In this document: positions 1-64,000 of the stretch, piece by piece | How the letters are laid out: each line of letters starts with the position of its first letter | Position numbering within the stretch: the stretch's first letter is position 1 | NCBI RefSeq assembly: GCF_000820765.1 | Contig: NZ_CCYH01000016.1 | Coordinates: forward strand, 1 to 64,000 | Reading direction: 5' to 3' | DNA length: 64,000 bases | From: Candidatus Soleaferrea massiliensis AP7 | Lineage (GTDB): Bacteria > Bacillota > Clostridia > Oscillospirales > Ruminococcaceae | Program-made: the position numbers and the translations under genes | Notes under the pieces: generated by a model | Told to the model about the DNA's origin: nothing | The model's database searches: none | What the model saw: the letters and a program-made list of their open reading frames with translations, nothing else

Positions 1-30
1 AGGCGGCCGAAGGGGAAAGCGGGATATCAG

Positions 31-270
31 AGGGGATTTTCAAGGGGGCCATCTGGCTAGGAGCGGCACAGTGTATGGCCCCCTTGAACGGCCTTTCTTG
101 GTTACTTCTTTGGCCGCGCAAAGAAGTAACGACCACACAGCCAAGTGGCTCTTGGCAAACAACGTGAACCCGCTGAGATACAGTGGTACAACAACCACCT
201 TGCCAAGGTGGCATGGCAACCTCAGCGAGATCACTGCGCCACAGTGGTACAACAACCATCCAACCAAAAG
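31..270. repeat. Dispersed repeat, copy A
   Basis: This non-coding stretch shares an ordered set of blocks with 10643-10870. The blocks are a GC-rich hairpin (CAAGGGGGCCAT pairing with ATGGCCCCCTTG), the bridge GAACGGCCTTTCTTG, and a second hairpin (GTTACTTCTTTG pairing with CAAAGAAGTAAC). After these come diverged pieces containing CAGTGGTACAACAACCA. No convincing reading frame is present. The rest of 1-369 holds only the terminator of the next gene. Confidence 0.7.
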
Positions 271-316
271 CGCACCAAGAAAAAAGCAAACATACTCCAC
301 GAAGATGTCAAAATAA

Positions 317-350
317 AAAAGCGATGAACGAAGAATCGTTCATCGCTTTT
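317..350 (-). terminator. Intrinsic terminator of the NSS transporter gene
   Basis: GCGATGAACGA and TCGTTCATCGC form an 11-bp stem around a 4-nt loop. On the minus strand a run of T follows, just after the transporter stop codon. Confidence 0.85.
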
Positions 351-369
351 GCTGTGCCGATATAAACCC

Positions 370-1731
370 TTACAGGGTAATAATCCCCAGATTGGACAGA
401 ATCGAAGACACCAGAACCGCGAGGATCGCGATCGGCGCCACATATTTGACCATGACGTTGAACAGCTTTTCCCTTCTGAATTTGGAGGAAAGCTTGACCT
501 CGTCGGAAATCGACTTGACGCCGATGACCCAGCCGATAAACAGGCAGGTCGCAATGGCGCCCAGCGGCATCAATACCGCGTTGGTGAGGAAGTCGCAGAA
601 GGTCAGGAAGTCCATGCCGAAGATCGTAAAGGACGACCAGATTCCATTTCCAAGCGAGGATGGAATGCCGATGACAAACACGATGAGTCCAAGAATCAGA
701 CATGCCTTGACACGGCTCACCTTAAACCGGTCGCAGACGCTGGCCACAATGACCTCCAGCAGGGACATGGCGGAGGTAAGCGCCGCAAACAATACCATCA
801 GGAAGAACAGCGCGCCGATCAGATCGCCCATCGGCATGCTGTCGAAAACCTTCGGCAGGGTGTTGAACATCAGTCCAGGACCCTGGCCAAGCTCGGTCTG
901 AGAGCCGCCGGAGAACGCAAAGACAGCCGGAATGATCATCAGGCCTGCCAGGAGCGCAACGCCGGTGTCGAAGATCTCGATATGGGAAACAGCCTTTTCC
1001 ATATCCTCTTCCTTTTTGACATAGGAACCGTAGGTGATCATGATGCCCATCGCCAGCGACAGGGAATAGAAGACCTGTCCCAGCGCGGCCAGCACGCCTT
1101 CGACGGAGAATTTCGAGAAGTCCGGGATCAGGAAGTATTTTACGCCTTCCATCGCGCCCGGCTGCGTCATGGTATAGACGGCAATGACAATCGAAAGGAT
1201 GATCAATGTCGGCATCAGCACCTTGTTGACGCGCTCAATGCCCTTTTTGACGCCGTTCAGGACAACGGCCAGAATCGCGATGATAAACAGCGCCTGCCAG
1301 ATCAGCGGTTCAAACGGCTGGCCGATAAACCCGCTGAAGAACCCGTCGGTCGCCGCGCCCGCTCCGTTTCCGGTTGCGAAGGTGAACAGGTACTTGGCGA
1401 CCCATCCGCCGATAACGTTGTAGTAGCCGACAATGATGGTGGCCACAGCCACGGCCACAATGCCAATGATGGTGTACTTTTTGTTGAGCTTCTTGAATGC
1501 AAAGATCGGGCTAAGCTGTGTCTTGCGTCCGATGGCGATCTCCGCCATCATGATGGTGAATCCCAAGGTTACCACAAAGATGATGTAGGTCAGCAGGAAA
1601 GCGCCGCCGCCGTATTTTGCAGCAAGGTACGGGAAGCGCCAGATATTTCCAAGTCCGACCGCCGAGCCGGCTGCCGCAAGGACAAAGCCCAGCTTGCTTG
1701 AGAATACACCTCGTTTTTCTTGAGTGCTCAT
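370..1731 (-). CDS. Sodium-dependent transporter, NSS (SNF) family
   Basis: This 453-residue inner-membrane protein is a neurotransmitter:sodium symporter family member, which couples Na+ entry to uptake of an amino acid or amine. The N-terminus has the family signature GSAVGLGNIWRFPYLA followed by a KYGGGAF segment, which in the family forms part of TM1 and the Na+/substrate site. About eleven to twelve hydrophobic segments follow. The ATG at 1731 is chosen because GGGGAG lies just upstream; an in-frame start at 1770 would add 13 residues and has no such site. It stands alone, with its own terminator. The substrate cannot be told from sequence. Confidence 0.9.
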   Translation of the reverse strand: MSTQEKRGVFSSKLGFVLAAAGSAVGLGNIWRFPYLAAKYGGGAFLLTYIIFVVTLGFTIMMAEIAIGRKTQLSPIFAFKKLNKKYTIIGIVAVAVATIIVGYYNVIGGWVAKYLFTFATGNGAGAATDGFFSGFIGQPFEPLIWQALFIIAILAVVLNGVKKGIERVNKVLMPTLIILSIVIAVYTMTQPGAMEGVKYFLIPDFSKFSVEGVLAALGQVFYSLSLAMGIMITYGSYVKKEEDMEKAVSHIEIFDTGVALLAGLMIIPAVFAFSGGSQTELGQGPGLMFNTLPKVFDSMPMGDLIGALFFLMVLFAALTSAMSLLEVIVASVCDRFKVSRVKACLILGLIVFVIGIPSSLGNGIWSSFTIFGMDFLTFCDFLTNAVLMPLGAIATCLFIGWVIGVKSISDEVKLSSKFRREKLFNVMVKYVAPIAILAVLVSSILSNLGIITL

Positions 1732-2030
1732 GAAATCTCCCCTTCGTATAAAGTTCGCCTTTTTATTCATACATTATATCAAATATGATGCAGGAAATCA
1801 ATCACAAAAACGAGTTTATTCCGGGAAATCTGTGGAATTTGGCGGATATTTGAGAAATTATGGCGTGTAAATAAGGATAACTTTTGAAGCTTGTGAAAGA
1901 AAAGACGATAGAAACGGCATACTCCTCTCTGGTATTGGCGAAAAAGACGGAGATTATGCAGGTTCCGGATTCGGCGGAATGCACCGATATCCGGCAGCAG
2001 CCTGTCCCGCGCTTTGCGATTTTGTACCGT

Positions 2031-2780
2031 TCAGCGGATGCCGGCCAGATCCTTCACCACCTCAGAGGCGGCGATCAGTCCCGCGACTGAGGGGACGAAC
2101 GCGCAGCTTCCCGGAATCTGGCGTTTCCGCTGCCCGAAAGCGGCGCTGCCGGAAGCATCCGTACCGCTGGACAGCTCTTCGGAGGCGGCAGGCTTGAGCG
2201 CCTCTTCTTTGGAATAAACCACCTTTACGTGCTGGATGCCGCGTTTTTTGAGTTCCCGCCGCATCACCCGCGCCAATGGACAGACGCTGGTTTTTGAAAT
2301 ATCCGTCACCTCAAAGGCGGTCGGGTCCAGTTTGTTCCCGGCTCCCATGCAGCTGATGACCGGCACGCCGTACTTCTTTGCCTGTTCAATTAACAGCAGC
2401 TTCGAGGATACCGTGTCGATGGCATCCACAATGTAGTCAAGCTGGGAAAAGTCGACGAGCTCCTTGTTGTCGTTCAGATAGAAACAGGGATACACATCCA
2501 CCTGCGCGCGCGGATTGATGTCATAGATGCGCTGCTTCATAACATCGACCTTCTTCCTGCCGATGGTGGAATGCAGCGCAATCAGCTGCCGGTTTAAATT
2601 GGTCATCGATACCACATCGTTGTCAATCAGATGAAACTGTCCGACCCCGCTGCGTGCGAGCGCTTCGGCCGTAAACGATCCCACGCCGCCGATGCCGAAG
2701 ACGGCCACACGGCTTTTTTGCAGCCGCGTCAGCGCCTCTTCGCCCATCAGCAGGCCGGTTCTGGAGAATTCATGGAACAT
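2031..2780 (-). CDS. tcdA: tRNA threonylcarbamoyladenosine dehydratase
   Basis: This 249-residue E1-like ATP-dependent enzyme belongs to the TcdA/CsdL (YgdL) family, which converts t6A37 of ANN-decoding tRNAs to the cyclic form ct6A. The start FSRTGLLMGEEAL and the nucleotide-binding loop VFGIGGVGSF are characteristic. They are followed by the DNDVV acidic motif, NLNRQL, and a C-terminal region with KTSVCPLARVMR. The ATG at 2780 is preferred over the one at 2789 because AGAAAGG lies 9 nt before it and abuts the other. A variable insert rich in Ser/Ala sits near residues 200-215. It is a stand-alone gene. Confidence 0.9.
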   Translation of the reverse strand: MFHEFSRTGLLMGEEALTRLQKSRVAVFGIGGVGSFTAEALARSGVGQFHLIDNDVVSMTNLNRQLIALHSTIGRKKVDVMKQRIYDINPRAQVDVYPCFYLNDNKELVDFSQLDYIVDAIDTVSSKLLLIEQAKKYGVPVISCMGAGNKLDPTAFEVTDISKTSVCPLARVMRRELKKRGIQHVKVVYSKEEALKPAASEELSSGTDASGSAAFGQRKRQIPGSCAFVPSVAGLIAASEVVKDLAGIR

Positions 2781-2923
2781 GGCGGTCATCCTTTCTGATA
2801 GTTCCTGTGCAGCAGAATACTTTTCTTATCTTGGTAACCGAAGCAAAAAGCGCTCTGTTTTTGCTCCGGTTATGGATCATCGTCTGCCTGTATAATAGGC
2901 AGATAACAGGAATTTCACCGAAA

Positions 2924-2955
2924 AAAACAGGTGCAGGATTACCTGTACCTGTTTT
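2924..2955 (-). terminator. Intrinsic terminator downstream of the sortase-linked membrane gene
   Basis: AAAACAGGTGCAGG and CCTGTACCTGTTTT pair with one wobble. On the minus strand this is followed by a T run. It ends the three-gene sortase cluster. A smaller dyad (CTGCCT..AGGCAG) lies at 2884-2902. Confidence 0.75.
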
Positions 2956-2988
2956 ATAATTGGCAGAACATACACCTGCATACATCCG

Positions 2989-3858
2989 TCAGTTGTCGTC
3001 GGTTTTGAAATAGACCGGCAGCAGGATGGCAAGCGACAGCACCGTGATGACGATGCCGGTGACCAGCAGAGCGGTAAAGATCGTGCCGAAAACCGCCGCC
3101 AGATAGGTGTACAGCGGTTCAAACCGAATCGGGATGCGGTAGATCATATCGTTTGCAAAGACAAAGGCGGAGATCAGGATGCAGCTTCCGCCGCCGGCTG
3201 TCAGCGCGAACAGGTCATATCGAATCGACCGATGTGCTGAACGGTTCACGACGTGGATCAGCACGATAAACAGGATGAACAGCAGCAGCAGTACGCTTCC
3301 GCCGATATAAAGCGGCGTCTCGAACTTCGGCAGAGTACGGTAGACCTTCAGCATCGCGGAGGGCTGCAGGGAATCCACAAATTTCCGGCCGTATTGCTCG
3401 ACGATCTCTTCCAGATTCTGTTGGACATCGGCTGTGATGGGAATCCCTTTTGCCGTAAGCTCTTCCTTGGCCGCCTCGGTCAGAGCGGACTTGAAGGCGT
3501 CGATATCGGCGTCATACACCTCGCCGTGCAGCGTCGCTTCAATCGACGCGTCGATGTCCTTGCTGACCGTTTCATTGCGCAGGGTGGTTTTGACGGTCTC
3601 TTCGTCAATGCCCAGCCCCAGCCCAATCTCGTTGAGCCCGGAGATGATGGCATTTTTAAAATTTTCGGTGTAATGGGTACCGTCCATGACCGATTCATGG
3701 AAGCTGGTGTTGGCAGCCAGAGAAGCCCCCAGCAGGCAGAGGATCGCGCCTGTCAGGCACAGATAGGCGAGGAATGAGAAGATACCGGAAACTATCCCCT
3801 TGGACCTGGAAACGGGCTTTGCCATAAACGGCGCATTGGTATAAGATCGCTGCAGCAT
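2989..3858 (-). CDS. Membrane protein of the sortase cluster, function unknown
   Basis: No family was recognised for this 289-residue protein. Visible are one hydrophobic segment near residues 25-50, a soluble and probably extracytoplasmic region of about 120 residues rich in Asp/Glu/Lys, and three further hydrophobic segments in the second half. The GTG at 3867 overlaps the ribosome site, so the ATG at 3858 with GGAGG 8 nt upstream is preferred. It lies 15 nt downstream of the sortase gene and is probably co-transcribed with it. A role as accessory or assembly partner of the sortase or its substrate is inference from position only. Confidence 0.8.
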   Translation of the reverse strand: MLQRSYTNAPFMAKPVSRSKGIVSGIFSFLAYLCLTGAILCLLGASLAANTSFHESVMDGTHYTENFKNAIISGLNEIGLGLGIDEETVKTTLRNETVSKDIDASIEATLHGEVYDADIDAFKSALTEAAKEELTAKGIPITADVQQNLEEIVEQYGRKFVDSLQPSAMLKVYRTLPKFETPLYIGGSVLLLLFILFIVLIHVVNRSAHRSIRYDLFALTAGGGSCILISAFVFANDMIYRIPIRFEPLYTYLAAVFGTIFTALLVTGIVITVLSLAILLPVYFKTDDN

Positions 3859-3873
3859 GTGCGGCACCTCCTT

Positions 3874-4581
3874 TTAGGACTGCTGCGCGGCCGCCTTGAT
3901 ACGGGGGCCGGACAGATAGTCAGCATAGACAAAATATCGGTTCGAAACGGTGCCCAGCGCATCAAACGGATAGCAGGTGTACAGGATCAGCTGTTCCCGG
4001 TCTCTGCTCAGCGGATAGGCGTCGGAATCGTTCTTGTCATGGATGGAAACCGAGGATACCTGATACGCATATTGACCATAGGATGTGTCGATCCGGATGA
4101 CGTCCCCTTCCGTGATGTTCTGCAGGCAGTTGAAATAGGTGTTGTTGTGCCCGCCTGCCAGAATGGTTCCGCCATATCCCGGGATAAAGCTGGCGGTGCT
4201 CTGCGCGGCCCCCTCATCGAGCGCGTTCATCGAATCCCCGAAGATCAGCGGCGCGTCCAGCCCGATGCGCGCGCAGGTGATCTGTCCGTAAATTGTCTCA
4301 TAGGACGGAAACTGGATGGAGGACAGCTCCACCGTACCGCTGTCCGTAAGGGCGGTGTTGGCGCTGGAAACGACGCCGGACGCGCTGCCTTCACCACCAT
4401 AGATATCATCGAGCCGGCCGCTGAAGTCCGGCCGCTGTTCGAGCAGGTAGGTATCCGCCAGCTCCAGCGGGTCGCCGATGGTCCATGTGCAGCCCAGATA
4501 GAACAGAGCCCCGCCCAGCAGGATAAAGATCACCGGCGTGAGGATGGACAGCACGATGTTCAGGATTGGATTGCGGTTCAT
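3874..4581 (-). CDS. Sortase, class D-like
   Basis: This 235-residue membrane-anchored cysteine transpeptidase would attach proteins bearing a C-terminal sorting signal to the cell wall. An N-terminal hydrophobic anchor (about residues 8-30) leads to a sortase beta-barrel. The catalytic His is in GTILAGGHNNTYF, the Cys in LILYTCYPFD and the Arg in SNRYFVYA. The TCYPF context is typical of class D enzymes. An in-frame GTG at 4590 exists, but GGAGG is placed 8 nt before the ATG at 4581. The gene follows a candidate substrate gene and precedes a membrane protein, forming a compact cluster. Confidence 0.88.
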   Translation of the reverse strand: MNRNPILNIVLSILTPVIFILLGGALFYLGCTWTIGDPLELADTYLLEQRPDFSGRLDDIYGGEGSASGVVSSANTALTDSGTVELSSIQFPSYETIYGQITCARIGLDAPLIFGDSMNALDEGAAQSTASFIPGYGGTILAGGHNNTYFNCLQNITEGDVIRIDTSYGQYAYQVSSVSIHDKNDSDAYPLSRDREQLILYTCYPFDALGTVSNRYFVYADYLSGPRIKAAAQQS

Positions 4582-4661
4582 GACATACACCTCCGTAAAA
4601 CCGGCGGGCAGATGCTGGATGCCGCCGTGACGCAGTCAAAATGGTTCAGAATAAAATACCA

Positions 4662-4690
4662 GCCCGGTAAACATTCTACCGGGCAGTGTT
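4662..4690 (-). terminator. Hairpin between the candidate sortase substrate and the sortase gene
   Basis: GCCCGGTA and TACCGGGC form an 8-bp stem with a 7-nt loop. On the minus strand it is followed by a T-rich stretch. It may partly terminate, lowering sortase expression relative to the upstream substrate gene. Confidence 0.55.
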
Positions 4691-4704
4691 TTGGGAAGAT
4701 ACGC

Positions 4705-5301
4705 TTAGGAATGAGAAGCCGCCCGTTTCTTTGCGATCAAGCAGACGCCGCCGGCAAGGAGCAGAACGCCGGCGATGCCGGTATACAGCATCCATGCATG
4801 CGAGGAGGCCTGTGTTTCGGAAAGGCCGGTGCTTTTAATGACCTCCCCGGCGGAAAACAGCTCTTTTCCGTTCGCGTCGGTGACCGAAATGTTCTGATCA
4901 TCCACAGCCAGCTTGAAGCCAAGCGCCTTGAGGGCACGCTGTGCGCTTGCAAAAAGCGCGTCCTGATCATCCTTCGGCATGTCGGTCAAGCCTTCAAAAT
5001 AGAAATCCCCGTCTTTAACAAGGTACTGCGCGTTGCGCGACAGGATTTCCTTCATGATGTCCAGTTCGGCCAAAACGGTATCCGCCTGTGCTTCGCTGAT
5101 GTCGTTGGCCAGAAAGAAGTTTTCGGCCGTGTTTCGGTATGTCTGATCGATGGATACGGTGATGCTGCCGATGGTATAGGGTGCGTCCAATTGATCGAGT
5201 ATGCGCTGTTCAGCGCTGTTGATACCGGCCGCAAAAACGGTGCCGGCACAGGATGCCGTCACCATTCCTGCCGATAACAACCCAATGAGGAATTTTTTCA
5301 T
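4705..5301 (-). CDS. Secreted protein with C-terminal anchor, likely sortase substrate
   Basis: This 198-residue protein starts with a signal peptide (Lys-Lys, hydrophobic core, cleavage near VFAAG). A soluble domain of about 130 residues follows, which I do not recognise. The C-terminus has the architecture of a cell-wall sorting signal: a short motif LSETQ, then SSHAWMLYTGIAGVLLLAGG and the basic tail KKR. LSETQ replaces the usual LPxTG. Because the gene sits directly upstream of a class D-like sortase, it is probably its dedicated substrate (inference). The ATG at 5313 is too close to GGGAG, so the ATG at 5301 is used. Confidence 0.78.
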   Translation of the reverse strand: MKKFLIGLLSAGMVTASCAGTVFAAGINSAEQRILDQLDAPYTIGSITVSIDQTYRNTAENFFLANDISEAQADTVLAELDIMKEILSRNAQYLVKDGDFYFEGLTDMPKDDQDALFASAQRALKALGFKLAVDDQNISVTDANGKELFSAGEVIKSTGLSETQASSHAWMLYTGIAGVLLLAGGVCLIAKKRAASHS

Positions 5302-5521
5302 AGATTTTACCATCTCCCATCCAATTCGTTTAGATAATATGTCGAATCTTTTCCTATCTTATCACAGATATCGGCACAAGTAAAGCTGAAATTATGAGTC
5401 TTTTATCACGGAACTTGAAATTCTGCAGGATGAAAGAAAAGTTTGTCTTTCAAAATGAAATACATATATCGTCTGCGATTGATGCAATAATAATTATATT
5501 ACTATTGCATTGCGGGGTGAT

Positions 5522-5800
5522 ATGATGAGAAAATTTAGAATTCCTGCAATCCCTTCTACGACCAGTAAGTCCATTCGTTTTCCCAACAGCTTAATTGAAG
5601 AGGTGGAAGCTGCCATTGTGGGCAAGGACAGTACCTTTTCGGCGTTTGTGATTGGTGCAACGAGATGGGCGTTGGATAATTTGGACGATGGAGAAACCAT
5701 GCCGTTTTATGAAAAGGGCCGGTCGCGTCACAATCCTGAGCAGGCCGGTCAAGGACTGTCAGACATCAAAGAAGAGGAACCTGGACAAAAGGAGCTGTAA
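5522..5800 (+). CDS. Small ribbon-helix-helix-like protein
   Basis: This 92-residue protein has the core PSTTSKSIRFPNSLIEEVEAAI followed by FSAFVIGATRWAL. The pattern is a short beta strand then two helices, as in Arc/MetJ-type regulators. The charged tail after residue 65 looks disordered. GGGGTGAT precedes tandem ATG codons at 5522 and 5525; either could start. The stop is 3 nt before the CpsC-like gene, so the three genes to 7340 probably form one operon, with this protein possibly its regulator (inference). The upstream region 5302-5521 is AT-rich and is the only obvious promoter space. Confidence 0.7.
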   Translation: MMRKFRIPAIPSTTSKSIRFPNSLIEEVEAAIVGKDSTFSAFVIGATRWALDNLDDGETMPFYEKGRSRHNPEQAGQGLSDIKEEEPGQKEL

Positions 5801-5803
5801 CGG

Positions 5804-6517
5804 ATGGAACGGATGAATCTGGACAGGGTGGTCCGCCTGCTGATAGGAAAGGCATGGCTGATCTTCGTCTGCAGCGCGGTCTGCGCCGCGCTTGGATTTA
5901 CGGCGGCCAGGCTGATACCCGCGCAGTATACCGCATCGATGACCATGTATGTCGCGGCGGGCGCGGATGCGCTCGAGGGCCACAAGGCCGGCGACCTGTC
6001 ACTGTCCCAAAGGCTGATGGATTCCTGCATGGTGGTCATGCGGAGCCGGTCGGTTATGGAAGAGGTCGCGCAGGATTCCCATCTCGGCTACACAGCCGAT
6101 GAGGTCCGCTCGATGACGCGGTTTGTCCCGGTACAGGACACCGAGTTCTTCACCGTGTCGGTAACCGGGCAGGATCCGCAGGATGTGCGTGCCATCGCGG
6201 ATGCGTTCGGCGCCGTACTGCCCGAAGAGGTGATGCGGATTTACGCCGACGGCACCGTCAAGGTGCTCGAGGACGCGGCGACACCGGCACAGCCCTCGTT
6301 CCCGGACCAGAAAAGCTTTGCGCTGCTGGGCTTTGTGGCGGGATTTGTGCTGTCGGTGCTCGGTGTTCTGCTGGCGGGCAGGTTCCAGCGGTTTCTTCGC
6401 GAGCCGCAGGAGCTGGAACAGCAGTTTGAACTGGAGCTGGTCGCAGTTGTTGAAAATCCGCCGGCATCCAAAACGGACAGCCACGGTATGGAGCAAAGCG
6501 GCCGGGAAAGGCGGTGA
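5804..6517 (+). CDS. CpsC/Wzz-like chain-length determinant (BY-kinase adaptor half)
   Basis: This 237-residue protein has the topology of the membrane adaptor of polysaccharide co-polymerases. TM1 is near residues 15-38, followed by an external loop starting AQYTASMTMYVAAG. TM2 is near 168-190 and is preceded by the Pro-containing segment TPAQPSFPDQK. In Gram-positive bacteria such adaptors activate a separate cytoplasmic tyrosine kinase and control exopolysaccharide length. The partner follows 4 nt later. Unusually, no glycosyltransferase, flippase or polymerase gene is nearby, so a role in capsule synthesis is not supported by context. Confidence 0.78.
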   Translation: MERMNLDRVVRLLIGKAWLIFVCSAVCAALGFTAARLIPAQYTASMTMYVAAGADALEGHKAGDLSLSQRLMDSCMVVMRSRSVMEEVAQDSHLGYTADEVRSMTRFVPVQDTEFFTVSVTGQDPQDVRAIADAFGAVLPEEVMRIYADGTVKVLEDAATPAQPSFPDQKSFALLGFVAGFVLSVLGVLLAGRFQRFLREPQELEQQFELELVAVVENPPASKTDSHGMEQSGRERR

Positions 6518-6521
6518 CGGA

Positions 6522-7340
6522 ATGCTGACGGAAAAAGACAGACAGGCCTCCATGAAGGCTGGTTCCCGGATTCAGCAGGATGATGGGACCATCGGTGCAG
6601 AACGCGGTAATGCACAGCGGGATGATGGGGATGCCGGTGCGGAACGCGGCAATATACAGCAGAAAGAGAGATGGCGTTCTTTCCGAGAACAGCTTCGGAA
6701 TGCCGAAAAGCATCAGGCGTCTGAGAACAGCGAAGCAAAGCATCAACTTGAATCGGTGCCGGCATCCATCCAAGGAGAGCGAAAAGAGGATGCATGGCCC
6801 GATGAATGGTTACAGGCATACAGACAGGCAGCAGACCGCCTGATTCCGAGGATGCTGAAAAGAAAAACACTGTTTCTCTGCCATATATCCAAAGATGACC
6901 GGGATGTATCCTGCTTAGCCGCCGCGCTTGCCCAAGCGGGTCTGCGGATGCTGTTGGTAGAAGCCAATATCCTGCGTGAAGCGGATGACCCGGTTGCCGC
7001 CCGATATCATCATACGGGGAATGGACAGGATACCTGCCAGACAGAGCACGAAGGCCTGGATATCGCTGTATTGCCAAGTGTGCGGGAGTCCCTGCAGGCA
7101 TATACCCGTTTGTACAGCCTGGCAGACGATCTCGAAGGCTGGGAGCAGAGGTATGATGGGATCCTGATTCAGCTGCCCGCATCGGATGCGTTGGCGGAGA
7201 TGCCATCCTTTTTGTCAGGACGGGACGTGCTGTTCGCTGTGAGGAAGGGAAAGACACGCTGCCGAGCGTTAAAGCAGGCCGTACAGCGTGTGCGGGAAGC
7301 CGGTGCCGCCTGGATGGGCGCGCTGTTTTTGACCCAGTAG
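6522..7340 (+). CDS. Degenerate CpsD/BY-kinase-like ATPase homologue
   Basis: This 272-residue protein occupies the slot of the tyrosine-kinase partner of the preceding adaptor. Residues 1-95 are charged, low complexity and contain an imperfect duplication (IGAERGN / AGAERGN). The remainder keeps the fold pattern of BY-kinases: KTLFLCHIS, then ALAQAGLRMLLVEAN, then a later GLDIAVLP. Where a kinase has a Walker A of the type PGEGKST there is KDDRDVS, and the Walker A' Asp-Ala-Asp is Glu-Ala-Asn. No Tyr cluster is seen at the C-terminus. It is probably a non-catalytic pseudokinase, or a gene losing function. The ATG at 6522 follows GGCGGTGACGG. Confidence 0.65.
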   Translation: MLTEKDRQASMKAGSRIQQDDGTIGAERGNAQRDDGDAGAERGNIQQKERWRSFREQLRNAEKHQASENSEAKHQLESVPASIQGERKEDAWPDEWLQAYRQAADRLIPRMLKRKTLFLCHISKDDRDVSCLAAALAQAGLRMLLVEANILREADDPVAARYHHTGNGQDTCQTEHEGLDIAVLPSVRESLQAYTRLYSLADDLEGWEQRYDGILIQLPASDALAEMPSFLSGRDVLFAVRKGKTRCRALKQAVQRVREAGAAWMGALFLTQ

Positions 7341-7629
7341 AGCGGTTAAACTTGAACATTCCGGATTTTGGATGTTGAAAAGTGGATAGATAGGGGCAAA
7401 TTGGGCCAAAATCGTAGAATTTTTCTATAAAGTCCGTAGAATATTACATGTACATCTCTTTGCATCTGTGATACAATTTAAACATCAGATCAGGGAAGAA
7501 CAGACACAGAAAACCGCGTGACAGGCGGTGCGGCGTGGATAAGCCCCGATCGTCAAAATCGAGTAAAAGTACATATATAGATGATCCTTTTTTTCATTTT
7601 TTCCTAATTTCTGGTTTTTACAAGGTAAC

Positions 7630-7671
7630 CGAGACAAAAGGAGGTACATCGATGTACCTCCTTTTGTCTCG
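7630..7671. repeat. 42-bp perfect palindrome
   Basis: Each half is 21 bases and the two halves are exact reverse complements with no spacer (centre ACATC|GATGT). AGGAGGTACATC therefore occurs on both strands. It could act as a terminator hairpin, an operator or a recombination site. No T run follows closely. Confidence 0.85.
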
Positions 7672-7871
7672 TCTGAATTAAACTTGATTTGGTTTATTGA
7701 TTTTTACGGATTATAGAAAACAATTCTCCGTATATGATATGAAGGAAAAAAGCGGCATAGATCCAGATGTCAGTTTGTTGTGACATGAAACGCATCTTCC
7801 TTCTGGAGTCTTCCATGCCGGTCCGAGCTTCTGTCAGGGCGGGAAAAAGAAAGTGTTCGCGGCCTGTTAAA

Positions 7872-7907
7872 GAAAGGGTATTTTCACGTTCGTGAAAATA
7901 CCCTTTC
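7872..7907. repeat. Inverted repeat, 17-bp arms, 2-nt loop
   Basis: GAAAGGGTATTTTCACG and its exact reverse complement flank TT. The stem is AT-rich in the middle and has no T tail on either side. Confidence 0.8.
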
Positions 7908-8005
7908 ATATGATTAAGGCGATAGATTTATTTAAAGAAATCCCTGCCTGAGGGAAGATGGGCGGTTCAACGCCTGCTTCATACCCTTGGGAGAGGTCCC
8001 GCAGT

Positions 8006-9037
8006 CTATTTGTTCGGCAGGAAGCCGACCTTTTTATAAACCTTTTCCAGTGTTCTGGATGAGATCATCAGCGCGCGTTCGGCGCCCTTCTGATAGCATT
8101 CCTTCAGATAGGCTTTGTCGTTCACATAGCGGTCGAAGTTCTCCCGCACCGGCCGCAGATGCTCCGCGACCACCTCGCCGACGGCGGTTTTGAAGTCGCC
8201 GTAGCCCTTGCCGGCAAAATCGTTGGCGATCTTCTCATAGCTGTCGCCGGTAATCGTTGAATAGATGGTCATCAGATTGTTGATGCCGTCCTTGCCCTCA
8301 CGGAACACCACCTCAGTTTCAGAATCGGTGACCGCGCGCTTGAACTTCTTGACAATGGTTTCCGGTTTGTCAAGAATCGAGATGAACGCGTTGACATTTT
8401 CATCCGATTTGGACATCTTTTTGTCCGGCTCCTGCAGCGACATGATTCTCGCACCCAGCTTCGGGATGTAGGGATCCGGCATTTTAAAGGTGTTCGAGAA
8501 CAGCGAATTGAACCGTCCTGCAATGTCGCGGGAAAGTTCAAGATGCTGCTTCTGATCCGCGCCGACCGGAACCAGATCGGCCTGGTATAACAGGATATCC
8601 GCCGCCATCAGCACCGGATAGGTGAACAGGCCGACATTGATGTTGTCGGGATGCTTCGCGGATTTGTCCTTGAACTGGGTCATGCGGGAAAGCTCGCCGA
8701 ATTGAGTAAAGCAGGAGAGTACCCAGGTAAGCTCCGCATGGGTGCGGACATGGCTCTGAATGAAGCAGATGCACTTTTCCGGATCGACGCCGCAGGCCAG
8801 CAGCAGCGCAAAGGCTTCCATGGTGTTTTTACGCAGCGCCGCCGGGTCCTGCCGCACCGTGATGGCATGCATGTTGACGATCGAGTAGATGCAGTTGTAT
8901 TCCTCCTGCAGTGTCACCCAGTTTTTGATGGCGCCGAGATAATTTCCAAGCGTCATCACGCCGGTCGGCTGGATGCCGCTGAAAATGACCTTTTTGCGTT
9001 CCGGGGCCACCGCAGTGTTGTTTTCAGCTGTCGTCAT
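8006..9037 (-). CDS. trpS: Tryptophanyl-tRNA synthetase
   Basis: This 343-residue class Ic aminoacyl-tRNA synthetase charges tRNA-Trp. The HIGH-type motif lies in GIQPTGVMTLGNYLGAIKNW near the N-terminus, and the KMSKS loop is DKKMSKSDEN near residue 200. Both are intact, and the length matches the bacterial family. The ATG shares its A with the stop codon of the upstream aminotransferase gene (TAATG), implying translational coupling. No T-box leader is visible, as expected for a second gene in an operon. Confidence 0.96.
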   Translation of the reverse strand: MTTAENNTAVAPERKKVIFSGIQPTGVMTLGNYLGAIKNWVTLQEEYNCIYSIVNMHAITVRQDPAALRKNTMEAFALLLACGVDPEKCICFIQSHVRTHAELTWVLSCFTQFGELSRMTQFKDKSAKHPDNINVGLFTYPVLMAADILLYQADLVPVGADQKQHLELSRDIAGRFNSLFSNTFKMPDPYIPKLGARIMSLQEPDKKMSKSDENVNAFISILDKPETIVKKFKRAVTDSETEVVFREGKDGINNLMTIYSTITGDSYEKIANDFAGKGYGDFKTAVGEVVAEHLRPVRENFDRYVNDKAYLKECYQKGAERALMISSRTLEKVYKKVGFLPNK

Positions 9038-10224
9038 TAGAATCGCTCCTTTATGAGTTTTCCAAGGATCTCCACACCCTTGATGATGTTCTCATCCGAC
9101 GGGGTGGAGAAGTTCATGCGGAAAGAGGTGGTCGGGTCGTCTTCACGCATCGTGAACGCATTGCCCGGCACAACCGCGACGTTCTGCAGCACCGCATCCT
9201 TGCAGAACTGCATCATATCGCTGCCCGCAGGCAGGGTGCACCAGATGAATAATCCGCCCTCAGGACGGGTATAGGTGACCTTGCCTTCAAACTGTGCGTC
9301 CATCTGTGACAGCATCAGCTGGCATTTGGCGCGGTAGATTTCACGCAGCTTGTCAAAGTGTTCATCCAGATCGCATTCTGTCAGGAATTTGTAGGAAATC
9401 AGCTGGGACAGAATGGAAGTATGTACATCGGCAACCTGTTTGGCGACAATGATCTTTGAAAGCGGCTGTTTGTTGGCCACCACAAAGCCCACGCGCAGAC
9501 CCGGCGATAAAATCTTCGAGAAGCTGCCGCAGTAGATGACGATTCCGTCGGTGTCCATCGACTTGATGCTGGGAATATCCTCGCCGCTGTAGCGCAGGTC
9601 CCCGTATGGATTGTCTTCGAGAATCATGACGCCGTACTGTTTTGCCAGCGCGTAGACGGCCTTCCTCTTTTCAAGGCTCATCGTGATGCCGGATGGATTC
9701 TGGAAGTTCGGGATCAGATATAGGAATTTGGTATTGGGGTTCTCCTTGAGCGCCTGTTCGAGCTTGCCAACGTGAATGCCATCGTCCTCCATTTCCACGC
9801 CGACCAGATTGACATTGTAGGAGCGGAATGAATTCAGCGATCCGATGAAGGTCGGGCTTTCGCAGATGACGGTGTCTCCTTCGTTGCACAGGCATTTGGT
9901 AGTCAGGTCGACGCCCTGCTGTGCGCCGGAAACGATGATCAGGTCGTCGTCATCGGTGCCGACCTGATAGCGGGTGCGCATCAAATCCTTCAGCTTGTCG
10001 CGCAGCGGCGTGTAACCCTCGGTCACCGAATACTGCAGCGCGGTGATCGGGTCATTTTTGAGGATGTCAGCGGTGATGTCTGCGACCTTGGTGACCGGAA
10101 ACGCCTGTGCGGATGGGTTTCCGCCTGCAAATGCGATGACGTTCGGGTCGGCCGTGAATTTTAAAATCTCCCGGATGACAGAAGGCTGCAGCGAGGAGAT
10201 GCGGTTGGAAAACTGGTATTGCAT
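9037..10224 (-). CDS. PLP-dependent aminotransferase (class I/II, LysN/MocR-like)
   Basis: This 395-residue fold-type I aminotransferase resembles 2-aminoadipate/aromatic aminotransferases and the catalytic half of MocR regulators. It lacks the GntR helix-turn-helix. The PLP-binding Lys is in YCGSFSKILSPGLRVGFV. FAGGNPSAQAFP near the N-terminus and LIPNFQNPSG in the middle are diagnostic. The start at 10224 matches family N-termini (QYQFSNRISSLQPS); in-frame codons to 10278 lack a ribosome site. It is coupled to trpS, suggesting a link to aromatic amino acids, but the substrate is unproven. Confidence 0.88.
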   Translation of the reverse strand: MQYQFSNRISSLQPSVIREILKFTADPNVIAFAGGNPSAQAFPVTKVADITADILKNDPITALQYSVTEGYTPLRDKLKDLMRTRYQVGTDDDDLIIVSGAQQGVDLTTKCLCNEGDTVICESPTFIGSLNSFRSYNVNLVGVEMEDDGIHVGKLEQALKENPNTKFLYLIPNFQNPSGITMSLEKRKAVYALAKQYGVMILEDNPYGDLRYSGEDIPSIKSMDTDGIVIYCGSFSKILSPGLRVGFVVANKQPLSKIIVAKQVADVHTSILSQLISYKFLTECDLDEHFDKLREIYRAKCQLMLSQMDAQFEGKVTYTRPEGGLFIWCTLPAGSDMMQFCKDAVLQNVAVVPGNAFTMREDDPTTSFRMNFSTPSDENIIKGVEILGKLIKERF

Positions 10225-10642
10225 GGTACATTCAGTCCTTTCTATTGACAGGTCCCGCAAAAAAGCGGGACAATCCATTTAACCAAGTAAAGTTTGATAT
10301 TTTCTATTCTACCACAAAACGCTGAAATTTCAAATAGTGAATTTACGTATGATCACTGCAAACACATGATCGTGTTGAGATGAAAAAGGGGTATCCCTGC
10401 GATCAACAGGAAAAATGAGCATGAAAAAAAACCGTACAATTATGTATGCCGTCCGCACCACCTGCGGTGGGGCAGTCGCCTATGGCATTCTTCGATCGAG
10501 AAATCATTTACACAGTGGCTGCGGAAATCGGGATACCCGCAAAACCTGCCGTAGGGAACATAAACATCCGCTGCCAACCATTCAGGCACCCTGCCTTCTG
10601 GATGCCGTCCGCAGACGGCCGAAGCAGATAACGGTATAACAT
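10225..10642. other. Intergenic region, no gene recognised
   Basis: It contains a short dyad, GTCCCGC..GCGGGAC (10247-10266), in the leader of the aminotransferase. The rest, to 10642, has unconvincing short reading frames. Confidence 0.5.
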
Positions 10643-10870
10643 AGGGGGATTTTCAAGGGGGGCCATCTGGCCCTAAGCGGCACTGTGCATGGCCCCCCTT
10701 GAACGGCCTTTCTTGGTTACTTCTTTGGCCGGCAAAGAAGTAACTGCCACTACGCCAAGTGACACTTGGCAAACACAGTAAGACTGCTGTGCCACAGCGG
10801 TACAATAACCATCCGTTCAAGTGACACTTGACGGACATGGTGAATCCGCTGCAGTACAGTGGCGCACAGC
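10643..10870. repeat. Dispersed repeat, copy B
   Basis: This is the second copy of the 31-270 repeat, in the same orientation. It has the same GC hairpin (AAGGGGGGCCAT with ATGGCCCCCCTT), the same GAACGGCCTTTCTTG bridge and the same TTACTTCTTTG/CAAAGAAGTAA hairpin, followed by a diverged tail with CAGCGGTACAATAACCA. Confidence 0.75.
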
Positions 10871-10919
10871 CAAATGTATTGTTGATCGGCAAGGATGGGA
10901 TGCGTATCGCTTTTTAAAC

Positions 10920-10955
10920 AGGCAAGACCGCACGTTACGTGCGGTCTTGCCTGAC
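10920..10955 (-). terminator. Strong hairpin downstream of the MerR gene
   Basis: AGGCAAGACCGCACG and CGTGCGGTCTTGCCT form a 15-bp perfect stem around TTA. On the minus strand a weak T-rich tail follows, consistent with the end of the MerR transcript about 110 nt after its stop. Confidence 0.65.
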
Positions 10956-11065
10956 ATTTTATATAAAGACAGCCTATCGTGATGATATAAACAGCAGTGA
11001 AACCATATGATTAATCAACCTGTTTTATCAAATAGAATGAAGCAACGCATGCCGGTGAGACGGCA

Positions 11066-11956
11066 TCATTCATAAATCTCCCTTGCCTGCGGGAACGCGT
11101 CGTAAAAGCGTTCATTGGTATGTTCAAGCTGCTGAACATAATCCTTATAGGACGGGCTGAGAATTTTCAGGTTGGTTAAAAAGCATTCCTGATAGCCGCT
11201 GCATCTTTGAAAGGAAAGCAGCATCTGTTCCAGCCGATATGCAGGGGAAGCCCTGTAAGCATCGGACAGCTTGTAGTCCAGATATGCCGCAATCTCATCG
11301 TGATGCTGTTCAAGATAACTGTCCGGGTCCTGCATCACCTGCGCCATCCCCTCGTGATGCTGCTGTTCAAGCGCAGCAGTACCGATCCCTCTGCCTGCTG
11401 TGAAGAGCGATTCCATAAATTCGCTCAACTCAGGCTCCAGATGAAATTCAACCGAATCGAGATAGCGAAGGATGCTGTGATACGCTTCCCGTTTCTCCCG
11501 GGTGTCGATGGGTTCATCCAGAAAGCGTCCGAAATGAAGAGCCAGAAACAAACCGTAATTGCCGGGAAACGACAGCACCAGCCGTTCCTTCATGGTAAAC
11601 AGGTCCTCTTCATGCTGCTCCAGATAATCAAATTCGCGTTCTATATCGTAATCCTGCATGAGATGCTCCATACAGCCCTGCAGCGTCTGCTGCCGTTTGA
11701 TCTTCAGATCGGCAAGATACCGGCAGCGTTCCAGCGCCGCGGGCTTGTCGGCGCTGTTTAAAATTTTATGGATATCCGGTATGCCGACCCCGCATCTGCG
11801 CAGGACGGATATTTCCTTCAGGACAAACAGGTCCTGTCCGCTGTAATCCCGGTATCCGTTCTCCAGAACGGCGGGGGAGATCAGCCCCTTTTCCTCATAA
11901 TACTCGACCGCCTTTTTTGTGAGACGGCACCGTTTACAAACCTCTTTGATATACAT
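11066..11956 (-). CDS. MerR family transcriptional regulator (TipA-like)
   Basis: This 296-residue protein has the MerR winged helix at residues 1-70 (IKEVCKRCRLTKKAVEYYEEKGLI, then YRDYSGQDLFVLKEISVLRRCGVGIPDI). A helical segment of about 40 residues follows, then a C-terminal region of about 180 residues rich in Glu, Leu and aromatic residues. The C-terminal part is probably a ligand-sensing domain, but I cannot place its ligand. No metal-binding Cys pattern is evident. The ATG at 11956 opens the conserved helix and is preceded by GGGGG. The upstream DNA has a typical MerR promoter, so autoregulation is likely. Confidence 0.88.
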   Translation of the reverse strand: MYIKEVCKRCRLTKKAVEYYEEKGLISPAVLENGYRDYSGQDLFVLKEISVLRRCGVGIPDIHKILNSADKPAALERCRYLADLKIKRQQTLQGCMEHLMQDYDIEREFDYLEQHEEDLFTMKERLVLSFPGNYGLFLALHFGRFLDEPIDTREKREAYHSILRYLDSVEFHLEPELSEFMESLFTAGRGIGTAALEQQHHEGMAQVMQDPDSYLEQHHDEIAAYLDYKLSDAYRASPAYRLEQMLLSFQRCSGYQECFLTNLKILSPSYKDYVQQLEHTNERFYDAFPQAREIYE

Positions 11957-11993
11957 CTTAAAACCCCCAATCGAATCTTCAGTCAATAAGACT

Positions 11994-12024
11994 ATGATAA
12001 ACCATCCCCCAGGGGGGAAGTCAA
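11994..12024 (-). promoter_or_regulatory. MerR-type promoter with 19-bp spacer and dyad
   Basis: On the minus strand TTGACT (12024-12019) and TATCAT (11999-11994) are separated by 19 bp instead of 17. The spacer contains the dyad TCCCCCCTGGGGGA. This over-long spacer with a central dyad is the hallmark of promoters activated by MerR proteins through DNA untwisting. Confidence 0.75.
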
Positions 12025-12273
12025 GTATCAATAGAAAATGATCGGTATCCAGCGGGACAAAAGCCGGTTTGTCTTCTTCCGATACGGAGAAGAATCGCAA
12101 GCTGTTTGGACGTAAGCAATAAAAAGTGGGGATATAGAAACAAAAACGCCTATTATGACATAATTTTCCTGATTCGATTCATATAATGGTAGGTAATGAA
12201 AAGATTTTATGGGTTGGCGGTAAAAATCGGACAACCCGCAGTGTAATAAAATGTCAGACGGGATGGTTGTGCG

Positions 12274-14598
12274 ATGAAAAAGACACAGACAGTATCAGCC
12301 GGCGTCTTTGAGAGAGGCGCGGCATTTTTAAAGACCAGGGCGAAAACGATAGAGGCTCTGTTAAACGGCGTCATCGGCTTCATCATGGCCGGGTCGACGA
12401 TGATCGGGAGTCTGGCGCCGTTCGGCGTCGCCTACTGTGCGGCATCCTCGGCGGCGGGCGGTGCGCCGGCCATTATAGGCGCACTTTTGGGATACATATT
12501 GTTTTCGGGCGCGGCGACCATGAAGTATGTCGCGGCGGCGGCGCTGGTCTTTATTCTGAAGCTGGTGTTTAAAAATGACCGGTCCCAGTCCAGCCCGGTC
12601 CTGCCGCCGGTGCTGTCGTTTATTTCCCTGCTGAGCGTGAGCATCGCCATCGCGTCGTTCGGCCAGATGAGCTTCTATAACACGATGCTGGACGCGGGCG
12701 AAGCATTCCTTGCGGCCGGCAGCTCCTATTTCTTTTACCGGACAAACCGGCTGCTGCAGAGCAATCAGTCCTTACACGCGCTGCCGACCGGAGATTTGTG
12801 TTGCCTGATCGTGACGGTCGGCGTCATGATCTGTTCGATGGTCTCCCTGCGGGTCGGGGGCTTCTCGGTCGGCCGGTCGGTCGCGGTGCTGCTGGTGCTG
12901 CTGTGCGCGCGGTATCTGCACGAATCCGGCGGCGCCATCAGCGGCATCATCATGGGCCTTACCGTTCTGCTGGCAAGCTCGGACAGCCGTTATCTGTTCG
13001 CATCCTACGCGCTGGGCGGACTGAGCGCCGGTATCTTCAGCCGGTTCGGACGCATCGGCTCGGCTTCGGCCTTTATCATCTCGAACGGGCTGGTCTTCGT
13101 ATTCTCAAACGCCGTCACCGGCGGCTTCTCCCCGCTGTTTGAGATGTTCGCGGCCTCGGTCGTCTTCATGGTCCTCCCGTCGAAATGGACCGCCAAGCTG
13201 CGTCTTCCCGTTCGGAATGAAGCGGTGCTGGACACCGGAAACGTCAAGAACCTGGTACTGATGCGGCTGGCGTTTGTCTCCAACGCCCTCAAAGGGATTG
13301 CCGATACGACCCGGCAGGTCGCCGACAAGCTCTCGGACATCAACAGCCAGAATATCGGCGACGTCTACCAGAGGACGACGAACGTCTGCTGCAAGCAGTG
13401 CGGCCTGCGCTCCTATTGCTGGGACAAAGCGCACACCTCCATGGAGACCGCGTTTGACGACATCACCAGAATCCTGCGCCGGAACGGCCGGGTGGACCGC
13501 GAAAATGTGCCGGGATTTTTCAGCGAACGCTGCTGCAAGATCAACGAGCTGCTCGAGCTTCTCAACCGGAATTATACCGATTTCCTGAGCTCTGAGACCG
13601 CGCGGCACCGGGTTTCTCAGATCCGGTCGGTCATCACCGACCAATTCGAGGGGATGGGCGTCATGCTCTCCCAGCTGGCGGGGCAGTTCTATGAGATCAA
13701 AAAATTTGATCAGAAGACCGGGCTCGCCGCTGCTGACATCTTCCAGAAATATGGCTATGAGCTGTCGGGCATCAGCTGCTTTGAGGACGATTATGGACGG
13801 ATGACCGTTGAAGCCGCCGTGCTGGCGCTTGATGAGAACAGCGAGGATATCTCCAACATCACGCTGGACCTGTCCGACATCAGCAACCGCATCTTCGACT
13901 ATCCGTCCATCATGCCGGCGGACGGCTGCTGCAAGCTGACCTTCATTGAGAAGACCACCTTTGTTATGGAATTCGGTATGAAGCAGTCGGTGCATGAGGG
14001 GTACCAGCTCTGCGGCGACGCGTTTGAATGCTTCACCGATTCGACCGGCAAGGCGTATTGCATCATCAGCGACGGCATGGGCAGCGGCGGGCAGGCGGCC
14101 GTGGACGGCCAGATGACCGTGGGGCTGCTGTCCAACCTGCTGAAGGTCGGCTTCGAATTCGACGCGGCGCTCAAAATGGTCAACTCCGCGCTGCTGGTCA
14201 AGAGCGAGGAGGAGAGCCTCGCAACCATCGACATCACGGAGATTGACCTGTATACCGGGAAGACCCAGTTTCTGAAAGCGGGCGCCGCGCCGACCTTTGT
14301 GCGCAAGGGCGGCCGCAGCAAAAAGGTGCAGGCCAGCAGCCTGCCCGCCGGCATCCTGCGCGGCGTGTCGTTTGAACGCGAGACGATGGAGATCGGCGAC
14401 AGCGACATCATCGTGATGGTGTCGGACGGCGTGATCGAATGCGGGGAGGACTGGATTCTGGCCGAGCTGGATCTCGATTACCACTGTACGGCCCAGGAGC
14501 TTGCGGACAAGCTGTCCGAGCAGTGCAAAAAGCGCCGCATCGACGGCCACGACGACGACGCGACGGTGGTCGTCATCAAGATCGAAAGGGGGATATAG
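12274..14598 (+). CDS. spoIIE: Stage II sporulation protein E, PP2C phosphatase
   Basis: At 774 residues this is close to the usual size for SpoIIE. The first 300 residues hold about ten hydrophobic segments that anchor it at the polar septum. A central regulatory/FtsZ-interaction region contains a Cys cluster (TNVCCKQCGLRSYCW). The C-terminal 200 residues form a PP2C-type Ser/Thr phosphatase with ISDGMGSGGQAA and MVSDGVIE, carrying the metal-binding Asp residues. In sporulating bacteria SpoIIE dephosphorylates SpoIIAA-P to activate sigma-F in the forespore. The gene is monocistronic here; the start follows GGGATGG. It is good evidence of an endospore former. Confidence 0.96.
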   Translation: MKKTQTVSAGVFERGAAFLKTRAKTIEALLNGVIGFIMAGSTMIGSLAPFGVAYCAASSAAGGAPAIIGALLGYILFSGAATMKYVAAAALVFILKLVFKNDRSQSSPVLPPVLSFISLLSVSIAIASFGQMSFYNTMLDAGEAFLAAGSSYFFYRTNRLLQSNQSLHALPTGDLCCLIVTVGVMICSMVSLRVGGFSVGRSVAVLLVLLCARYLHESGGAISGIIMGLTVLLASSDSRYLFASYALGGLSAGIFSRFGRIGSASAFIISNGLVFVFSNAVTGGFSPLFEMFAASVVFMVLPSKWTAKLRLPVRNEAVLDTGNVKNLVLMRLAFVSNALKGIADTTRQVADKLSDINSQNIGDVYQRTTNVCCKQCGLRSYCWDKAHTSMETAFDDITRILRRNGRVDRENVPGFFSERCCKINELLELLNRNYTDFLSSETARHRVSQIRSVITDQFEGMGVMLSQLAGQFYEIKKFDQKTGLAAADIFQKYGYELSGISCFEDDYGRMTVEAAVLALDENSEDISNITLDLSDISNRIFDYPSIMPADGCCKLTFIEKTTFVMEFGMKQSVHEGYQLCGDAFECFTDSTGKAYCIISDGMGSGGQAAVDGQMTVGLLSNLLKVGFEFDAALKMVNSALLVKSEEESLATIDITEIDLYTGKTQFLKAGAAPTFVRKGGRSKKVQASSLPAGILRGVSFERETMEIGDSDIIVMVSDGVIECGEDWILAELDLDYHCTAQELADKLSEQCKKRRIDGHDDDATVVVIKIERGI

Positions 14599-15151
14599 AT
14601 GCTCACCAGCTCATTTTCCCAGCTGTTTCTCCAATTGGACGTTGATGTCCGAGTGGTCTGGGCGTTTTTAAGGTCCCGCCTTGGCGGTATCCTGAGCGGC
14701 AGGGGCGCACGGTCCACGCGAAAAGGAATTCCGAAGAAGGACATCTTTCTAAATTGGCCGAACAGCGCATAGATTTTATAGAACCGCATCGGTACAGTTT
14801 TCTTGAAAAAACCAACCGTCACGCTGACGATGTGGTCCATTTTATGAAAATGCATGATATCTCCTATATAAAAGCATATTTATGGGGATACGGATGATAC
14901 AGTCCGTTCCGGATTTGGAGATCAAGCGCCGGGGCCGCATAAAGGGCGGGATAAAACCTGTGAATCAGCGGGTTCCCAATGCCAACGAGGACGCCTGAAC
15001 CGACTGCAGATGGCCGCTGTGCACGGGCATGAAAAGCCCCGCCTTTACAGATTGTCACAATGCCATTTGAGGGTCACACCACAACTGACTATTCCGCATG
15101 ACAGATACCTCCTATATATGTTTGCCGCTTACATAAACGGCGATGCAAACA
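14599..15151. other. Intergenic region with possible gene remnant
   Basis: No complete gene was identified. A 57-codon frame opens at 14599, right after spoIIE. In a different frame (about 14655-14896) a stop-free stretch reads sensibly (SKLAEQRIDFIEPHRYSF, then VVHFMKMHDISYIKAYL) and resembles fragments seen at the ends of replication/mobilization proteins. It has no start codon of its own and is probably a decayed remnant, if coding at all. Confidence 0.35.
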
Positions 15152-15154
15152 AAA

Positions 15155-15183
15155 AATCCTCCCTGTGAAAACAGGGAGGATTG
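15155..15183 (-). terminator. Intrinsic terminator of fba
   Basis: ATCCTCCCTGT and ACAGGGAGGAT form a stem with a TTTT-type loop. On the minus strand six T residues follow, about 20 nt after the aldolase stop. Confidence 0.9.
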
Positions 15184-15201
15184 CTGTCAAAACTAATCCG
15201 C

Positions 15202-16053
15202 TTACGCTTTGTTTGCGGAACCGAACATCTGAATTTTGCCGACAACGACAGCCTTCATGGCATCGCGGGCCGGGCCGCAGATCTTTCTCGGGTCGAACTG
15301 GCCGGGATCCTTCTCAAAGACAGCCTTGATGCCGTCGGTGAACGCCTGACGGACATCGGTGTCGATGTTGATCTTGTTGACGCCCAGGGAAACAGCCTTA
15401 CGGATGCTGTCTTCCGGTACGCCGGAGGAACCGTGCAGGACGATCGGCATGTCGAGCAGCTTCTTGATCTCGGAGAGACGGTCGAAGTCGAGCTTCGGCT
15501 CGCCTTTGTATTTGCCGTGCGCGGTGCCGATGGCGATCGCCAGGGAATCGACGCCGGTTTCCTTGACAAAGCGGACCGCTTCATCCGGATCGGTGTAAAG
15601 GGCGTCCTTCTCGCTGACAGCGATCTGATCCTCTACGCCGGACAGACGGCCGAGCTCCGCTTCAACGGAAACGCCGCAGGCATGCGCAACCTTGACGATC
15701 TCTTTGGTTGCGGCGATATTTTCTTCCAGTGCAAAGTGGGAACCGTCGATCATGACCGAGGTCCAGCCGTTCGCGATGCACTGCATGATGGTTTCATAGG
15801 TGGTGCCATGGTCCAGATGCAGGACGACCGGCACAGAAGCTTCCTTCGCTGCCAGATGTACCATGCTGGACAGATATTTGATACCTGCATATTTGATTGC
15901 GCCCTCGGAGGTCTGCACGATAACCGGAGCCTTCTCCTGCTCGGCAGCTGCGATGACAGCCTGCAGAATTTCCATGTTGTTGACGTTGAAAGCGCCGACT
16001 GCGTAACCGCCCTGATTCGCCTGGTCCAATACCTGTTTACCTGTAACTAACAT
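15202..16053 (-). CDS. fba: Class II fructose-bisphosphate aldolase
   Basis: This 283-residue Zn-dependent aldolase cleaves fructose-1,6-bisphosphate to DHAP and glyceraldehyde 3-phosphate. The metal-ligand motifs are present: VVLHLDHG, SVEAELGRL, GTAHGKYKG and VLHGSSG, with INIDTDVR near the C-terminus binding the phosphate. Length and motifs fit the Fba/KbaY/GatY group, so tagatose-bisphosphate specificity cannot be excluded by sequence alone. GGAGG lies upstream of the ATG. The gene is monocistronic with a strong terminator, as common for the glycolytic copy in Clostridia. Confidence 0.93.
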   Translation of the reverse strand: MLVTGKQVLDQANQGGYAVGAFNVNNMEILQAVIAAAEQEKAPVIVQTSEGAIKYAGIKYLSSMVHLAAKEASVPVVLHLDHGTTYETIMQCIANGWTSVMIDGSHFALEENIAATKEIVKVAHACGVSVEAELGRLSGVEDQIAVSEKDALYTDPDEAVRFVKETGVDSLAIAIGTAHGKYKGEPKLDFDRLSEIKKLLDMPIVLHGSSGVPEDSIRKAVSLGVNKINIDTDVRQAFTDGIKAVFEKDPGQFDPRKICGPARDAMKAVVVGKIQMFGSANKA

Positions 16054-16237
16054 TTAATATTGTCCTCCTTCAGCAGATCACTCTGCGTCGATATTTTTGG
16101 CTGCTTTTAAGGAAAGCGGCAGTTTCCGGTGCCTGTCCGATACGGATCAGGCAAACGTTAAAAAATCCACAATCCTCAAACTACTATCTATTATAGCTTA
16201 CGAATTGGCAAAAATCAAATAAAAACGAGAATATTTC

Positions 16238-17089
16238 TTATTTTTTCATAGATTCGAATCCTTTTCTTTCCGGGCTGGTCCGGATGTAATGAAACAAATA
16301 CTGCTGCGCGATTCCGGCATGGGTTTTGCAGCAGCCGGGCAGGCCGCCCGGATACCACTCGGACAGCACCCGCTTGATCCAGACATCCTTCGGAAAGGCC
16401 TCCATCCGGTAATAGCCGTACAGCAGCACACAGTCCGCAACCTTGTCCCCGACGCCCCGGATGCTCATCAGCTGCTCCTTCGCCTCCTCGTAAGGAAGCG
16501 CCCGGAGCCTGTCGAGGTCGACGGCCCCGTCCGCCACCTTCTGTGCGGCGTCTAGGATGTACTTGGCCCGAAAGCCGCTGCGAAGCTCGCCGAGCTGCTC
16601 GAGCGTGAGGCCTGCCAGAGTCTGTGGCGCGGGGAAGGCATGGTCCTTTTCGCCGATCCGATCGCCGAACTGTGCGCACAGTCGCGCGATGATCCCTTTG
16701 ATGCGTCCGATGTTGTTGTTCTGGCTGATGATGAAGGAGATCAGCACCTCCCACGGGTCCTGCCGCAGGACGCGCATGCCCGGGCAGTAAGCGCAGGCAA
16801 GGCGCAAGCGCTCATCCTCGGAAAGCTGCCGCTTGATCGCCGCGTAATCGGTATCCAGATCAAAATAACCGCGCCAGAAGCCTTCATATTCCTCCTTGGT
16901 GACGCCGTAAAGGATCAGCGTGTCCCCGTCTTTGCTCAGATGCACCGCCCGGTTCTGCACAATGCCCCGATAGCTTGCATCCTCAAGCCTTTCAAATCGG
17001 AAGCACTGCCCGCAGTCCAGCGTCTCATCCAGATCGAAATCCGAAACGGGGGAGATGCAGAGCTTCTTATCGGTTTCCAAATATTTCAT
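16238..17089 (-). CDS. ogg: 8-oxoguanine DNA glycosylase/AP lyase
   Basis: This 283-residue bifunctional base-excision repair enzyme is of the OGG1 type. An N-terminal OGG_N domain contains DETLDCGQCFRFER. The HhH-GPD domain includes ISFIISQNNNIGRIKGII, the helix-hairpin-helix MSIRGVGDKVADCVLLY with the catalytic Lys, and FPKDVWIKRVL with the catalytic Asp. This arrangement is common in Clostridia. A TTG at 17107 overlaps the GGAG ribosome site, so the ATG at 17089 is preferred. No operon partner is present. Confidence 0.93.
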   Translation of the reverse strand: MKYLETDKKLCISPVSDFDLDETLDCGQCFRFERLEDASYRGIVQNRAVHLSKDGDTLILYGVTKEEYEGFWRGYFDLDTDYAAIKRQLSEDERLRLACAYCPGMRVLRQDPWEVLISFIISQNNNIGRIKGIIARLCAQFGDRIGEKDHAFPAPQTLAGLTLEQLGELRSGFRAKYILDAAQKVADGAVDLDRLRALPYEEAKEQLMSIRGVGDKVADCVLLYGYYRMEAFPKDVWIKRVLSEWYPGGLPGCCKTHAGIAQQYLFHYIRTSPERKGFESMKK

Positions 17090-17550
17090 ATTTATAAACT
17101 GCTCCAAACTTGTATATTTTACAGTTAGTAATTATATCATCTTTGCGGAAAAAAAGCATGCCATAAATCCTCCCAACTTTCGACCGGCTTTTCGGTCAGT
17201 TTTGTAAGGGTTGGACAAAGAATTTGAAGCATTTTTGACAGGTAAATTCCTCCTGGAGTTTACATAAACCATATGGAAATCCCCCTGTTGAATTCCATAT
17301 TCGGAAAATCAACATTTCAAACCGGCATAAACGCGAAGTTTTCCACTTTCTCCACAGAGTTTTCAACTGCTTCAACCGGGTTTTCCACAAATATTATGTA
17401 AACCTGGTGCAATACCGAGCGTATAGGAAAATTTTTGCAGGTTTTTTGCGGTTATTTTTGCATAGCCGCCGTCAAAGCTGTTCAAGATAGCATTGTAATG
17501 GATGAACGGTCCGATCGAGAGCAGTGATACTTTTGAAAGGGTGAACGTGC
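17090..17550. other. Intergenic region with DnaA-box-like cluster
   Basis: No gene was found. A short dyad (GACCG..CGGTC, about 17183-17200) may be a weak terminator, and ATATGGAAAT/ATTCCATAT form an inverted repeat near 17270-17300. The DnaA-box-like cluster is listed separately. Confidence 0.5.
17339..17389 (+). promoter_or_regulatory. Cluster of DnaA-box-like 9-mers
   Basis: Four direct 9-mers related to the TTATCCACA consensus occur within 51 bp: TTTTCCACT (17339), TTCTCCACA (17348), TTTTCAACT (17360) and TTTTCCACA (17381). Two of them differ from the consensus at a single base. Confidence 0.45.
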
Positions 17551-17832
17551 ATGATAAAAGGCGTCAACAAGAATATGATTGAGATATCCAACACCGAAAA
17601 CGAGTATTTCGAGCGCGCGATTCTGATTGTGCGCGAGGATAAGAAGTGTCTGGACAAAGAACTGCTGACCAGGCAGGCGAACGACTATCTGGCGGATATG
17701 TCCTACCGCAGGGACTGCGGTCTCAAAGAGAAAAAGAGACTGCGCGGGATCTGGGTGAAGGCCGCGCTGTTTTCAGTGCTCGGCGCCGGCGTAGTCTACG
17801 CCGTTGTGCGCCTCGTGTCAATGATGGCGTGA
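17551..17832 (+). CDS. Small single-pass membrane protein, unknown
   Basis: This 93-residue protein has a hydrophilic, charged N-terminal part (residues 1-70, including FERAILIVREDKKCLDKELL and LKEKKRLRGIW). One C-terminal membrane segment follows (VKAALFSVLGAGVVYAVVRL). GAAAGGGTGAA stands before the ATG and a clear terminator follows, so it looks like a genuine monocistronic gene. I do not recognise the family. The topology would put the charged part in the cytoplasm. Confidence 0.7.
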   Translation: MIKGVNKNMIEISNTENEYFERAILIVREDKKCLDKELLTRQANDYLADMSYRRDCGLKEKKRLRGIWVKAALFSVLGAGVVYAVVRLVSMMA

Positions 17833-17863
17833 GTTTGTCCCGCAGCAGGCGGAGCCTTATCAC

Positions 17864-17889
17864 AAACCCTGCTTTGCAGCGGGTTTTTC
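17864..17889 (+). terminator. Intrinsic terminator of the small membrane protein gene
   Basis: AACCCTGC and GCAGCGGGTT pair (one bulge) around TTT, followed by a T run, 30 nt after the stop. Confidence 0.75.
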
Positions 17890-18000
17890 GATTCTTCGGA
17901 AGATCGGCTGCAGCGCAGGGCTGTTTTTGAAGATGCCCGGTCGTTTCGGGAACGTTATATCAAATAAAGCGAAACCAAGGGGAACGGATGTTCCGTCAAA

Positions 18001-18048
18001 AAGACCGGCCGTCTTTGCTTGTGTCACAAAACAAAGATGACCGGTCTT
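18001..18048 (-). terminator. Long hairpin downstream of the lipoprotein gene
   Basis: AAGACCGG..TCTTTG pairs with CAAAGA..CCGGTCTT, with one 3-nt internal mismatch and a 14-nt loop. On the minus strand TTTTT follows, ending the zinc-motif lipoprotein transcript. Confidence 0.75.
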
Positions 18049-18090
18049 AGTATGTTATGCAGTTGTCAGAGTATCCGGCGGGCGGTTTTG

Positions 18091-18675
18091 TTACCTTCCG
18101 GTCCCGCCGCAGGCGTAGCAGATCTTTTCCCCATTTACGCAAAGCGGACAGGGTTCCTCAACTTCATACGTTCCGCCGCCACCGCCGCCGTAGTCCGGCG
18201 CAAATTCTATTTTTTTGACGGTTCCGGTCCCGCTGCAGTTGACGCAGTACCCCAGGCTTCCGGTTCCGCCGCATACCCCGCAGCTTCCCGTATTGCCTGA
18301 TGGATAGCTGGTTTGGCCGCCGTTGTCATCTTTGCCTTTATCCAAAGTACCGCTGCCGCCGCAAACAAAGCAGCTGATTTTTCCAGGGCCTTGACAGCGC
18401 GGGCAGATGCCGCCCTGTACGTGGTTGATGCCGTCCCCCATACAGAAACCGCATTGGATCAGCCCTTCTCCGTCACAATAAAAGCACGGTTCGGCGACGG
18501 AGGAGTCCTCATCCTGATTCTCAGAAATATCAACCGGTATTTCCGATTCTGTAATGGAGCTTGCCGGTTCGGATGGGTATTCCCGGCTGTCGGAAAGGGA
18601 CGCGCTTTTTGAACTGCAGCCCGGCAGCAGGGCAAGAGTCAGCAGGATAAGACCGAAGAAACAGACTTTCTTCAT
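18091..18675 (-). CDS. Lipoprotein with eight DnaJ-type CXXC zinc motifs
   Basis: This 194-residue predicted lipoprotein has a signal peptide ending in the lipobox LLPGC. A Ser/Glu-rich linker of about 45 residues follows. The rest carries eight CXXC motifs, most as CXXCXGXG (CFYCDGEG, CGFCMGDG, CPRCQGPG, CFVCGGSG, CGVCGGTG, CVNCSGTG, CPLC, CYACGGTG), with a Gly-rich spacer. In DnaJ four such motifs bind two Zn ions, so this could be two modules. No J domain is present. Being extracytoplasmic, it might bind metal or handle unfolded or thiol proteins; both are inference. The ATG at 18675 has GGGAGG 8 nt upstream. Confidence 0.82.
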   Translation of the reverse strand: MKKVCFFGLILLTLALLPGCSSKSASLSDSREYPSEPASSITESEIPVDISENQDEDSSVAEPCFYCDGEGLIQCGFCMGDGINHVQGGICPRCQGPGKISCFVCGGSGTLDKGKDDNGGQTSYPSGNTGSCGVCGGTGSLGYCVNCSGTGTVKKIEFAPDYGGGGGGTYEVEEPCPLCVNGEKICYACGGTGR

Positions 18676-18872
18676 TGCTTTCACCTCCCAAAATTTTCAC
18701 AGTTGTCTCTAATAAACGGTTCAAAAATATTATATCTTAGATAAAATTTCCGGTCAACGCCATGGATACTCAAAAAATATAGGGAGGCCGCGCTTTCAAA
18801 TGGATGGAGCGGCGTGAATTTTGACAGGCGGTCTTGCATGCCCTTTAAAACAGCAGAGATACAGGGAAATGC

Positions 18873-18902
18873 TTGACAAAATACATCCCGTTATGATAAA
18901 AT
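18873..18902 (+). promoter_or_regulatory. Sigma-A-type promoter of the rplU operon
   Basis: TTGACA (18873-18878) and TAAAAT (18897-18902) are separated by 18 bp, about 90 nt before rplU. Confidence 0.7.
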
Positions 18903-18907
18903 ATATA

Positions 18908-18990
18908 AGCCGCATATTCAGGGCTCAATGAAAGAAAGCAATATGCTTCGCCCCGCAATAGCGAGATTAAGAAAGAGGCAGGTGCCTTAC
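18908..18990 (+). ncRNA. Candidate ribosomal protein L21 leader RNA
   Basis: Between promoter and rplU is a structured leader. GCATATT (about 18911) pairs with AATATGC (about 18940) around an internal loop, followed by a small stem near GCCCCGCAATAGCG. Firmicutes rplU genes often carry an autoregulatory L21 leader at this position. I match it by position and foldability, not by full consensus. Confidence 0.5.
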
Positions 18991-18991
18991 A

Positions 18992-19303
18992 ATGTATGCA
19001 GTGATTGAAACCGGCGGTAAGCAGTATCGCGTCAGCGAAGGCGATATTCTGTACATCGAGAAGCTTCCGTTTGCAGAGAACGACACGATTGAATTTGACT
19101 CCGTTGTCATGGTCGGCAAGGATGACGAGATTATGCTCGGCAACCCGACGGTGAACGGCGCGAAGGTTTCCGCAAAGGTTCTTAAAAACGGCAAGGCGAA
19201 GAAGATCACCGTTTTTACTTACAAATCCAAGAAAAACTCTAAGCGTAAAATGGGTCACAGACAGCCTTACACCAAGGTTCAGATCGATTCCATCCAGGCA
19301 TAA
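18992..19303 (+). CDS. rplU: 50S ribosomal protein L21
   Basis: At 103 residues this is the normal length for L21, which binds 23S rRNA domain I with L20. [25 protein letters not shown] and the C-terminal [19 protein letters not shown] are diagnostic. It is first in the rplU-prp-rpmA operon; the next gene starts 3 nt after its stop. Confidence 0.98.
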
Positions 19304-19306
19304 GCA

Positions 19307-19624
19307 ATGATCCTGGCCAAGTTTCAAAAGAGGCAGGGCAGTTTGTACGCGTTTTCGGTTTCCGGCCATGCCGGCTATGCCGAAGCGGGCGGCGATATCG
19401 TCTGTGCAAGCGTATCTTCGGCCGTGCAGCTGACCGCGAATGCCGTCACCGAAATCGTGAAGGCGCGCGCAAAGGTTCAGGCGGAAGGCGATACCGTATC
19501 GCTGACGCTGTGCGAACCGATCAATCATGAGGCGGTCCATCTGCTGGACGCCCTGCGGCTGCATCTGCAGCTGCTGATGGAAGATTATCAAGATTATATG
19601 AAAGTAACAGTTTCGGAGGTGTAG
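19307..19624 (+). CDS. prp: Ribosomal-processing cysteine protease
   Basis: This 105-residue Prp (YsxB) protease removes the N-terminal extension of ribosomal protein L27 in Firmicutes and relatives. The catalytic His lies in [21 protein letters not shown], and the same segment supplies the Cys, spaced as in the family. The substrate, an extended L27, is encoded 4 nt downstream. It lacks a strong ribosome site and is probably translated by coupling with rplU. Confidence 0.95.
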
Positions 19625-19628
19625 TATT

Positions 19629-19910
19629 ATGCTTAGAATCAATATGCAGTTTTTTGCACATAAAAAAGGTGTCGGTTCCACCAAGAACGGACGTGATTCC
19701 GAATCCAAACGCCTGGGCGTAAAACGTGCGGACGGACAGACCGTACTGGCTGGAAACATCCTTGTGCGTCAGCGCGGAACCCATATCCATCCGGGCGAAA
19801 ACGTCGGCCGCGGATCGGATGATACCCTGTTTGCGCTGATTGACGGCAAGGTGCGTTTCGAGCGCGTTGGCCGTGACCGCAAAAAGGTCAGCATCGTCCC
19901 GGTTCAGTAA
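19629..19910 (+). CDS. rpmA: 50S ribosomal protein L27 with Prp-cleaved extension
   Basis: This 93-residue L27 lies at the peptidyl-transferase centre. The N-terminus MLRINMQFF precedes [15 protein letters not shown]. The residues before AHKK form the Prp recognition extension, removed between Phe and Ala in characterised Firmicutes. The remainder matches L27 ([21 protein letters not shown]). GGAGGTG precedes the ATG. Confidence 0.97.
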
Positions 19911-19984
19911 GGGACAAAGCAAGGGCATGAAACAAAAGGGGTTGTGTCAAGTGGACGGCGTCTGCCGCCAGTTCGGTTGACATG

Positions 19985-20245
19985 ACCTTTTCTTTTTTGA
20001 AAGGCATCCATGGCAATGCTTTTGCGGGATGCAGAGATCGAGAGACTTTTAAAAGTCACGTTTTTGAAAAGCATCCGTATGGATCGTTTTATGGCAGTGT
20101 CGATCAGGGTGCTTTTATAAGCTGCGTTTTCGAAAGGCATCCGTATCATTGCATCATGCATGCAGCGGTCAAAATACTTTTAAAAATTATGTCTTTGAAA
20201 GGCATCGAGGTTTACTGTTTTTCGGCGCGGCTAAAATATTTGTAT
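19985..20245. repeat. Degenerate tandem array, about 66-bp units
   Basis: Four imperfect units aligned on GAAAGGCATCC occur at 19999, 20066, 20132 and 20197 (spacings 67, 66, 65). Each is preceded by CTTTTAAAA-like and GTTTTTGAAA-like blocks. Units 1-4 read as F(E)(R/K)HP-type peptides but in more than one frame, so no single protein is supported. The rest of 19911-20560, between rpmA and obgE, holds no gene I can support. Confidence 0.65.
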
Positions 20246-20560
20246 GCGGGATCAGCTGTGCTGTAAAGATGGTGTTGAAAGATACCGGCTGGCATCTCGG
20301 AAAGGAAACCATTCTTGCCGTATGCGTTTACATGGGCGTTTATGCGCCTGTCTGTCAGTGCCGGCAGCGGTATTGGAGAATACAAACACAGCGCTGAATG
20401 GCTGCCTTTCAAACACACAGGCCGAAGACCGGCAGGATAAAAAGGGGACAGACATTGTCTCCGGGTATAAGCGCCGGTATTTTTCGAACACTAACAAAAG
20501 ACGGCGGCTCGCGGAGATGCTCCGTATGCTGTCGGTTCAGTGAAAAATGGCGGTGAAAAT

Positions 20561-21832
20561 ATGTTTGTAGATATCGTAAAAATCAGGGTGCAGGCCGGCA
20601 AAGGCGGGGACGGCGCGGTCAGCTTCCACCGGGAAAAGTATGTTTCGGCGGGCGGTCCGGACGGCGGAGACGGCGGTAAGGGCGGAAACGTCGTACTGCG
20701 GGTCGACACCAACCTCTCGACGCTGGTCGACTTCAAATACCGGAAGAACTATGCGGCCGAAGACGGCCAGAACGGCCGGGCGAACAGATGCTTTGGCAAA
20801 TCGGCGGACGACCTTATCATCCGCGTGCCGAAAGGCACTCTGGTCAAGGAGGCCGGAACCGGCCGCATCGTGGCGGATATGTCCTCTGAAGAGGATGTCG
20901 TCATAGCAAAAGGCGGCCGCGGCGGCTGGGGCAACGCGCATTTTGCGACCCCGACCAGACAGGTGCCGCGCTTTGCGAAGCCGGGACTGCCGGGCGAACA
21001 GTTCGATCTGGTGCTTGAACTGAAGCTGCTGGCGGATGTCGGGCTGATCGGCTTCCCGAACGTCGGCAAATCGACGCTGATCTCGGTGGTCAGCGAGGCC
21101 AAGCCGAAGATCGCCAACTACCACTTCACAACGCTGGTCCCGACGCTCGGCGTTGTGCGTGTCGGACAGGACCGGTCGTTTGTCATGGCGGACATCCCGG
21201 GCCTGATTGAAGGCGCGAGCGAGGGCGTCGGGCTTGGACACGAATTTTTGCGCCATGTGGACCGCTGCCGGATGCTGCTGCACATCGTGGACGTCTCCGG
21301 CATGGAGGGACGCGACCCGATCGAGGATTTTGAGAAGATCAACCTTGAGCTGAAAAACTTTAACGAGGAGCTGGCTGAACGCCCGCAGATGGTTGCGGCC
21401 AACAAATCCGATCTGGCGGCCAAAGAGCAGATCGATGCTTTCCGCGCCTATATTGAGGAAAAGGGCATGGCGTTCTACGAGATTTCCGCTGCGACCAGGC
21501 AGGGAACCGAAGCGCTGGTCTATGCGATTTCCAGAGAGCTGGAGAAGCTGCCCCCCATCAAGCAGTATGAGGCCGAAGCGGTTCCGGAAAGCGAACTGCC
21601 GCAGAAGGGCGAGCGCGCTTTTACCATCAGGCGGGAGAACGAAACCTATGTTGTGGAAGCGCCGTGGCTGACGCAGGCGCTGAGCTTTGTCAATATGGAC
21701 GACTACGAATCCTTGCAGTATTTCCAGCGTGTGCTGCGCGACAGCGGCATCATCGACAAGCTCGAAGAGATGGGCATCAAAGAGGGAGATACCGTCGACA
21801 TCCTCGGATTCGAGTTCGACTATGTACGATAG
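20561..21832 (+). CDS. obgE: GTPase Obg
   Basis: This 423-residue essential ribosome-associated GTPase acts in late 50S assembly and stress signalling. The N-terminal Obg fold (residues 1-157) has Gly-rich loops such as GGPDGGDGGKGGNV and GGRGGWGNAHFATPT. The G domain has GFPNVGKSTL (G1), a threonine switch I, DIPG (G3) and NKSD (G4). A C-terminal OCT domain follows near residue 345 onward. The start is the ATG at 20561, giving the family MFVD N-terminus, not the GTG at 20540. Its separation from rpmA by 650 bp is larger than usual. Confidence 0.97.
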   Translation: MFVDIVKIRVQAGKGGDGAVSFHREKYVSAGGPDGGDGGKGGNVVLRVDTNLSTLVDFKYRKNYAAEDGQNGRANRCFGKSADDLIIRVPKGTLVKEAGTGRIVADMSSEEDVVIAKGGRGGWGNAHFATPTRQVPRFAKPGLPGEQFDLVLELKLLADVGLIGFPNVGKSTLISVVSEAKPKIANYHFTTLVPTLGVVRVGQDRSFVMADIPGLIEGASEGVGLGHEFLRHVDRCRMLLHIVDVSGMEGRDPIEDFEKINLELKNFNEELAERPQMVAANKSDLAAKEQIDAFRAYIEEKGMAFYEISAATRQGTEALVYAISRELEKLPPIKQYEAEAVPESELPQKGERAFTIRRENETYVVEAPWLTQALSFVNMDDYESLQYFQRVLRDSGIIDKLEEMGIKEGDTVDILGFEFDYVR

Positions 21833-21859
21833 AAAGGTGAGATCCATACGCAAGCTTTA

Positions 21860-22255
21860 TTGAAAAATACCGAAAAGCCGTCGCAGATGAGCCCGCTCAC
21901 ACTGGCGTTCATCGGGGACGCCGTATACGAGCTGCTGGTCCGCGAGCGGATTGTCGGGGATGGAAGCATGCCGGTCGGCAGGCTGCACAGCATGGCGGTT
22001 GGAAAGGTCTGCTGTACCTTTCAGGCCAAAGCCTACGAGCTGCTGTCAGAGCGGCTGACAGAAGAGGAATATGCGGTCATGAAGCGCGGCCGGAACGCGA
22101 ACGGCGCAAAGGTGCCGAAGAATTCCAGCCCCGCCGATTACCGCCGCGCGACCGGTGTGGAAACGCTGTTCGGCTATTTATATATGATGGGACGGCTTGA
22201 GCGCATCAATGAATTGTTCGAATTGATCGTGCAGAATATCCCGGAGCTGCTGTGA
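21860..22255 (+). CDS. mrnC: Mini-ribonuclease III
   Basis: This 131-residue protein has an RNase III catalytic domain without a dsRNA-binding domain. The family matures the ends of 23S rRNA in Bacillus. The signature LTLAFIGDAVYELLVRE and the helix KRGRNANGAKVPKNSSPADYRRATGVETLFGYLY are intact. The start is uncertain: only TTG at 21860 is a standard codon, and the best ribosome site (AAAGGTGAG, 21834-21842) sits about 18 nt upstream. It lies directly downstream of obgE and is probably co-transcribed. Confidence 0.9.
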   Translation: MKNTEKPSQMSPLTLAFIGDAVYELLVRERIVGDGSMPVGRLHSMAVGKVCCTFQAKAYELLSERLTEEEYAVMKRGRNANGAKVPKNSSPADYRRATGVETLFGYLYMMGRLERINELFELIVQNIPELL

Positions 22256-22438
22256 CGGTGTGAAAAAACTCCCGCTTGTTCGATAACGGCGGGGAGCCGG
22301 GTTGATGAAGCGGCTCCGGTTATCCTGTATGCCGTGCATGGAAAGAGGGATGACACGGTGACGCGGATCACCGGAAAGAAGCAAACAGGGATTCACAGCA
22401 GATCGATTCAGAGGGCTAAACAAAGCAGCTTTAAAAAA

Positions 22439-22478
22439 AGCCGGTTTGGATATGGGAATTTCCATATCCAAACCGGCT
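22439..22478 (-). terminator. Terminator of the Asn/Ser-rich gene
   Basis: AGCCGGTTTGGATATGG and its exact complement make a 17-bp stem with a 6-nt loop. On the minus strand seven T residues follow. Confidence 0.9.
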
Positions 22479-22505
22479 GCTGTCCCCATGTGGAACAAAT
22501 GCTGA

Positions 22506-22712
22506 TTAATAGTTGCTGTTCTCGTTCTGCGAGTTCTGGTTGTTGCTGTTGCTGTAGTTGCTCTGGTTGTTCTTGTTGCTCGAGTTCTGGTTGTTGTTGC
22601 TGTAGTTGCTCTGGTTGTTCTTGTTGCTCGAATTCTGGTTGTTGTTGCTGTTGCTGTAGTTGCTCTGGTTGTTTTTGTTGCTCGAGTTCTGGTTCTGTTT
22701 GTTCTTAGCCAT
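22506..22712 (-). CDS. Asn/Ser/Gln-rich low-complexity small protein
   Basis: This 68-residue protein starts MAKNKQNQ and then repeats NSSNKNNQSNYSN three times with small variations. It ends ENSNY. It contains almost only Asn, Ser, Gln, Lys and Tyr and no hydrophobic core. AAGGAAGG precedes the ATG at 22712 and a strong terminator follows, so it appears expressed. The composition recalls small spore-associated and gamma-type SASP-like proteins of Clostridia, which fits a sporulating host, but this is inference. Confidence 0.7.
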   Translation of the reverse strand: MAKNKQNQNSSNKNNQSNYSNSNNNQNSSNKNNQSNYSNNNQNSSNKNNQSNYSNSNNQNSQNENSNY

Positions 22713-22889
22713 AATAAAAAACCTTCCTTTACTGTACAAGTCCGTTTGTTTGATACAATCATCATGCCGGTGACGAAAAGCTTTGCTTTTCACCGGGCAT
22801 TTATAGTATTTGCAGACGGCTTGTTGTTATACCACTGGAAAGATTTTTGCATGGATTCACGCCATGGACAAAAGAAGGATGTGAATGCC

Positions 22890-24248
22890 TTGAGAGAATA
22901 TCCCGCGGAATTTTTAAGCCGGATGCAGGCGCTGCTGAAAGAGGATTTCCCACGGTTTATACAGACCATGGACGAAGAGCCGTTTCGTGCGCTGCGGGTC
23001 AACACGTTGAAGTGTGATGTGGAAAAATTTTCAAAATTATCGCCGTTCGCTCTGCGTCCAACGCCGTTTTGTAAAGAGAGCTTTTATCTGGAGCCCGGGG
23101 CTTCGGATGTTGGACGGCATCCGTACCATCATGCCGGCGCCTATTATGTGCAGGAACCGTCCGCCTCGTCGGCGGCCGGGCTGCTCGAAGTACAGCCCGG
23201 CCAGAAGGTATTGGATTTGTGCGCGGCGCCGGGCGGGAAGTCCACGCAGCTTGCGGCGAAGCTGCAAAGAACCGGCCTTCTCTGGTCAAACGAGCTGGTC
23301 GCAGGCCGCGCGAAGATTCTGCTGTCCAACATCGAGCGGATGGGCATCCCGAACGCCGTCGTTTCCTCCATGCATCCGGATAAGCTGTGCGAGAGACTGC
23401 CGGGCTTTTTTGACAGGGTGCTGGTGGATGCGCCGTGCTCCGGCGAAGGCATGTTCCGCAAGGAGCCGGCCGCCATCGAAAACTGGAACGCTGAGAACGT
23501 CGGCATGTGCGCGGTGCGGCAGGGGAAGATCCTTGACAGCGCAGCCATGGCGCTGAGAGCGGGCGGGCTGATGGTCTATTCAACCTGCACCTTCTCGCTC
23601 GAAGAGAATGAGCAGACGATTGACAGCTTTTTAAAGAGTCATCCGTCGTTCGAGCTGGTCAACATCGATGCGGCGTTCGGCCGTCCGTCCGATGCATCCT
23701 GGATGGATTCCAAGCAGGATTTGTCCAGAATGCGGCGTATCTTTCCATCGGACGGCGGCGAGGGGCACTTTATGGCCAAGCTGCGCCGCAAGGATGGTGA
23801 GGAAGCGGGCTGTGCGCCGTATATCCTGCCAAAGCTTCAGGATGAGACGCTTGTGCTGGAATTCCTGCGGGACAACTTCCCGGAGATGGATACTGCAAGG
23901 ATGGTAAACCTGTCCGGGATGGTTTACAGCCTTCCCGAAATGCTGCCCAACCTGTCCGGCATGAACATTCTGCGGGCGGGTATGCTCTGCGGGCGCATCA
24001 AGCCCGGACGGTTTGAGCCTGCGCATCACCTGTACACCGCATCGACGAAGGAACAGGCGCGGCAGGTGCTGGATCTGCATGCAGACGATCCAGATATCCG
24101 GCGGTATCTGCATGGCGAGGTGCTGAAGGCTCCCTTGCAGAAGGGCTACGCCATGGTCTGCGTGGATGGCATGAGCCTTGGATTCGGCAAGGTGAGCGGC
24201 GGTGTGATGAAAAACCATTATCCAAAGGGCCTGAGAATCCTTGGATAG
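22890..24248 (+). CDS. 16S rRNA m5C methyltransferase, RsmF/NOL1-Sun family
   Basis: This SAM-dependent rRNA cytosine-5 methyltransferase is about 452 residues long. AAPGGKSTQLAA is motif I. LVDAPCSGEGMFRKEP and VYSTCTFSLEENEQ contain the two catalytic Cys residues of the family. The C-terminal 150 residues match the RsmF/YebU-type PUA-like extension. The TTG at 22890, with AAGGA upstream and the family-like start REYPAEFLSRM, is preferred. An ATG at 22851 is the alternative. The next gene begins 13 nt after its stop and may be co-transcribed. Confidence 0.9.
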   Translation: MREYPAEFLSRMQALLKEDFPRFIQTMDEEPFRALRVNTLKCDVEKFSKLSPFALRPTPFCKESFYLEPGASDVGRHPYHHAGAYYVQEPSASSAAGLLEVQPGQKVLDLCAAPGGKSTQLAAKLQRTGLLWSNELVAGRAKILLSNIERMGIPNAVVSSMHPDKLCERLPGFFDRVLVDAPCSGEGMFRKEPAAIENWNAENVGMCAVRQGKILDSAAMALRAGGLMVYSTCTFSLEENEQTIDSFLKSHPSFELVNIDAAFGRPSDASWMDSKQDLSRMRRIFPSDGGEGHFMAKLRRKDGEEAGCAPYILPKLQDETLVLEFLRDNFPEMDTARMVNLSGMVYSLPEMLPNLSGMNILRAGMLCGRIKPGRFEPAHHLYTASTKEQARQVLDLHADDPDIRRYLHGEVLKAPLQKGYAMVCVDGMSLGFGKVSGGVMKNHYPKGLRILG

Positions 24249-24261
24249 AAAGGAGCATAAG

Positions 24262-24735
24262 ATGATAAACTTTCAGTTGGCACTGCTTGCAGTGCGGGAT
24301 GTCGAGGTATCCAAAAAGTTTTACCAGGACCTGTTCGATCAGGAGGTAGAGCTGGATTTAGGCAGAAATGTGACCTTCAGCGGCGGATTTGCCGTCCAGC
24401 AGGATTTCGAATGGCTGACCGGCATTGAGCAGGGAACGGCCGTTCAGCGTTCCCACAACATGGAGCTGTACTTTGAGGTGGATGATTTCGATGCCTTTAT
24501 GCAAAGGCTGGAAGCTTATGGCGGCGTCGGGTATGTGCATCCGCCCAAAACGTACGAGTGGAAGCAGCGGGTGGTGCGCATCTATGATCCGGATTTCCAC
24601 ATCATCGAAATCGGGGAATCGATGGGGGTGATTGCGCGGCGGTATCTCGGACAGGGGCTTTCTGTGGAGGAGGTTTCCGCGCTGATTCAGCATCCGCCCG
24701 AATTTGTGCAGGCAGCTGCCCGGGGAGATGTCTAA
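24262..24735 (+). CDS. VOC (glyoxalase/bleomycin resistance fold) protein
   Basis: This 157-residue protein has paired beta-alpha-beta-beta-beta modules. They are visible as LALLAVRDVEVSKKFYQDLFDQEV near the start, MELYFEVDDFDAFMQRL in the middle, and RVVRIYDPDFHIIEIGE, which holds the usual C-terminal Glu metal ligand. The last 35 residues are an extra helical tail. The superfamily includes glyoxalase I, dioxygenases and antibiotic-binding proteins, and the substrate cannot be assigned. AAAGGAG precedes the ATG at 24262. Confidence 0.85.
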   Translation: MINFQLALLAVRDVEVSKKFYQDLFDQEVELDLGRNVTFSGGFAVQQDFEWLTGIEQGTAVQRSHNMELYFEVDDFDAFMQRLEAYGGVGYVHPPKTYEWKQRVVRIYDPDFHIIEIGESMGVIARRYLGQGLSVEEVSALIQHPPEFVQAAARGDV

Positions 24736-24798
24736 GACGGATGCGGTTGATGCAATCGGCTCAATCAGCATGAAAAAGCTATCGATCAGGATAGGAAG

Positions 24799-24830
24799 AA
24801 GGGCCGGCACGGATGTGCCGGCCCTTTTGT
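24799..24830 (+). terminator. Intrinsic terminator after the VOC gene
   Basis: AAGGGCCGGCAC and GTGCCGGCCCTT form a 12-bp stem with a 4-nt loop, then TT. Confidence 0.85.
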
Positions 24831-24837
24831 TGTAAGC

Positions 24838-24863
24838 GAAAACCCCCGGCAATGCCGGGGGTT
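24838..24863. terminator. Second GC-rich hairpin
   Basis: AACCCCCGGC and GCCGGGGGTT pair around AAT. A T-rich tail follows on the minus strand only. It faces the element remnant rather than any gene. Confidence 0.55.
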
Positions 24864-25075
24864 CCGAAAAAGCTTTAGCGGTGAGTAGAAAAAGTAGAGA
24901 CTTAAAATAGGCAAAGCGAGAGCAATTATGCAAAATAAAAACGGCTATAGCAAAAGTATACGTTAGGGAGGTGTGACAGAGGCTAACATTAGGACGTGAA
25001 CCGCGCTAACTAATATAAAAAGTCTGCCCGTCTGCAATTGTCTACCGGATATGAACCTTTGCGAGCGTCGTTCGT

Positions 25076-25160
25076 AATATGCGTCTTGAGACGCTGCCAG
25101 TATCATAGGGCTTTGCCCACATATGTAGAACCACCAGCTTAGCTGGTGGGTTCCTATTGA
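25076..25160. mobile_element. IS200/IS605-like end, likely remnant
   Basis: The hairpin CCACCAGCT/AGCTGGTGG (25131-25149), in the context ATATGTAGAACC...GGGTTCC, resembles the subterminal palindromes at ends of IS200/IS605-type elements. A small GGGCTTTGCCC hairpin precedes it. No transposase is present. The 24870-25260 stretch contains no other gene and seems to be decayed element sequence directly upstream of the SIR2-TPR gene. Confidence 0.5.
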
Positions 25161-25272
25161 CGTCAGGTTATCAACCGATGGGCGGCTCATGTGGTATAAG
25201 GAAATACCATTGACAAGGATTGTCAGGAATGATAAGATAAAGTGGAAACGGCGCGAAGCGGGGGAGTATGTC

Positions 25273-27387
25273 ATGACAGAAAAAACAGAAGATATCCAAC
25301 AGGTTTCTCTGAAAAGCCTGCTGCATACATTCAAGACCAGCGGCGACCGGTACTGCTTTATATTGGGATCCGGCGCATCGGTGGAATCGGGAATCCCAAC
25401 CGGTCAGCAGCTTGCAAAAAAGTGGTATCAGGAGCTGCAGGAAAGATATACCGAGCAGGAGATCGCTCAATGGCAGGAAAAAATCGGTTTTACTGGCGGA
25501 AGTAAGGCGGCATACAGCAAGCACTACTTTGACATCTATCAGTTCCGGTTCCAAAACAGCAAGAGAGAGGGAAACCGGGCACTGATCGAAAGTATGGAGG
25601 ACGCACATCCGAGCAGCGGATACTACCCACTGACAAGGCTGATGTCTGAAACCCGGCACAATCTGGTCATCACCACGAACTTTGACAGCATGACCGAGGA
25701 TGCCCTGTTTATCTACACCGGCAAAAAGCCGATGCTGGTGGGCCATGAGGCGTTGGCACAATATCTGGAACCGACGATCAACCGCCCCACCGTTTTAAAA
25801 ATTCATCACGACCTCTTTTTGGATCCGCAGAACACCAGAGAACAGATTGAGCAGGAACTGTGCGGCGAGTGGCGGGAAGCTTTGATACAGGCATTCAGAT
25901 TCTTTACGCCGATTGTCATCGGCTATGCGGGCGGCGACCACACCTTAATGGGTCTGTTAAGGGATCCGTCTGTCTCTATCGAAAACATCTTTTGGTGTTA
26001 CCGGGATGCCGATGAGTTGACCGAGAATGAAGACATCCGATCGATTGTGAAGCAGAGAGACGGAAAGTTTGTTCAAATCAGAGGTTTTGACGACATGATG
26101 TTCCGTCTTGGCATGCTGTATGAATATGAAAATCCCGGTGAGCGCCTTCGTAACGAAGCAGAGAACCGTTGTAACATGTATAATGCTCAAATTGCAGAAT
26201 TTGAGCAGGAATTGAACGAGCGAATTGAATTAGATAAAGATGATCTTGACGCTCACAGTTCCAAGGCATATATTCTTTTACAGGATGGTAAGTACGAAGA
26301 AGCCGTTCAGGCTTATACGGAGATTATTGAGCAGAATCCTAATTATGTAGTGGCTTATTTTTATCGAGGAAATGCTTATTGCAATATTGAACAGCATAAC
26401 AAAGCGATAGAAGATTACAGCAAAGCGATAGCATTGGATCCGCAAAATGCAGTCGCATTTAATAATCGAGGAAATGCTTATTGCAATATTGAACAGCATA
26501 ACAAAGCGATCGAGGATTACAGCAAAGCGATAGCATTGGATCCGCAAAATGCAGTCGCATTTAATAATCGAGGAAATGCTTATTGCAATATTGAACAGCA
26601 TAACAAAGCGATAGAAGATTACAGCAAAGCGATAGCATTGGATCCGCAATATGTAGCCGCATTTAATAATCGAGGAGTTGCCTATCGCAATATTGAACAA
26701 TATGACAAAGCGGTCGAGGATTACAGTAAAGCGATAGAATTGGATCCGCAAAATGCAGCCGCATTTTATAATCGAGGAATTGCTTATGATGAAATGAAAC
26801 AGTATAATAAAGCGGTCGAGAATTACAGCAAAGCGATTACATTGGATCCGCAAAATGCAGTCGCATATTATAACCGAGGAAATATCTATTGCAATATTGA
26901 ACAGTATAACAAAGCGATCGAGGATTACAACAAGGCGATAGAATTGGATCCGCAAAATGCAGCCGTATTTAATAATCGAGGAAATGCTTATTGCAATATT
27001 GAGCAATATGACAAAGCAATAGAGGATTACAGCAAAGCGATAGCATTGGATCCGCAAGATGCAGCCGTATTTAATAATCGAGGAGTTGCTTATTGCAATA
27101 TTGAGCAATATGACAAAGCAATAGAGGATTACAGCAAAGCGATAGCATTGGATCCGCAAGATGCAGCCGTATTTAATAATCGAGGAGTTGCCTATTGCAA
27201 TATTGAGCAATATGACAAAGCGATTGAGGATTACAGCAAAGCAATCGAACTTGATCCACAAAATGCAGGCGCATTTTATAATCGTGGAGTTACCTATAAA
27301 AAAATAGGGAAACGCAAAAAAGCTAAAATGGACTTTGCTATGGCGAAAAAGCTTGAGCAACAAGATATAACTTACAAACAGAATTAA
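25273..27387 (+). CDS. SIR2-like domain protein with C-terminal TPR array
   Basis: This 704-residue cytoplasmic protein has residues 20-290 forming a SIR2-like NAD-binding domain: GSGAS (32-36), TTNFD (134-138), KIHHDLF (176-182) carrying a probable catalytic His, and VIGYAGGD (215-222). About eleven TPRs of 34 residues follow (325-700, NxxGxAYxxxxxxxKAIEDYSKAIxLDPQ). SIR2 domains fused to repeat or sensor modules act as NAD-depleting effectors in several anti-phage systems, and the TPRs could bind the trigger or a partner. It is probably a single-gene defence system (inference). It stands alone beside an IS-like remnant. The ATG at 25273 follows GGGGAG; an upstream ATG at 25189 has no ribosome site. 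Confidence 0.85.
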   Translation: MTEKTEDIQQVSLKSLLHTFKTSGDRYCFILGSGASVESGIPTGQQLAKKWYQELQERYTEQEIAQWQEKIGFTGGSKAAYSKHYFDIYQFRFQNSKREGNRALIESMEDAHPSSGYYPLTRLMSETRHNLVITTNFDSMTEDALFIYTGKKPMLVGHEALAQYLEPTINRPTVLKIHHDLFLDPQNTREQIEQELCGEWREALIQAFRFFTPIVIGYAGGDHTLMGLLRDPSVSIENIFWCYRDADELTENEDIRSIVKQRDGKFVQIRGFDDMMFRLGMLYEYENPGERLRNEAENRCNMYNAQIAEFEQELNERIELDKDDLDAHSSKAYILLQDGKYEEAVQAYTEIIEQNPNYVVAYFYRGNAYCNIEQHNKAIEDYSKAIALDPQNAVAFNNRGNAYCNIEQHNKAIEDYSKAIALDPQNAVAFNNRGNAYCNIEQHNKAIEDYSKAIALDPQYVAAFNNRGVAYRNIEQYDKAVEDYSKAIELDPQNAAAFYNRGIAYDEMKQYNKAVENYSKAITLDPQNAVAYYNRGNIYCNIEQYNKAIEDYNKAIELDPQNAAVFNNRGNAYCNIEQYDKAIEDYSKAIALDPQDAAVFNNRGVAYCNIEQYDKAIEDYSKAIALDPQDAAVFNNRGVAYCNIEQYDKAIEDYSKAIELDPQNAGAFYNRGVTYKKIGKRKKAKMDFAMAKKLEQQDITYKQN
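26365..27300 (+). repeat. 102-bp tandem repeats encoding TPRs
   Basis: Units in phase with CGAGGAxxTxCC/T start at 26365 and recur every 102 bp (26467, 26569, 26671, and so on to about 27283). The first three are nearly identical at DNA level, and GGATCC recurs in almost every unit, pointing to recent duplication or homogenisation. Confidence 0.9.
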
Positions 27388-27390
27388 AAG

Positions 27391-27432
27391 AAGCCGTACA
27401 GTCTCACAAATGTGAAACTGTACGGCTTTTCG
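27391..27432. terminator. Terminator shared by the convergent SIR2-TPR and ispH genes
   Basis: AAGCCGTACAGT and ACTGTACGGCTT pair with an inner TCACA/TGTGA extension. A T run follows on the plus strand and A-rich sequence precedes it, so it may serve both genes. Confidence 0.8.
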
Positions 27433-27464
27433 ATATCTGTTTCCAGATTCTCCTTTAAAAGGGA

Positions 27465-29558
27465 TTATTCCTCGCCCGGAACCTCTTCGATGGCAACAGC
27501 GTCTTCTTCAATGGCGTCCTGCGCCGCTTCCTGATCAGAGACGTCCTCTGCCTGCTGTTCCTCCATCTCCTTGTCCTCGATCAGCGCTTTGATCGACAGG
27601 CTGATGCGCTTCTTCTCAAGATCGATGTCGGTGATCTTGACCTCAACCTTTTCACCGATGGACAGGACATCCTTCGGCTGGTTGATCCGCTCGGTGGAAA
27701 TCTGGGAGATGTGGATGAGTCCGTCAACGCCCGGCAGGATTTCAGCGAACGCGCCGAAGCTGGTGAGGGAGACGATCTTCGCCACGACGACGGAACCAAC
27801 CGCATAGTCGCGTTTGAAGATTTCCCACGGATTGTCTTCGCTCTTCTTGTAGCCCAGCGAGATCTTTTTCTTCTCGGCGTCGATGCCCTTGACATACACC
27901 TCAACGGTGTCGCCGACATTGATCACCTCAGACGGATGCTTGATGCGGTTCCAGGACAGCTCGGAGATGTGGATCATGCCGTCCACGCCGCCGAGATCGA
28001 CAAACGCGCCATAGGAGGTCAAAGATTTCACGGTGCCGGTGTAGACTTTGCCTTCTTCGACTTCTTCCCAGAATTTATCTTCCAGTACTTTTCTCTCTTC
28101 CTTGATGACCTGACGGATGGAACCGATTGCTCTTCTGCGGTTTTCATTGACCTCAAGGATCTTGAAGCGCACATTCTGCTTGAGCAGTCCTTCCAGCGGT
28201 TCAGACTTGGAAGCGGTGGCCTGGGATGCGGGGATAAAGATCCGCACGCCGTTTGTGACAGCAATAACGCCGCCCTTTACGACATCGACGACGACGCCTT
28301 CCAGAATTTCGCCGGTTTCAGCGGCTTTCATGACCTGTTCAAATCCTTCGATAGCGTCAACGCGTTTTTTCGAGAGCACCAGGATGCCTTCGACATCATT
28401 GACTCTCAAAACGATCAAATCCAGTTTGTCACCGACTTTTACGAGATCTTCGATTTTAGCGTTCGGATCCGCTGTCAACTCGGACAGTGGAACGTATCCG
28501 GCGTGTTTCGTGCCGATATCAATCTGCACTTCGGTTGGTGTGAGGCCAACTACTTCGCCGACAACCCTTTCTCCCGTATATGTACTTTTGAAAGATTTTT
28601 CCAGCTCTTTCTCAAAGTTAAAGTCTTCATCGAGATTTTTCAGATTTTCACTCATGTTTATTTGTACCTCCTTAATTATACAAGCCGGAGTGGAAGCCCC
28701 GGCAGTAAGACCAATTGACCGGACATTGTCGAAATCAATCTGTGTCAGTTCATCCGCCGTCTCGATCAAAACTGTCCGGCAGTTTTTTTCGCAGACTTCT
28801 TTTAATTTCGCCGTGTTCGAGCTGTGACGGCCGCCCACAACGATCATCAGATCGGATGTGAGCGATAGGCGGATCGCTTCGTTTTGACGTTTGGTTGTAG
28901 CACTACATATTGTATCAAAAATTGTGAGGTTTGTACATAGTTTTTTTGCAAAATCCGAACATTTTTCCCATTCCAGTGTGTTAAATGTTGTTTGGGAGAC
29001 CATACACACATTTTTTTGTGCAATTTGTCGTTCGGAGTTCAGCAATTTTTCCAGTTCATCCTGATTTTTGAAGACGTGATATTCCCCTTTGCAGTGTCCG
29101 GCAATGCCGATGACCTCAGGATGGTTGCGGTCGCCGGCAATGAAGATGGTATCTCCCATAGCCGAACGCTCTTCAACAATGCGGTGGATCTTGGAGACAA
29201 ACGGGCAGGTCGCATCGGCGGATTCGATTCCTCGTTTCTGCAGCTGGTCATAGATATCCCGGCCGACGCCGTGTGAACGGATGACGACCACGCTGCCCTC
29301 AGGCGCGTCTTCGACCTTTTCGATGATGTGTACGCCCTTGCTGGTCAGATCCTTGACCAGCTGCTGATTGTGGATGATCGGACCAAGCGTACAGACCTGC
29401 TTTCCCTGTTCCACGAGCTTGTAGACAAGATCTACAGCACGGTTGACGCCGAAGCAGAAGCCGGCGGTTTTTGCGGTGGTGATGTTCAGAAGAATCCCTC
29501 CCAGACGATTTGTATGGATATTGGAAGTCCGGCGCATCGGTCCGGCGGGAGCCGTCAC
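27465..29558 (-). CDS. ispH: Bifunctional HMBPP reductase (IspH) / S1 RNA-binding protein
   Basis: The N-terminal 300 residues are IspH, the [4Fe-4S] enzyme ending the MEP isoprenoid pathway. The cluster Cys are in GFCFGV, ATCPFV and DTICSAT, and the substrate His in IIHNQ, RSHGVG and RNHPE. The remaining 396 residues hold four S1 domains (near [30 protein letters not shown] and [10 protein letters not shown]) and an acidic tail, as in ribosomal protein S1-like proteins. The fusion is known from Clostridia. The start is unclear: a GTG at 29558 overlaps the plsC stop, but homology begins near NITTAKTAG, where a CTG follows GGGAGGGATTCTT. An internal ATG at 28655 has a strong ribosome site. Confidence 0.92.
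28655..28675 (-). promoter_or_regulatory. Internal Shine-Dalgarno and start for a separate S1 protein
   Basis: Inside the fused gene, AAGGAGG lies 11 nt before an in-frame ATG (28655) at the domain junction ([12 protein letters not shown]). Initiation here would give a 396-residue S1-only protein, 27465-28655. Confidence 0.5.
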
Positions 29559-30145
29559 ATGTGCAGCAGGCCGAGCATCGTTTCTGTCAGCAGCTTGTTG
29601 GCCTGCCGAAGCTGTTTCGGGGAGGCCTCTGTCAGGCCGAGCTTCTCATGCGATATCATATCGCCGTACCGGATCACGACCCGGGTGCGGAACCGAAGCT
29701 TGCCCTGGAAGTTGACGGTGACCGGCAGGATATCCGCGCCGGTCTGCGCGGCGACCACCAGCGCGCCGGAACGCAGCCGCAGCAGCTCGCCGGTTTTCGA
29801 GCGGGTGCCCTCCGGAAAGATGGCAAACACCTTTTTGTCACGGATGACCGCTTCCGCCTTCTCAATCGCTTCGCCGCCGTCCTTGCCCTTTTCGACGGGG
29901 AAGGCGCCGAGCTTGGAGATCAGTGCGCCGAAAAATCTGTTGCGGAACAGCTCCTTTTTCGCCATAAAGTGCAGCCGCTGCCTGAGCCGGATGCCCACAA
30001 ACACGGGATCGAGATAGCTGCGGTGGTTCGAACAGAGCACATACCCGCCGTCCGCCGGAATGTTCTCCAGCCCTTCAAAGGTGATATGGTACGCAACCTT
30101 GCAGAATCCGCGGGTCACGCCGCGTGCAAATTCATAAAAGCCCAT
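29555..30145 (-). CDS. plsC: 1-acyl-sn-glycerol-3-phosphate acyltransferase
   Basis: This 196-residue membrane-associated acyltransferase makes phosphatidic acid. The catalytic HX4D motif is in CSNHRSYLDPV (H41, D46), and the phosphate-binding motif is FPEGTRSKTG. A GALVVAAQTGADILPV segment follows, as in the family. The ATG overlaps the cmk stop codon (TAATG), and its own stop overlaps a potential GTG start of ispH. The cmk-plsC-ispH order is widespread in Clostridia and indicates one operon. Confidence 0.94.
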   Translation of the reverse strand: MGFYEFARGVTRGFCKVAYHITFEGLENIPADGGYVLCSNHRSYLDPVFVGIRLRQRLHFMAKKELFRNRFFGALISKLGAFPVEKGKDGGEAIEKAEAVIRDKKVFAIFPEGTRSKTGELLRLRSGALVVAAQTGADILPVTVNFQGKLRFRTRVVIRYGDMISHEKLGLTEASPKQLRQANKLLTETMLGLLHM

Positions 30146-30807
30146 TACAATCGTTCCTTCACTATCTTGGTCAATATTTCAATGGATTCCTCCAGATTGT
30201 TTTCGGTCGTATCGACCAGCAGCGCGTCGTCCGCCTGCCTGAGCGGCGCGATGTCCCGGTGCATGTCGTTGTAATCGCGCTGCTTCATCTCCTCCAGCAC
30301 ATCTTCATACCGGACCGATTCATCCTTTTCTGCAAGCTCTTTGTATCTGCGGCGCGCACGTTCCTCAACCGATGCGGTCAGGAAGATTTTGATATCCGCG
30401 TCGGGCAGGACTACGGTGCCGATGTCGCGGCCGTCCATGATGACATTCTGGGTCTTCGCCAGATTCCGCTGCAGGTCAAACAGGAATTCGCGGACCTTTG
30501 GAATCGCTGAGACATTTGAAGCATACATCGAAAGCTGCGGTGTACGGATCTTTTCGCTGACATCCTCGCCGTTCAGATAGACCTTCTGAACGCCGTTTTC
30601 ATATTTGAGTTCGATCTTGATGCCGTCCAGCAGCGGCACAACCTGTTCGGGATCCTTGGGATCCTTTCCGTTGAGCTGGACGAAATAGCCAATCGAGCGG
30701 TAGAGCGCGCCGGTATCGACATAGATAAAGCCGATATTTTTGGCGACGCCCTTTGCAATGGTGCTTTTTCCGGCGCCTGCCGGTCCGTCAATGGCAATGG
30801 ATTTCAT
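30145..30807 (-). CDS. cmk: Cytidylate kinase
   Basis: This 220-residue (d)CMP kinase is a P-loop enzyme with IAIDGPAGAGKSTIAKGVA at the N-terminus. YVDTGALYRSIGY and IMDGRDIGTVVLPDADIKIFLTAS are both diagnostic. GGAGGAATCCAC precedes the ATG. It is the first gene of the cmk-plsC-ispH/S1 unit; the 323 bases upstream must hold its promoter. Confidence 0.97.
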   Translation of the reverse strand: MKSIAIDGPAGAGKSTIAKGVAKNIGFIYVDTGALYRSIGYFVQLNGKDPKDPEQVVPLLDGIKIELKYENGVQKVYLNGEDVSEKIRTPQLSMYASNVSAIPKVREFLFDLQRNLAKTQNVIMDGRDIGTVVLPDADIKIFLTASVEERARRRYKELAEKDESVRYEDVLEEMKQRDYNDMHRDIAPLRQADDALLVDTTENNLEESIEILTKIVKERL

Positions 30808-31130
30808 GTGGATTCCTCCTCTGTATCTGAAATAGGCGCTGCTGCGTTAATATGTGAAAAAGCTCTGAAGAGGCGCTTGTTTCATAGGATATCGGTCTTC
30901 AGGGCGTTTCTCTCCGCCTAGGGGGGAAGGAACGCGCTGCAACCTGTGTTTTCATGTTAACTTGACAAAGCCTTGAAATATGCGGAGATTGACGCTGTTC
31001 TGCACAGAACAGCCGTTTTACGGCATCTTTTACTGTGAAAACAAAAAGCTGCCGCTGCTGAATTCGTAGATGAAGTCATGCGGCGGTTTGTTCCGGATAT
31101 CGAAAGATTCAGGAAGACGCATCTGGATGA
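30808..31130. other. Intergenic region, nothing recognised
   Basis: This is the leader and promoter region of cmk and the 3' flank of the aldo/keto reductase gene. I see no gene, clear promoter or strong terminator. Confidence 0.5.
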
Positions 31131-32135
31131 TCAGGACAAGCTGATCTCATCGATGGCCTGCAGCTCCTCGTCTGTGAAATCGAGATGGCCGATGATGGCG
31201 AGGTTGTCGAGAATCTGCTGCGCTTTCGACGCGCCGATCAGCACGCTGGTGATCTCCTCGTCGCGCATCACCCAGGAAAGCGCCATCTGTGCGAGCGTCT
31301 GTCCGCGGCTTTCGGCAATCTCGTGGAGCATGCGGATCTGCTTCATGCGCGTATCGGTCAGCTGTTCAGGCTTCAGGAAGCCGCCGCCCTTGCTGCCTTT
31401 TGCGATCCGGCTGTCCGCAGGGATCCCGTTCAGATACCGGTCGGTCAGCAGCCCCTGCGCGAGCGGGCTGAACGCAATGATGCCGCAGCCGTTTTCCGCC
31501 GCAAAATGCTTGAGCCCGTCAAACTCAATATGCCGGTCGAAGATCGAATAACGGCTCTGGTTGATGACGAACGGGCAGCGAAGCTCCTTGAGAATCTTCA
31601 TCGCCTGTGCGGTGTGCTCCCGGTCGTAGTTCGAGATGCCGGCATACAGCGCCTTGCCGCTCTTGACCGCGGTGTCCAGCGCCATCATGCTTTCTTCCAG
31701 CGGCGTATTCGGGTCCATGCGGTGGTGGTAGAAGATGTCCACATACGGAATACCCATACGCTTAAGACTCTGGTCCAGGCTGGACAGCAGGTATTTACGG
31801 CTGCCGCCGTCTCCGTATGGGCCGTCCCACATGATGTATCCGGCCTTGGTGCTGATGATCAGCTCGTCGCGGTAGGGCTTTAAGTCCCCGGCCAGAATCC
31901 GGCCGAAGTTCTCCTCCGCGCTGCCGCGCTCGGGCCCGTAGTTGTTGGCGAGGTCGAAGTGCGTGATGCCATGGTCAAAGGCCGTCAGGCACAGTTTCCT
32001 CATATTGCCGAAGTTTTCATAGGTGCCGAAGTTGTGCCACATTCCCAGAGATACCAGCGGCAGCTTGAGGCCGCTGTTCCCGCTGCGGCGGTAGAGCATG
32101 GTTTGGTAACGCCGGTCGTCCGCGGTGTACGGCAT
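31131..32135 (-). CDS. Aldo/keto reductase, YghZ-like
   Basis: This 334-residue NADPH-dependent oxidoreductase has a TIM-barrel fold. The catalytic tetrad is present: Asp and Tyr in HFDLANNYGP, Lys in IISTKAGY and His in IFYHHRMDPNTP. SPLAQGLLTDRY and the C-terminal VLIGASKAQQILDN fit the YghZ/Kv-beta-type branch, whose members reduce glyceraldehyde 3-phosphate and methylglyoxal. The physiological substrate is unknown. AAAGGAGGG precedes GTG and ATG; the ATG at 32135 has better spacing. Confidence 0.9.
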   Translation of the reverse strand: MPYTADDRRYQTMLYRRSGNSGLKLPLVSLGMWHNFGTYENFGNMRKLCLTAFDHGITHFDLANNYGPERGSAEENFGRILAGDLKPYRDELIISTKAGYIMWDGPYGDGGSRKYLLSSLDQSLKRMGIPYVDIFYHHRMDPNTPLEESMMALDTAVKSGKALYAGISNYDREHTAQAMKILKELRCPFVINQSRYSIFDRHIEFDGLKHFAAENGCGIIAFSPLAQGLLTDRYLNGIPADSRIAKGSKGGGFLKPEQLTDTRMKQIRMLHEIAESRGQTLAQMALSWVMRDEEITSVLIGASKAQQILDNLAIIGHLDFTDEELQAIDEISLS

Positions 32136-32241
32136 CACAATCCCTCCTTTAATCCTGATATAATTTATATTGATTTATGCTGAGAACGTTTGAAACCGCT
32201 CCGGTTTATTGAAACGATGAATCCGCCCGATGGCGGGCAGG

Positions 32242-33483
32242 TCAGTCCTGCAGCACCGATTCCCCGGCCAGAAAGCCGGTGGAGAACGCAATCTGCAGGT
32301 TGTAGCCGCCAGTATAGGCGTCCACATCCAGCACCTCGCCGGCGAAAAAAAGCCCGGGCGTCAACTTGGATTCCATCGTTTTGGGATTCACCTCGGAAAC
32401 CTTGACGCCGCCGCTCGTGACGATTGCCTCCTCGATGGGGCGCAGCGCCGCGGGCGTCAGCGGGAAGTGCTTGATCAGGGACACAAGCGCCCTGCGCTGT
32501 TCCCGCGTGACCTGATGCACCTTGGTTTCAGCATCGATTCCACTTTCCTTCACTATAACCGGAATCGCCTTGCGGGGCAATAAATCCGACAAAGAATTCA
32601 TAAAATCTTTATTCTTGTATTTCTCGAAATCCCGCAGCAGACGCGCGTCCAGCTTCTCTTCATCGAGCGCGGGCTTGAAGTCCACCGTGATGCGGTAGTC
32701 GGCGATGCGTCCCGCGTCCATATGGGAGCTTGCGCTGAGGATCAGCGGCCCGGAAACGCCGAAATGCGTAAAGAGCATCTCGCCAAGCTCCTCGTAGACG
32801 GGCTTCTTCTTTTTGGGGTCGACGACCCGCACCGTCACGTTTTTCAAGGAAAGCCCCTGCATCTTCCTGCAGTAATCCTCCTTAGTCACGATCGGGACCA
32901 GGGAGGGCTGTGCCGGGATCAGCGTATGCCCAGCCTGCGCGGCAAAACGATAGCCGTCGCCGGTCGAGCCGGTCAGGGGATAAGAGACGCCGCCGGTCGC
33001 GATGATAACCGATTTTGCGGCAATTCTGCGGCCGTCCGCAAGGATGACGCCGCAAAGATCACCATCCTCAAGCCAGAGCTCTTTTACCGTTTCCGTCCGT
33101 GTCAGAACGCCCTGCCGGCGCGTCCAGGAAGACAGCTTCTCCACCACGTCCGACGCCCTGTCCGAAACCGGGAAGACCCGGCGGCCGCGTTCGACCTTCA
33201 GGGGCAGCGGCAGGGCTTCGAAGAAGTCCATCACGTCCTTCGGCGAAAAGCGGGAAAGCGCGCTGTACAGGAAGCGGCTGTTGGTACGGACGCTGCGTAG
33301 AAATTCCTCCACATCGCAGTCGTTGGTCAGGTTGCAGCGCCCCTTGCCGGTGATCAGCAGCTTTTTGCCGGCCAAGCGGTTCTTCTCCAGCAGCAGCGTG
33401 GAAAGCTTTCTGGAGGCGGCGCGCCCGGCTGCGAGCATGCCGGCGGCGCCTGCGCCGACGACGATGACGTCAAATGATTCCAT
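32242..33483 (-). CDS. NAD(P)/FAD-dependent oxidoreductase, BaiN/HI0933 family
   Basis: This 413-residue flavoprotein has the dinucleotide fold VIVVGAGAAGMLAAGRAA at the N-terminus. GKKLLITGKGRCNLTND and the C-terminal GLFFAGEVLDVDAYTGGYNLQIAFSTG are family signatures. BaiN-type members act in bile-acid 7-dehydroxylation pathways in some Clostridia, but the family is broad and the reaction here is unknown. It usually neighbours cmk in Clostridia; here an aldo/keto reductase lies between. Its 5' end overlaps the RpiR gene by 14 nt. Confidence 0.9.
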   Translation of the reverse strand: MESFDVIVVGAGAAGMLAAGRAASRKLSTLLLEKNRLAGKKLLITGKGRCNLTNDCDVEEFLRSVRTNSRFLYSALSRFSPKDVMDFFEALPLPLKVERGRRVFPVSDRASDVVEKLSSWTRRQGVLTRTETVKELWLEDGDLCGVILADGRRIAAKSVIIATGGVSYPLTGSTGDGYRFAAQAGHTLIPAQPSLVPIVTKEDYCRKMQGLSLKNVTVRVVDPKKKKPVYEELGEMLFTHFGVSGPLILSASSHMDAGRIADYRITVDFKPALDEEKLDARLLRDFEKYKNKDFMNSLSDLLPRKAIPVIVKESGIDAETKVHQVTREQRRALVSLIKHFPLTPAALRPIEEAIVTSGGVKVSEVNPKTMESKLTPGLFFAGEVLDVDAYTGGYNLQIAFSTGFLAGESVLQD

Positions 33484-34354
33484 CCGATTGATTCCCCTCT
33501 ATCTTTTCATATACGTCGTAGTCTTCCCAGATCTGTTCCAGTTTTGCGAAGGATTCGGAAATCTCCTCGCGTTTGGACAGGCCGACCGCCACGATCAGCG
33601 CGTTGATCAGGCTGAGCGGGGCCGCCAGCGAGTCGACGAAGGAGACCATATCACTTCTTGCGAGCAGCACGCTGTCCGCCTTCTCCACGAGCGGGGAGGT
33701 GCGGCTGTCGGTGACCGCGACGACCTTCGCCTTTTTCCTGGAGGCATACTGCGTCGCCTGCACGGTGCGCCGCGAATAGCGCGGAAAGCTGATGGCGACC
33801 AGCACGTCGTTTTCATCAATGCGCAGAATCTGTTCGAACATCTCGCTGACGCTCGAGGTGCTGACCAGCCGCACATCCCGTAGAATCAGGTTGCAGTAGA
33901 AGCTCATAAACTGCGCGAGCGCGGCGGCCGAACGCACGCCGATGATGTAGACCTTCCTGGCCCGCGTGATCGCCTCGACGGCGCTGTCAAAGTCGGCGGC
34001 CGAGGTTTCCTCCAGCGTGCGGCGGATCTTCTCGATATCGAGGTTCAGCACCTTCTGCAGCACGTCCTCGTTTCCAATCTGTTCATTGGTGATCTCCATG
34101 CGCTGCACGGCGGTCAGCTTGTTCTGAATCAGCTCCTGCAAAGCGCGCTGCAGCTGCGGGTAGCCCTCGAAGCCGACTTCCGAAGCGAAGCGCACAACGG
34201 TGGATTCGCTGACGCCGACCGCCTCCCCGAGCTTGGCCGCGGTCATGAAGGCCGCCTTGTCATAATGGTCCACGATGTATCTGCCAATCAGCTTCTGTCC
34301 CTTCGAAAAGCCGTTCATCTGGCTTTCTATATATGCAAGCAAATCTCTTGCCAT
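33470..34354 (-). CDS. MurR/RpiR family transcriptional regulator
   Basis: This 294-residue regulator has an N-terminal HTH_6 domain (residues 1-77, with KLGEAVGVSESTVVRFASEVGFEGYPQLQRAL). A C-terminal SIS sugar-phosphate-binding domain follows (125-260, with KVYIIGVRSAAALAQFMSFY and VLVAISFPRYSRRT). Such proteins sense phosphorylated sugars or amino sugars. GGAGGG lies 11 nt before the ATG. It overlaps the BaiN-like gene, so both are probably co-transcribed. The target operon is not evident. Confidence 0.92.
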   Translation of the reverse strand: MARDLLAYIESQMNGFSKGQKLIGRYIVDHYDKAAFMTAAKLGEAVGVSESTVVRFASEVGFEGYPQLQRALQELIQNKLTAVQRMEITNEQIGNEDVLQKVLNLDIEKIRRTLEETSAADFDSAVEAITRARKVYIIGVRSAAALAQFMSFYCNLILRDVRLVSTSSVSEMFEQILRIDENDVLVAISFPRYSRRTVQATQYASRKKAKVVAVTDSRTSPLVEKADSVLLARSDMVSFVDSLAAPLSLINALIVAVGLSKREEISESFAKLEQIWEDYDVYEKIEGNQSDGII

Positions 34355-34578
34355 GCCGTTTTATTCCCTCCGTTATTCCTGCGGTTCCGCCGCCGGGTGC
34401 CGTGCGGTCCCGCCATTCTGCTTATATATATCCCTCTGCCGGGGTCTGATCCTATTGTATAAAAAAATCGGTGAAAATGCAAGTCATATTTCTAAAACTT
34501 GCATTTTCACCATGATAAATATATATGAAGAAAAAGGAGAGAAGACAATTTACGGAATAACCGTCTACTATGATAGAT

Positions 34579-34929
34579 TATCCGTCAAAAAAGTGGAATT
34601 ACAAAAGAGACGATCGGCCGCTGTAATCGGCTATCCATCAAAAAGTGGAATTCCAGAAGATACAATTGGCCGCTGTAAACAGTTATCTATCAAAAAAGTG
34701 GAATTCCAAGAGAGTCAAACGGCTGTTGTGACCTGCTATCCATCAAAGAAGTGGAATTACAAAAGAAACAACCGGTTGCTGTGATTGATTATTCATCAAA
34801 AAATGGAATCCCAAAGGAGTCAACCAGCCGGTGTGACCAATTATCTGTGAAGAAAGGGAATTACTAAAAAGACAACCGGCCGCGTCTGCCGGATGTCCGT
34901 GAAAAAATAACAGCACCGGCCGCGTGCCG
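34579..34929. repeat. Degenerate tandem array, about 52.5-bp units
   Basis: Seven units of the form TATCCATCAAAAAAGTGGAA.., (A)CAAAAGAGAC.., CGGCCGCTGTGA begin at 34579, 34632, 34684, 34737, 34790, 34842 and 34894. Spacings are 53, 52, 53, 53, 52 and 52. The units are diverged and have no spacers, so this is not a CRISPR. The array lies between dpaB and rpiR. The rest of 34355-34984 has no gene. Confidence 0.85.
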
Positions 34930-34984
34930 GAGGACTGTTCAAAAGCTTTCAGTTGGATGGACTGCCGGAGCAGCTGTAAAGATG

Positions 34985-35560
34985 TCAGCAGTAAACTGGC
35001 TGCAGCTGCGCGCCCTGCAGGGCGGATTCGACGGCCGGCAGAATCTGCGTGAAGTCAGCGACGACCGAAGCGGGCTTTTTGATGGGATCGTCCTGGCACA
35101 TCGGAACGAAATAGACGTTGCGCGCGTTCATCAGCTGTCCGATGTTGCGCGCTGAATTTGAAAGCGCGTCGTTGGTCGACACCGCGATCAGCAGCGGGCG
35201 CAGGTTGCGCAGATGCGCCTTTGCAGCCATCGTGACCGCCGTATCGTTGATGCCGTTTGCCATCTTGCCCAGCGTGCTGCCGGTACAGGGGGCGATCAGC
35301 ATCAGATCGAAGAGCTTTTTCGGGCCGATCGGCTCCGCGTCCACGATCGTGTTGATGATGTTATGGCCGCAGATCGATTCGATCCGCTCCACGAAGTCGG
35401 CCGCTTTGCCGAAACGGGTATCGGTTGTGCTGCTGTATTCGGACATAACCGGCATCACATCATAGCCGGCGTCGACCAGCACCTGCATCTGCGGGATGAC
35501 CTTGGAGAAGGTGCAGAAGGAGCCGCACATGGCAAAACCGAGTTTGATCTTATCACTCAA
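34985..35560 (-). CDS. dpaB: Dipicolinate synthase subunit B
   Basis: This 191-residue flavoprotein-fold subunit (SpoVFB) works with DpaA to oxidise the lysine-pathway intermediate (2S,4S)-4-hydroxy-tetrahydrodipicolinate to dipicolinic acid in the mother cell. KLGFAMCGSFCTFSKVIPQM and LMLIAPCTGSTLGKMANGI are diagnostic. The start is TTG at 35560, 9 nt after GAGGTG, overlapping the end of dpaA by 8 nt. Dipicolinate loading is specific to endospores. Confidence 0.95.
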   Translation of the reverse strand: MSDKIKLGFAMCGSFCTFSKVIPQMQVLVDAGYDVMPVMSEYSSTTDTRFGKAADFVERIESICGHNIINTIVDAEPIGPKKLFDLMLIAPCTGSTLGKMANGINDTAVTMAAKAHLRNLRPLLIAVSTNDALSNSARNIGQLMNARNVYFVPMCQDDPIKKPASVVADFTQILPAVESALQGAQLQPVYC

Positions 35561-36443
35561 TGATCAGTTCACCTCTTTCCTCGATGACGTTCATAATGGT
35601 GTCTTTGATGATCTCGCCCGAGGTGATCGGAGCGGTTTTGCCCGGCAGGGACAATGCCCAGATTGTCTTGATGCTCAGGTTCTTTGCCTTTTCAAAATCC
35701 ACGCCGCCCGGTTTGGACGCGAGGTCGATGACCAGGCACTCGCGCTTGAGCCTGGAGAGGATGTATTCATCCAGGATCATGGCCGGGACGGTGTTGAAGA
35801 GGATATCAAATTTATGGGCGTGATGCTTGAGCTGAGAGATGTGGATGGCTTCACAGCCGAAGACCTTGATCCAGGCAAGGTCGCCGTATTTCCGGGCCGC
35901 GACCGTGATGTTCGCGCCAAGCCCCGAAAGGATCTTGACCAGCGCCTTGGAAATCCTGCCGTATCCGGTGATCAGGCAGTTGGAGCCGTAGATGGTGGTC
36001 GGAAGCTCCTGCATCGCGATGCCGACGGCGCCCTCGGCCGTCGGGACCGCGTTCATAACGGCGAACTCCTCGCGTTTCAGGTAATCGAAGTATTCAATGC
36101 CGCGGACCTGGCAGAAATCTTCCATCTGCGGAGTCAGCCCGCCCGAAAACAGCAGGCTTTTCGGCTGGATGTGTTCGAAGATTTCCTTTATGTACACCTT
36201 CCGGTCTGACAGCGGCGTGTTGATGGTCAGGTTGTCGAGCGTGGACAGCAGCGGCAGCACGACGATCTCGCTGTCCGCAATCGCGGGGGAGATGTCATTC
36301 GTTCGGATGACGCGGTCCGACATATCGATGTCCCGGTCAAAGAACATTCCGTATACATGGTATCCTTCGCTTGCCAGTGAGGAGGCAAGGCTGGCCTGCC
36401 GCAGGTCACCGCCCACCACGGCAAAGCTTCTGATTGTTTTCAT
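35553..36443 (-). CDS. dpaA: Dipicolinate synthase subunit A
   Basis: This 296-residue SpoVFA subunit starts TIRSFAVVGGDLRQASLASSLASEGYHVYG. It has a Rossmann domain around GSNCLITGYGRISKALVKILSGLGANITVAARK, and GEIIKDTIMNVIEERG near the end. The reading frame is open to 36734, but homology and GAGG 10 nt upstream support the ATG at 36443. It is translationally linked to dpaB by overlap. In Bacillus the operon is sigma-K controlled; I could not identify that promoter here with confidence. Confidence 0.95.
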   Translation of the reverse strand: MKTIRSFAVVGGDLRQASLASSLASEGYHVYGMFFDRDIDMSDRVIRTNDISPAIADSEIVVLPLLSTLDNLTINTPLSDRKVYIKEIFEHIQPKSLLFSGGLTPQMEDFCQVRGIEYFDYLKREEFAVMNAVPTAEGAVGIAMQELPTTIYGSNCLITGYGRISKALVKILSGLGANITVAARKYGDLAWIKVFGCEAIHISQLKHHAHKFDILFNTVPAMILDEYILSRLKRECLVIDLASKPGGVDFEKAKNLSIKTIWALSLPGKTAPITSGEIIKDTIMNVIEERGELIIE

Positions 36444-36954
36444 TAGCACCATTCCTCTTTCCGAAATCTTTACCGCTCTCCCGGCGACGATGTCTGCGGG
36501 TGCGTTCTTTATGAAATGACTGGTTTTCATGCCTCTATATCCTATGAATCTCGGATAATTCTCGTTCATGCCCGCAGTCCCAAACAGAATGGCGCTTTTA
36601 TTGGATTGCATGTGTATTTTGAAGATATCGGCGGGCGTTTCCGCTGCTTTTGCGCGGCATGGGGGAGAATCGGGGAAATGCATCATTTTTTTCATCCGGA
36701 AGACCATATGCGCCAAGTTTGCATGGAAGAACACACGAATCGTTCAAAATGGATTCACATGTATATGCTTCATTTAATCTATAGCCATAAAATATAATAT
36801 GTTCACATTTATACAACAAATAATCATATAAATTGCGAACGAAAAGCCGTATAATGAGAACAGTCAGATGTAAAAAGGCCCTAGTCCAATTCGAAGATAA
36901 GCGGCAGCGGACAAAGCGGGCCTCAAAATGAAAAAGATATAAGAGGAGAAGGCT
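36444..36954. other. Divergent intergenic region dpaA / CotH
   Basis: These 511 bases hold the promoters of dpaA (minus) and of the CotH-dockerin gene (plus). The part from 36780 to 36870 is AT-rich. No further gene is supported. Confidence 0.5.
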
Positions 36955-38961
36955 ATGAAAAAGCAGATCAAAAAAGCGCTCAGCATCTGCCTGGCAACGG
37001 CGATGTGCGTGTCCATGTTCTCGATCTCCGCGCTGGCGGCTGACAACGACGGCGCGGGCCTGCCGGCAATATCGGCATCCAATACCGGGGACGGCGTGAC
37101 ATTTGAAAAGGGCGCTGTCAATCTCAGGCTGGACAGGGAGGAGACTTTGAAGGTTCAGCTGACCGGATCGGTATCCGCCGGGGACCTTGTGTTCTCCAGC
37201 GGCGATGAAGCGGTCGTCACGGTGGACCAGAGCGGCAAGCTGACCCCGAAGAAGATTGGAAAGGCGGCCGTCACGGTGCAGTCGCAGAAGGATGCGTCGG
37301 TCAAAGCCGAATGCGAGGTCACCGTCAGCAACGGCCTGCCGATGCTGTTTGTCAATCTCGACGACGGCAGGCAGATCGGGGAAATTCAGAAGGGCGACGG
37401 CCTGGATGCGACCATTCGCATTGAAGCGGGCGGCCTGTACGACAAGGACGTCAACCTTGAGGAAACCCCGATGGTGATTGCGGGACGCGGCAACTCCACC
37501 TGGGGCGCGCCGAAGAAACCGTATAAGTTCGAATTTGATTCCAAAACCAAGGTGCTCGATTACAAGAAGGCGAAGAAATGGGTGCTGCTTGCCAACTATT
37601 ATGACGTCTCCCAGATGCGCAACTACATGGTCATGTATGCGGCGCAGTACTTCACCAACGTCGGCTTCGCGCCGCGCGGCACCTTTGTGGACCTGTTTGT
37701 CAACGGAAAATACAATGGCACCTACCTGCTGTGCGAGCAGGTGGAGATCGCCGAAAACCGCGTGGACATCGACAAGCCGGACCCAAGCGTTGTGGACGGC
37801 AGCTATCTCTTCGAGATCGATGAATACGGCGACACCGATGAGCGGTATTTCTATCCGGGCTTCATGACCTATTCAAACAACTACTGGGCCCAGAACCTGA
37901 ATTCCAAGGTCAACATCAAAAAGCCGAAGGTCAAGGATATCACCGAAGAGCAGTTCGAGTTTGCGCGGGATTATGTGACCAGGGCTTCCCAGGCTGTCAA
38001 GGACGGCAACTATGAGGAATACATCGATGTGGATTCGCTGATCGACTGGTATCTTCTGCAGGAATTCATGAAAAATAAGGATTCCGACTTTTACAAGAGC
38101 TGTTATATGTACAAGAGCGCCGGCAGCAAGCTGTTCATGGGCCCGATTTGGGATTTCGACCTGACCGGTGCAAACGGCAGGTTCGGACACTGGCTGCCGT
38201 GGAATGTGGATTCCCCGGAAGAATTCTGTATGCAGGAGTCCAGCTGGATGCGCACATTGTTCAGCTATGAGAAATTCGAACAGCAGGTGAAGGACCGCTG
38301 GGCCGAGCTGCGGGATAACGGAACCATCAGCAAATTCATCGAGGCGATCGATGCGGCGAACGAAACGCTCAGCTACGCGATCTATCAGGACGACAGGCTT
38401 TGGCACACCATCGGCACCGACCCGATGTATGGAGATGCCTCCAAGACCTTCCCGACCTACGCGTTGGAGGTGGCGTTCCTGCGCGATTGGCATGAGAAGA
38501 GAATCGCATGGCTGGATGAGGCGTTCGGTTACGACCCGAACAAGGACGACGGTATCATCGGCAGCGACACGTTGCCCATCGACCGCGGAAACGGACTGAT
38601 TGCGGGCATCGACAACGGAACCACCGTGAACCAGCTGCTTGAGAAGATTTCAGCCCCGGGCGGCGAGGTTAAGGTCCTGCAGGCGGACGGTTCCGTATAC
38701 ACCGGCAAACGGCTGGGAACCGGCATGAAGCTGCAGTCCATGCTGAACGGCGCGGTGGCGGATGAACTCACGATTGTAGTCAAAGCGGACATGACCGGCG
38801 ACGGCATCGTCAACATCTTCGACCTGCTGCAGGTCAAGCTGGCGATTCTGAACGGAGCTCAGCTGGAACCCGCATACTTTGCGGCGGCGAGCCTGTCCGG
38901 CAAGCCGACAATCAACTTGACGGACCTTCTTCTGATGAAGATGGTCATTCTGGGCAAATAA
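36955..38961 (+). CDS. Secreted CotH-kinase protein with Ig-like and dockerin-like domains
   Basis: This 668-residue protein has a signal peptide (residues 1-28, cleavage after ALAA). A bacterial Ig-like (BIG_2-type) domain follows (about 45-125, VTFEKGAVNLRLDREETLKVQ..VTVQSQKDASVKAECEVTVS). The CotH kinase domain spans about 130-520, with IAGRGNSTWG, KKPYKFEFD, LCEQVEI and MGPIWDFDLTG (the acidic metal motif). The last 60 residues form a type I dockerin-like module, DMTGDGIVNIFDLLQVKLAIL and a second, less canonical INLTDLLLMKMVIL. CotH domains phosphorylate spore coat proteins in Bacillus; secreted versions occur with cellulosome-like parts. AGAGGAGAAGG precedes the ATG. Confidence 0.9.
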   Translation: MKKQIKKALSICLATAMCVSMFSISALAADNDGAGLPAISASNTGDGVTFEKGAVNLRLDREETLKVQLTGSVSAGDLVFSSGDEAVVTVDQSGKLTPKKIGKAAVTVQSQKDASVKAECEVTVSNGLPMLFVNLDDGRQIGEIQKGDGLDATIRIEAGGLYDKDVNLEETPMVIAGRGNSTWGAPKKPYKFEFDSKTKVLDYKKAKKWVLLANYYDVSQMRNYMVMYAAQYFTNVGFAPRGTFVDLFVNGKYNGTYLLCEQVEIAENRVDIDKPDPSVVDGSYLFEIDEYGDTDERYFYPGFMTYSNNYWAQNLNSKVNIKKPKVKDITEEQFEFARDYVTRASQAVKDGNYEEYIDVDSLIDWYLLQEFMKNKDSDFYKSCYMYKSAGSKLFMGPIWDFDLTGANGRFGHWLPWNVDSPEEFCMQESSWMRTLFSYEKFEQQVKDRWAELRDNGTISKFIEAIDAANETLSYAIYQDDRLWHTIGTDPMYGDASKTFPTYALEVAFLRDWHEKRIAWLDEAFGYDPNKDDGIIGSDTLPIDRGNGLIAGIDNGTTVNQLLEKISAPGGEVKVLQADGSVYTGKRLGTGMKLQSMLNGAVADELTIVVKADMTGDGIVNIFDLLQVKLAILNGAQLEPAYFAAASLSGKPTINLTDLLLMKMVILGK

Positions 38962-39012
38962 CCGTGTTCTGTTACATCCATAAAAGATAAAGAAGAATGT
39001 ATGTCGATAGGG

Positions 39013-39048
39013 AAGGGCGCATCCGAAAAACTCGGATACGCCCTTTTC
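39013..39048 (+). terminator. Terminator of the CotH-dockerin gene
   Basis: AAGGGCG.ATCCGA pairs with TCGGAT.CGCCCTT, followed by TT, 50 nt after the stop. Confidence 0.8.
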
Positions 39049-39132
39049 ATCTGTAATGGTTCAAACTGCAACCATTTAAGGGGATGGTATAGTCCTGCCG
39101 ATGGCAACGGGATTTTCTGCATGGAGCAAAAG

Positions 39133-39173
39133 AAAAACGGGATGGCGAAGATTGTCCGCCATCCCGTTTTTAT
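39133..39173 (-). terminator. Terminator of the EF-G-like gene
   Basis: AAAAACGGGATGGCG and CGCCATCCCGTTTTT form a 15-bp stem with a T run on both strands, and it could work bidirectionally. Confidence 0.88.
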
Positions 39174-39188
39174 AATATGGATGATTAT

Positions 39189-41264
39189 TTATTCTTCCGC
39201 TGCAAGCGCCTTCGCCTTCTCAATGACCTCCGCCTCCAGCTGTCCCGGAAGCTGCTCATACCGGGTGAATGCAAAGGTGAAACTGCCGCTGCCCTGCGTC
39301 ATCGAGCGCAGAAGCGTGGTGAAATCGTGCATCTCACCCATAGGGACTTCGGCTTCGATTTCGGTTTGGCCTTCGCTTGCCGGGTTCATACCCAGCACGC
39401 GGCCGCGGCGTTTGTTGAGCTCTCCCATGATATCGCCGGTGTAGCTGTCCGAAGCCAGCACCTTCAGATTGCCGATCGGCTCAAGAAGCACCGGGGAAGC
39501 CTGCGGCAGTCCGGCCTTATAAGCCAGAGACGCCGCCGTTTTAAAGGACATTTCGGACGAGTCGACCGGATGGTAGGAACCGTCCACCAGCGTCGCCTTC
39601 AGGCCGACGACCGGATATCCGGCAAGAACGCCTTTTTTAATGGAATCGCGCAGGCCCTTTTCAACCGCCGGGAAGAAGCCTTTCGGGACGCTTCCGCCGA
39701 AGACCTTCTCTTCAAAGACCAGATCTTCGCTGTCGCAGGGTTCAAATTCAATCCAGACATGGCCGAACTGGCCGTGTCCGCCGGACTGTTTCTTGTGCTT
39801 GCCTTCCACCTTGACCTTCTTGCGGATGGTTTCGCGGTATGGAATGCGCGGTTCGTCCAGCTGGACCTCCACGCCGAATTTCGCTTTGAGCTTTGAAGTG
39901 ACAACATCCAGATGCTGTTCCCCAAGTCCGGAAAGGATCTGCTGATGGGTTTCCGGATTCTGTTCAAAGAGGATGGTCGGATCCTCTTCCTGCAGTCTAT
40001 GTAATCCCTGTGCAATCTTGCCTTCATCGCCTTTGGCCTTCGGCTTGATTGCCATCGAAAGGGTTGGTTTCGGGAAGTTGGTTTCCGCGAATTGAACGAG
40101 ACGGCCCGGGTCACAGTAGCTGTCGCCCGTGCAGGCGCCCGTCAGCTTGGTCACAACGCCGATATCGCCGGCAGAGATCTGTTTGACCTCCTCCTGCTTT
40201 TTGCCCTTGACGATCATCAGCTTGCCAAGGCGTTCCGGCTGTTCGGTGCGGACGTTGACCGGTGTCATGTCGGCGGTCATCTTTCCGGCGACCACCTTGA
40301 AGTAGGACATCTTGCCGACGAACGGGTCGGCTACGGTTTTGAAGACGTAAGAGGCAAACGGCGCTTTTGCATCGCATGGAATCTCGATTGCATCGCCATT
40401 CTTGTCGGTCGCAACCTCGGCCGGCATCTCCTCGGCGGATGGGAACATCTTCGCGACACAGTAGAGCAGCAGGTCTCCGCCCTGCATGTTGACCGAAGAG
40501 CCGCAGAATACCGGGTAAAGGCTTCCGCCCTTGACGCCGTCATGCACGCCGTGGATCAGCTCATCCTCGGTAAAGCTCTCGCCGGAGAAGAATTTGTCCA
40601 TCAACGCATCGTCAGTTTCGGCGACCGCTTCGTTGATGGCGTTGCAGATTTCTTCATATTGACCGCCCATATCCGGCATATCGATGGTGGAGGTATTGCC
40701 TGTTTTGTCGTAGGCGAACGCCTTGTTGTTGATGACATCGACGTATGCCTTCACGCTGCCGTCCTCGACATGCGGGACAACCACCGGGCAGACGCCTGCG
40801 CCGAATTTTTCACGCAGCTGATCAAGCACTTTATAGAAGTCGGCGTTCTCCGTATCCATTTTGGAAATGTAGAATGCGACGGACTTGTGGTTTTCGACAG
40901 CGGCCTTATAGGCCTTTTCGGTGCCCACATGAATGCCGGAACGCGCGGACACGACAATGACGACGGTATCCGCAGCACGGATGCCCTCATACAGGCCTCC
41001 TGCAAAGTCGAACAGTCCCGGGGTATCGATGATATTGATTTTGGTATTCATATATTCTAACGGGGCAATGGCAGTGCTGACAGAGATTTTTCTCTTGATC
41101 TCCTCCGGGTCAAAGTCACAAACGGTGTTTCCGTCCGAGATCTTTCCGAGCCTGTCCGTCGCTTTTGCCCGGAACAGCAGTGCTTCGGCCAAAGATGTTT
41201 TGCCGGAGCCGCCATGCCCCGCCAGCGCTATATTTTTGATTTTATCCGGAGTATATTCTTTCAA
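39189..41264 (-). CDS. Elongation factor G-like translational GTPase
   Basis: This 691-residue EF-G homologue carries all domains I-V. G motifs are GHGGSGKTSL (G1), DTPGLFDF (G3) and SKMD (G4, where EF-G normally has NKMD). Residues RETIRKKVKVEGKHKKQSGGHGQFG mark domain IV. No ribosomal protein or tuf genes are near, so it is probably the secondary EF-G paralogue seen in many Clostridia, not the canonical fusA. Its role, in recycling or stress, is inference. The start is TTG at 41264, 6 nt after GGGGAGG; the frame to 41480 has no better start. Confidence 0.9.
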   Translation of the reverse strand: MKEYTPDKIKNIALAGHGGSGKTSLAEALLFRAKATDRLGKISDGNTVCDFDPEEIKRKISVSTAIAPLEYMNTKINIIDTPGLFDFAGGLYEGIRAADTVVIVVSARSGIHVGTEKAYKAAVENHKSVAFYISKMDTENADFYKVLDQLREKFGAGVCPVVVPHVEDGSVKAYVDVINNKAFAYDKTGNTSTIDMPDMGGQYEEICNAINEAVAETDDALMDKFFSGESFTEDELIHGVHDGVKGGSLYPVFCGSSVNMQGGDLLLYCVAKMFPSAEEMPAEVATDKNGDAIEIPCDAKAPFASYVFKTVADPFVGKMSYFKVVAGKMTADMTPVNVRTEQPERLGKLMIVKGKKQEEVKQISAGDIGVVTKLTGACTGDSYCDPGRLVQFAETNFPKPTLSMAIKPKAKGDEGKIAQGLHRLQEEDPTILFEQNPETHQQILSGLGEQHLDVVTSKLKAKFGVEVQLDEPRIPYRETIRKKVKVEGKHKKQSGGHGQFGHVWIEFEPCDSEDLVFEEKVFGGSVPKGFFPAVEKGLRDSIKKGVLAGYPVVGLKATLVDGSYHPVDSSEMSFKTAASLAYKAGLPQASPVLLEPIGNLKVLASDSYTGDIMGELNKRRGRVLGMNPASEGQTEIEAEVPMGEMHDFTTLLRSMTQGSGSFTFAFTRYEQLPGQLEAEVIEKAKALAAEE

Positions 41265-41926
41265 AGTATACCTCCCCTTTCTAATATTAGATGCGATATT
41301 GTGGTGATATCTGCAGAATTGCCACAATGCAGCCAGGACCGCCGCCGTGGTGAGGAGCCGGATGATAGGCGCATCCGGTCTGTCATGTAAAAAGGGCCTG
41401 TCCCGACAATTGTTGCAATTTACACAAAAATATCTGGATTTTAAAGGATATTCGACCGGAGTGATAACAGAAAAATCCAATTATCCGGTCTGCAGTTTCA
41501 TCACTCAAGCACTATTATATATAATTTCTACGAATTATTCAATATAGATAGAACAAAAATAGTGATTTTTGTTGTAAAAAATATTCGCTGCGTTTTTGTG
41601 CACAATCACTAAAAAGAGGGATGCGCAACCTGTTGGAAACGCACAGAAACATGTTTGCAGGTCAGTCTTGATGGAAAGCGGCTATGGTTTTCCCGTTTTG
41701 GCCGGTTTCAAAATTCTGCCGCAGAAGTGATACCAGTGTTTTTCCAGTTTGCTGATCTCCTCTATACAGAGAGCGGCAGCTCCTATACATCTGAGTATAG
41801 GAGCTGCCGCTCAAGCCAAGAAACTGTTATTAACGCTGAAAGGTATAAAGTGCTTCTTTTAATAAAATCATCGGATTTCATAATCCGCCAATCTTAATAC
41901 ATCCATCATCATAGCACCTGAATCGT
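41265..41926. other. Intergenic region with hairpin, no gene
   Basis: It is AT-rich around 41480-41600 and contains the 18-bp inverted repeat at 41771-41812. Short frames here do not look coding. Confidence 0.55.
41771..41812. repeat. 18-bp perfect inverted repeat, 6-nt loop
   Basis: GAGCGGCAGCTCCTATAC and its exact complement flank ATCTGA. It is about 115 nt downstream of the surface-protein gene (minus) and may be its terminator, although no T run is adjacent. Confidence 0.75.
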
Positions 41927-43183
41927 TCAGCGCACCTTGTCGTGGTACTTTTTGAGCTGCCAGAGCAGGTCCGCTGAAAAGTCGCGGGTAAGCGCGGCAT
42001 TCGGTCTCGCAAGATTGTCCGGCAGATCGATCATGCGGTAGGCGCACAGGTCGATGTAGGACTGCAGCGCCCATTCCGGGATATCCCCGGTGTCGTCGTA
42101 GTTGAGGTTGTATCCGCTGACCTTCTTGATGGCCGCGGCGCGGTTCGTCAATACAACGGCTTCAGCGCGCGTGATGACCTCGTCCGCGGCAAAGCTCGAT
42201 TCGGTGATGATGCCCTCTTCAACCGCTTTTTTAACATACGGCTTTAAATAGGGGGCGATCTCCCCATCGTTGGCAAGGCCGGTGTTCACACAGGCGGGCA
42301 GGTTCTTTTCCCGTCCGGTCACGCCCAGCAGCATCAGGACATATTCATAGCGTTTGACCTGGTCGGCCGGACGGAAAAGCCGGATGGAACCGATCTGCTC
42401 CCCCTGAACAAGTCCGTGCTCCAGCAGCTTGGACGCCGCGTATGCATAGGTGTTGTCGGACATATCCGCGTAAGTGCAGGTTTTGTTCTGCTCCTCGATG
42501 TCGATCTGCATGACCGCCTCTTCGGAGTCGTTGCCCGCGGCGTCCACGGCATAGAATTGGAAGGTGTCCTTGCCGCTCATGCCATAGAACGGCGTGTAGG
42601 TAAAGCTGAGCCCGTCAAATTTGATTTCGCCCTTCTGTGGTTTCTGGGAAAGCCGGATCTGCAGGGCGTCATTCTCGGCATCGAAGGCCGATACGCGTCC
42701 GCGCAGCGCGGTGGCGGAAAGCGTGCTGAACGAGGCGTTCTCAACGCGCGGAGGGGTGTTCACACCGGTTGACACCAGCATGCTGATGGTCGCGCGCACA
42801 TTCTCGCTGATCTTGGGGATGAAGGAGAACGTGCAGTTGCCGGCGTCCCCGGTCGATACGAAAGTCAGCTCGTCGATGTCGCCGCGCGAAAGCTGCTCGT
42901 AGTTCTGAACCTTCCGGTCGCGGCAGTACAGCACGCCGTCCTTCTCGTCCGGCAGCGCGGTGATCGTGATGCCCTGCAGCTCGCCGGCCGGGAGCTGCAG
43001 CTTTTTCTCCATATCCTCGGCGGAAAAGGCATAGGTTTTACCCTGCTGAAAGCTGACCGCCGCGGTGCGCTGCGTCTGCGGGACGGCCGCCGGAACGGAA
43101 AACAGGTCCCATGCGCCGACGCTGGTCGCAAGCAGGATGGACAGTACCAGTGTCAAAACGCCAACGCGATATCTGTGTTTCAT
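41927..43183 (-). CDS. Exported protein with Ig/cadherin-like domains and SLH-like repeats
   Basis: This 418-residue protein has a signal peptide (residues 1-24, YRVGVLTLVLSILLATSVGAW). Beta-rich regions follow, the second containing ALRGRVSAFDAENDALQIRLSQ and GKDTFQFYAVDAAGNDSEEA, typical of cadherin/Ig-like tandem folds. The C-terminal 180 residues contain three diverged S-layer-homology-like repeats (DMSDNTYAYAASKLLEHGLV, APYLKPYVKKAVEEGII, IPEWALQSYIDLCAYRMI). It is probably attached to the cell wall. GGAGG lies 9 nt before the ATG at 43183. The monocistronic gene is divergent from guaA. Function unknown. Confidence 0.82.
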   Translation of the reverse strand: MKHRYRVGVLTLVLSILLATSVGAWDLFSVPAAVPQTQRTAAVSFQQGKTYAFSAEDMEKKLQLPAGELQGITITALPDEKDGVLYCRDRKVQNYEQLSRGDIDELTFVSTGDAGNCTFSFIPKISENVRATISMLVSTGVNTPPRVENASFSTLSATALRGRVSAFDAENDALQIRLSQKPQKGEIKFDGLSFTYTPFYGMSGKDTFQFYAVDAAGNDSEEAVMQIDIEEQNKTCTYADMSDNTYAYAASKLLEHGLVQGEQIGSIRLFRPADQVKRYEYVLMLLGVTGREKNLPACVNTGLANDGEIAPYLKPYVKKAVEEGIITESSFAADEVITRAEAVVLTNRAAAIKKVSGYNLNYDDTGDIPEWALQSYIDLCAYRMIDLPDNLARPNAALTRDFSADLLWQLKKYHDKVR

Positions 43184-43583
43184 AGGAAGATACCTCCATA
43201 AAAGTAATCGGACTGTTATAAAAAATTGAGCCGCAAAACGGCACGGGCGAATATGCTGAAGCCTGAACGCATACAGGAAAACGGAATACAGGCCGGCAGT
43301 CTCCAACTCACCCATTTTTTCAATCAAATGAAAAAACGGCTGAACGATGTCAGACGTATGCTATATGGTCCGAGCTTTCCGCATCTGCCCTGTGCTAATT
43401 GCGCATCATAAGATGATCCTGCCTATATTTTCTGCATGCGAAACGCAAACATACCCGGTTTTTCTCAGAAAAGACAGAAAAATCGATCGAATCCGAAAAT
43501 TCATGTTTCAAGGCTTGTTTTTTTACAGGAAAAACCGCATAATAGTATCCGAAGAAAATTAGTAAGGGAAGGTAGAAAGATAG
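43184..43583. other. Divergent intergenic region upstream of guaA
   Basis: These 400 bases carry no gene that I can support. They contain the guaA leader (T-rich around 43515). I see no purine riboswitch core. Confidence 0.5.
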
Positions 43584-45116
43584 ATGAAGCATCAGAATGT
43601 TTTGGTTTTGGATTTTGGCGGACAATACAACCAGCTGATTGCACGGCGTGTCAGGGAATGCGGCGTGTACTGCGAAGTGCATCCGTATAACATGCCTGTC
43701 GGGGAGATCAAAAAGATGAACCCGATCGGCATCATCTTTACCGGCGGACCGAACAGCATCTATGCGGAGAATTCCCCGTCCTGTGATCCGCGGGTATTCG
43801 AGCTGGGCATTCCGGTGCTTGGCATCTGCTACGGCATCCAGTGTATGGCGCATGCGCTCGGCGGAACCGTACAGTCGGCCCGTGCGCGCGAATATGGAAA
43901 GACCAATACGGTTTACAATACAGACAGCGCACTGTTCTCCGGCCTGCCAAAAGAGGGCGTGTCCTGGATGAGCCATACCGATTACATCGAGACGCTTCCA
44001 GCAGGCTTTGAAGCGGTCGCGCACACAAACGAGTGTCCGACGGCCGCCATGCAGCACGTAGAGCGGATGCTCTACGGTGTACAGTTCCATCCGGAGGTCA
44101 TGCACACCAAAAACGGCATGCAGATGCTGCACAACTTCCTTTATAAAATATGCGGCGCGAAGGGCGATTGGTCGATGCAGGACTACAAGCAGACCGCGAT
44201 CCAGGACGTCCGCAAAACGGTAGGAGATGGCAGGGTGCTCCTCGCGCTCTCGGGCGGCGTGGACAGCTCGGTCGCGGCCGAGCTGCTTTCCCAGGCGGTC
44301 GGCAGCCAGCTCACCTGCATCTTTGTGGATCACGGCCTGCTGCGCAAGAACGAGGGCGACGAGGTCGAACAGGTCTTCGCGAACAGCGGCATCCATTTTG
44401 TGCGCGTGGACGCGAAGGAACGTTTTTTGCAGAGACTTCGCGGCGTATCCGACCCGGAAACCAAGCGCAAGATCATCGGCGAGGAGTTCATCCGCGTGTT
44501 CGAGGAGGAGGCCAAAAAGATCGGAACCGTCGATTTCCTCGCGCAGGGCACCATCTATCCGGATGTCATCGAGTCCGGCGCGGGCGACGCGGCGGTCATC
44601 AAGAGCCATCACAACGTCGGCGGACTGCCGGATTATGTCGATTTCAAGGAGATCATCGAGCCGCTCAGACTGCTGTTCAAGGATGAGGTGCGAAAGCTCG
44701 GCGAGGAGCTTGGACTGCCGGATTATCTGGTCTGGAGACAGCCGTTCCCGGGTCCGGGTCTGGCCATCCGCGTCATCGGCGATATCACCGAGGAGAAGCT
44801 TGAAACGCTGCAGGATGCGGACGCCATCTTCCGCGAGGAGATCGCGAACGCAAAGCTCGACCGGGACATCCATCAGTACTTTGCAGTGCTGACCTCGATG
44901 CGTTCGGTCGGCGTCATGGGCGACGGACGCACCTATGACTACACATTGGCCCTGCGCGGCGTCACCACCAATGATTTTATGACCGCGGACTGGGCGAAGA
45001 TCCCGTATGAGGTGCTGGAAAAGGCCAGCAGCCGCATCGTCAACGAGGTGAAGAACATCAACCGCATCGTGTATGATATCACGAGCAAGCCGCCGGCTAC
45101 GATCGAGTGGGAATAA
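43584..45116 (+). CDS. guaA: GMP synthase (glutamine-hydrolysing), complete copy
   Basis: This 510-residue enzyme converts XMP to GMP. The class I glutamine amidotransferase domain (1-190) has the nucleophile Cys82 in LGICYGIQ and the dyad His169/Glu171 in QFHPEV. The ATP pyrophosphatase domain has [10 protein letters not shown] (221-229). The dimerisation domain ends in the conserved TIEWE. AAGGGAAGGT precedes the ATG. The last 13 bases (45104-45116) are repeated at 52695, marking the insertion site of a mobile element that leaves the coding sequence intact. Confidence 0.97.
45104..45116 (+). repeat. attL core at the 3' end of guaA
   Basis: CGAGTGGGAATAA includes the guaA stop codon. The identical 13-mer occurs at 52695-52707. 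Confidence 0.8.
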
Positions 45117-45265
45117 GAAACGCAGCCCGCAAAGCCGCATAAACAGGCGCTTTGTGGAGGCGAACCCCGCCGTTTGATAGCAGATTGATAGCAGCCGCCA
45201 TTTTACCGCTTACTTTTTTCACTCCCGTGTGACAAGCGGTTTACAGGTGAATATCCTTATCCATG

Positions 45266-45308
45266 AAAAAAGGTCTTGCCGACTTTCGCAGTTGGCAAGA
45301 CCTTTTTT
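45266..45308. terminator. Bidirectional terminator inside the left element end
   Basis: AAAAAAGGTCTTGCC and GGCAAGACCTTTTTT form a 15-bp stem. It serves guaA read-through on the plus strand and the XRE gene on the minus strand. Confidence 0.9.
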
Positions 45309-45315
45309 GCTATTT

Positions 45316-45843
45316 TCAGGGTTTTGATTGCTTCTTGAAATCTTCTATCAGCATATCGCTCAATCCTTGTGAAAGCACCCTTGCCCGCCGTTGCGTGGTA
45401 TCAAATTCGGGATACCTGTACCGCCACTGGTCGTATTCCTCTTTGGTTATCTCCCCCGCTTCCAGCTTCGCGGCCTGCTGCCGCCAAGCGTCGAGCATCT
45501 TAAACATTTCCTCATAGGTGCGTCCTTTGGCCTTATCCAGCCGGATACAGAGTTCCCCGTCAATCTCCCCTATTTTCAGCCCGCGTAAATCTTCCAGCGC
45601 AAATAATGTGTGCATCAGGCCGACGTTGCTGTCGATGTCGGGAATGTCAAGAGCCTGCGGCGACACGTCCAGCGTTTGAGCAAGGGCGGCGGTCAGGTCG
45701 GCCTTTGGCGTTCGGGTGCCGGATTCGTACTGCGCCATGCGCACGTCGGCGGTCTTTTCTGGAAAGCCCACCGCACTGCCAAGATATTTCTGCGTCATGC
45801 CCCGCAGGTTTCTAAAAAAATGAATCCGTTCGCCAATTGCCAT
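45316..45843 (-). CDS. XRE family regulator of the mobile element
   Basis: This 175-residue protein has an N-terminal helix-turn-helix (GERIHFFRNLRGMTQKYLGSAVG..RMAQYESGTRTPKADLTAALAQTL). A second half of unknown fold is rich in charged residues. The ATG at 45843 has GGGAG 8 nt upstream. It is transcribed away from the excisionase-integrase genes with a shared AT-rich intergenic region, the typical arrangement of an element repressor. Confidence 0.88.
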   Translation of the reverse strand: MAIGERIHFFRNLRGMTQKYLGSAVGFPEKTADVRMAQYESGTRTPKADLTAALAQTLDVSPQALDIPDIDSNVGLMHTLFALEDLRGLKIGEIDGELCIRLDKAKGRTYEEMFKMLDAWRQQAAKLEAGEITKEEYDQWRYRYPEFDTTQRRARVLSQGLSDMLIEDFKKQSKP

Positions 45844-45959
45844 TATCGCCACTCCCATTCTACATTTCCTGTCGAATATAGTATAGCATATCTGTTTAAG
45901 TATAGTCAAGAGAAAACTAAGCAAAAAAGTTAAGAAATTCTCTTGCAAACCCCTTGACT

Positions 45960-46200
45960 TAAACTTTAATGTTTAGTATAATGGAATTAAGCAAATATGC
46001 TTAGAGAACCTTGAAAATTGAATGACCGTCCGAATGGGATACCCTGCCGGGGAAGTAGCGCCAAGATGCCGAAAGGCGAAGCGTACCAAGGCAGAGAGAA
46101 CGCCGCAATATTTGGGGCAGGAACGACAATCGGAGGAAGCGGCAAACTCCAATCAAGCCCAAAGAGGGTAATTTAACAAAAAATGGAGGAGATAACACAA
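45960..46200 (+). promoter_or_regulatory. Leader of the excisionase-integrase operon
   Basis: An AT-rich promoter region (TTGACTT near 45954 and TATAAT-like TAGTATAATGG near 45974) is followed by about 180 nt of untranslated leader with several GC-rich short stems. Similar GAACCTTGAAAATTGAATGA leaders precede genes of Clostridial conjugative elements. Confidence 0.55.
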
Positions 46201-46401
46201 ATGGCTGGAAAAATGTTTATGCGCGTGGAAGAAGTGGCTGAGGAGCTAGGCGTTTCCGTGGCCTATGCCTACAAGCTGATTCGCTCCATGAATGAGGAAT
46301 TGAAGAAAACGGGCTGCATCACCATTTCAGGCCGGATTGACCGGAAATTCTTCTATGAAAAATTCTATGGCACACGGGGCCAAAGCGAAAGGAGTTGCTA
46401 A
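46201..46401 (+). CDS. Excisionase-like small DNA-binding protein
   Basis: This 66-residue protein has a MerR/excisionase-type helix-turn-helix (MRVEEVAEELGVSVAYAYKLIRSMNEELKKTG). It ends with a basic segment, ISGRIDRKFFYEKFYG, of the type that contacts DNA arms. GGAGGAG precedes the ATG. The integrase follows 1 nt after its stop, as usual for xis-int pairs in Clostridial elements. Confidence 0.85.
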   Translation: MAGKMFMRVEEVAEELGVSVAYAYKLIRSMNEELKKTGCITISGRIDRKFFYEKFYGTRGQSERSC

Positions 46402-46402
46402 C

Positions 46403-47479
46403 ATGGCGGCTTTCAAAAATAAGGACAACGGCATATGGTATGTCCAGTTTCGTTATACCGACTGGAAAGGAGAACGGCAGCAGAAGTTGAAGCGCGGTTT
46501 CCCCACCAAGCGGGACGCGCTGGCGTGGGAACGGGAATTTCTGATGCAGAAGCAGGCCGACATCAATATGACGTTTGAAAACTTCGTCCAGCTCTACGAA
46601 CGGGACATGAAGCCCAAATTGAAGCTGAACACATGGCTGACGAAAGAGAGCATCATTCAGAAGAAAATCCTGCCCTACTTCAAAAGTCGGAAGCTGTCGG
46701 AAATCTCCGCCAAGGACATTATGGACTGGCAGAACGAGATGCGGGAACTTTCCGACGAAAGCGGTAAATCCTACTCCCCGACCTATCTGAAAACCATACA
46801 TAACCAGTTGAGCGCCATTTTCAACCACGCGATCCGCTACTACGGCCTGCAAATCAATCCAGCGGCAAAGGCCGGAAACATGGGCGTGGAGGAACGGCGG
46901 GAGATGTTGTTCTGGACAAAGGACGAATATCTGAAATTTGCCGACGCCATGATGGATAAGCCCTTGTCCTATTATGCGTTTGAAATGCTCTACTGGTGCG
47001 GTATCCGTGAGGGGGAACTGCTTGCCCTGACCGCCGCCGACTTTGATTTCCAGGCGGAAATGGTTTCCATTAACAAATCGTATCAACGCTTGAAAGGGCA
47101 GGACGTGATTACCACGCCCAAGACCAAAAAGAGCAACCGCGTTATTAAAATGCCTGAATTTCTCTGTGAGGAAATGCAGGACTATTTGAAGATGTTTTAC
47201 AGCGCCGGGACAGATGAACGTATCTTCCCCATCAGCAAGCACTATCTGAAACACGAGATGGAACGAGGCTGCAAGGCAACCGGCGTCAAGAAAATCAGAA
47301 TCCACGACCTCAGACATTCGCACATCTCATTGTTGATTGATATGGGATTCACGGCGCTGGCGATTGCCGACCGGGTGGGTCATGAAAACATCGACATTAC
47401 TTACCGATACGCCCATCTGTTCCCCACGCGGCAAACAGAGATGGCGGACAAACTGAATACAGAACGGAAAGGGGCTTAA
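46403..47479 (+). CDS. Tyrosine-type site-specific integrase
   Basis: This 358-residue recombinase has an N-terminal arm-binding region (residues 1-55), a SAM-like core-binding domain (55-165) and a catalytic domain. The catalytic domain has Arg in YWCGIREGELLAL, His-x-x-Arg in IHDLRHSHISLL, His in VGHENIDIT and the nucleophile Tyr in the following TYRYAHLFP segment. AAAGGAG lies before the ATG at 46403. It should catalyse integration at the 3' end of guaA between the 13-bp repeats. Confidence 0.96.
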   Translation: MAAFKNKDNGIWYVQFRYTDWKGERQQKLKRGFPTKRDALAWEREFLMQKQADINMTFENFVQLYERDMKPKLKLNTWLTKESIIQKKILPYFKSRKLSEISAKDIMDWQNEMRELSDESGKSYSPTYLKTIHNQLSAIFNHAIRYYGLQINPAAKAGNMGVEERREMLFWTKDEYLKFADAMMDKPLSYYAFEMLYWCGIREGELLALTAADFDFQAEMVSINKSYQRLKGQDVITTPKTKKSNRVIKMPEFLCEEMQDYLKMFYSAGTDERIFPISKHYLKHEMERGCKATGVKKIRIHDLRHSHISLLIDMGFTALAIADRVGHENIDITYRYAHLFPTRQTEMADKLNTERKGA

Positions 47480-47481
47480 CT

Positions 47482-47808
47482 ATGTCGCTCAAAAACAGGG
47501 ACAACAAGAATCGCTGGCGCAACAAAACGGTCGCGTTCCGGGTGTCGCCGGAAGAAGATGAACAAATCGAGATTGCTGTCCGGCTTTCCGGCCTCACCAA
47601 ACAGGACTACATCACACGGCGTCTGCTGTGCCGTGATGTGGTGGTGCAGGGTAATCCAAGGGTTTACAAGGCCCTGCGCGACCAGCTCGCCACTGTGCTG
47701 GAAGAACTGCGGCGCATCGGAACCGGTGAACCGGTCAGCGATGAACTTTTAGAAACCATTGAACTGATTACAGTCACGATGCAGGGCATGAGGGAGGATT
47801 GCGAATGA
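47482..47808 (+). CDS. MobC-like mobilization accessory protein
   Basis: This 108-residue protein has an RHH-like N-terminal part (NKTVAFRVSPEEDEQIEIAVRLSGLTKQDYITRRLL) and a helical C-terminal half. It resembles relaxosome accessory proteins that bind oriT. It starts 2 nt after the integrase stop and overlaps the next gene by 4 nt. Confidence 0.8.
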   Translation: MSLKNRDNKNRWRNKTVAFRVSPEEDEQIEIAVRLSGLTKQDYITRRLLCRDVVVQGNPRVYKALRDQLATVLEELRRIGTGEPVSDELLETIELITVTMQGMREDCE

Positions 47809-48959
47809 TTATTACCGAACAAGCAAAAACGACTGCCCTTGTTCCGTCTGTTGGCGCAGGCGGAGGACAGCCGATTCCGAAAATCACTGAATCCAGTATA
47901 TCAGAGACGTTTCAAGAAAACAATCCCTCAGATGAAAACATTGACGAAATTTTGCGGCAGATGCAGCGATACAATGACCCGGCATATCTGCACACGGTTT
48001 CCATGAACGAGCTGTACGAAAATATCTATCAGAGCAGGCCGCCAATTATCGACGGCCTGCTCCATGCGGGAACCTATCTTTTTGTAGGTGCGCCCAAGGT
48101 GGGCAAGTCGTTCCTCATGGCGCAGCTTGCCTATCATGTCAGCACCGGGCTTTCCCTTTGGAAATACCACGTCCATAAAGGAACTGTCCTCTATCTGGCG
48201 TTGGAGGACGATTACAGGCGCTTGCAGGAACGGTTATATCGTATGTTTGGAACGGACAGCACGGAGAACCTGCACTTTGCCATCTGTGCAAAGCAGCTCG
48301 GCGCTGGCCTCGACGAACAGCTTGAAAAGTTTGTCCGGGAGCATAGCGACACAAAGCTCATTATCATTGATACCCTGCAAAAAATCCGGGAGGCGGGTGG
48401 CGATAAGTTCAGCTATGCTAACGATTATGAAATCGTCGGGAGGCTCAAACAGATCGCTGATCGCAGCGGCGTCTGCCTCCTGCTGGTACATCATACCCGG
48501 AAACAACAGGCGGACGATAAGTTTGACATGATTTCCGGCACCAACGGCCTGCTCGGCGCTGCGGACGGTGCGTTTCTGCTTCAAAAGGAAAGACGGACGG
48601 ACAATGCCGCCGTACTGGATATTTCGGGGCGCGACCAACAAGACCAGCGGCTTTATCTCACAAGGGACATGGAGAGGCTGGTGTGGCAGTTGGAACGGAC
48701 AGAAAATGAGCTGTGGAGAGAACCGCCCGACCTGGTACTGGAAGCCGTGGCCGCGTTGGTGACATCGGACAGGCCGGAATGGAGTGGGACAGCCACGGAC
48801 TTAACGGCGGCGCTGCGAGCCGACATGAAGCCTAACGCGCTCGCCATGCGGCTGAATATCCGGGCGGGCAAGCTACTGAACGATTATCATATCCAGTATG
48901 CCAGCGTCCGAACCCACGCTGGCAGGAACATCAAGCTCACGCTTTTGCCCCAAGCGTGA
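47805..48959 (+). CDS. RepA-like RecA-fold ATPase
   Basis: This 384-residue protein resembles hexameric replicative helicases of the RSF1010 RepA type. The Walker A motif is VGAPKVGKSFLMAQLAYH, and Walker B is in KLIIIDTLQKIR. LLLVHHTRKQQ and ISGTNGLLGAADGAFLL are sensor-type segments. GGAGG lies 7 nt before the ATG at 47805, inside the end of the MobC-like gene. Directly after its stop lies a cluster of GTGACGG iteron-like repeats, so it may drive replication of the excised circle (inference). Confidence 0.85.
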   Translation: MIITEQAKTTALVPSVGAGGGQPIPKITESSISETFQENNPSDENIDEILRQMQRYNDPAYLHTVSMNELYENIYQSRPPIIDGLLHAGTYLFVGAPKVGKSFLMAQLAYHVSTGLSLWKYHVHKGTVLYLALEDDYRRLQERLYRMFGTDSTENLHFAICAKQLGAGLDEQLEKFVREHSDTKLIIIDTLQKIREAGGDKFSYANDYEIVGRLKQIADRSGVCLLLVHHTRKQQADDKFDMISGTNGLLGAADGAFLLQKERRTDNAAVLDISGRDQQDQRLYLTRDMERLVWQLERTENELWREPPDLVLEAVAALVTSDRPEWSGTATDLTAALRADMKPNALAMRLNIRAGKLLNDYHIQYASVRTHAGRNIKLTLLPQA

Positions 48960-49039
48960 CGACCGTGACGGCTGTGACGGCCTTATGGGGAACGGGTACG
49001 GTGTTGGAAACATCGTCACGGTCGTCACGGCTGTCACGG
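48956..49039. repeat. Iteron-like GTGACGG cluster, candidate origin
   Basis: GTGACG occurs at 48956, 48965 and 48974 in direct orientation. Its complement CGTCACGG/GTCACGG occurs at about 49014, 49023 and 49033, giving a mirrored array around 48998. It lies just 3' of the RepA-like gene and before the relaxase. The rest of 48960-49250 has no gene apart from the 49188-49208 hairpin. Confidence 0.6.
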
Positions 49040-49187
49040 ACAAAAGTTTAGGCGGGGTACAGGGCGCCCTTTTCAAAGGGCGGCCCTGTTGGGGTGGTTG
49101 CCCGCAGGCAACAGGGGCAACGCCCCTATTCCCCCTCGGAGAGCGCAAGGGCGCTTTTGATGGCGTAGCTGTCAAAAGTGCTTTTGC

Positions 49188-49208
49188 GTTACTTTCGCAG
49201 AAAGTAAC
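49188..49208. repeat. Hairpin GTTACTTTC/GAAAGTAAC before the relaxase
   Basis: This is a 9-bp perfect stem with loop GCA, about 40 nt upstream of the relaxase start. It could belong to oriT. It resembles the second hairpin of the dispersed repeat at 31-270. Confidence 0.55.
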
Positions 49209-49250
49209 AAAGGCCGCCGCATCAGCGGCGAAAAAGGAGCGTGATAATGT

Positions 49251-50357
49251 TTGCGTAGGACAATCAGCGGTATGGTCGGGAAAGGTTCGCTGACCCACAA
49301 CAACCGCGATTTTATCGCGGAGAATATCGACCGCAGCCGAACAGCCGACAACATCACTTACTTGCATGAGGATTTACGCACTGTCTATACGGAACTGTTT
49401 GGCGCGGCGCTGGAACGCTATAACGCCAAACAGAAACGAAGCGACCGGAAAATAGCTGATTATTACGAGCATATCCGTACCGGCAAACAGGAGAAGCTAT
49501 TCCATGAAGTCATTTTCCAGATAGGCAGCGTCAAGAATACCGCTGTCGGAACGCCAGAGGGAGAGCAGGCCAAGGCGGTGCTGGACGAATTTATGTGCAG
49601 TTTTCAGGAGCGCAATCCCCATCTCCGCGTGTTCTCGGCCCACCTGCATATGGACGAAGCGACGCCGCATTTACATATCGACTTTGTCCCCTTTACCACC
49701 GACAGCAAGCGTGGATTGGATACGCGGGTTTCCATGAAAAAGGCGCTGGCGGCCCAAGGCTTCGAGGGCGGCAGCCGGGGCGACACAGAATTTAATCAGT
49801 GGATTAACGCAGAGAAACAGACGTTGGCGCAGGTCATGGAGCGTCACGGCATTGAGTGGGAACAGCTTGGCACACACAATGAACATCTGTCCGTTTTGGA
49901 TTTCAAAAAGCAGGAACGACAAGCGGAAGTCATGACGCTGGAACAATCCATTGCCAAACTGCAAAAGCAGCAAGTAGACATAAAGGCCGTCGAAAATATT
50001 GATGCCAAAAATGTCCCTCTTTCCTCTAAAGTTATGCTGGAACGGCAGGATTACCAAATGTTGCTGACAGCGGCGCAGAAATATGTCGTTCAAGAAAAGA
50101 AAAGTGGCAGACTGGAAAAGCTGCTAAAGGCCGCTGAAAAGACCATAGCGGACCTAAAAACAAAGCTGGCGGGCGTCATACGGGAACGCGATGAACTGAA
50201 ATCTATCCGTAGTCAGTTGAACGTTGGGAAGCTGGAACAGGAGAATTGTGAACTGCGCCAATCCGTAAAATGGTATCAGTCCGTACTTGAACAGCAAGGT
50301 CTTTCCCATATGTTTGGGAAACAAAAACAGCAACGGCAAGTGACACAACAGCGTTGA
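49251..50357 (+). CDS. MobV family relaxase (Pre/Mob plasmid recombination protein)
   Basis: This 368-residue protein has the MobV N-terminus TISGMVGKGSLTHNNRDF and EDLRTVYTELFG. The metal-binding histidine motif is SAHLHMDEATPHLHIDFVPF. The last 150 residues are coiled-coil-rich (TLEQSIAKLQKQQ, LEKLLKAAEKTIADLKTKL). It nicks at oriT to start transfer. The start is taken as TTG at 49251, 11 nt after AAGGAG, because family homology extends upstream of the first ATG (49272). Confidence 0.92.
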   Translation: MRRTISGMVGKGSLTHNNRDFIAENIDRSRTADNITYLHEDLRTVYTELFGAALERYNAKQKRSDRKIADYYEHIRTGKQEKLFHEVIFQIGSVKNTAVGTPEGEQAKAVLDEFMCSFQERNPHLRVFSAHLHMDEATPHLHIDFVPFTTDSKRGLDTRVSMKKALAAQGFEGGSRGDTEFNQWINAEKQTLAQVMERHGIEWEQLGTHNEHLSVLDFKKQERQAEVMTLEQSIAKLQKQQVDIKAVENIDAKNVPLSSKVMLERQDYQMLLTAAQKYVVQEKKSGRLEKLLKAAEKTIADLKTKLAGVIRERDELKSIRSQLNVGKLEQENCELRQSVKWYQSVLEQQGLSHMFGKQKQQRQVTQQR

Positions 50358-50669
50358 CGCTCTGCGGGCAATAAGGAGGCTATTTTTGGGGGTACAGGTC
50401 ATAGGATACAGCCCCCCCTTGATATGCTCTCGTGAAGTCGCATGGATACTGGCTTTGCAAGCGTCAAAAGCGTGACATTATGGCCAGTTGAACCCAAGGG
50501 GTTAAGGCAAGCCTTAACCCCTTGTCTGCTCACCAGCGCAGGCTCCAAGCCCTGTCAACGGCGGCGCGGTACGCGCCGTTCATCTCGACCGTTGACGGAG
50601 TTTGGGGCCTGTGCTAATTTTTTTGAATTTATGGTTGACAAATGAGCCAGAAGCGCATATACTAATCAT
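50358..50669. other. Intergenic region between relaxase and arsR
   Basis: No gene is present. It contains the hairpin at 50495-50524 and GC-rich short dyads around 50560-50600. Confidence 0.55.
50495..50524. terminator. Perfect hairpin after the relaxase gene
   Basis: CAAGGGGTTAAGGC and GCCTTAACCCCTTG form a 14-bp stem with a 2-nt loop. There is no long T run, so termination is uncertain. Confidence 0.6.
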
Positions 50670-50685
50670 ATCAAGATAATTTGAT
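50670..50685. promoter_or_regulatory. ArsR operator upstream of arsR
   Basis: ATCAA-N6-TTGAT lies 14 nt before the arsR start, overlapping the probable promoter. The same pattern recurs at 51058. Confidence 0.75.
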
Positions 50686-50698
50686 GTGAGGTGAACGC

Positions 50699-51016
50699 AT
50701 GGATACGACACATCAAAATAACGCCAAAGTGTTTAAGTCTCTCTGTGACCCAAAGCGACTTGCCATTCTGGAGCAATTACGCAGCGGCGAGAAGTGCGCC
50801 TGTGTCCTGCAAGAGCCGATGGACTTAACGCAGTCGGGCCTTTCCTACCACATGAAGATACTGTGTGATTCCGGCCTAGTGGTAAGCCGTCAAGAAGGCA
50901 AATGGACGCATTACCGATTAAGCGCAACCGGCAGGGAAAAAGCGGTGAATCTGTTGCTGGCTCTTACTACGCCTACTACGGAGCGGGAGGGTGATTATAC
51001 ACAACGCGATAAATAA
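50699..51016 (+). CDS. ArsR family metalloregulator
   Basis: This 105-residue winged-helix repressor contains FKSLCDPKRLAILEQLRSGEKCACVLQEPMDLTQSGLSYHMKIL. The CAC pair in helix 3 corresponds to the Cys-x-Cys arsenic(III) site of ArsR. QEGKWTHYRLS is the wing. GAGGTGAACGC precedes the ATG. It sits between two identical operator patterns and upstream of an ArsP-like permease, so it should repress the cargo operon until trivalent arsenic binds. Confidence 0.9.
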   Translation: MDTTHQNNAKVFKSLCDPKRLAILEQLRSGEKCACVLQEPMDLTQSGLSYHMKILCDSGLVVSRQEGKWTHYRLSATGREKAVNLLLALTTPTTEREGDYTQRDK

Positions 51017-51057
51017 ACGCCATCTGAATTGGGATGGCGTTTCCTTCAAGACAACAC

Positions 51058-51073
51058 ATCAAAAATTATTGAT
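51058..51073. promoter_or_regulatory. Second ArsR operator, before the permease
   Basis: ATCAA-AAATTA-TTGAT lies within a longer dyad: ACAACAC before and ATGTTGT after it. It is 35 nt upstream of the permease start, suggesting a second regulated promoter. Confidence 0.75.
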
Positions 51074-51107
51074 ATGTTGTCCAACAATTTGAAAGCGAGG
51101 TCTTGTT

Positions 51108-52109
51108 GTGGGTATTTGGGATTTCATTCAAAATCAAGTTCTTGGCATGAAGTGGCTGAATGAGCTAATCGGTTTGGGCCTCTCGGCCTTGGGGCTGGAC
51201 GTGGGCGGGCGCATCGGCGGCAGCGTCCAATTCTTTATTTATGATGTGCTGAAAATCACGATTTTGCTCTGTTTCCTGATTTTTGCTATTTCTTACATTC
51301 AGAGCTACTTCCCCCCGGAGCGAAGCAAACGTATTTTGGGGCGATTCCACGGTATTTGGGCGAATATCGTTTCCGCGCTGCTTGGAACGGTAACGCCGTT
51401 TTGTTCCTGTTCGTCTATCCCGCTGTTCATTGGTTTCACCAGCGCGGGGCTGCCCCTTGGTGTGACGTTCTCCTTTTTGATTTCTTCTCCGATGGTGGAC
51501 TTAGGAAGTCTGGTACTTCTTATGAGCATTTTTGGAGCGAAAGTCGCCGTCATTTATGTGGTGGTCGGCCTCATTATAGCCGTGGTAGGCGGTACGATTA
51601 TAGAAAAACTGCATATGGAAAAACACGTTGAAAGTTTTATTCTTTCTGCGGGCGGTGTGGATATTGAATCCCCTATCCTTACGAAGAAAGAGCGATTATC
51701 TTTCGCAAAAGAGCAGATGCTTGGAACATTCAAAAAGGTCTTTCCCTACATTCTGGTTGGCGTCGGTATCGGCGCGGTGATTCATAACTGGATTCCGGAA
51801 AGTTGGATTGAGGCCGTTTTGGGTAGCAACAATCCTTTTGGCGTGTTTCTTGCAACGTTGGTGGGCGTCCCTATGTATGCAGATATTTTCGGTACAATTC
51901 CTGTCGCGGAGGCTCTGCTTTCTAAAGGCGCACAGCTTGGCACAATCTTATCTTTTATGATGGCTGTCACCACTTTAAGCCTGCCGTCTATGATTATGCT
52001 TCGCAAGGCTGTCAAGCCGAAACTGCTTGCCCTGTTCATTGGCATCTGTACCGTTGGCATCATCATTGTCGGTTATCTGTTTAATGCGTTCCAATTCATA
52101 CTAATTTAA
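51108..52109 (+). CDS. arsP: ArsP-like permease, organoarsenical efflux
   Basis: This 333-residue inner-membrane protein has about eight to ten membrane segments. The family signature GTVTPFCSCSSIPLFIGF contains the Cys pair linked to trivalent arsenical transport. GVPMYADIFGTIPVAEALLSKGA is the matching repeat in the second half. Characterised ArsP proteins export trivalent organoarsenicals such as methylarsenite and roxarsone(III); other permeases of the family are uncharacterised. The start is GTG at 51108 with GAGG upstream. It is flanked by an ArsR operator and a thioredoxin-like gene. Confidence 0.85.
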   Translation: MGIWDFIQNQVLGMKWLNELIGLGLSALGLDVGGRIGGSVQFFIYDVLKITILLCFLIFAISYIQSYFPPERSKRILGRFHGIWANIVSALLGTVTPFCSCSSIPLFIGFTSAGLPLGVTFSFLISSPMVDLGSLVLLMSIFGAKVAVIYVVVGLIIAVVGGTIIEKLHMEKHVESFILSAGGVDIESPILTKKERLSFAKEQMLGTFKKVFPYILVGVGIGAVIHNWIPESWIEAVLGSNNPFGVFLATLVGVPMYADIFGTIPVAEALLSKGAQLGTILSFMMAVTTLSLPSMIMLRKAVKPKLLALFIGICTVGIIIVGYLFNAFQFILI

Positions 52110-52126
52110 AATAGGAGGTATTTTCG

Positions 52127-52471
52127 ATGGGACTGTTTGGAAAGAAGAAAGAGGAAACAAAAGGTTGCTGCTGTGGTGGCAACTGCAACGCTGACACAAT
52201 GGCGCAAGCGGAGGCTGCAAAGGCCGCCGCTGGTGTTAAGGTGTTGGGAACTGGCTGCGCGAAGTGTAACGCGCTGGAGGAAGCCGCCCGCGAGGCTCTT
52301 TCAGAATTGGGAATGGATACAACCATCGACCATGTGACAGACTTTACGCAGATAGCCGCCTACGGTGTAATGTCCACCCCGGCGCTGGTCGTAGATGGGA
52401 AAGTAGTGTCATATGGAAAGGTACTGAAAAAAGACGAGGCAAAAGCCCTTATCCAGCAAGTACGGAAGTGA
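52127..52471 (+). CDS. Thioredoxin-like small protein with Cys-rich N-terminus
   Basis: This 114-residue protein has an N-terminal extension, KGCCCGGNCN, with four Cys that could bind metal(loid). It is followed by a glutaredoxin/thioredoxin-like domain of the small archaeal-bacterial (TM0996-type) group, with active site GTGCAKCNALEEAA and cis-Pro region GVMSTPALVVDGKVV. It starts 17 nt after arsP with AGGAGG upstream. Such proteins often accompany these permeases, probably reducing or delivering the thiol-bound metalloid (inference). Confidence 0.88.
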   Translation: MGLFGKKKEETKGCCCGGNCNADTMAQAEAAKAAAGVKVLGTGCAKCNALEEAAREALSELGMDTTIDHVTDFTQIAAYGVMSTPALVVDGKVVSYGKVLKKDEAKALIQQVRK

Positions 52472-52694
52472 TGATAATATTGCATTGTGTCCTATAAGGT
52501 GCTATACTGAATCCAACAAAGACGCGCAAACCACCAGAATTAACGCGACAATTTTACCTTTGATATTTGGCCCCTGATAGATTTTTGATAGCAAAAGTCC
52601 CAAGACCCCTTGGGATAAGGATAACTGGTATCATATCCTATCAAATGGAATCAAATTCGCTAAACAAAATTGTTTAGAATCGACTTTTATTTGC

Positions 52695-52707
52695 CGAGTG
52701 GGAATAA
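52695..52707 (+). repeat. attR core
   Basis: CGAGTGGGAATAA is identical to the 3' end of guaA. The sequence beyond this point is very AT-rich and is not the ordinary guaA flank type seen elsewhere in the window. Confidence 0.8.
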
Positions 52708-52761
52708 CGTTGCTTGTATTGTGACAAATCTAAATTATAATTAGTATTTAGAGGAGCAAAA

Positions 52762-53853
52762 ATGAATATCGAAAATTTAATTGAAAATGTAGATAGTCAA
52801 ATAATAAAAATAAGGACTAAGAGTTTGGATGTATCATTTAATGAGCTTTATGATATGTATCAAAATCAAGAATTAACCATTTCTCCAGATTATCAAAGAA
52901 TGTTTAGATGGGAAGAAGAGAAACAATCGCGTTTTGTAGAGTCATTAATACTGGAAATGCCAGTACCACCTATTTTCGTAATCGAAACTGATGATGGAAT
53001 TTATGAGTTAATTGATGGGTTACAAAGAATTTCTAGCTATCTTCATTTCAGAGGAGAGAAGCTAGGGAATAGCAAAGATGATTATTTGATTTTGCAGGGG
53101 TGCGATATTGTACCAGACTTAAATGGTTTAAAATTTAATGATTTACCTAAAGCACTCCAGATTAAGTTAAAACGAAGCTTTGTGCGAATGGAAGTTATAA
53201 AAAAAGAGAGTGAAATTGCCTTAAAATATCACATGTTTAAACGTTTAAATACGGGAGGTGAATTATTATCTGCCCAAGAAATAAGGAATTGCACAATAAG
53301 ATTATTAGGATCAAAAGCGATAGATTTTTTAGAAGATTGTAGTCAAAATAATAACTTTAAATCAGTAATAAGCCGAATTGGAGATGACCGTTTCAACATA
53401 CGAGATGACCAAGAGTTGGCATTAAGATTCTTTGCGATAAAAAATGATATTGATAACTATAGGTATCCAGTAACAGAGTATTTAACTAGATATCTTGAAA
53501 AAATGACTAAAGATGAAATTGCTTTTAATTATACAAAAGAACAACATATTTTTAAACATACATTTAAATTTATAAATGATCATTGGGGATGTGATGCGTT
53601 TTCTGGAAAAACTGGAAATGGAACAGTTCGAAATGAGTTTGTTTTATATTATTTTGACGGTATAGCTATTCCTTTAGCTACCATGATTGACGAGATTGAA
53701 AAATCTAATTGTATAGGTAAAATAGTAGAACGTATAAATGATCTTAAGTTTGGAGATGAAATTAAATCTTATAAAACTGGAAGCGTAAATGGAATTAAAA
53801 CTCGAATTCGATTGTTTACGGAGGGAGTGAGAGAAGTACTTGACGGCAAATGA
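52762..53853 (+). CDS. DUF262 (GmrS/ParB-like) family protein
   Basis: This 363-residue protein has a DUF262 N-terminal domain with SPDYQRMFRWEEEKQSRFVESLI (41-63), the Pro-rich MPVPPIFVIE and the catalytic-type loop LIDGLQRISS (83-92), corresponding to DGQQR. These resemble the ParB/Srx-like fold of GmrSD-type modification-dependent endonucleases, which use NTP. The C-terminal half lacks a recognisable HNH (DUF1524) domain. The gene is strikingly AT-rich. It overlaps the following HEPN gene by 14 nt, so the two form a unit. GAGGAG precedes the ATG. It lies 54 nt beyond attR. Confidence 0.85.
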   Translation: MNIENLIENVDSQIIKIRTKSLDVSFNELYDMYQNQELTISPDYQRMFRWEEEKQSRFVESLILEMPVPPIFVIETDDGIYELIDGLQRISSYLHFRGEKLGNSKDDYLILQGCDIVPDLNGLKFNDLPKALQIKLKRSFVRMEVIKKESEIALKYHMFKRLNTGGELLSAQEIRNCTIRLLGSKAIDFLEDCSQNNNFKSVISRIGDDRFNIRDDQELALRFFAIKNDIDNYRYPVTEYLTRYLEKMTKDEIAFNYTKEQHIFKHTFKFINDHWGCDAFSGKTGNGTVRNEFVLYYFDGIAIPLATMIDEIEKSNCIGKIVERINDLKFGDEIKSYKTGSVNGIKTRIRLFTEGVREVLDGK

Positions 53854-54523
53854 GCTGAGAGCAAATCTTGAGACTGAGCTTGCATGGCGTCAAGAAGAAC
53901 TAGCCTTTTTTAAAAACCAATTAAGTAATATTACTGATTCAGAAAAGGAACGTTATAGAAAAAGCTTGGTTCTCATTCTTTATTCACATTTTGAGGGTTA
54001 TGTTAAAATCAGTATACAAACATATATTCAACATCTTAACTCTCTTTTACTCAAACGAAGGGAGGTTAATACCAATCTATTAGTTACAGGAATGCACAAA
54101 GAGTTTCAGGCATATGATAATTTAGATAGAAAATGTGAATGTTTTAAAAGAGAATTACCCGAGGATTCTAAGTTGCATCGTTTTTTTAGAAGAGTTGATT
54201 TAATGGAAAAGATTGAAGAGTTTAAGTTGGAAATATTGTCAATAGATGATCAGATAATAGATATAGGATCAAATTTATGGTATATTGTATTACAAAAAAA
54301 TTTGTATAAAATCGGTTTGCCGGTCGATTTGTTTAAAGAATATAAAAGTGATATCGATGGTTTGGTGAATAGGCGTAATTCAATAGCGCATGGGAATTTT
54401 CGTTCTGGTGTAACAGAACAAGAGTACGAAAAGTGGGAAAGTAAGACAAATATAATTATGGAAGATATTACACGTTGCCTATATGACTATGCTAAGAATA
54501 AAAAATATTTGTCTAGTTATTGA
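53840..54523 (+). CDS. HEPN-fold protein, MAE_28990-like
   Basis: This all-helical protein of 227 residues carries an Rx4H motif near the C-terminus (R179-NSIA-H184 in VNRRNSIAHGNF). That is the catalytic signature of HEPN ribonucleases. An earlier helix contains LVLILYSHFEGYVKISIQTYI, as in HEPN proteins of the MAE_28990/MAE_18760 type, which are found beside DUF262 genes. The start is TTG at 53840 within the end of the DUF262 gene. Composition is as AT-rich as its partner. It is probably the toxic or RNA-cleaving effector of a two-gene defence system (inference). Confidence 0.8.
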   Translation: MTANELRANLETELAWRQEELAFFKNQLSNITDSEKERYRKSLVLILYSHFEGYVKISIQTYIQHLNSLLLKRREVNTNLLVTGMHKEFQAYDNLDRKCECFKRELPEDSKLHRFFRRVDLMEKIEEFKLEILSIDDQIIDIGSNLWYIVLQKNLYKIGLPVDLFKEYKSDIDGLVNRRNSIAHGNFRSGVTEQEYEKWESKTNIIMEDITRCLYDYAKNKKYLSSY

Positions 54524-54609
54524 TGTTGATAATTTAACTACATTTTTTAATAGGATTAATTTCTACATAGTACATATTCTAAACATTAGAATTTTGATAA
54601 GTGTTAAAG

Positions 54610-54643
54610 AGGCAGATATTCTTCCGAATATCTGCCTTTTTTA
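54610..54643 (+). terminator. Terminator of the DUF262-HEPN unit
   Basis: AGGCAGATATTC and GAATATCTGCCT form a 12-bp stem with loop TTCC, followed by six T. Confidence 0.92.
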
Positions 54644-54653
54644 TCTCCACCCA

Positions 54654-54683
54654 TTGACAAAATGGTCGGACTTATTATATAAT
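54654..54683 (+). promoter_or_regulatory. Promoter of the small RHH gene
   Basis: TTGACA (54654) and TATAAT (54678) are both perfect, with an 18-bp spacer. Confidence 0.8.
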
Positions 54684-54716
54684 AATTAATACAGACCTAT
54701 TAAAGGAGGTGTCATT

Positions 54717-54896
54717 CTGTACGTAGGTAAAAAAAGAGGTCCGAAAACTGATAATCCCAAAACTTATAAGGTCACAGTGAAGCTGGATCAAGAGTCAAAA
54801 GACATTCTTGACGGTTACTGTGAACAGGAAGCGGTGTCCATTGCGGAGACCGTAAGGCGCGGGATTAAACGTATGAAGCCTGACCTCAAAAAATGA
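54717..54896 (+). CDS. Small ribbon-helix-helix (CopG-like) protein, CTG start
   Basis: This 59-residue protein reads YVGKKRGPKTDNPKTYKVT, then a strand-helix-helix core (VKLDQESKDILDGYCEQEAVSIAETVRRGIKRM). The pattern matches the widespread small CopG-type proteins of Clostridia that start GRPxxDNPK. There is no ATG, GTG or TTG at the right place. AAAGGAGG is 7 nt before a CTG at 54717 (and 4 nt before an ATT), so a rare start codon is probable. It has its own strong promoter and could be a regulator or antitoxin. No partner toxin follows immediately. Confidence 0.7.
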   Translation: MYVGKKRGPKTDNPKTYKVTVKLDQESKDILDGYCEQEAVSIAETVRRGIKRMKPDLKK

Positions 54897-54962
54897 AGGA
54901 AGCGGCTGCCCCTCACAAAGCAAAGCCACTTCCTAACACCGCAATCATCTAAAAAGATGTTA

Positions 54963-54994
54963 CAGCGTAAATATTATACCATGCGCTGTAATTT
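54963..54994. terminator. Dyad TTACAGCG/CGCTGTAA
   Basis: This is an 8-bp stem with a 16-nt loop between the RHH gene and the next gene, followed by TTTCTTT. A weak terminator is possible. Confidence 0.45.
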
Positions 54995-55036
54995 CTTTCA
55001 AGGGGGTTTGCACGACATTTGAAAGGAAGATATCCT

Positions 55037-55312
55037 ATGACGAACAGCAAAGCATGGAATGAAATTGTGGAAAATTTGATGGAACGCGCGCTCCAAGAGC
55101 ACAAGGAGACGACGGAATACCAGTATTACAGGCAGCGGAGTAGGCATCTGGATGAGATGCTGACCACCAATCTGAGACAGGAGGAACGGGAATTCGTCGA
55201 TGAAATCCTGTTCGAGATCAGTGCAAGCTACGAGCGCCAGATGGAGGTGCTCTACCGCCGCGGCATGCAGGACGCCGTCTGGATGCTGAGAAACCTCTGG
55301 ATGCCCGTTTAA
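55037..55312 (+). CDS. Small hypothetical helical protein
   Basis: This 91-residue, highly charged and probably all-helical protein contains ENLMERALQEHKETTEYQYYRQRSRHLDEML, ReeREFVDEILFEISASYERQME and MQDAVWMLRNL. Small proteins with this pattern occur in many Clostridial genomes, but I cannot assign a function. AAAGGAAG lies 7 nt before the ATG at 55037. A terminator follows. Confidence 0.75.
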   Translation: MTNSKAWNEIVENLMERALQEHKETTEYQYYRQRSRHLDEMLTTNLRQEEREFVDEILFEISASYERQMEVLYRRGMQDAVWMLRNLWMPV

Positions 55313-55376
55313 CCCATCGCATCAGCTCGGCGGATGCCGCCATAAATCTCCCGCGCGTAACTTTCAGCCATATCAG

Positions 55377-55421
55377 AAAACCCGCATTCCGGCAGTTCTG
55401 CCGGAATGCGGGTTTTTTATC
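55377..55421. terminator. Long terminator hairpin
   Basis: AAAACCCGCATTCCGGCA and TGCCGGAATGCGGGTTTT form an 18-bp perfect stem, then TTT. It works for the small gene (plus) and possibly the kinase (minus). Confidence 0.9.
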
Positions 55422-55575
55422 GATTCAGCTGATCCGCAGGACCGCCCGAATATCCTGGAGATGCGGTGCGGACCTTGCGGAACTGCCGGACAGGGGATTC
55501 CCTGTGACTTTGTATTCCGCTTTTTTGGAAGGAAGAACATCTTGGCCTATGTATCACAGGAAACGGCATATGAAT

Positions 55576-58359
55576 CTAGGCATCGTCCTGCCCATTCCGA
55601 TTTCGAAGGTGGCTTCCGATCACCTCATAGAGCTGGTCGATCTCAAACGGCTTCGGGATGAATCCGTTCATGCCGGCATTCATGGCCTTGTCCTGATCCT
55701 CCTTGAAGGTGTTGGCGGTCATCGCGACAATCGGGATCGTTTCAGCGTCGGGATGGCCGCAGCAGCGGATTTCCCCGGTCGCCGAAAGTCCGTCCATGAC
55801 CGGCATCTGGATGTCCATCAGAATCAGGTCATAATACCCGGCGGCATGCTCTGTAAACATTTCGACGGCAATCCGGCCGTTGGCGGCGCGTTCGATCTTG
55901 ACACCCTCGGTTTCCAGCATATAGGAGACGATTTCGGCATTCAGGTCGTTGTCCTCCGCCAGCAGAATCCTTGTGCCTTCGAAGCTGCAGGAGATTTCGG
56001 AGGATGCCTGCTCTTCAAATGGCTCAGCCACTGGCAGCCAGACGCTGAAATAGAACAAAGAGCCTTCGCCCAGAGTGCTGTCAACGGAAAGCTCCCCGCC
56101 CATCAGCCGCACTAGGTTGCTGCTGATGGCAAGTCCCAGCCCGGTACCCGGCTGTCCGGTTTTGCTGGTGCCGGAGCCCTGCTCGAAGGACTGGAAGATG
56201 CGCTCCAGATCCTTTTGATCGATGCCGGTTCCATTATCCTTCACACTGAAGAACAGTTTGGCCTGTGTGTCGTCCGATTCGAGCTCCTTGAGTGTCAATA
56301 CAATTTCTCCATCCGGTCCTGTAAACTTGACGGCATTGGACAGCAGGTTGAGCACCACCTGCTTGATGCGCAGCCCGTCGCCCAAAAAGCATTCGTGCTG
56401 AAGCTCGCACTGGATGATCAGGTGAAGCTTCTGCTTTTCGGTCTGCACGCGGATCATGCTTTCCACATCCTCGATGAGTGTGCGGGGCTTAAACGGCGCG
56501 GGCAGAAGCTGCATCTTGCTGCTTTCAATTTTGGACATATCCAGAATGTCGTTGACCAGAGACAGCAGGAACTGTGAAGAGGACTTAATCTCCTCCAGAT
56601 GTTTCTGGAGTGCCGGCGGCGCGTCCTGGGAACGCAGTGCCACCTGTGTCAGCCCGATGATCGCATTCATCGGCGTCCGGATTTCATGCGACATCCGTGA
56701 CAGGAATTCTGATTTTGCCTTGTTGGATTCCTCGGCTTTTTCGAGCTGGAGCTGCATCACGCGGCTCTTCATCTTAAACCTGCTGAACAGCAGGAACACC
56801 AGCGCGGCTAAGAAAAGAAAAGCGCCTAAGATCGCGATGAAGGCGACCGGGTTGGAATAGATGATGGACTTGAGACTCATCGTCGATTCGCCCATCGATG
56901 TCATGTTGCGGGAGACAATGCTGTCCATCTCTGAGGCGGGGATACTGTTGATCGCCTTGCTGAGGATGGAGAAGAGCTGCACATCCACCGGCTTCGGCAC
57001 GGCGATGGACACCTCGCTTTTGGTGGAAGCGGTGGCGACGATGGTCACCTGCGTGTAAAAGTTCCGGTAATACAGCTCCTCGACAAAGGAAGACGGAATG
57101 AAGGTGACGTCCGCCTCGCCCTTCTCAACGGCATTGAGACAATCGGCAGGGGTCGGATAATAGCGGACCTCCCTTGGCGTGATTCCATCCGGAACGTTTC
57201 GGCCCGCAACACAGGCCAGAATGATGTCGTCGGATGGATATTGCGAAGCTTTGTTCTTGAGGATGACATCATCCAGGCTGAGATAATTTTTGGTCAGGAC
57301 CATATCTATATTCTGCGCCAAATATTCTTCATCCAGGAAGGAGCCGATAATGTCCGCCTTTCCCGAGACTGCCAGGTCAAGCATTTCCTGATAGCTGTTG
57401 GCGTATACAAATTCAAACTGCAGGCCTGTCTGCTGTGAAATGAGCGCAAAGGTGTCCTGACAGATTCCTTTTTGCTTCCCTTTTTTGATGTAGCTCAGCG
57501 GATACCGGTCATTCATCAACGCAACCCGCACCGGTTCCGCCTTTTCGATATACGCACGGTCCTCGTCCGAGAGCGTGATGGTGTTGTCATAGTAATCCGG
57601 GAAATATTTGGCCTGTGTCTCCAAAGCGAAGTTTGGATTCGCCGTATAGATGTTCGTGATGGCGTCGTCCAGCTGCTGGCAGATTTGGGTGTGTTCAAGA
57701 TATGCGGCGATATAGTACGGTTCGCCGCCGAGCTGTACTGCGACCGAACGGTTTTCTGTCAGATAGGAGTTTCCGCCCAGCAGCGCGTCGATTTCACCAT
57801 TGTCCAGTGCTCTGCCCAATTCGTCGGGATCAGCAAAGGAGCGCAGTTCACAGGAAATACTGTTGAAGGATAAAAAATATTCGAACTGCTTGATTTTATT
57901 GACCGCATTTTTAAATACCCCAATGGTTTTGCCCTTTAAGGTGCCCACATCAAAGCTCTGGATGCTGGTGTCGTCGCTGCGCTTGATCAAAAGGGAGGTT
58001 GTACTTCCAATGCTGTAACGCGGATAGAAATAAAAATCCGTATACGATTCTACATAGTACATACCAGCCATGAGGTCAAGCTGTCCAACCTTCAGCATGT
58101 CCATCAGTGTCTGTGCGTCGTCATCGATGAATTCATATTCCCATCCGGTGTATTTGGCGATTTCCACAAGCCAGTCGTAGAATACGCCGCTGCGTGTGCC
58201 GTCCTCATGGGTTTCGCTGAATCCCGGGTTTTGCGGAAAAGCCACCCTGACGACCGGATGCTTTTCTTCGGCTGCATATACGGGCGTCCAGCTGAACAGG
58301 CTGAGCAGGAGCGAAAGCAGTATTGTCCGCAGAACCGCTCGTTTTACACCTTGCTTCAT
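55576..58359 (-). CDS. Hybrid histidine kinase with two periplasmic-binding-like sensor domains
   Basis: This 927-residue BvgS/EvgS-like kinase has a signal/TM segment at the N-terminus. Two tandem SBP_bac_3 solute-binding domains follow (about 35-270 and 275-500; HPVVRVAFPQNPGFSE and EPVRVALMNDRYPLSYIKKGK open them). Next come a TM near 525 (VAFIAILGAFLFLAALVFLL), HisKA with SEFLSRMSHEIRTPMNAIIG, HATPase_c with GTGIDQKDLERIFQSFEQG, and a C-terminal receiver with ILLAEDND and LILMDIQMPVMDG. The extracytoplasmic domains suggest sensing of an amino acid or other small solute. It is the last gene of an Hpt-kinase-kinase cluster; GGAGG precedes the ATG. Confidence 0.93.
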   Translation of the reverse strand: MKQGVKRAVLRTILLSLLLSLFSWTPVYAAEEKHPVVRVAFPQNPGFSETHEDGTRSGVFYDWLVEIAKYTGWEYEFIDDDAQTLMDMLKVGQLDLMAGMYYVESYTDFYFYPRYSIGSTTSLLIKRSDDTSIQSFDVGTLKGKTIGVFKNAVNKIKQFEYFLSFNSISCELRSFADPDELGRALDNGEIDALLGGNSYLTENRSVAVQLGGEPYYIAAYLEHTQICQQLDDAITNIYTANPNFALETQAKYFPDYYDNTITLSDEDRAYIEKAEPVRVALMNDRYPLSYIKKGKQKGICQDTFALISQQTGLQFEFVYANSYQEMLDLAVSGKADIIGSFLDEEYLAQNIDMVLTKNYLSLDDVILKNKASQYPSDDIILACVAGRNVPDGITPREVRYYPTPADCLNAVEKGEADVTFIPSSFVEELYYRNFYTQVTIVATASTKSEVSIAVPKPVDVQLFSILSKAINSIPASEMDSIVSRNMTSMGESTMSLKSIIYSNPVAFIAILGAFLFLAALVFLLFSRFKMKSRVMQLQLEKAEESNKAKSEFLSRMSHEIRTPMNAIIGLTQVALRSQDAPPALQKHLEEIKSSSQFLLSLVNDILDMSKIESSKMQLLPAPFKPRTLIEDVESMIRVQTEKQKLHLIIQCELQHECFLGDGLRIKQVVLNLLSNAVKFTGPDGEIVLTLKELESDDTQAKLFFSVKDNGTGIDQKDLERIFQSFEQGSGTSKTGQPGTGLGLAISSNLVRLMGGELSVDSTLGEGSLFYFSVWLPVAEPFEEQASSEISCSFEGTRILLAEDNDLNAEIVSYMLETEGVKIERAANGRIAVEMFTEHAAGYYDLILMDIQMPVMDGLSATGEIRCCGHPDAETIPIVAMTANTFKEDQDKAMNAGMNGFIPKPFEIDQLYEVIGSHLRNRNGQDDA

Positions 58360-58415
58360 GATCTACCTCCTATGCACACGCTGTGCTTCGTCTTTTTGTC
58401 TTCTGCAGGGGACGG

Positions 58416-60710
58416 TTATCTGTCATCGGCAGCCTGGTTCGTATCGGTGTTTCCGTCCAAATATTGCTGCAGGATGCTTCGAATCTTTTCCATGCCGACG
58501 GGCTTGGTGATATAGGCGTCCATGCCGGCCGCATAGGCCGAATCGATATCCTCCACAAATGCGTTCGCCGACATGGCGACGATCGGCGTATGCACCCTTC
58601 CCTGGGCGTGCTCGAGCTGTCGGATCTGCCGTGTCGCTTCATAACCGTTCATCTGCGGCATCTGGATATCCATAAAGATCAGCTTGTAGTACCCGTTCGT
58701 CGCATTCTTTACCATTTCGGCGGCTTCGCGCCCATTCCAGGCTTTTTCCACTGAACAGCCGCAGCGTTTGATAAATTCTTCTGCAATTTCCATATTCATC
58801 TGGTTGTCCTCCACCAGAAGCACACGGCCGTCCAGCGGGCTGTCAGCAGAATCCGCGGCTTTCGCTGACGGCTCGGATTGTTCACGAAAAACGATGTCAT
58901 GCATGACATGGTAAAGGCGCGACTTGAACAGCGGTTTTGCCAGGAATGCATTCACGCCCGCCTGCTTCGCCTCGTCCTCTATTTCAGTCCAATCGTATGC
59001 GGTCAGGATGATAATCGGGGTTTCAGCGCCCACGATGCTCCGGATGCGCCGTGTAGTTTCCAGCCCGTCCATGCCCGGCATCTTCCAGTCAATGATGATG
59101 GAATGGAAATTCCGATGAATCCGATGCGCTTCGGAAACCTTTTCCACAGCCAGCGCTCCGCTGAGCACCCATTCGCTGTTCATGCCGATCTCCGCAAGCA
59201 GTCCGGTGGTATTTTCACAGACATCCTGGTCATCGTCAACGACCAGGCAGCGCAGTTCCTGCAAAGCGCTGAAGTCGATGAGTTCCTCCTCGGTTTTCTG
59301 CAGCTTCAGATGGAGGGTAATCTGGAAGCGCGTACCCTTTCCCAGTTCGCTTTGAACGGCGATCTGCCCGTTCATCATGTCCACAATGCTTTTGGTGATG
59401 GCCATTCCCAGACCGGTGCCCTCAATTTTGCTGTTGGTGGAGGTCTGTACACGTTCAAACGGTTCGTACAGCCTTTCCAGAAACGCTTCGGACATGCCGA
59501 TTCCGGTATCGCTGATGACAAACTGGTAGGTTCCATAGCCTTTGTGCTGCGGCGGAAGCTCGCAGATTTTTACATGTACGCTGCCGCCCGATGGCGTGAA
59601 TTTGATGGCGTTGCCCATGATATTCAGCAGAATCTGGTTGATACGCAGCGTGTCGCCGATTACCCGCTCATGCTCGATGTTGCTGATGCTGATGTCGAAA
59701 TCCAGTTCTTTCGACTTTGCCTGCGGCTGAACGATGGTCACGAAACTGTGGACAAGCTCCGGCAGGATAAATTCTTCATTGTTGAGCGCAATTTTTCCGC
59801 TTTCGATCTTGCTCATATCCAACACATCGTTGATCAGGCCGAGCAGGTGCTTGGAGGAAATAGCGATCTTATTCAAACAATCCTTCACCTTGGAAGGTTC
59901 CTCGAGATGCATCCCCGCGATGGCTGTCATACCAATGATCGCGTTCATCGGTGTGCGGATGTCGTGGGACATATTGGACAAAAATTGTGATTTCGCCGTG
60001 TTTGCGCTCTGCGCGGATTCCAATGCGCTGGCAAGCGCGTTGCGCATCTCCTCCTCATGCTCGCTTTTGCATTTGAGAATATACAGGTAAACGCCCAGCG
60101 AAACGATGACGGCCAACGTCAGTACGGTCGAGAGAATGATCGTGTTGAGACGGGAATCCAGCGCGAAGTTTTTAAACGCTGCAAATGTCGTCCTGGAACC
60201 GTCGATCATGGAGCTGGTCAGCTGATTCATTTCATCGAGCTTCGGTTCTATATTTTCTTTAAAAAAGGAGGATGTGTCCTCGCTGGTGAACGCGGGGTCC
60301 TGACAGAGGACGAGCAGCTTGTTCTGCTCATCCCGCAGGGAATCGTACAGTTCGCTCAGGCGCAAAGCGTCTTCGGGAGAATGGATATATTTCTCAACAA
60401 TGAAATCGAGGTTGTCCCGGACTTCCCCGTCGATGGATTCATAATGCTGGTGTACGGTATTGATCATCTCGGGGGTGTGCGAATAGACCAGCCGTTCCGG
60501 CAGGATGCGCAGCTGGGCGAGATAGGTGTCCACCTCGCCTACGGAGATGGCGACCGGATAGGGATGATCGCCGATCATCTCCACCTGGCTTGAAATGGTA
60601 TTGGTGTTCACGATGGTGATGATGTAAAAAACGATCAGAAGTGCCAGCAACAAAACTGCGGTCCATCTGGAGAGTTTTTTTGTATTCTTTTTAATTCTTT
60701 CTTTTAACAA
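58416..60710 (-). CDS. Hybrid histidine kinase with two receiver domains
   Basis: This 764-residue kinase has two TMs (near 18-36 and 190-212) flanking an extracytoplasmic helical sensor of about 150 residues. HisKA contains SQFLSNMSHDIRTPMNAIIG. HATPase_c contains SDTGIGMSEAFLERLYEPFERV and GTGLGMAITKSIV. Receiver 1 (CLVVDDDQDVCEN, IIIDWKMPGMDG) and receiver 2 (VLLVEDNQMNMEIA, LIFMDIQMPQMNG) follow. The start is TTG at 60710, 8 nt after AAGGAAGG; the frame upstream to 60791 lacks a ribosome site. It lies between the Hpt gene and the second kinase, making a phosphorelay whose output regulator is elsewhere. Confidence 0.93.
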   Translation of the reverse strand: MLKERIKKNTKKLSRWTAVLLLALLIVFYIITIVNTNTISSQVEMIGDHPYPVAISVGEVDTYLAQLRILPERLVYSHTPEMINTVHQHYESIDGEVRDNLDFIVEKYIHSPEDALRLSELYDSLRDEQNKLLVLCQDPAFTSEDTSSFFKENIEPKLDEMNQLTSSMIDGSRTTFAAFKNFALDSRLNTIILSTVLTLAVIVSLGVYLYILKCKSEHEEEMRNALASALESAQSANTAKSQFLSNMSHDIRTPMNAIIGMTAIAGMHLEEPSKVKDCLNKIAISSKHLLGLINDVLDMSKIESGKIALNNEEFILPELVHSFVTIVQPQAKSKELDFDISISNIEHERVIGDTLRINQILLNIMGNAIKFTPSGGSVHVKICELPPQHKGYGTYQFVISDTGIGMSEAFLERLYEPFERVQTSTNSKIEGTGLGMAITKSIVDMMNGQIAVQSELGKGTRFQITLHLKLQKTEEELIDFSALQELRCLVVDDDQDVCENTTGLLAEIGMNSEWVLSGALAVEKVSEAHRIHRNFHSIIIDWKMPGMDGLETTRRIRSIVGAETPIIILTAYDWTEIEDEAKQAGVNAFLAKPLFKSRLYHVMHDIVFREQSEPSAKAADSADSPLDGRVLLVEDNQMNMEIAEEFIKRCGCSVEKAWNGREAAEMVKNATNGYYKLIFMDIQMPQMNGYEATRQIRQLEHAQGRVHTPIVAMSANAFVEDIDSAYAAGMDAYITKPVGMEKIRSILQQYLDGNTDTNQAADDR

Positions 60711-60845
60711 ACAAGCACCCTTCCTTCCTGATGTTGTGCTGATATCCACTTGAATGAATCTTGCTGTGCTGTTGGTTTCCCAATGATCCATGGAGAAATG
60801 GGGAATTCAGCCGCGATCGCTTTTTTCTCCTTGCCTGAGACATAA

Positions 60846-60884
60846 AAATAACCGGTAGGCATATGATCCGCCGGTTATACTTCC
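60846..60884 (-). terminator. Hairpin between the Hpt gene and the hybrid kinase
   Basis: On the minus strand ATAACCGG and CCGGTTAT flank a 15-nt loop and are followed by TTTT. It may separate the Hpt transcript from the kinases. Confidence 0.6.
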
Positions 60885-61050
60885 ATGCTCCAAAAGACTG
60901 GGCCGCTCAGCAATCAAGACGATATATCACGTAAATACAATGATTGAATCATAACGATTGGCATTGTCCTAGTTCCAGACTGCCGAAAAAATTTTAGAAC
61001 AACGAAATGTGCACGCCGCCCGGAAAATAGAACCCGATGCCAGCTGCTGT

Positions 61051-61401
61051 TTACCGAATCCGATGGATTCCATCCATGACGGCATCATATTCCTGTTTTA
61101 CTGTTTCAAAACCCTGCCGGATTTCCTCATATCTGCTTTGACGGATGTACAAGACCAGCTCCGAACAGGCTGCCTGAAGCCTGTCAAAGCCCAAATTCCC
61201 GGAAACCCCCTTCAGCGTGTGCGCGTAACCCTCAATTTCAGCGAAGCTGAAGGTTTGGACTGCTTCTGATAAATTCTGGAAAGCGGGGTCGCCGGCAAAA
61301 TACAGGACAAACTTTTCAAGCATGCCTTCGTCATTTCCAAAGCGGTTCAGGACGGCTTCATAATCCGATTCAATTCTTTCATACAATTCCTCAAGCTTCA
61401 T
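61051..61401 (-). CDS. Histidine phosphotransfer (Hpt) protein
   Basis: This 116-residue four-helix protein has the phosphoacceptor His in YAHTLKGVSGNLGFDRL (near residue 61). GMLEKFVLYF and CSELVLYIRQSRYEEIRQGFETVKQEY form the other helices. It passes phosphoryl groups between receiver domains and so links the two hybrid kinases next to it. GAGAGGAACAACT precedes the ATG. Confidence 0.92.
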   Translation of the reverse strand: MKLEELYERIESDYEAVLNRFGNDEGMLEKFVLYFAGDPAFQNLSEAVQTFSFAEIEGYAHTLKGVSGNLGFDRLQAACSELVLYIRQSRYEEIRQGFETVKQEYDAVMDGIHRIR

Positions 61402-61826
61402 AGTTGTTCCTCTCTAAAACCAATCGGTGCTAATCAAAATATATACCTCTATTATAAGGCGGAAAGCAACAAAATTCAAGCGTATTCGTCGTTTTGCCGC
61501 GGAATAGTTCGTGTTGTCTTTTTTTAATGAACCTGGGTCCATCTGTTCAGCGTTTTTATTGGATTGTCACATCGCCAACAAGGCTTTGGGCTCCCAAAAT
61601 TATAACGGTACGGATTATATCCTGTCTGGCTTTGCAGGAGCATAACGATTAAAAAGCAATGGCGGTTGGAACTGCGTGTTTTATCCGGCATAAAAGGAAT
61701 CCAGTGTTGTCAGTGAACCGCATCAGCCAACGGTTCGATTTGTAAAAAACACCATGCTTATAATTATGATGCCGGGTTGAAAGATATTTGTCGGGGACCA
61801 AATATATCCATTGCCGCAAGTCCCAG
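61402..61826. other. Intergenic region upstream of the guaA paralogue
   Basis: It is AT-rich, with the Hpt promoter on the minus strand presumably near 61420-61470. No gene is supported. Confidence 0.5.
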
Positions 61827-61873
61827 GTATCGCATATCATCCGTTTGACAAAACAGATGATATGCGATACAAT
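61827..61873 (+). promoter_or_regulatory. Promoter of guaA paralogue embedded in a 15-bp dyad
   Basis: GTATCGCATATCATC (61827-61841) and its exact complement (61856-61870) flank a loop that contains the -35 TTGACA (61845-61850). The -10 TACAAT (61868-61873) lies at a 17-bp spacing and overlaps the right arm. This is a strong candidate operator. Confidence 0.75.
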
Positions 61874-61893
61874 AAAGAACACTATTATCGTGT

Positions 61894-61918
61894 AAAAACG
61901 CCGGGATGCGGCGTTTTT
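61894..61918 (+). terminator. Attenuator-like hairpin in the leader of the guaA paralogue
   Basis: AAAAACGCC and GGCGTTTTT pair around a 7-nt loop. It ends with five T, 33 nt before the start codon and about 15 nt after the predicted transcription start. Confidence 0.6.
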
Positions 61919-61950
61919 ACAACTTTATCGACAAAGAAAGGCGGAGATTC

Positions 61951-63243
61951 ATGAAGCAGGACATGATCGTTATTTTAGACTTGGGCAGTACGGAGAACAC
62001 CACGCTGGCCCGTGCAATCCGTGATTTGGGCGTATACAGCGAGATCTATCCCCACGATATCACAGCAAAGGAGTTAGCGGCGCTCCCCAATGTAAAGGGC
62101 GTCATCCTGAACGGGGGAGAAAACCGTGTTGTGGACGGCACGGCAGTGGACGTCTGCGATGAAATTTACACGGCGGGCTGTCCGGTCATCGCCGTCGACC
62201 ATCCCGGCGCAAAATGTGAAGGAATCTTTGCATCGCTGCCGGATGAAGCGGCGCTCAAGGCATTTGTGTTCGACACCTGCGGCGCGCAGGCGAACTGGAA
62301 TATGAAAAACTTTGTTGAAGACCAGGTCGAGCTGGTCCGCCGTCAGATCGGGGATAAAAAGGTTCTCCTGGCGCTGTCCGGCGGCGTGGATTCCTCTGTA
62401 GTGGCCGCGTTGCTGCTCAAAGCGGTCGGCAGCCAGCTGGTCTGTGTCCATGTCAACCATGGACTGATGCGCAAGGATGAATCGGAAAACGTCGTCAAGG
62501 TGTTTCAGGATGAGCTGAAGGCCAATCTGGTCTATGTGGACGCCACCGACCGGTTCCTTGGAAAACTGGCGGATGTGTCCGATCCGGAGGAGAAGCGGAA
62601 GATCATCGGCAGTGAGTTTATCCGCGTGTTCGAGGAGGAGGCCAGAAAGCTCGACGGCATCGATTTCCTCGGACAGGGAACGATCTACCCGGATATCATC
62701 GAGAGCGGCACCAAAACGGCCAAGGTCGTCAAATCGCATCACAATGTGGGAGGCCTGCCGGAAGATCTGCAGTTCGAGCTGGTGGAACCGCTGAAACAGC
62801 TCTTCAAGGATGAGGTGCGCGCCTGCGGCGTGGAGCTGGGTCTGCCCGCGGAGATGGTCTACCGTCAACCGTTCCCGGGCCCGGGACTGGGTGTGCGCTG
62901 CCTGGGCGCCATCACCAAGGAGCGCCTGGAAGCGGTGCGGGAATCCGATGCCATCCTGCGCGAGGAGTTCGAAAAAGCTGGCCTTGACAAAAAGGTCTGG
63001 CAGTACTTCACGGTTGTGCCCGACTTTAAATCGGTCGGCGTCAAAAACAATGCCAGATGCTTTGAATATCCGGTCATCATCCGTGCGGTCAACACCGTGG
63101 ACGCCATGACGGCCACCATTGAACAGATTGACTGGCCTGTCCTGCTGAAGATCACCGACAGGATCCTGCATGAGGTGGAGCATGTCAACCGTGTGTGCTA
63201 TGATCTCTCACCGAAGCCGACCGCCACAATTGAATGGGAATAA
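61951..63243 (+). CDS. GMP synthase paralogue lacking the glutaminase active site
   Basis: This 430-residue protein is homologous to GuaA over its whole length, but its amidotransferase domain is about 80 residues shorter. The start aligns (MIVILDLGSTENTTLARAIRDLGVYSEIYPHD). Where the nucleophile loop GICYG should be there is VIAVDHPGAKCEG, and the segment carrying the catalytic His/Glu (FHPEV) is missing. The pyrophosphatase domain is complete, with ALSGGVDSS (141-149), GQGTIYPDIIESG and [10 protein letters not shown], and the end TIEWE is intact. It should use free ammonia, or another nucleophile or partner. The ATG at 61951 follows GGCGGAG. Confidence 0.9.
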   Translation: MKQDMIVILDLGSTENTTLARAIRDLGVYSEIYPHDITAKELAALPNVKGVILNGGENRVVDGTAVDVCDEIYTAGCPVIAVDHPGAKCEGIFASLPDEAALKAFVFDTCGAQANWNMKNFVEDQVELVRRQIGDKKVLLALSGGVDSSVVAALLLKAVGSQLVCVHVNHGLMRKDESENVVKVFQDELKANLVYVDATDRFLGKLADVSDPEEKRKIIGSEFIRVFEEEARKLDGIDFLGQGTIYPDIIESGTKTAKVVKSHHNVGGLPEDLQFELVEPLKQLFKDEVRACGVELGLPAEMVYRQPFPGPGLGVRCLGAITKERLEAVRESDAILREEFEKAGLDKKVWQYFTVVPDFKSVGVKNNARCFEYPVIIRAVNTVDAMTATIEQIDWPVLLKITDRILHEVEHVNRVCYDLSPKPTATIEWE

Positions 63244-63247
63244 AGAT

Positions 63248-63700
63248 ATGAATGGTACAACCTTGGCGCAGGGACAAGCGTTTGCAAGCAGAGCAGAGAT
63301 CAGCAAGCTGTTGGGAGGAAATGCTCAAAGCGGAATCACATTGGCAAGCAAAACGAAGGCAATCCTGTTGTTTAAAAATGAAAAGGAGCTGTATTCTGAT
63401 TATTTTTATCCAAAAGGTTCATATGACCATTGTATGTATACTGGGATTGGCAGGACCGGACATCAAGATAGCTTAGAGAATAAAATGTATGATCTAAATA
63501 CGGCGGTACTATCCCATAAGAAACAAGGGAGACCGTTGTTGTTATTTGATAAGAAGAACGGAAGTTATCATTTTATCGGAGAATATGAGTTGACCGAAAC
63601 GCATCAAAATATCCAGCCGGATGACAATCATTCACTTCGCAGAGTATTTGTTTTTCACCTAAAAAAAGTTTCAGACTTTATTGAACTGATTTTTGATTAA
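63248..63700 (+). CDS. Small protein resembling SRA-like/ScoMcrA N-terminal domain
   Basis: This 150-residue protein starts 4 nt after the guaA paralogue. RAEISKLLGGNAQSGITLASKTKAILLF, then DHCMYTGIGRTGHQDSLENKMYDLN and RPLLLFDKKNGSYHFIGEYELTET follow the order of motifs in SRA-like domains of ScoMcrA-type restriction proteins (GG..GI, YTGEGxxGDQ, LF..G.Y.GE). Those domains read modified DNA bases. No nuclease domain is attached and the ribosome site is weak. The gene is more AT-rich than guaA. Function as a reader of modified or phosphorothioated DNA is inference. Confidence 0.6.
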   Translation: MNGTTLAQGQAFASRAEISKLLGGNAQSGITLASKTKAILLFKNEKELYSDYFYPKGSYDHCMYTGIGRTGHQDSLENKMYDLNTAVLSHKKQGRPLLLFDKKNGSYHFIGEYELTETHQNIQPDDNHSLRRVFVFHLKKVSDFIELIFD

Positions 63701-63742
63701 CTGCATCACAACTGAGCGGTCTTGTGTCTGGAGGGAATTTCT

Positions 63743-64000
63743 ATGCATGGTTCTTATGTAAAACAACGGGACAGAAAAAGGGGATTTACTCTGACGGAGC
63801 TGCTCATTGTCATCGCGATCATCGCGATTCTGCTGGCCATTGCCATTCCATTCTTCAGCGATATGATCAAAAAAGCCCAGGATACTGCCTGTTCGGCCAA
63901 TCGAAGAAGCGCATACGGCGAATTGAATGCGGAGAGGATGCTCAATTCCAATGCGGATCTGAACGCGATTCTTGCAAAGTATCAGGGAACCTGCCCAAGC
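63743..64000 (+). CDS. Type IV prepilin-like protein (partial, 3' end outside window)
   Basis: The first 86 codons of this gene are visible. KQRDRKRGFTLTELLIVIAIIAILLAIAIPFF is a class III prepilin signal: a short basic leader, cleavage between Gly and Phe, Glu at +5 of the mature protein and a hydrophobic helix. Then follows DMIKKAQDTACSANRRSAYGELNAE. GGAGGG lies before the ATG. It could be a pseudopilin of a competence or secretion system; neighbours are outside the window. Confidence 0.88.
   Translation, partial: MHGSYVKQRDRKRGFTLTELLIVIAIIAILLAIAIPFFSDMIKKAQDTACSANRRSAYGELNAERMLNSNADLNAILAKYQGTCPS

Follow-up and report, generated by a model that had tools for sequence, protein, structure and literature searches.

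A small gene for an SRA-like protein starts a few nucleotides behind a short paralogue of guaA in the window, the 64,000-nt stretch of Candidatus Soleaferrea massiliensis AP7 (contig NZ_CCYH01000016.1) analyzed here. Does this tight arrangement mark a pair of cooperating genes, or did the SRA gene land at a guaA end that serves mobile DNA as an attachment site? An earlier note had raised both readings, and the following elements bear on them:

61845..61873, + strand: promoter-like TTGACA-17-TACAAT 5' of the short guaA, from a consensus scan only
61951..63243, + strand: gene for the short GuaA paralogue, 430 aa, with a full ATP-pyrophosphatase/GMP-synthase C-terminal part and a reduced glutaminase-like N-terminus
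62670..62699, + strand: weaker promoter-like site within the short guaA, the nearest + strand one before the SRA gene, from a consensus scan only
63232..63243, + strand: guaA-type core GAATGGGAATAA at the short guaA 3' end
63236..63239, + strand: GGGA within the core, 8 nt 5' of the SRA gene ATG, a possible ribosome-binding site judging from the junction sequences
63248..63700, + strand: gene for a stand-alone SRA-domain protein, an ORF of 150 aa with a predicted base-flipping pocket (Q27, Y49, D51, Y64)

The SRA reading frame proved to be as first described, with its ATG at 63248, 4 nt past the TAA of the short guaA (63241-63243), and its stop codon ending at 63700. Two findings set it apart from a chance ORF: a homologue in another genus shares 78-81% protein identity, and pN/pS is 0.15-0.25 in all six pairs of the four close homologues, with dS saturated. 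These four include the source copy; the other three are 64-79% identical to it, the Massilioclostridium coli copy being the closest, and all four are intact and end at the same place, at about 150 aa. The SRA gene is also AT-richer than its neighbors, strongly at three loci (G+C of 0.384 vs 0.568 for the adjoining short guaA in the source genome, 0.302 vs 0.446 for guaA in M. coli, and 0.399 vs 0.568 for the region at L056) and slightly at L055, where the contrast is smaller (0.366 vs 0.411). Low G+C and low pN/pS together point to a gene that was horizontally acquired and is functionally maintained under selection.

Taken alone, the protein sequence stayed below the cut-off of every Pfam family (DUF6697 scored highest, with 17.2 bits vs 23.9) and matched neither SAD_SRA (PF02182) at E 1 nor any NCBIfam or PADLOC model, and a PDB sequence search returned nothing meaningful either for it or for a profile of the two closest sequences. 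A ten-domain profile, which includes the SRA protein itself and its M. coli homologue, placed the SRA domain of ScoMcrA first in the PDB (5zmn, E 9e-9), with further matches to SUVH5 (3q0b, 3.8e-4) and TagI (6ghs, 6.7e-4). Five of the ten profile members match PF02182 when hits to E 1 are admitted, the strongest at 2.1e-8, and residues 2-144 of the 150 in the SRA protein align to the SRA fold. An AlphaFold2 model built with the four homologues is of low confidence (mean pLDDT 60.1, pTM 0.62). Its least certain parts are the loops expected to form the pocket (25-35, 43-57, and 66-81), all below pLDDT 50. Foldseek with this model again placed ScoMcrA first (5zmn, E 6.4e-6), all 17 matches at E up to 0.001 being chains of ScoMcrA, SUVH5, MspJI, or AspBHI. 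VIA gave ScoMcrA Z scores of 10.1 (5zmm_D, 125 aligned, rmsd 4.0) and 9.8. The first 45 rows of its ranking are SRA or SRA-like chains, an assignment that for four mouse lattice rows comes from the residue range only, and Lon follows at Z 6.2. The ScoMcrA-type resemblance that had been read from motif order is thus upheld by the two checks proposed for it, profile search and structure prediction, with ScoMcrA best in both (Z about 10 for the model), and profile and model together support an SRA fold of the ScoMcrA type.

In the account of SRA domains in PMC6212794, a modified cytosine is flipped into a pocket that contains a carboxylate, and the TagI pocket is given as Tyr55, Asp58, and Tyr67 together with loop residue Gln35. 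These four residues fall within stretches aligned by the ten-domain profile, and their counterparts by residue alignment are Y49, D51, Y64, and Q27, which are invariant in 4/4 close homologues; the Asp follows the first Tyr at +2 in the SRA protein, SUVH5, and ScoMcrA, and at +3 in TagI. We therefore predict that Q27, Y49, D51, and Y64 are the thumb and pocket residues, and the base-flipping pocket anticipated for the protein appears in the alignment with its two aromatic walls, its carboxylate, and its gap-filling thumb residue.

The SRA domains known from prokaryotes are mainly parts of modification-dependent nucleases, in which they provide the targeting half. The protein shares with ScoMcrA (SBD-SRA-HNH, Type IV; 5zmm, 5zmn), whose SRA domain is its best profile and structure match, a similar order of the GG..Q.GI and Y.D...Y.G.G..GDQ motifs, but unlike ScoMcrA it has neither a sulfur-binding domain nor an HNH nuclease (none by Pfam or PADLOC scans) and is only 150 aa long; nor does it carry the nuclease domain of TagI and other SRA-HNH endonucleases. 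In being a reader without its own nuclease it resembles the SRA domains of SUVH5 and UHRF1, eukaryotic 5mC readers to which the fold matches at Z about 7 to 9. Those domains are parts of large chromatin proteins, whereas the SRA protein is a whole protein by itself. Could it be what is left of an SRA-HNH endonuclease, the reader half after loss of the nuclease? Tblastn with the SRA protein alone (E up to 0.1) matched 13 plasmid records (best E 1e-8), and 7 of these 13, together with the sole phage record at E 0.1, are annotated as HNH endonucleases, as a remnant would lead one to expect. However, four intact homologues with one shared end point near 150 aa, purifying selection, and an invariant pocket are not what decay would leave behind, and the Ilyobacter polytropus relative, at 138 aa, also stands alone, so we judge the remnant reading distinctly improbable. 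The gene would instead be a nuclease-free, single-domain relative of the SRA domain in ScoMcrA-type (SRA-HNH) Type IV enzymes.

Close homologues are few. Searches with the SRA protein by itself found no close relative in genome contigs or viral contigs; profile A1 recovered the three other close homologues from genome contigs, and neither profiles A1 and A3 nor a DNA pattern found a close relative in viral contigs, where one relative was found for P0008 and none for P0004 or P0005 among the other SRA proteins. Profile searches of overlapping sets of 391 class genomes (profile A1) and of 396 family and 394 order genomes (profile A3) yielded no further close homologue, nor did a profile search of 146 genomes of the L055 family. 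Three matches were dropped: G000:C27 (E 0.088) as chance or distant, one in G062 (E 0.001) because it lies within a recF-like ORF, and one in G103 because of an internal stop. Distant relatives in G189, G243, G496, G083, and G018 were left out of the four. A literature search to which subscription papers were mostly out of scope found no report of a prokaryotic stand-alone SRA protein, either in general or in connection with genomic islands.

Is the SRA protein then a partner of the short GuaA, as one of the two readings proposed, for example in making or recognizing a modified guanine? In the source genome, the same strand and the 4-nt spacing suggest translational coupling. The short GuaA has PVIAVDHP where the canonical GuaA of the window has PVLGICYG, so that the GICYG cysteine motif is missing, and it may be an ammonia-dependent GMP synthase, judging from its sequence; its C-terminal part is that of an ordinary GMP synthase (NCBIfam guaA_Cterm, 455 bits vs a cut-off of 339), which does not favor a special partnership. 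The glutaminase cysteine motif is also absent from the short GuaA of genome G083. Distribution speaks most clearly. Across 60 other genomes, the short GuaA matched at full length in 10 (72-82% identity) and over the ATPase part only in 11 (67-80%), with a 52% relative in one more, and none of the 10 genomes with the full-length protein has the SRA gene (G071 is 85% complete, each of the remaining nine at least 95%). Among these genomes, G083 encodes a distant SRA-HNH protein on another contig. Conversely, the short GuaA precedes the SRA gene in only one of the four close homologues, that of the source genome: in M. coli the SRA gene follows a canonical guaA and the genome has only one guaA match, and the L055 and L056 ORF lists hold no guaA beside it. 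It is the genome-wide count of 0/10 that carries this argument, because downstream flanks were shortened by contig ends in 14 of the 30 guaA loci. By the account in PMC6212794, moreover, SRA pockets accommodate modified cytosine, and purines should not fit. We rejected cooperation on distribution, and a functional pair now seems hardly credible.

A better candidate for a pairing of reader and nucleotide enzyme was seen in two other genomes: at L010 (1082-2289) and L021 (1132-2308), an SRA-like protein is coupled to a NUDIX hydrolase, by a 4-bp overlap and a 4-nt gap, respectively. Both pairs adjoin a serine recombinase, and the L010 SRA-like protein matches SAD_SRA at E 1e-4, below cut-off.

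The other reading, insertion at a second guaA-type end, draws on the window's own canonical guaA, which is the target of a mobile element:

43584..45116, + strand: canonical guaA, an ORF of 510 aa
45105..45116, + strand: GAGTGGGAATAA core at the canonical guaA end, the left end of the element
46337..47479, + strand: tyrosine integrase of the canonical-guaA element, 1.2 kb behind guaA (Phage_integrase, E 2.8e-19)
52696..52707, + strand: second GAGTGGGAATAA core, the right end of the element

This integrative mobilizable element (45105-52707) lies exactly between the two GAGTGGGAATAA copies and contains the integrase, an AAA_25 ATPase, and a Mob_Pre relaxase, followed by permease-like and thioredoxin-like ORFs. 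The short guaA ends in GAATGGGAATAA, which differs from GAGTGGGAATAA by one base, as had been noticed earlier. The integration site of GIsul2 at the guaA 3' end is given as 5'-GAGTGGGA-3' in PMC9376610, and some streptococcal integrative mobilizable elements (IMEs) target guaA according to PMC5357655. Both guaA ends of the window carry a GIsul2-type core, and an att core is present at the SRA gene junction in both guaA-lodged copies, that of M. coli being GAGTGGGAATAA itself. Among 23 short guaA loci, 4 are followed by homologues of the window integrase, at 0.1 kb in L025 and at 1.1-1.3 kb in L028, L036, and L043; the last three distances resemble the 1.2 kb spacing in the window's own element. 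One of seven canonical guaA loci (L050) also has such a homologue behind it. These counts are lower bounds, as flanks extended to at most 1.5 kb and were shortened in 14/30 loci. In G083, a canonical and a short guaA stand in tandem (L025, 3-2805, the first ending at 1391 and the second starting at 1474), and integrase frames follow the short guaA.

The four close homologues occupy sites of the same type: two lie behind guaA, one behind tRNA-Met, and one behind a tRNA-3'-end-like stretch next to an integrase. The M. coli copy begins 4 nt past the stop of its canonical guaA, and the L055 copy (MAG contig JAAWDG010000010) lies 172 nt behind tRNA-Met. At L056 (MAG contig JAAWDI010000004), the copy lies 152 nt behind a 22-nt stretch (3797-3818) that has T-loop-like letters and CCA and itself stands 129 nt behind a tyrosine integrase gene; a one-mismatch copy occurs elsewhere in the L056 genome, and ARAGORN found no complete tRNA at either copy. 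We infer from its letters that this stretch is a tRNA 3' end. An empty-site comparison for L055 found a 91% identical aminopeptidase gene in G982 with different DNA behind it.

Insertion is better supported than cooperation with GuaA, since the SRA gene sits 4 nt past a guaA stop in two genera, behind different guaA genes, and since integrases lie behind the short guaA elsewhere. We infer the insertion from this pattern, because neither an integrase nor a second full att copy, the marks of guaA-element cargo, flanks the gene: the flanking ORF lists of the window, M. coli, and L055 hold no integrase beside it, and on the window side no second core copy with up to two mismatches occurs before 73600. 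In M. coli, same-strand core copies with two mismatches lie about 30 nt (within a hairpin) and 1.77 kb behind the SRA gene; the more distant one keeps 10 exact bases of the core and lies inside a transporter-like ORF. As there are 10 such copies in 19.5 kb where 5.8 are expected, and 19/200 shuffles reach 10, we gave them little weight as a second att. Words that recur around the SRA gene reach 10-12 bases at most (10-11 at L055 and L056). GIsul2 and the streptococcal IMEs with Tyr_3 integrases share the guaA 3' end as a target with the SRA locus (PMC9376610, PMC5357655), but unlike them the locus has no integrase and no second full att copy. That its guaA adjacency reflects a landing site of mobile DNA and not joint function is nonetheless the most likely interpretation.

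A bare gene at an attachment site, with neither a second full att copy nor an integrase, requires either loss of a carrier element or recombination at guaA 3' ends. In the latter case, homologous recombination between the 3' ends of canonical and short guaA would have brought the SRA gene to both guaA loci with no recombinase involved, a proposal that differs from arrival by an integrative element in route only. The tandem of canonical and short guaA in G083 would offer a substrate for it, and it would suit the closeness of the source copy to the M. coli copy. It leaves the two copies away from guaA unexplained, however, and integrase homologues use the same guaA ends, which makes this route doubtful to our minds.

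On balance, we think it probable, if well short of certain, that the gene encodes a horizontally acquired and selected solo SRA protein found at integration hotspots, whose role would probably be to read modified cytosine in defense or counter-defense. Our confidence is tempered because ARAGORN did not bear out the tRNA identity of the L056 stretch and because three of the four integrase homologues lie about 1 kb off the short guaA and not adjacent to it. The gene would have arrived horizontally, probably with an integrative element, and lodged exactly at the short guaA 3' end because guaA 3' ends, like those of tRNA genes, are integration sites of tyrosine-integrase elements. A separate promoter would not fit into the 4-nt gap, so that the SRA gene would probably be expressed by read-through from guaA. 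A consensus scan yielded 8 promoter-like sites vs 2.4 in shuffles and nothing resembling a terminator in the gap before the SRA gene. The core GGGA lies exactly 8 nt before the ATG in both guaA-lodged copies (source genome and M. coli) and would be a possible ribosome-binding site for a gene expressed in this way.

What might the protein read? A search for C5-cytosine methyltransferases (PF00145, E up to 1e-5) drew a blank in three carrier genomes and gave three matches in the fourth; such an enzyme occurs in 10 of 14 control genomes. Without PF00145 in these three carriers, a self-made 5mC mark is an unlikely target there, and foreign DNA is the more likely one in this small sample. The protein would probably recognize 5mC or 5hmC carried by incoming DNA of phages or plasmids, in a defense or counter-defense role independent of the GuaA enzyme. 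It might act by blocking, by recruiting a nuclease, or by countering restriction.

The SRA protein might still confer specificity on a split Type IV system, acting as one subunit while a gene at another place in the genome provides the nuclease; this is compatible with the hotspot location. In restriction enzymes already described, SRA domains direct the nuclease (PMC6212794), and the other guaA hotspot of the window holds a DUF262 (GmrSD_N) and HEPN pair (52762-54523). Against such a system, the four homologues share no neighbor, since their 600-nt flanks have nothing in common except, at the two guaA loci, the ends of the guaA coding sequences, and the ORF lists of the M. coli, L055, and L056 loci reveal none. 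A split system is thus unlikely in our estimate, and we rank it, with its unlinked nuclease, below a defense or counter-defense reader and above a remnant.

If a conserved reader-only protein is indeed kept under selection at hotspots, DNA-modification sensing would be put to use there without cutting; alternatively, a modular SRA reader would work with unlinked nucleases. A more speculative extension, which we hold only tentatively, is that a nuclease-free SRA family travels as a bare gene to attachment sites at guaA and tRNA 3' ends, is switched on behind guaA by the ribosome-binding site within the att core, and protects the host or the element without cutting, through binding to modified cytosine on incoming DNA. 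For operon-based function prediction, the guaA neighborhood counsels caution, as an operon-like gene order may reflect nothing but a landing site for mobile DNA.

Two further regions of the window deserve mention. The DUF262 gene (GmrSD_N, NsnA-like by PADLOC) and its HEPN neighbor at 52762-54523 lie just outside the right core of the element and are likely a defense pair, a second defense-type case beyond a guaA core. At 25189-27387, the sequence reads as a SIR2-like N-terminus followed by many near-identical TPR-like repeats.
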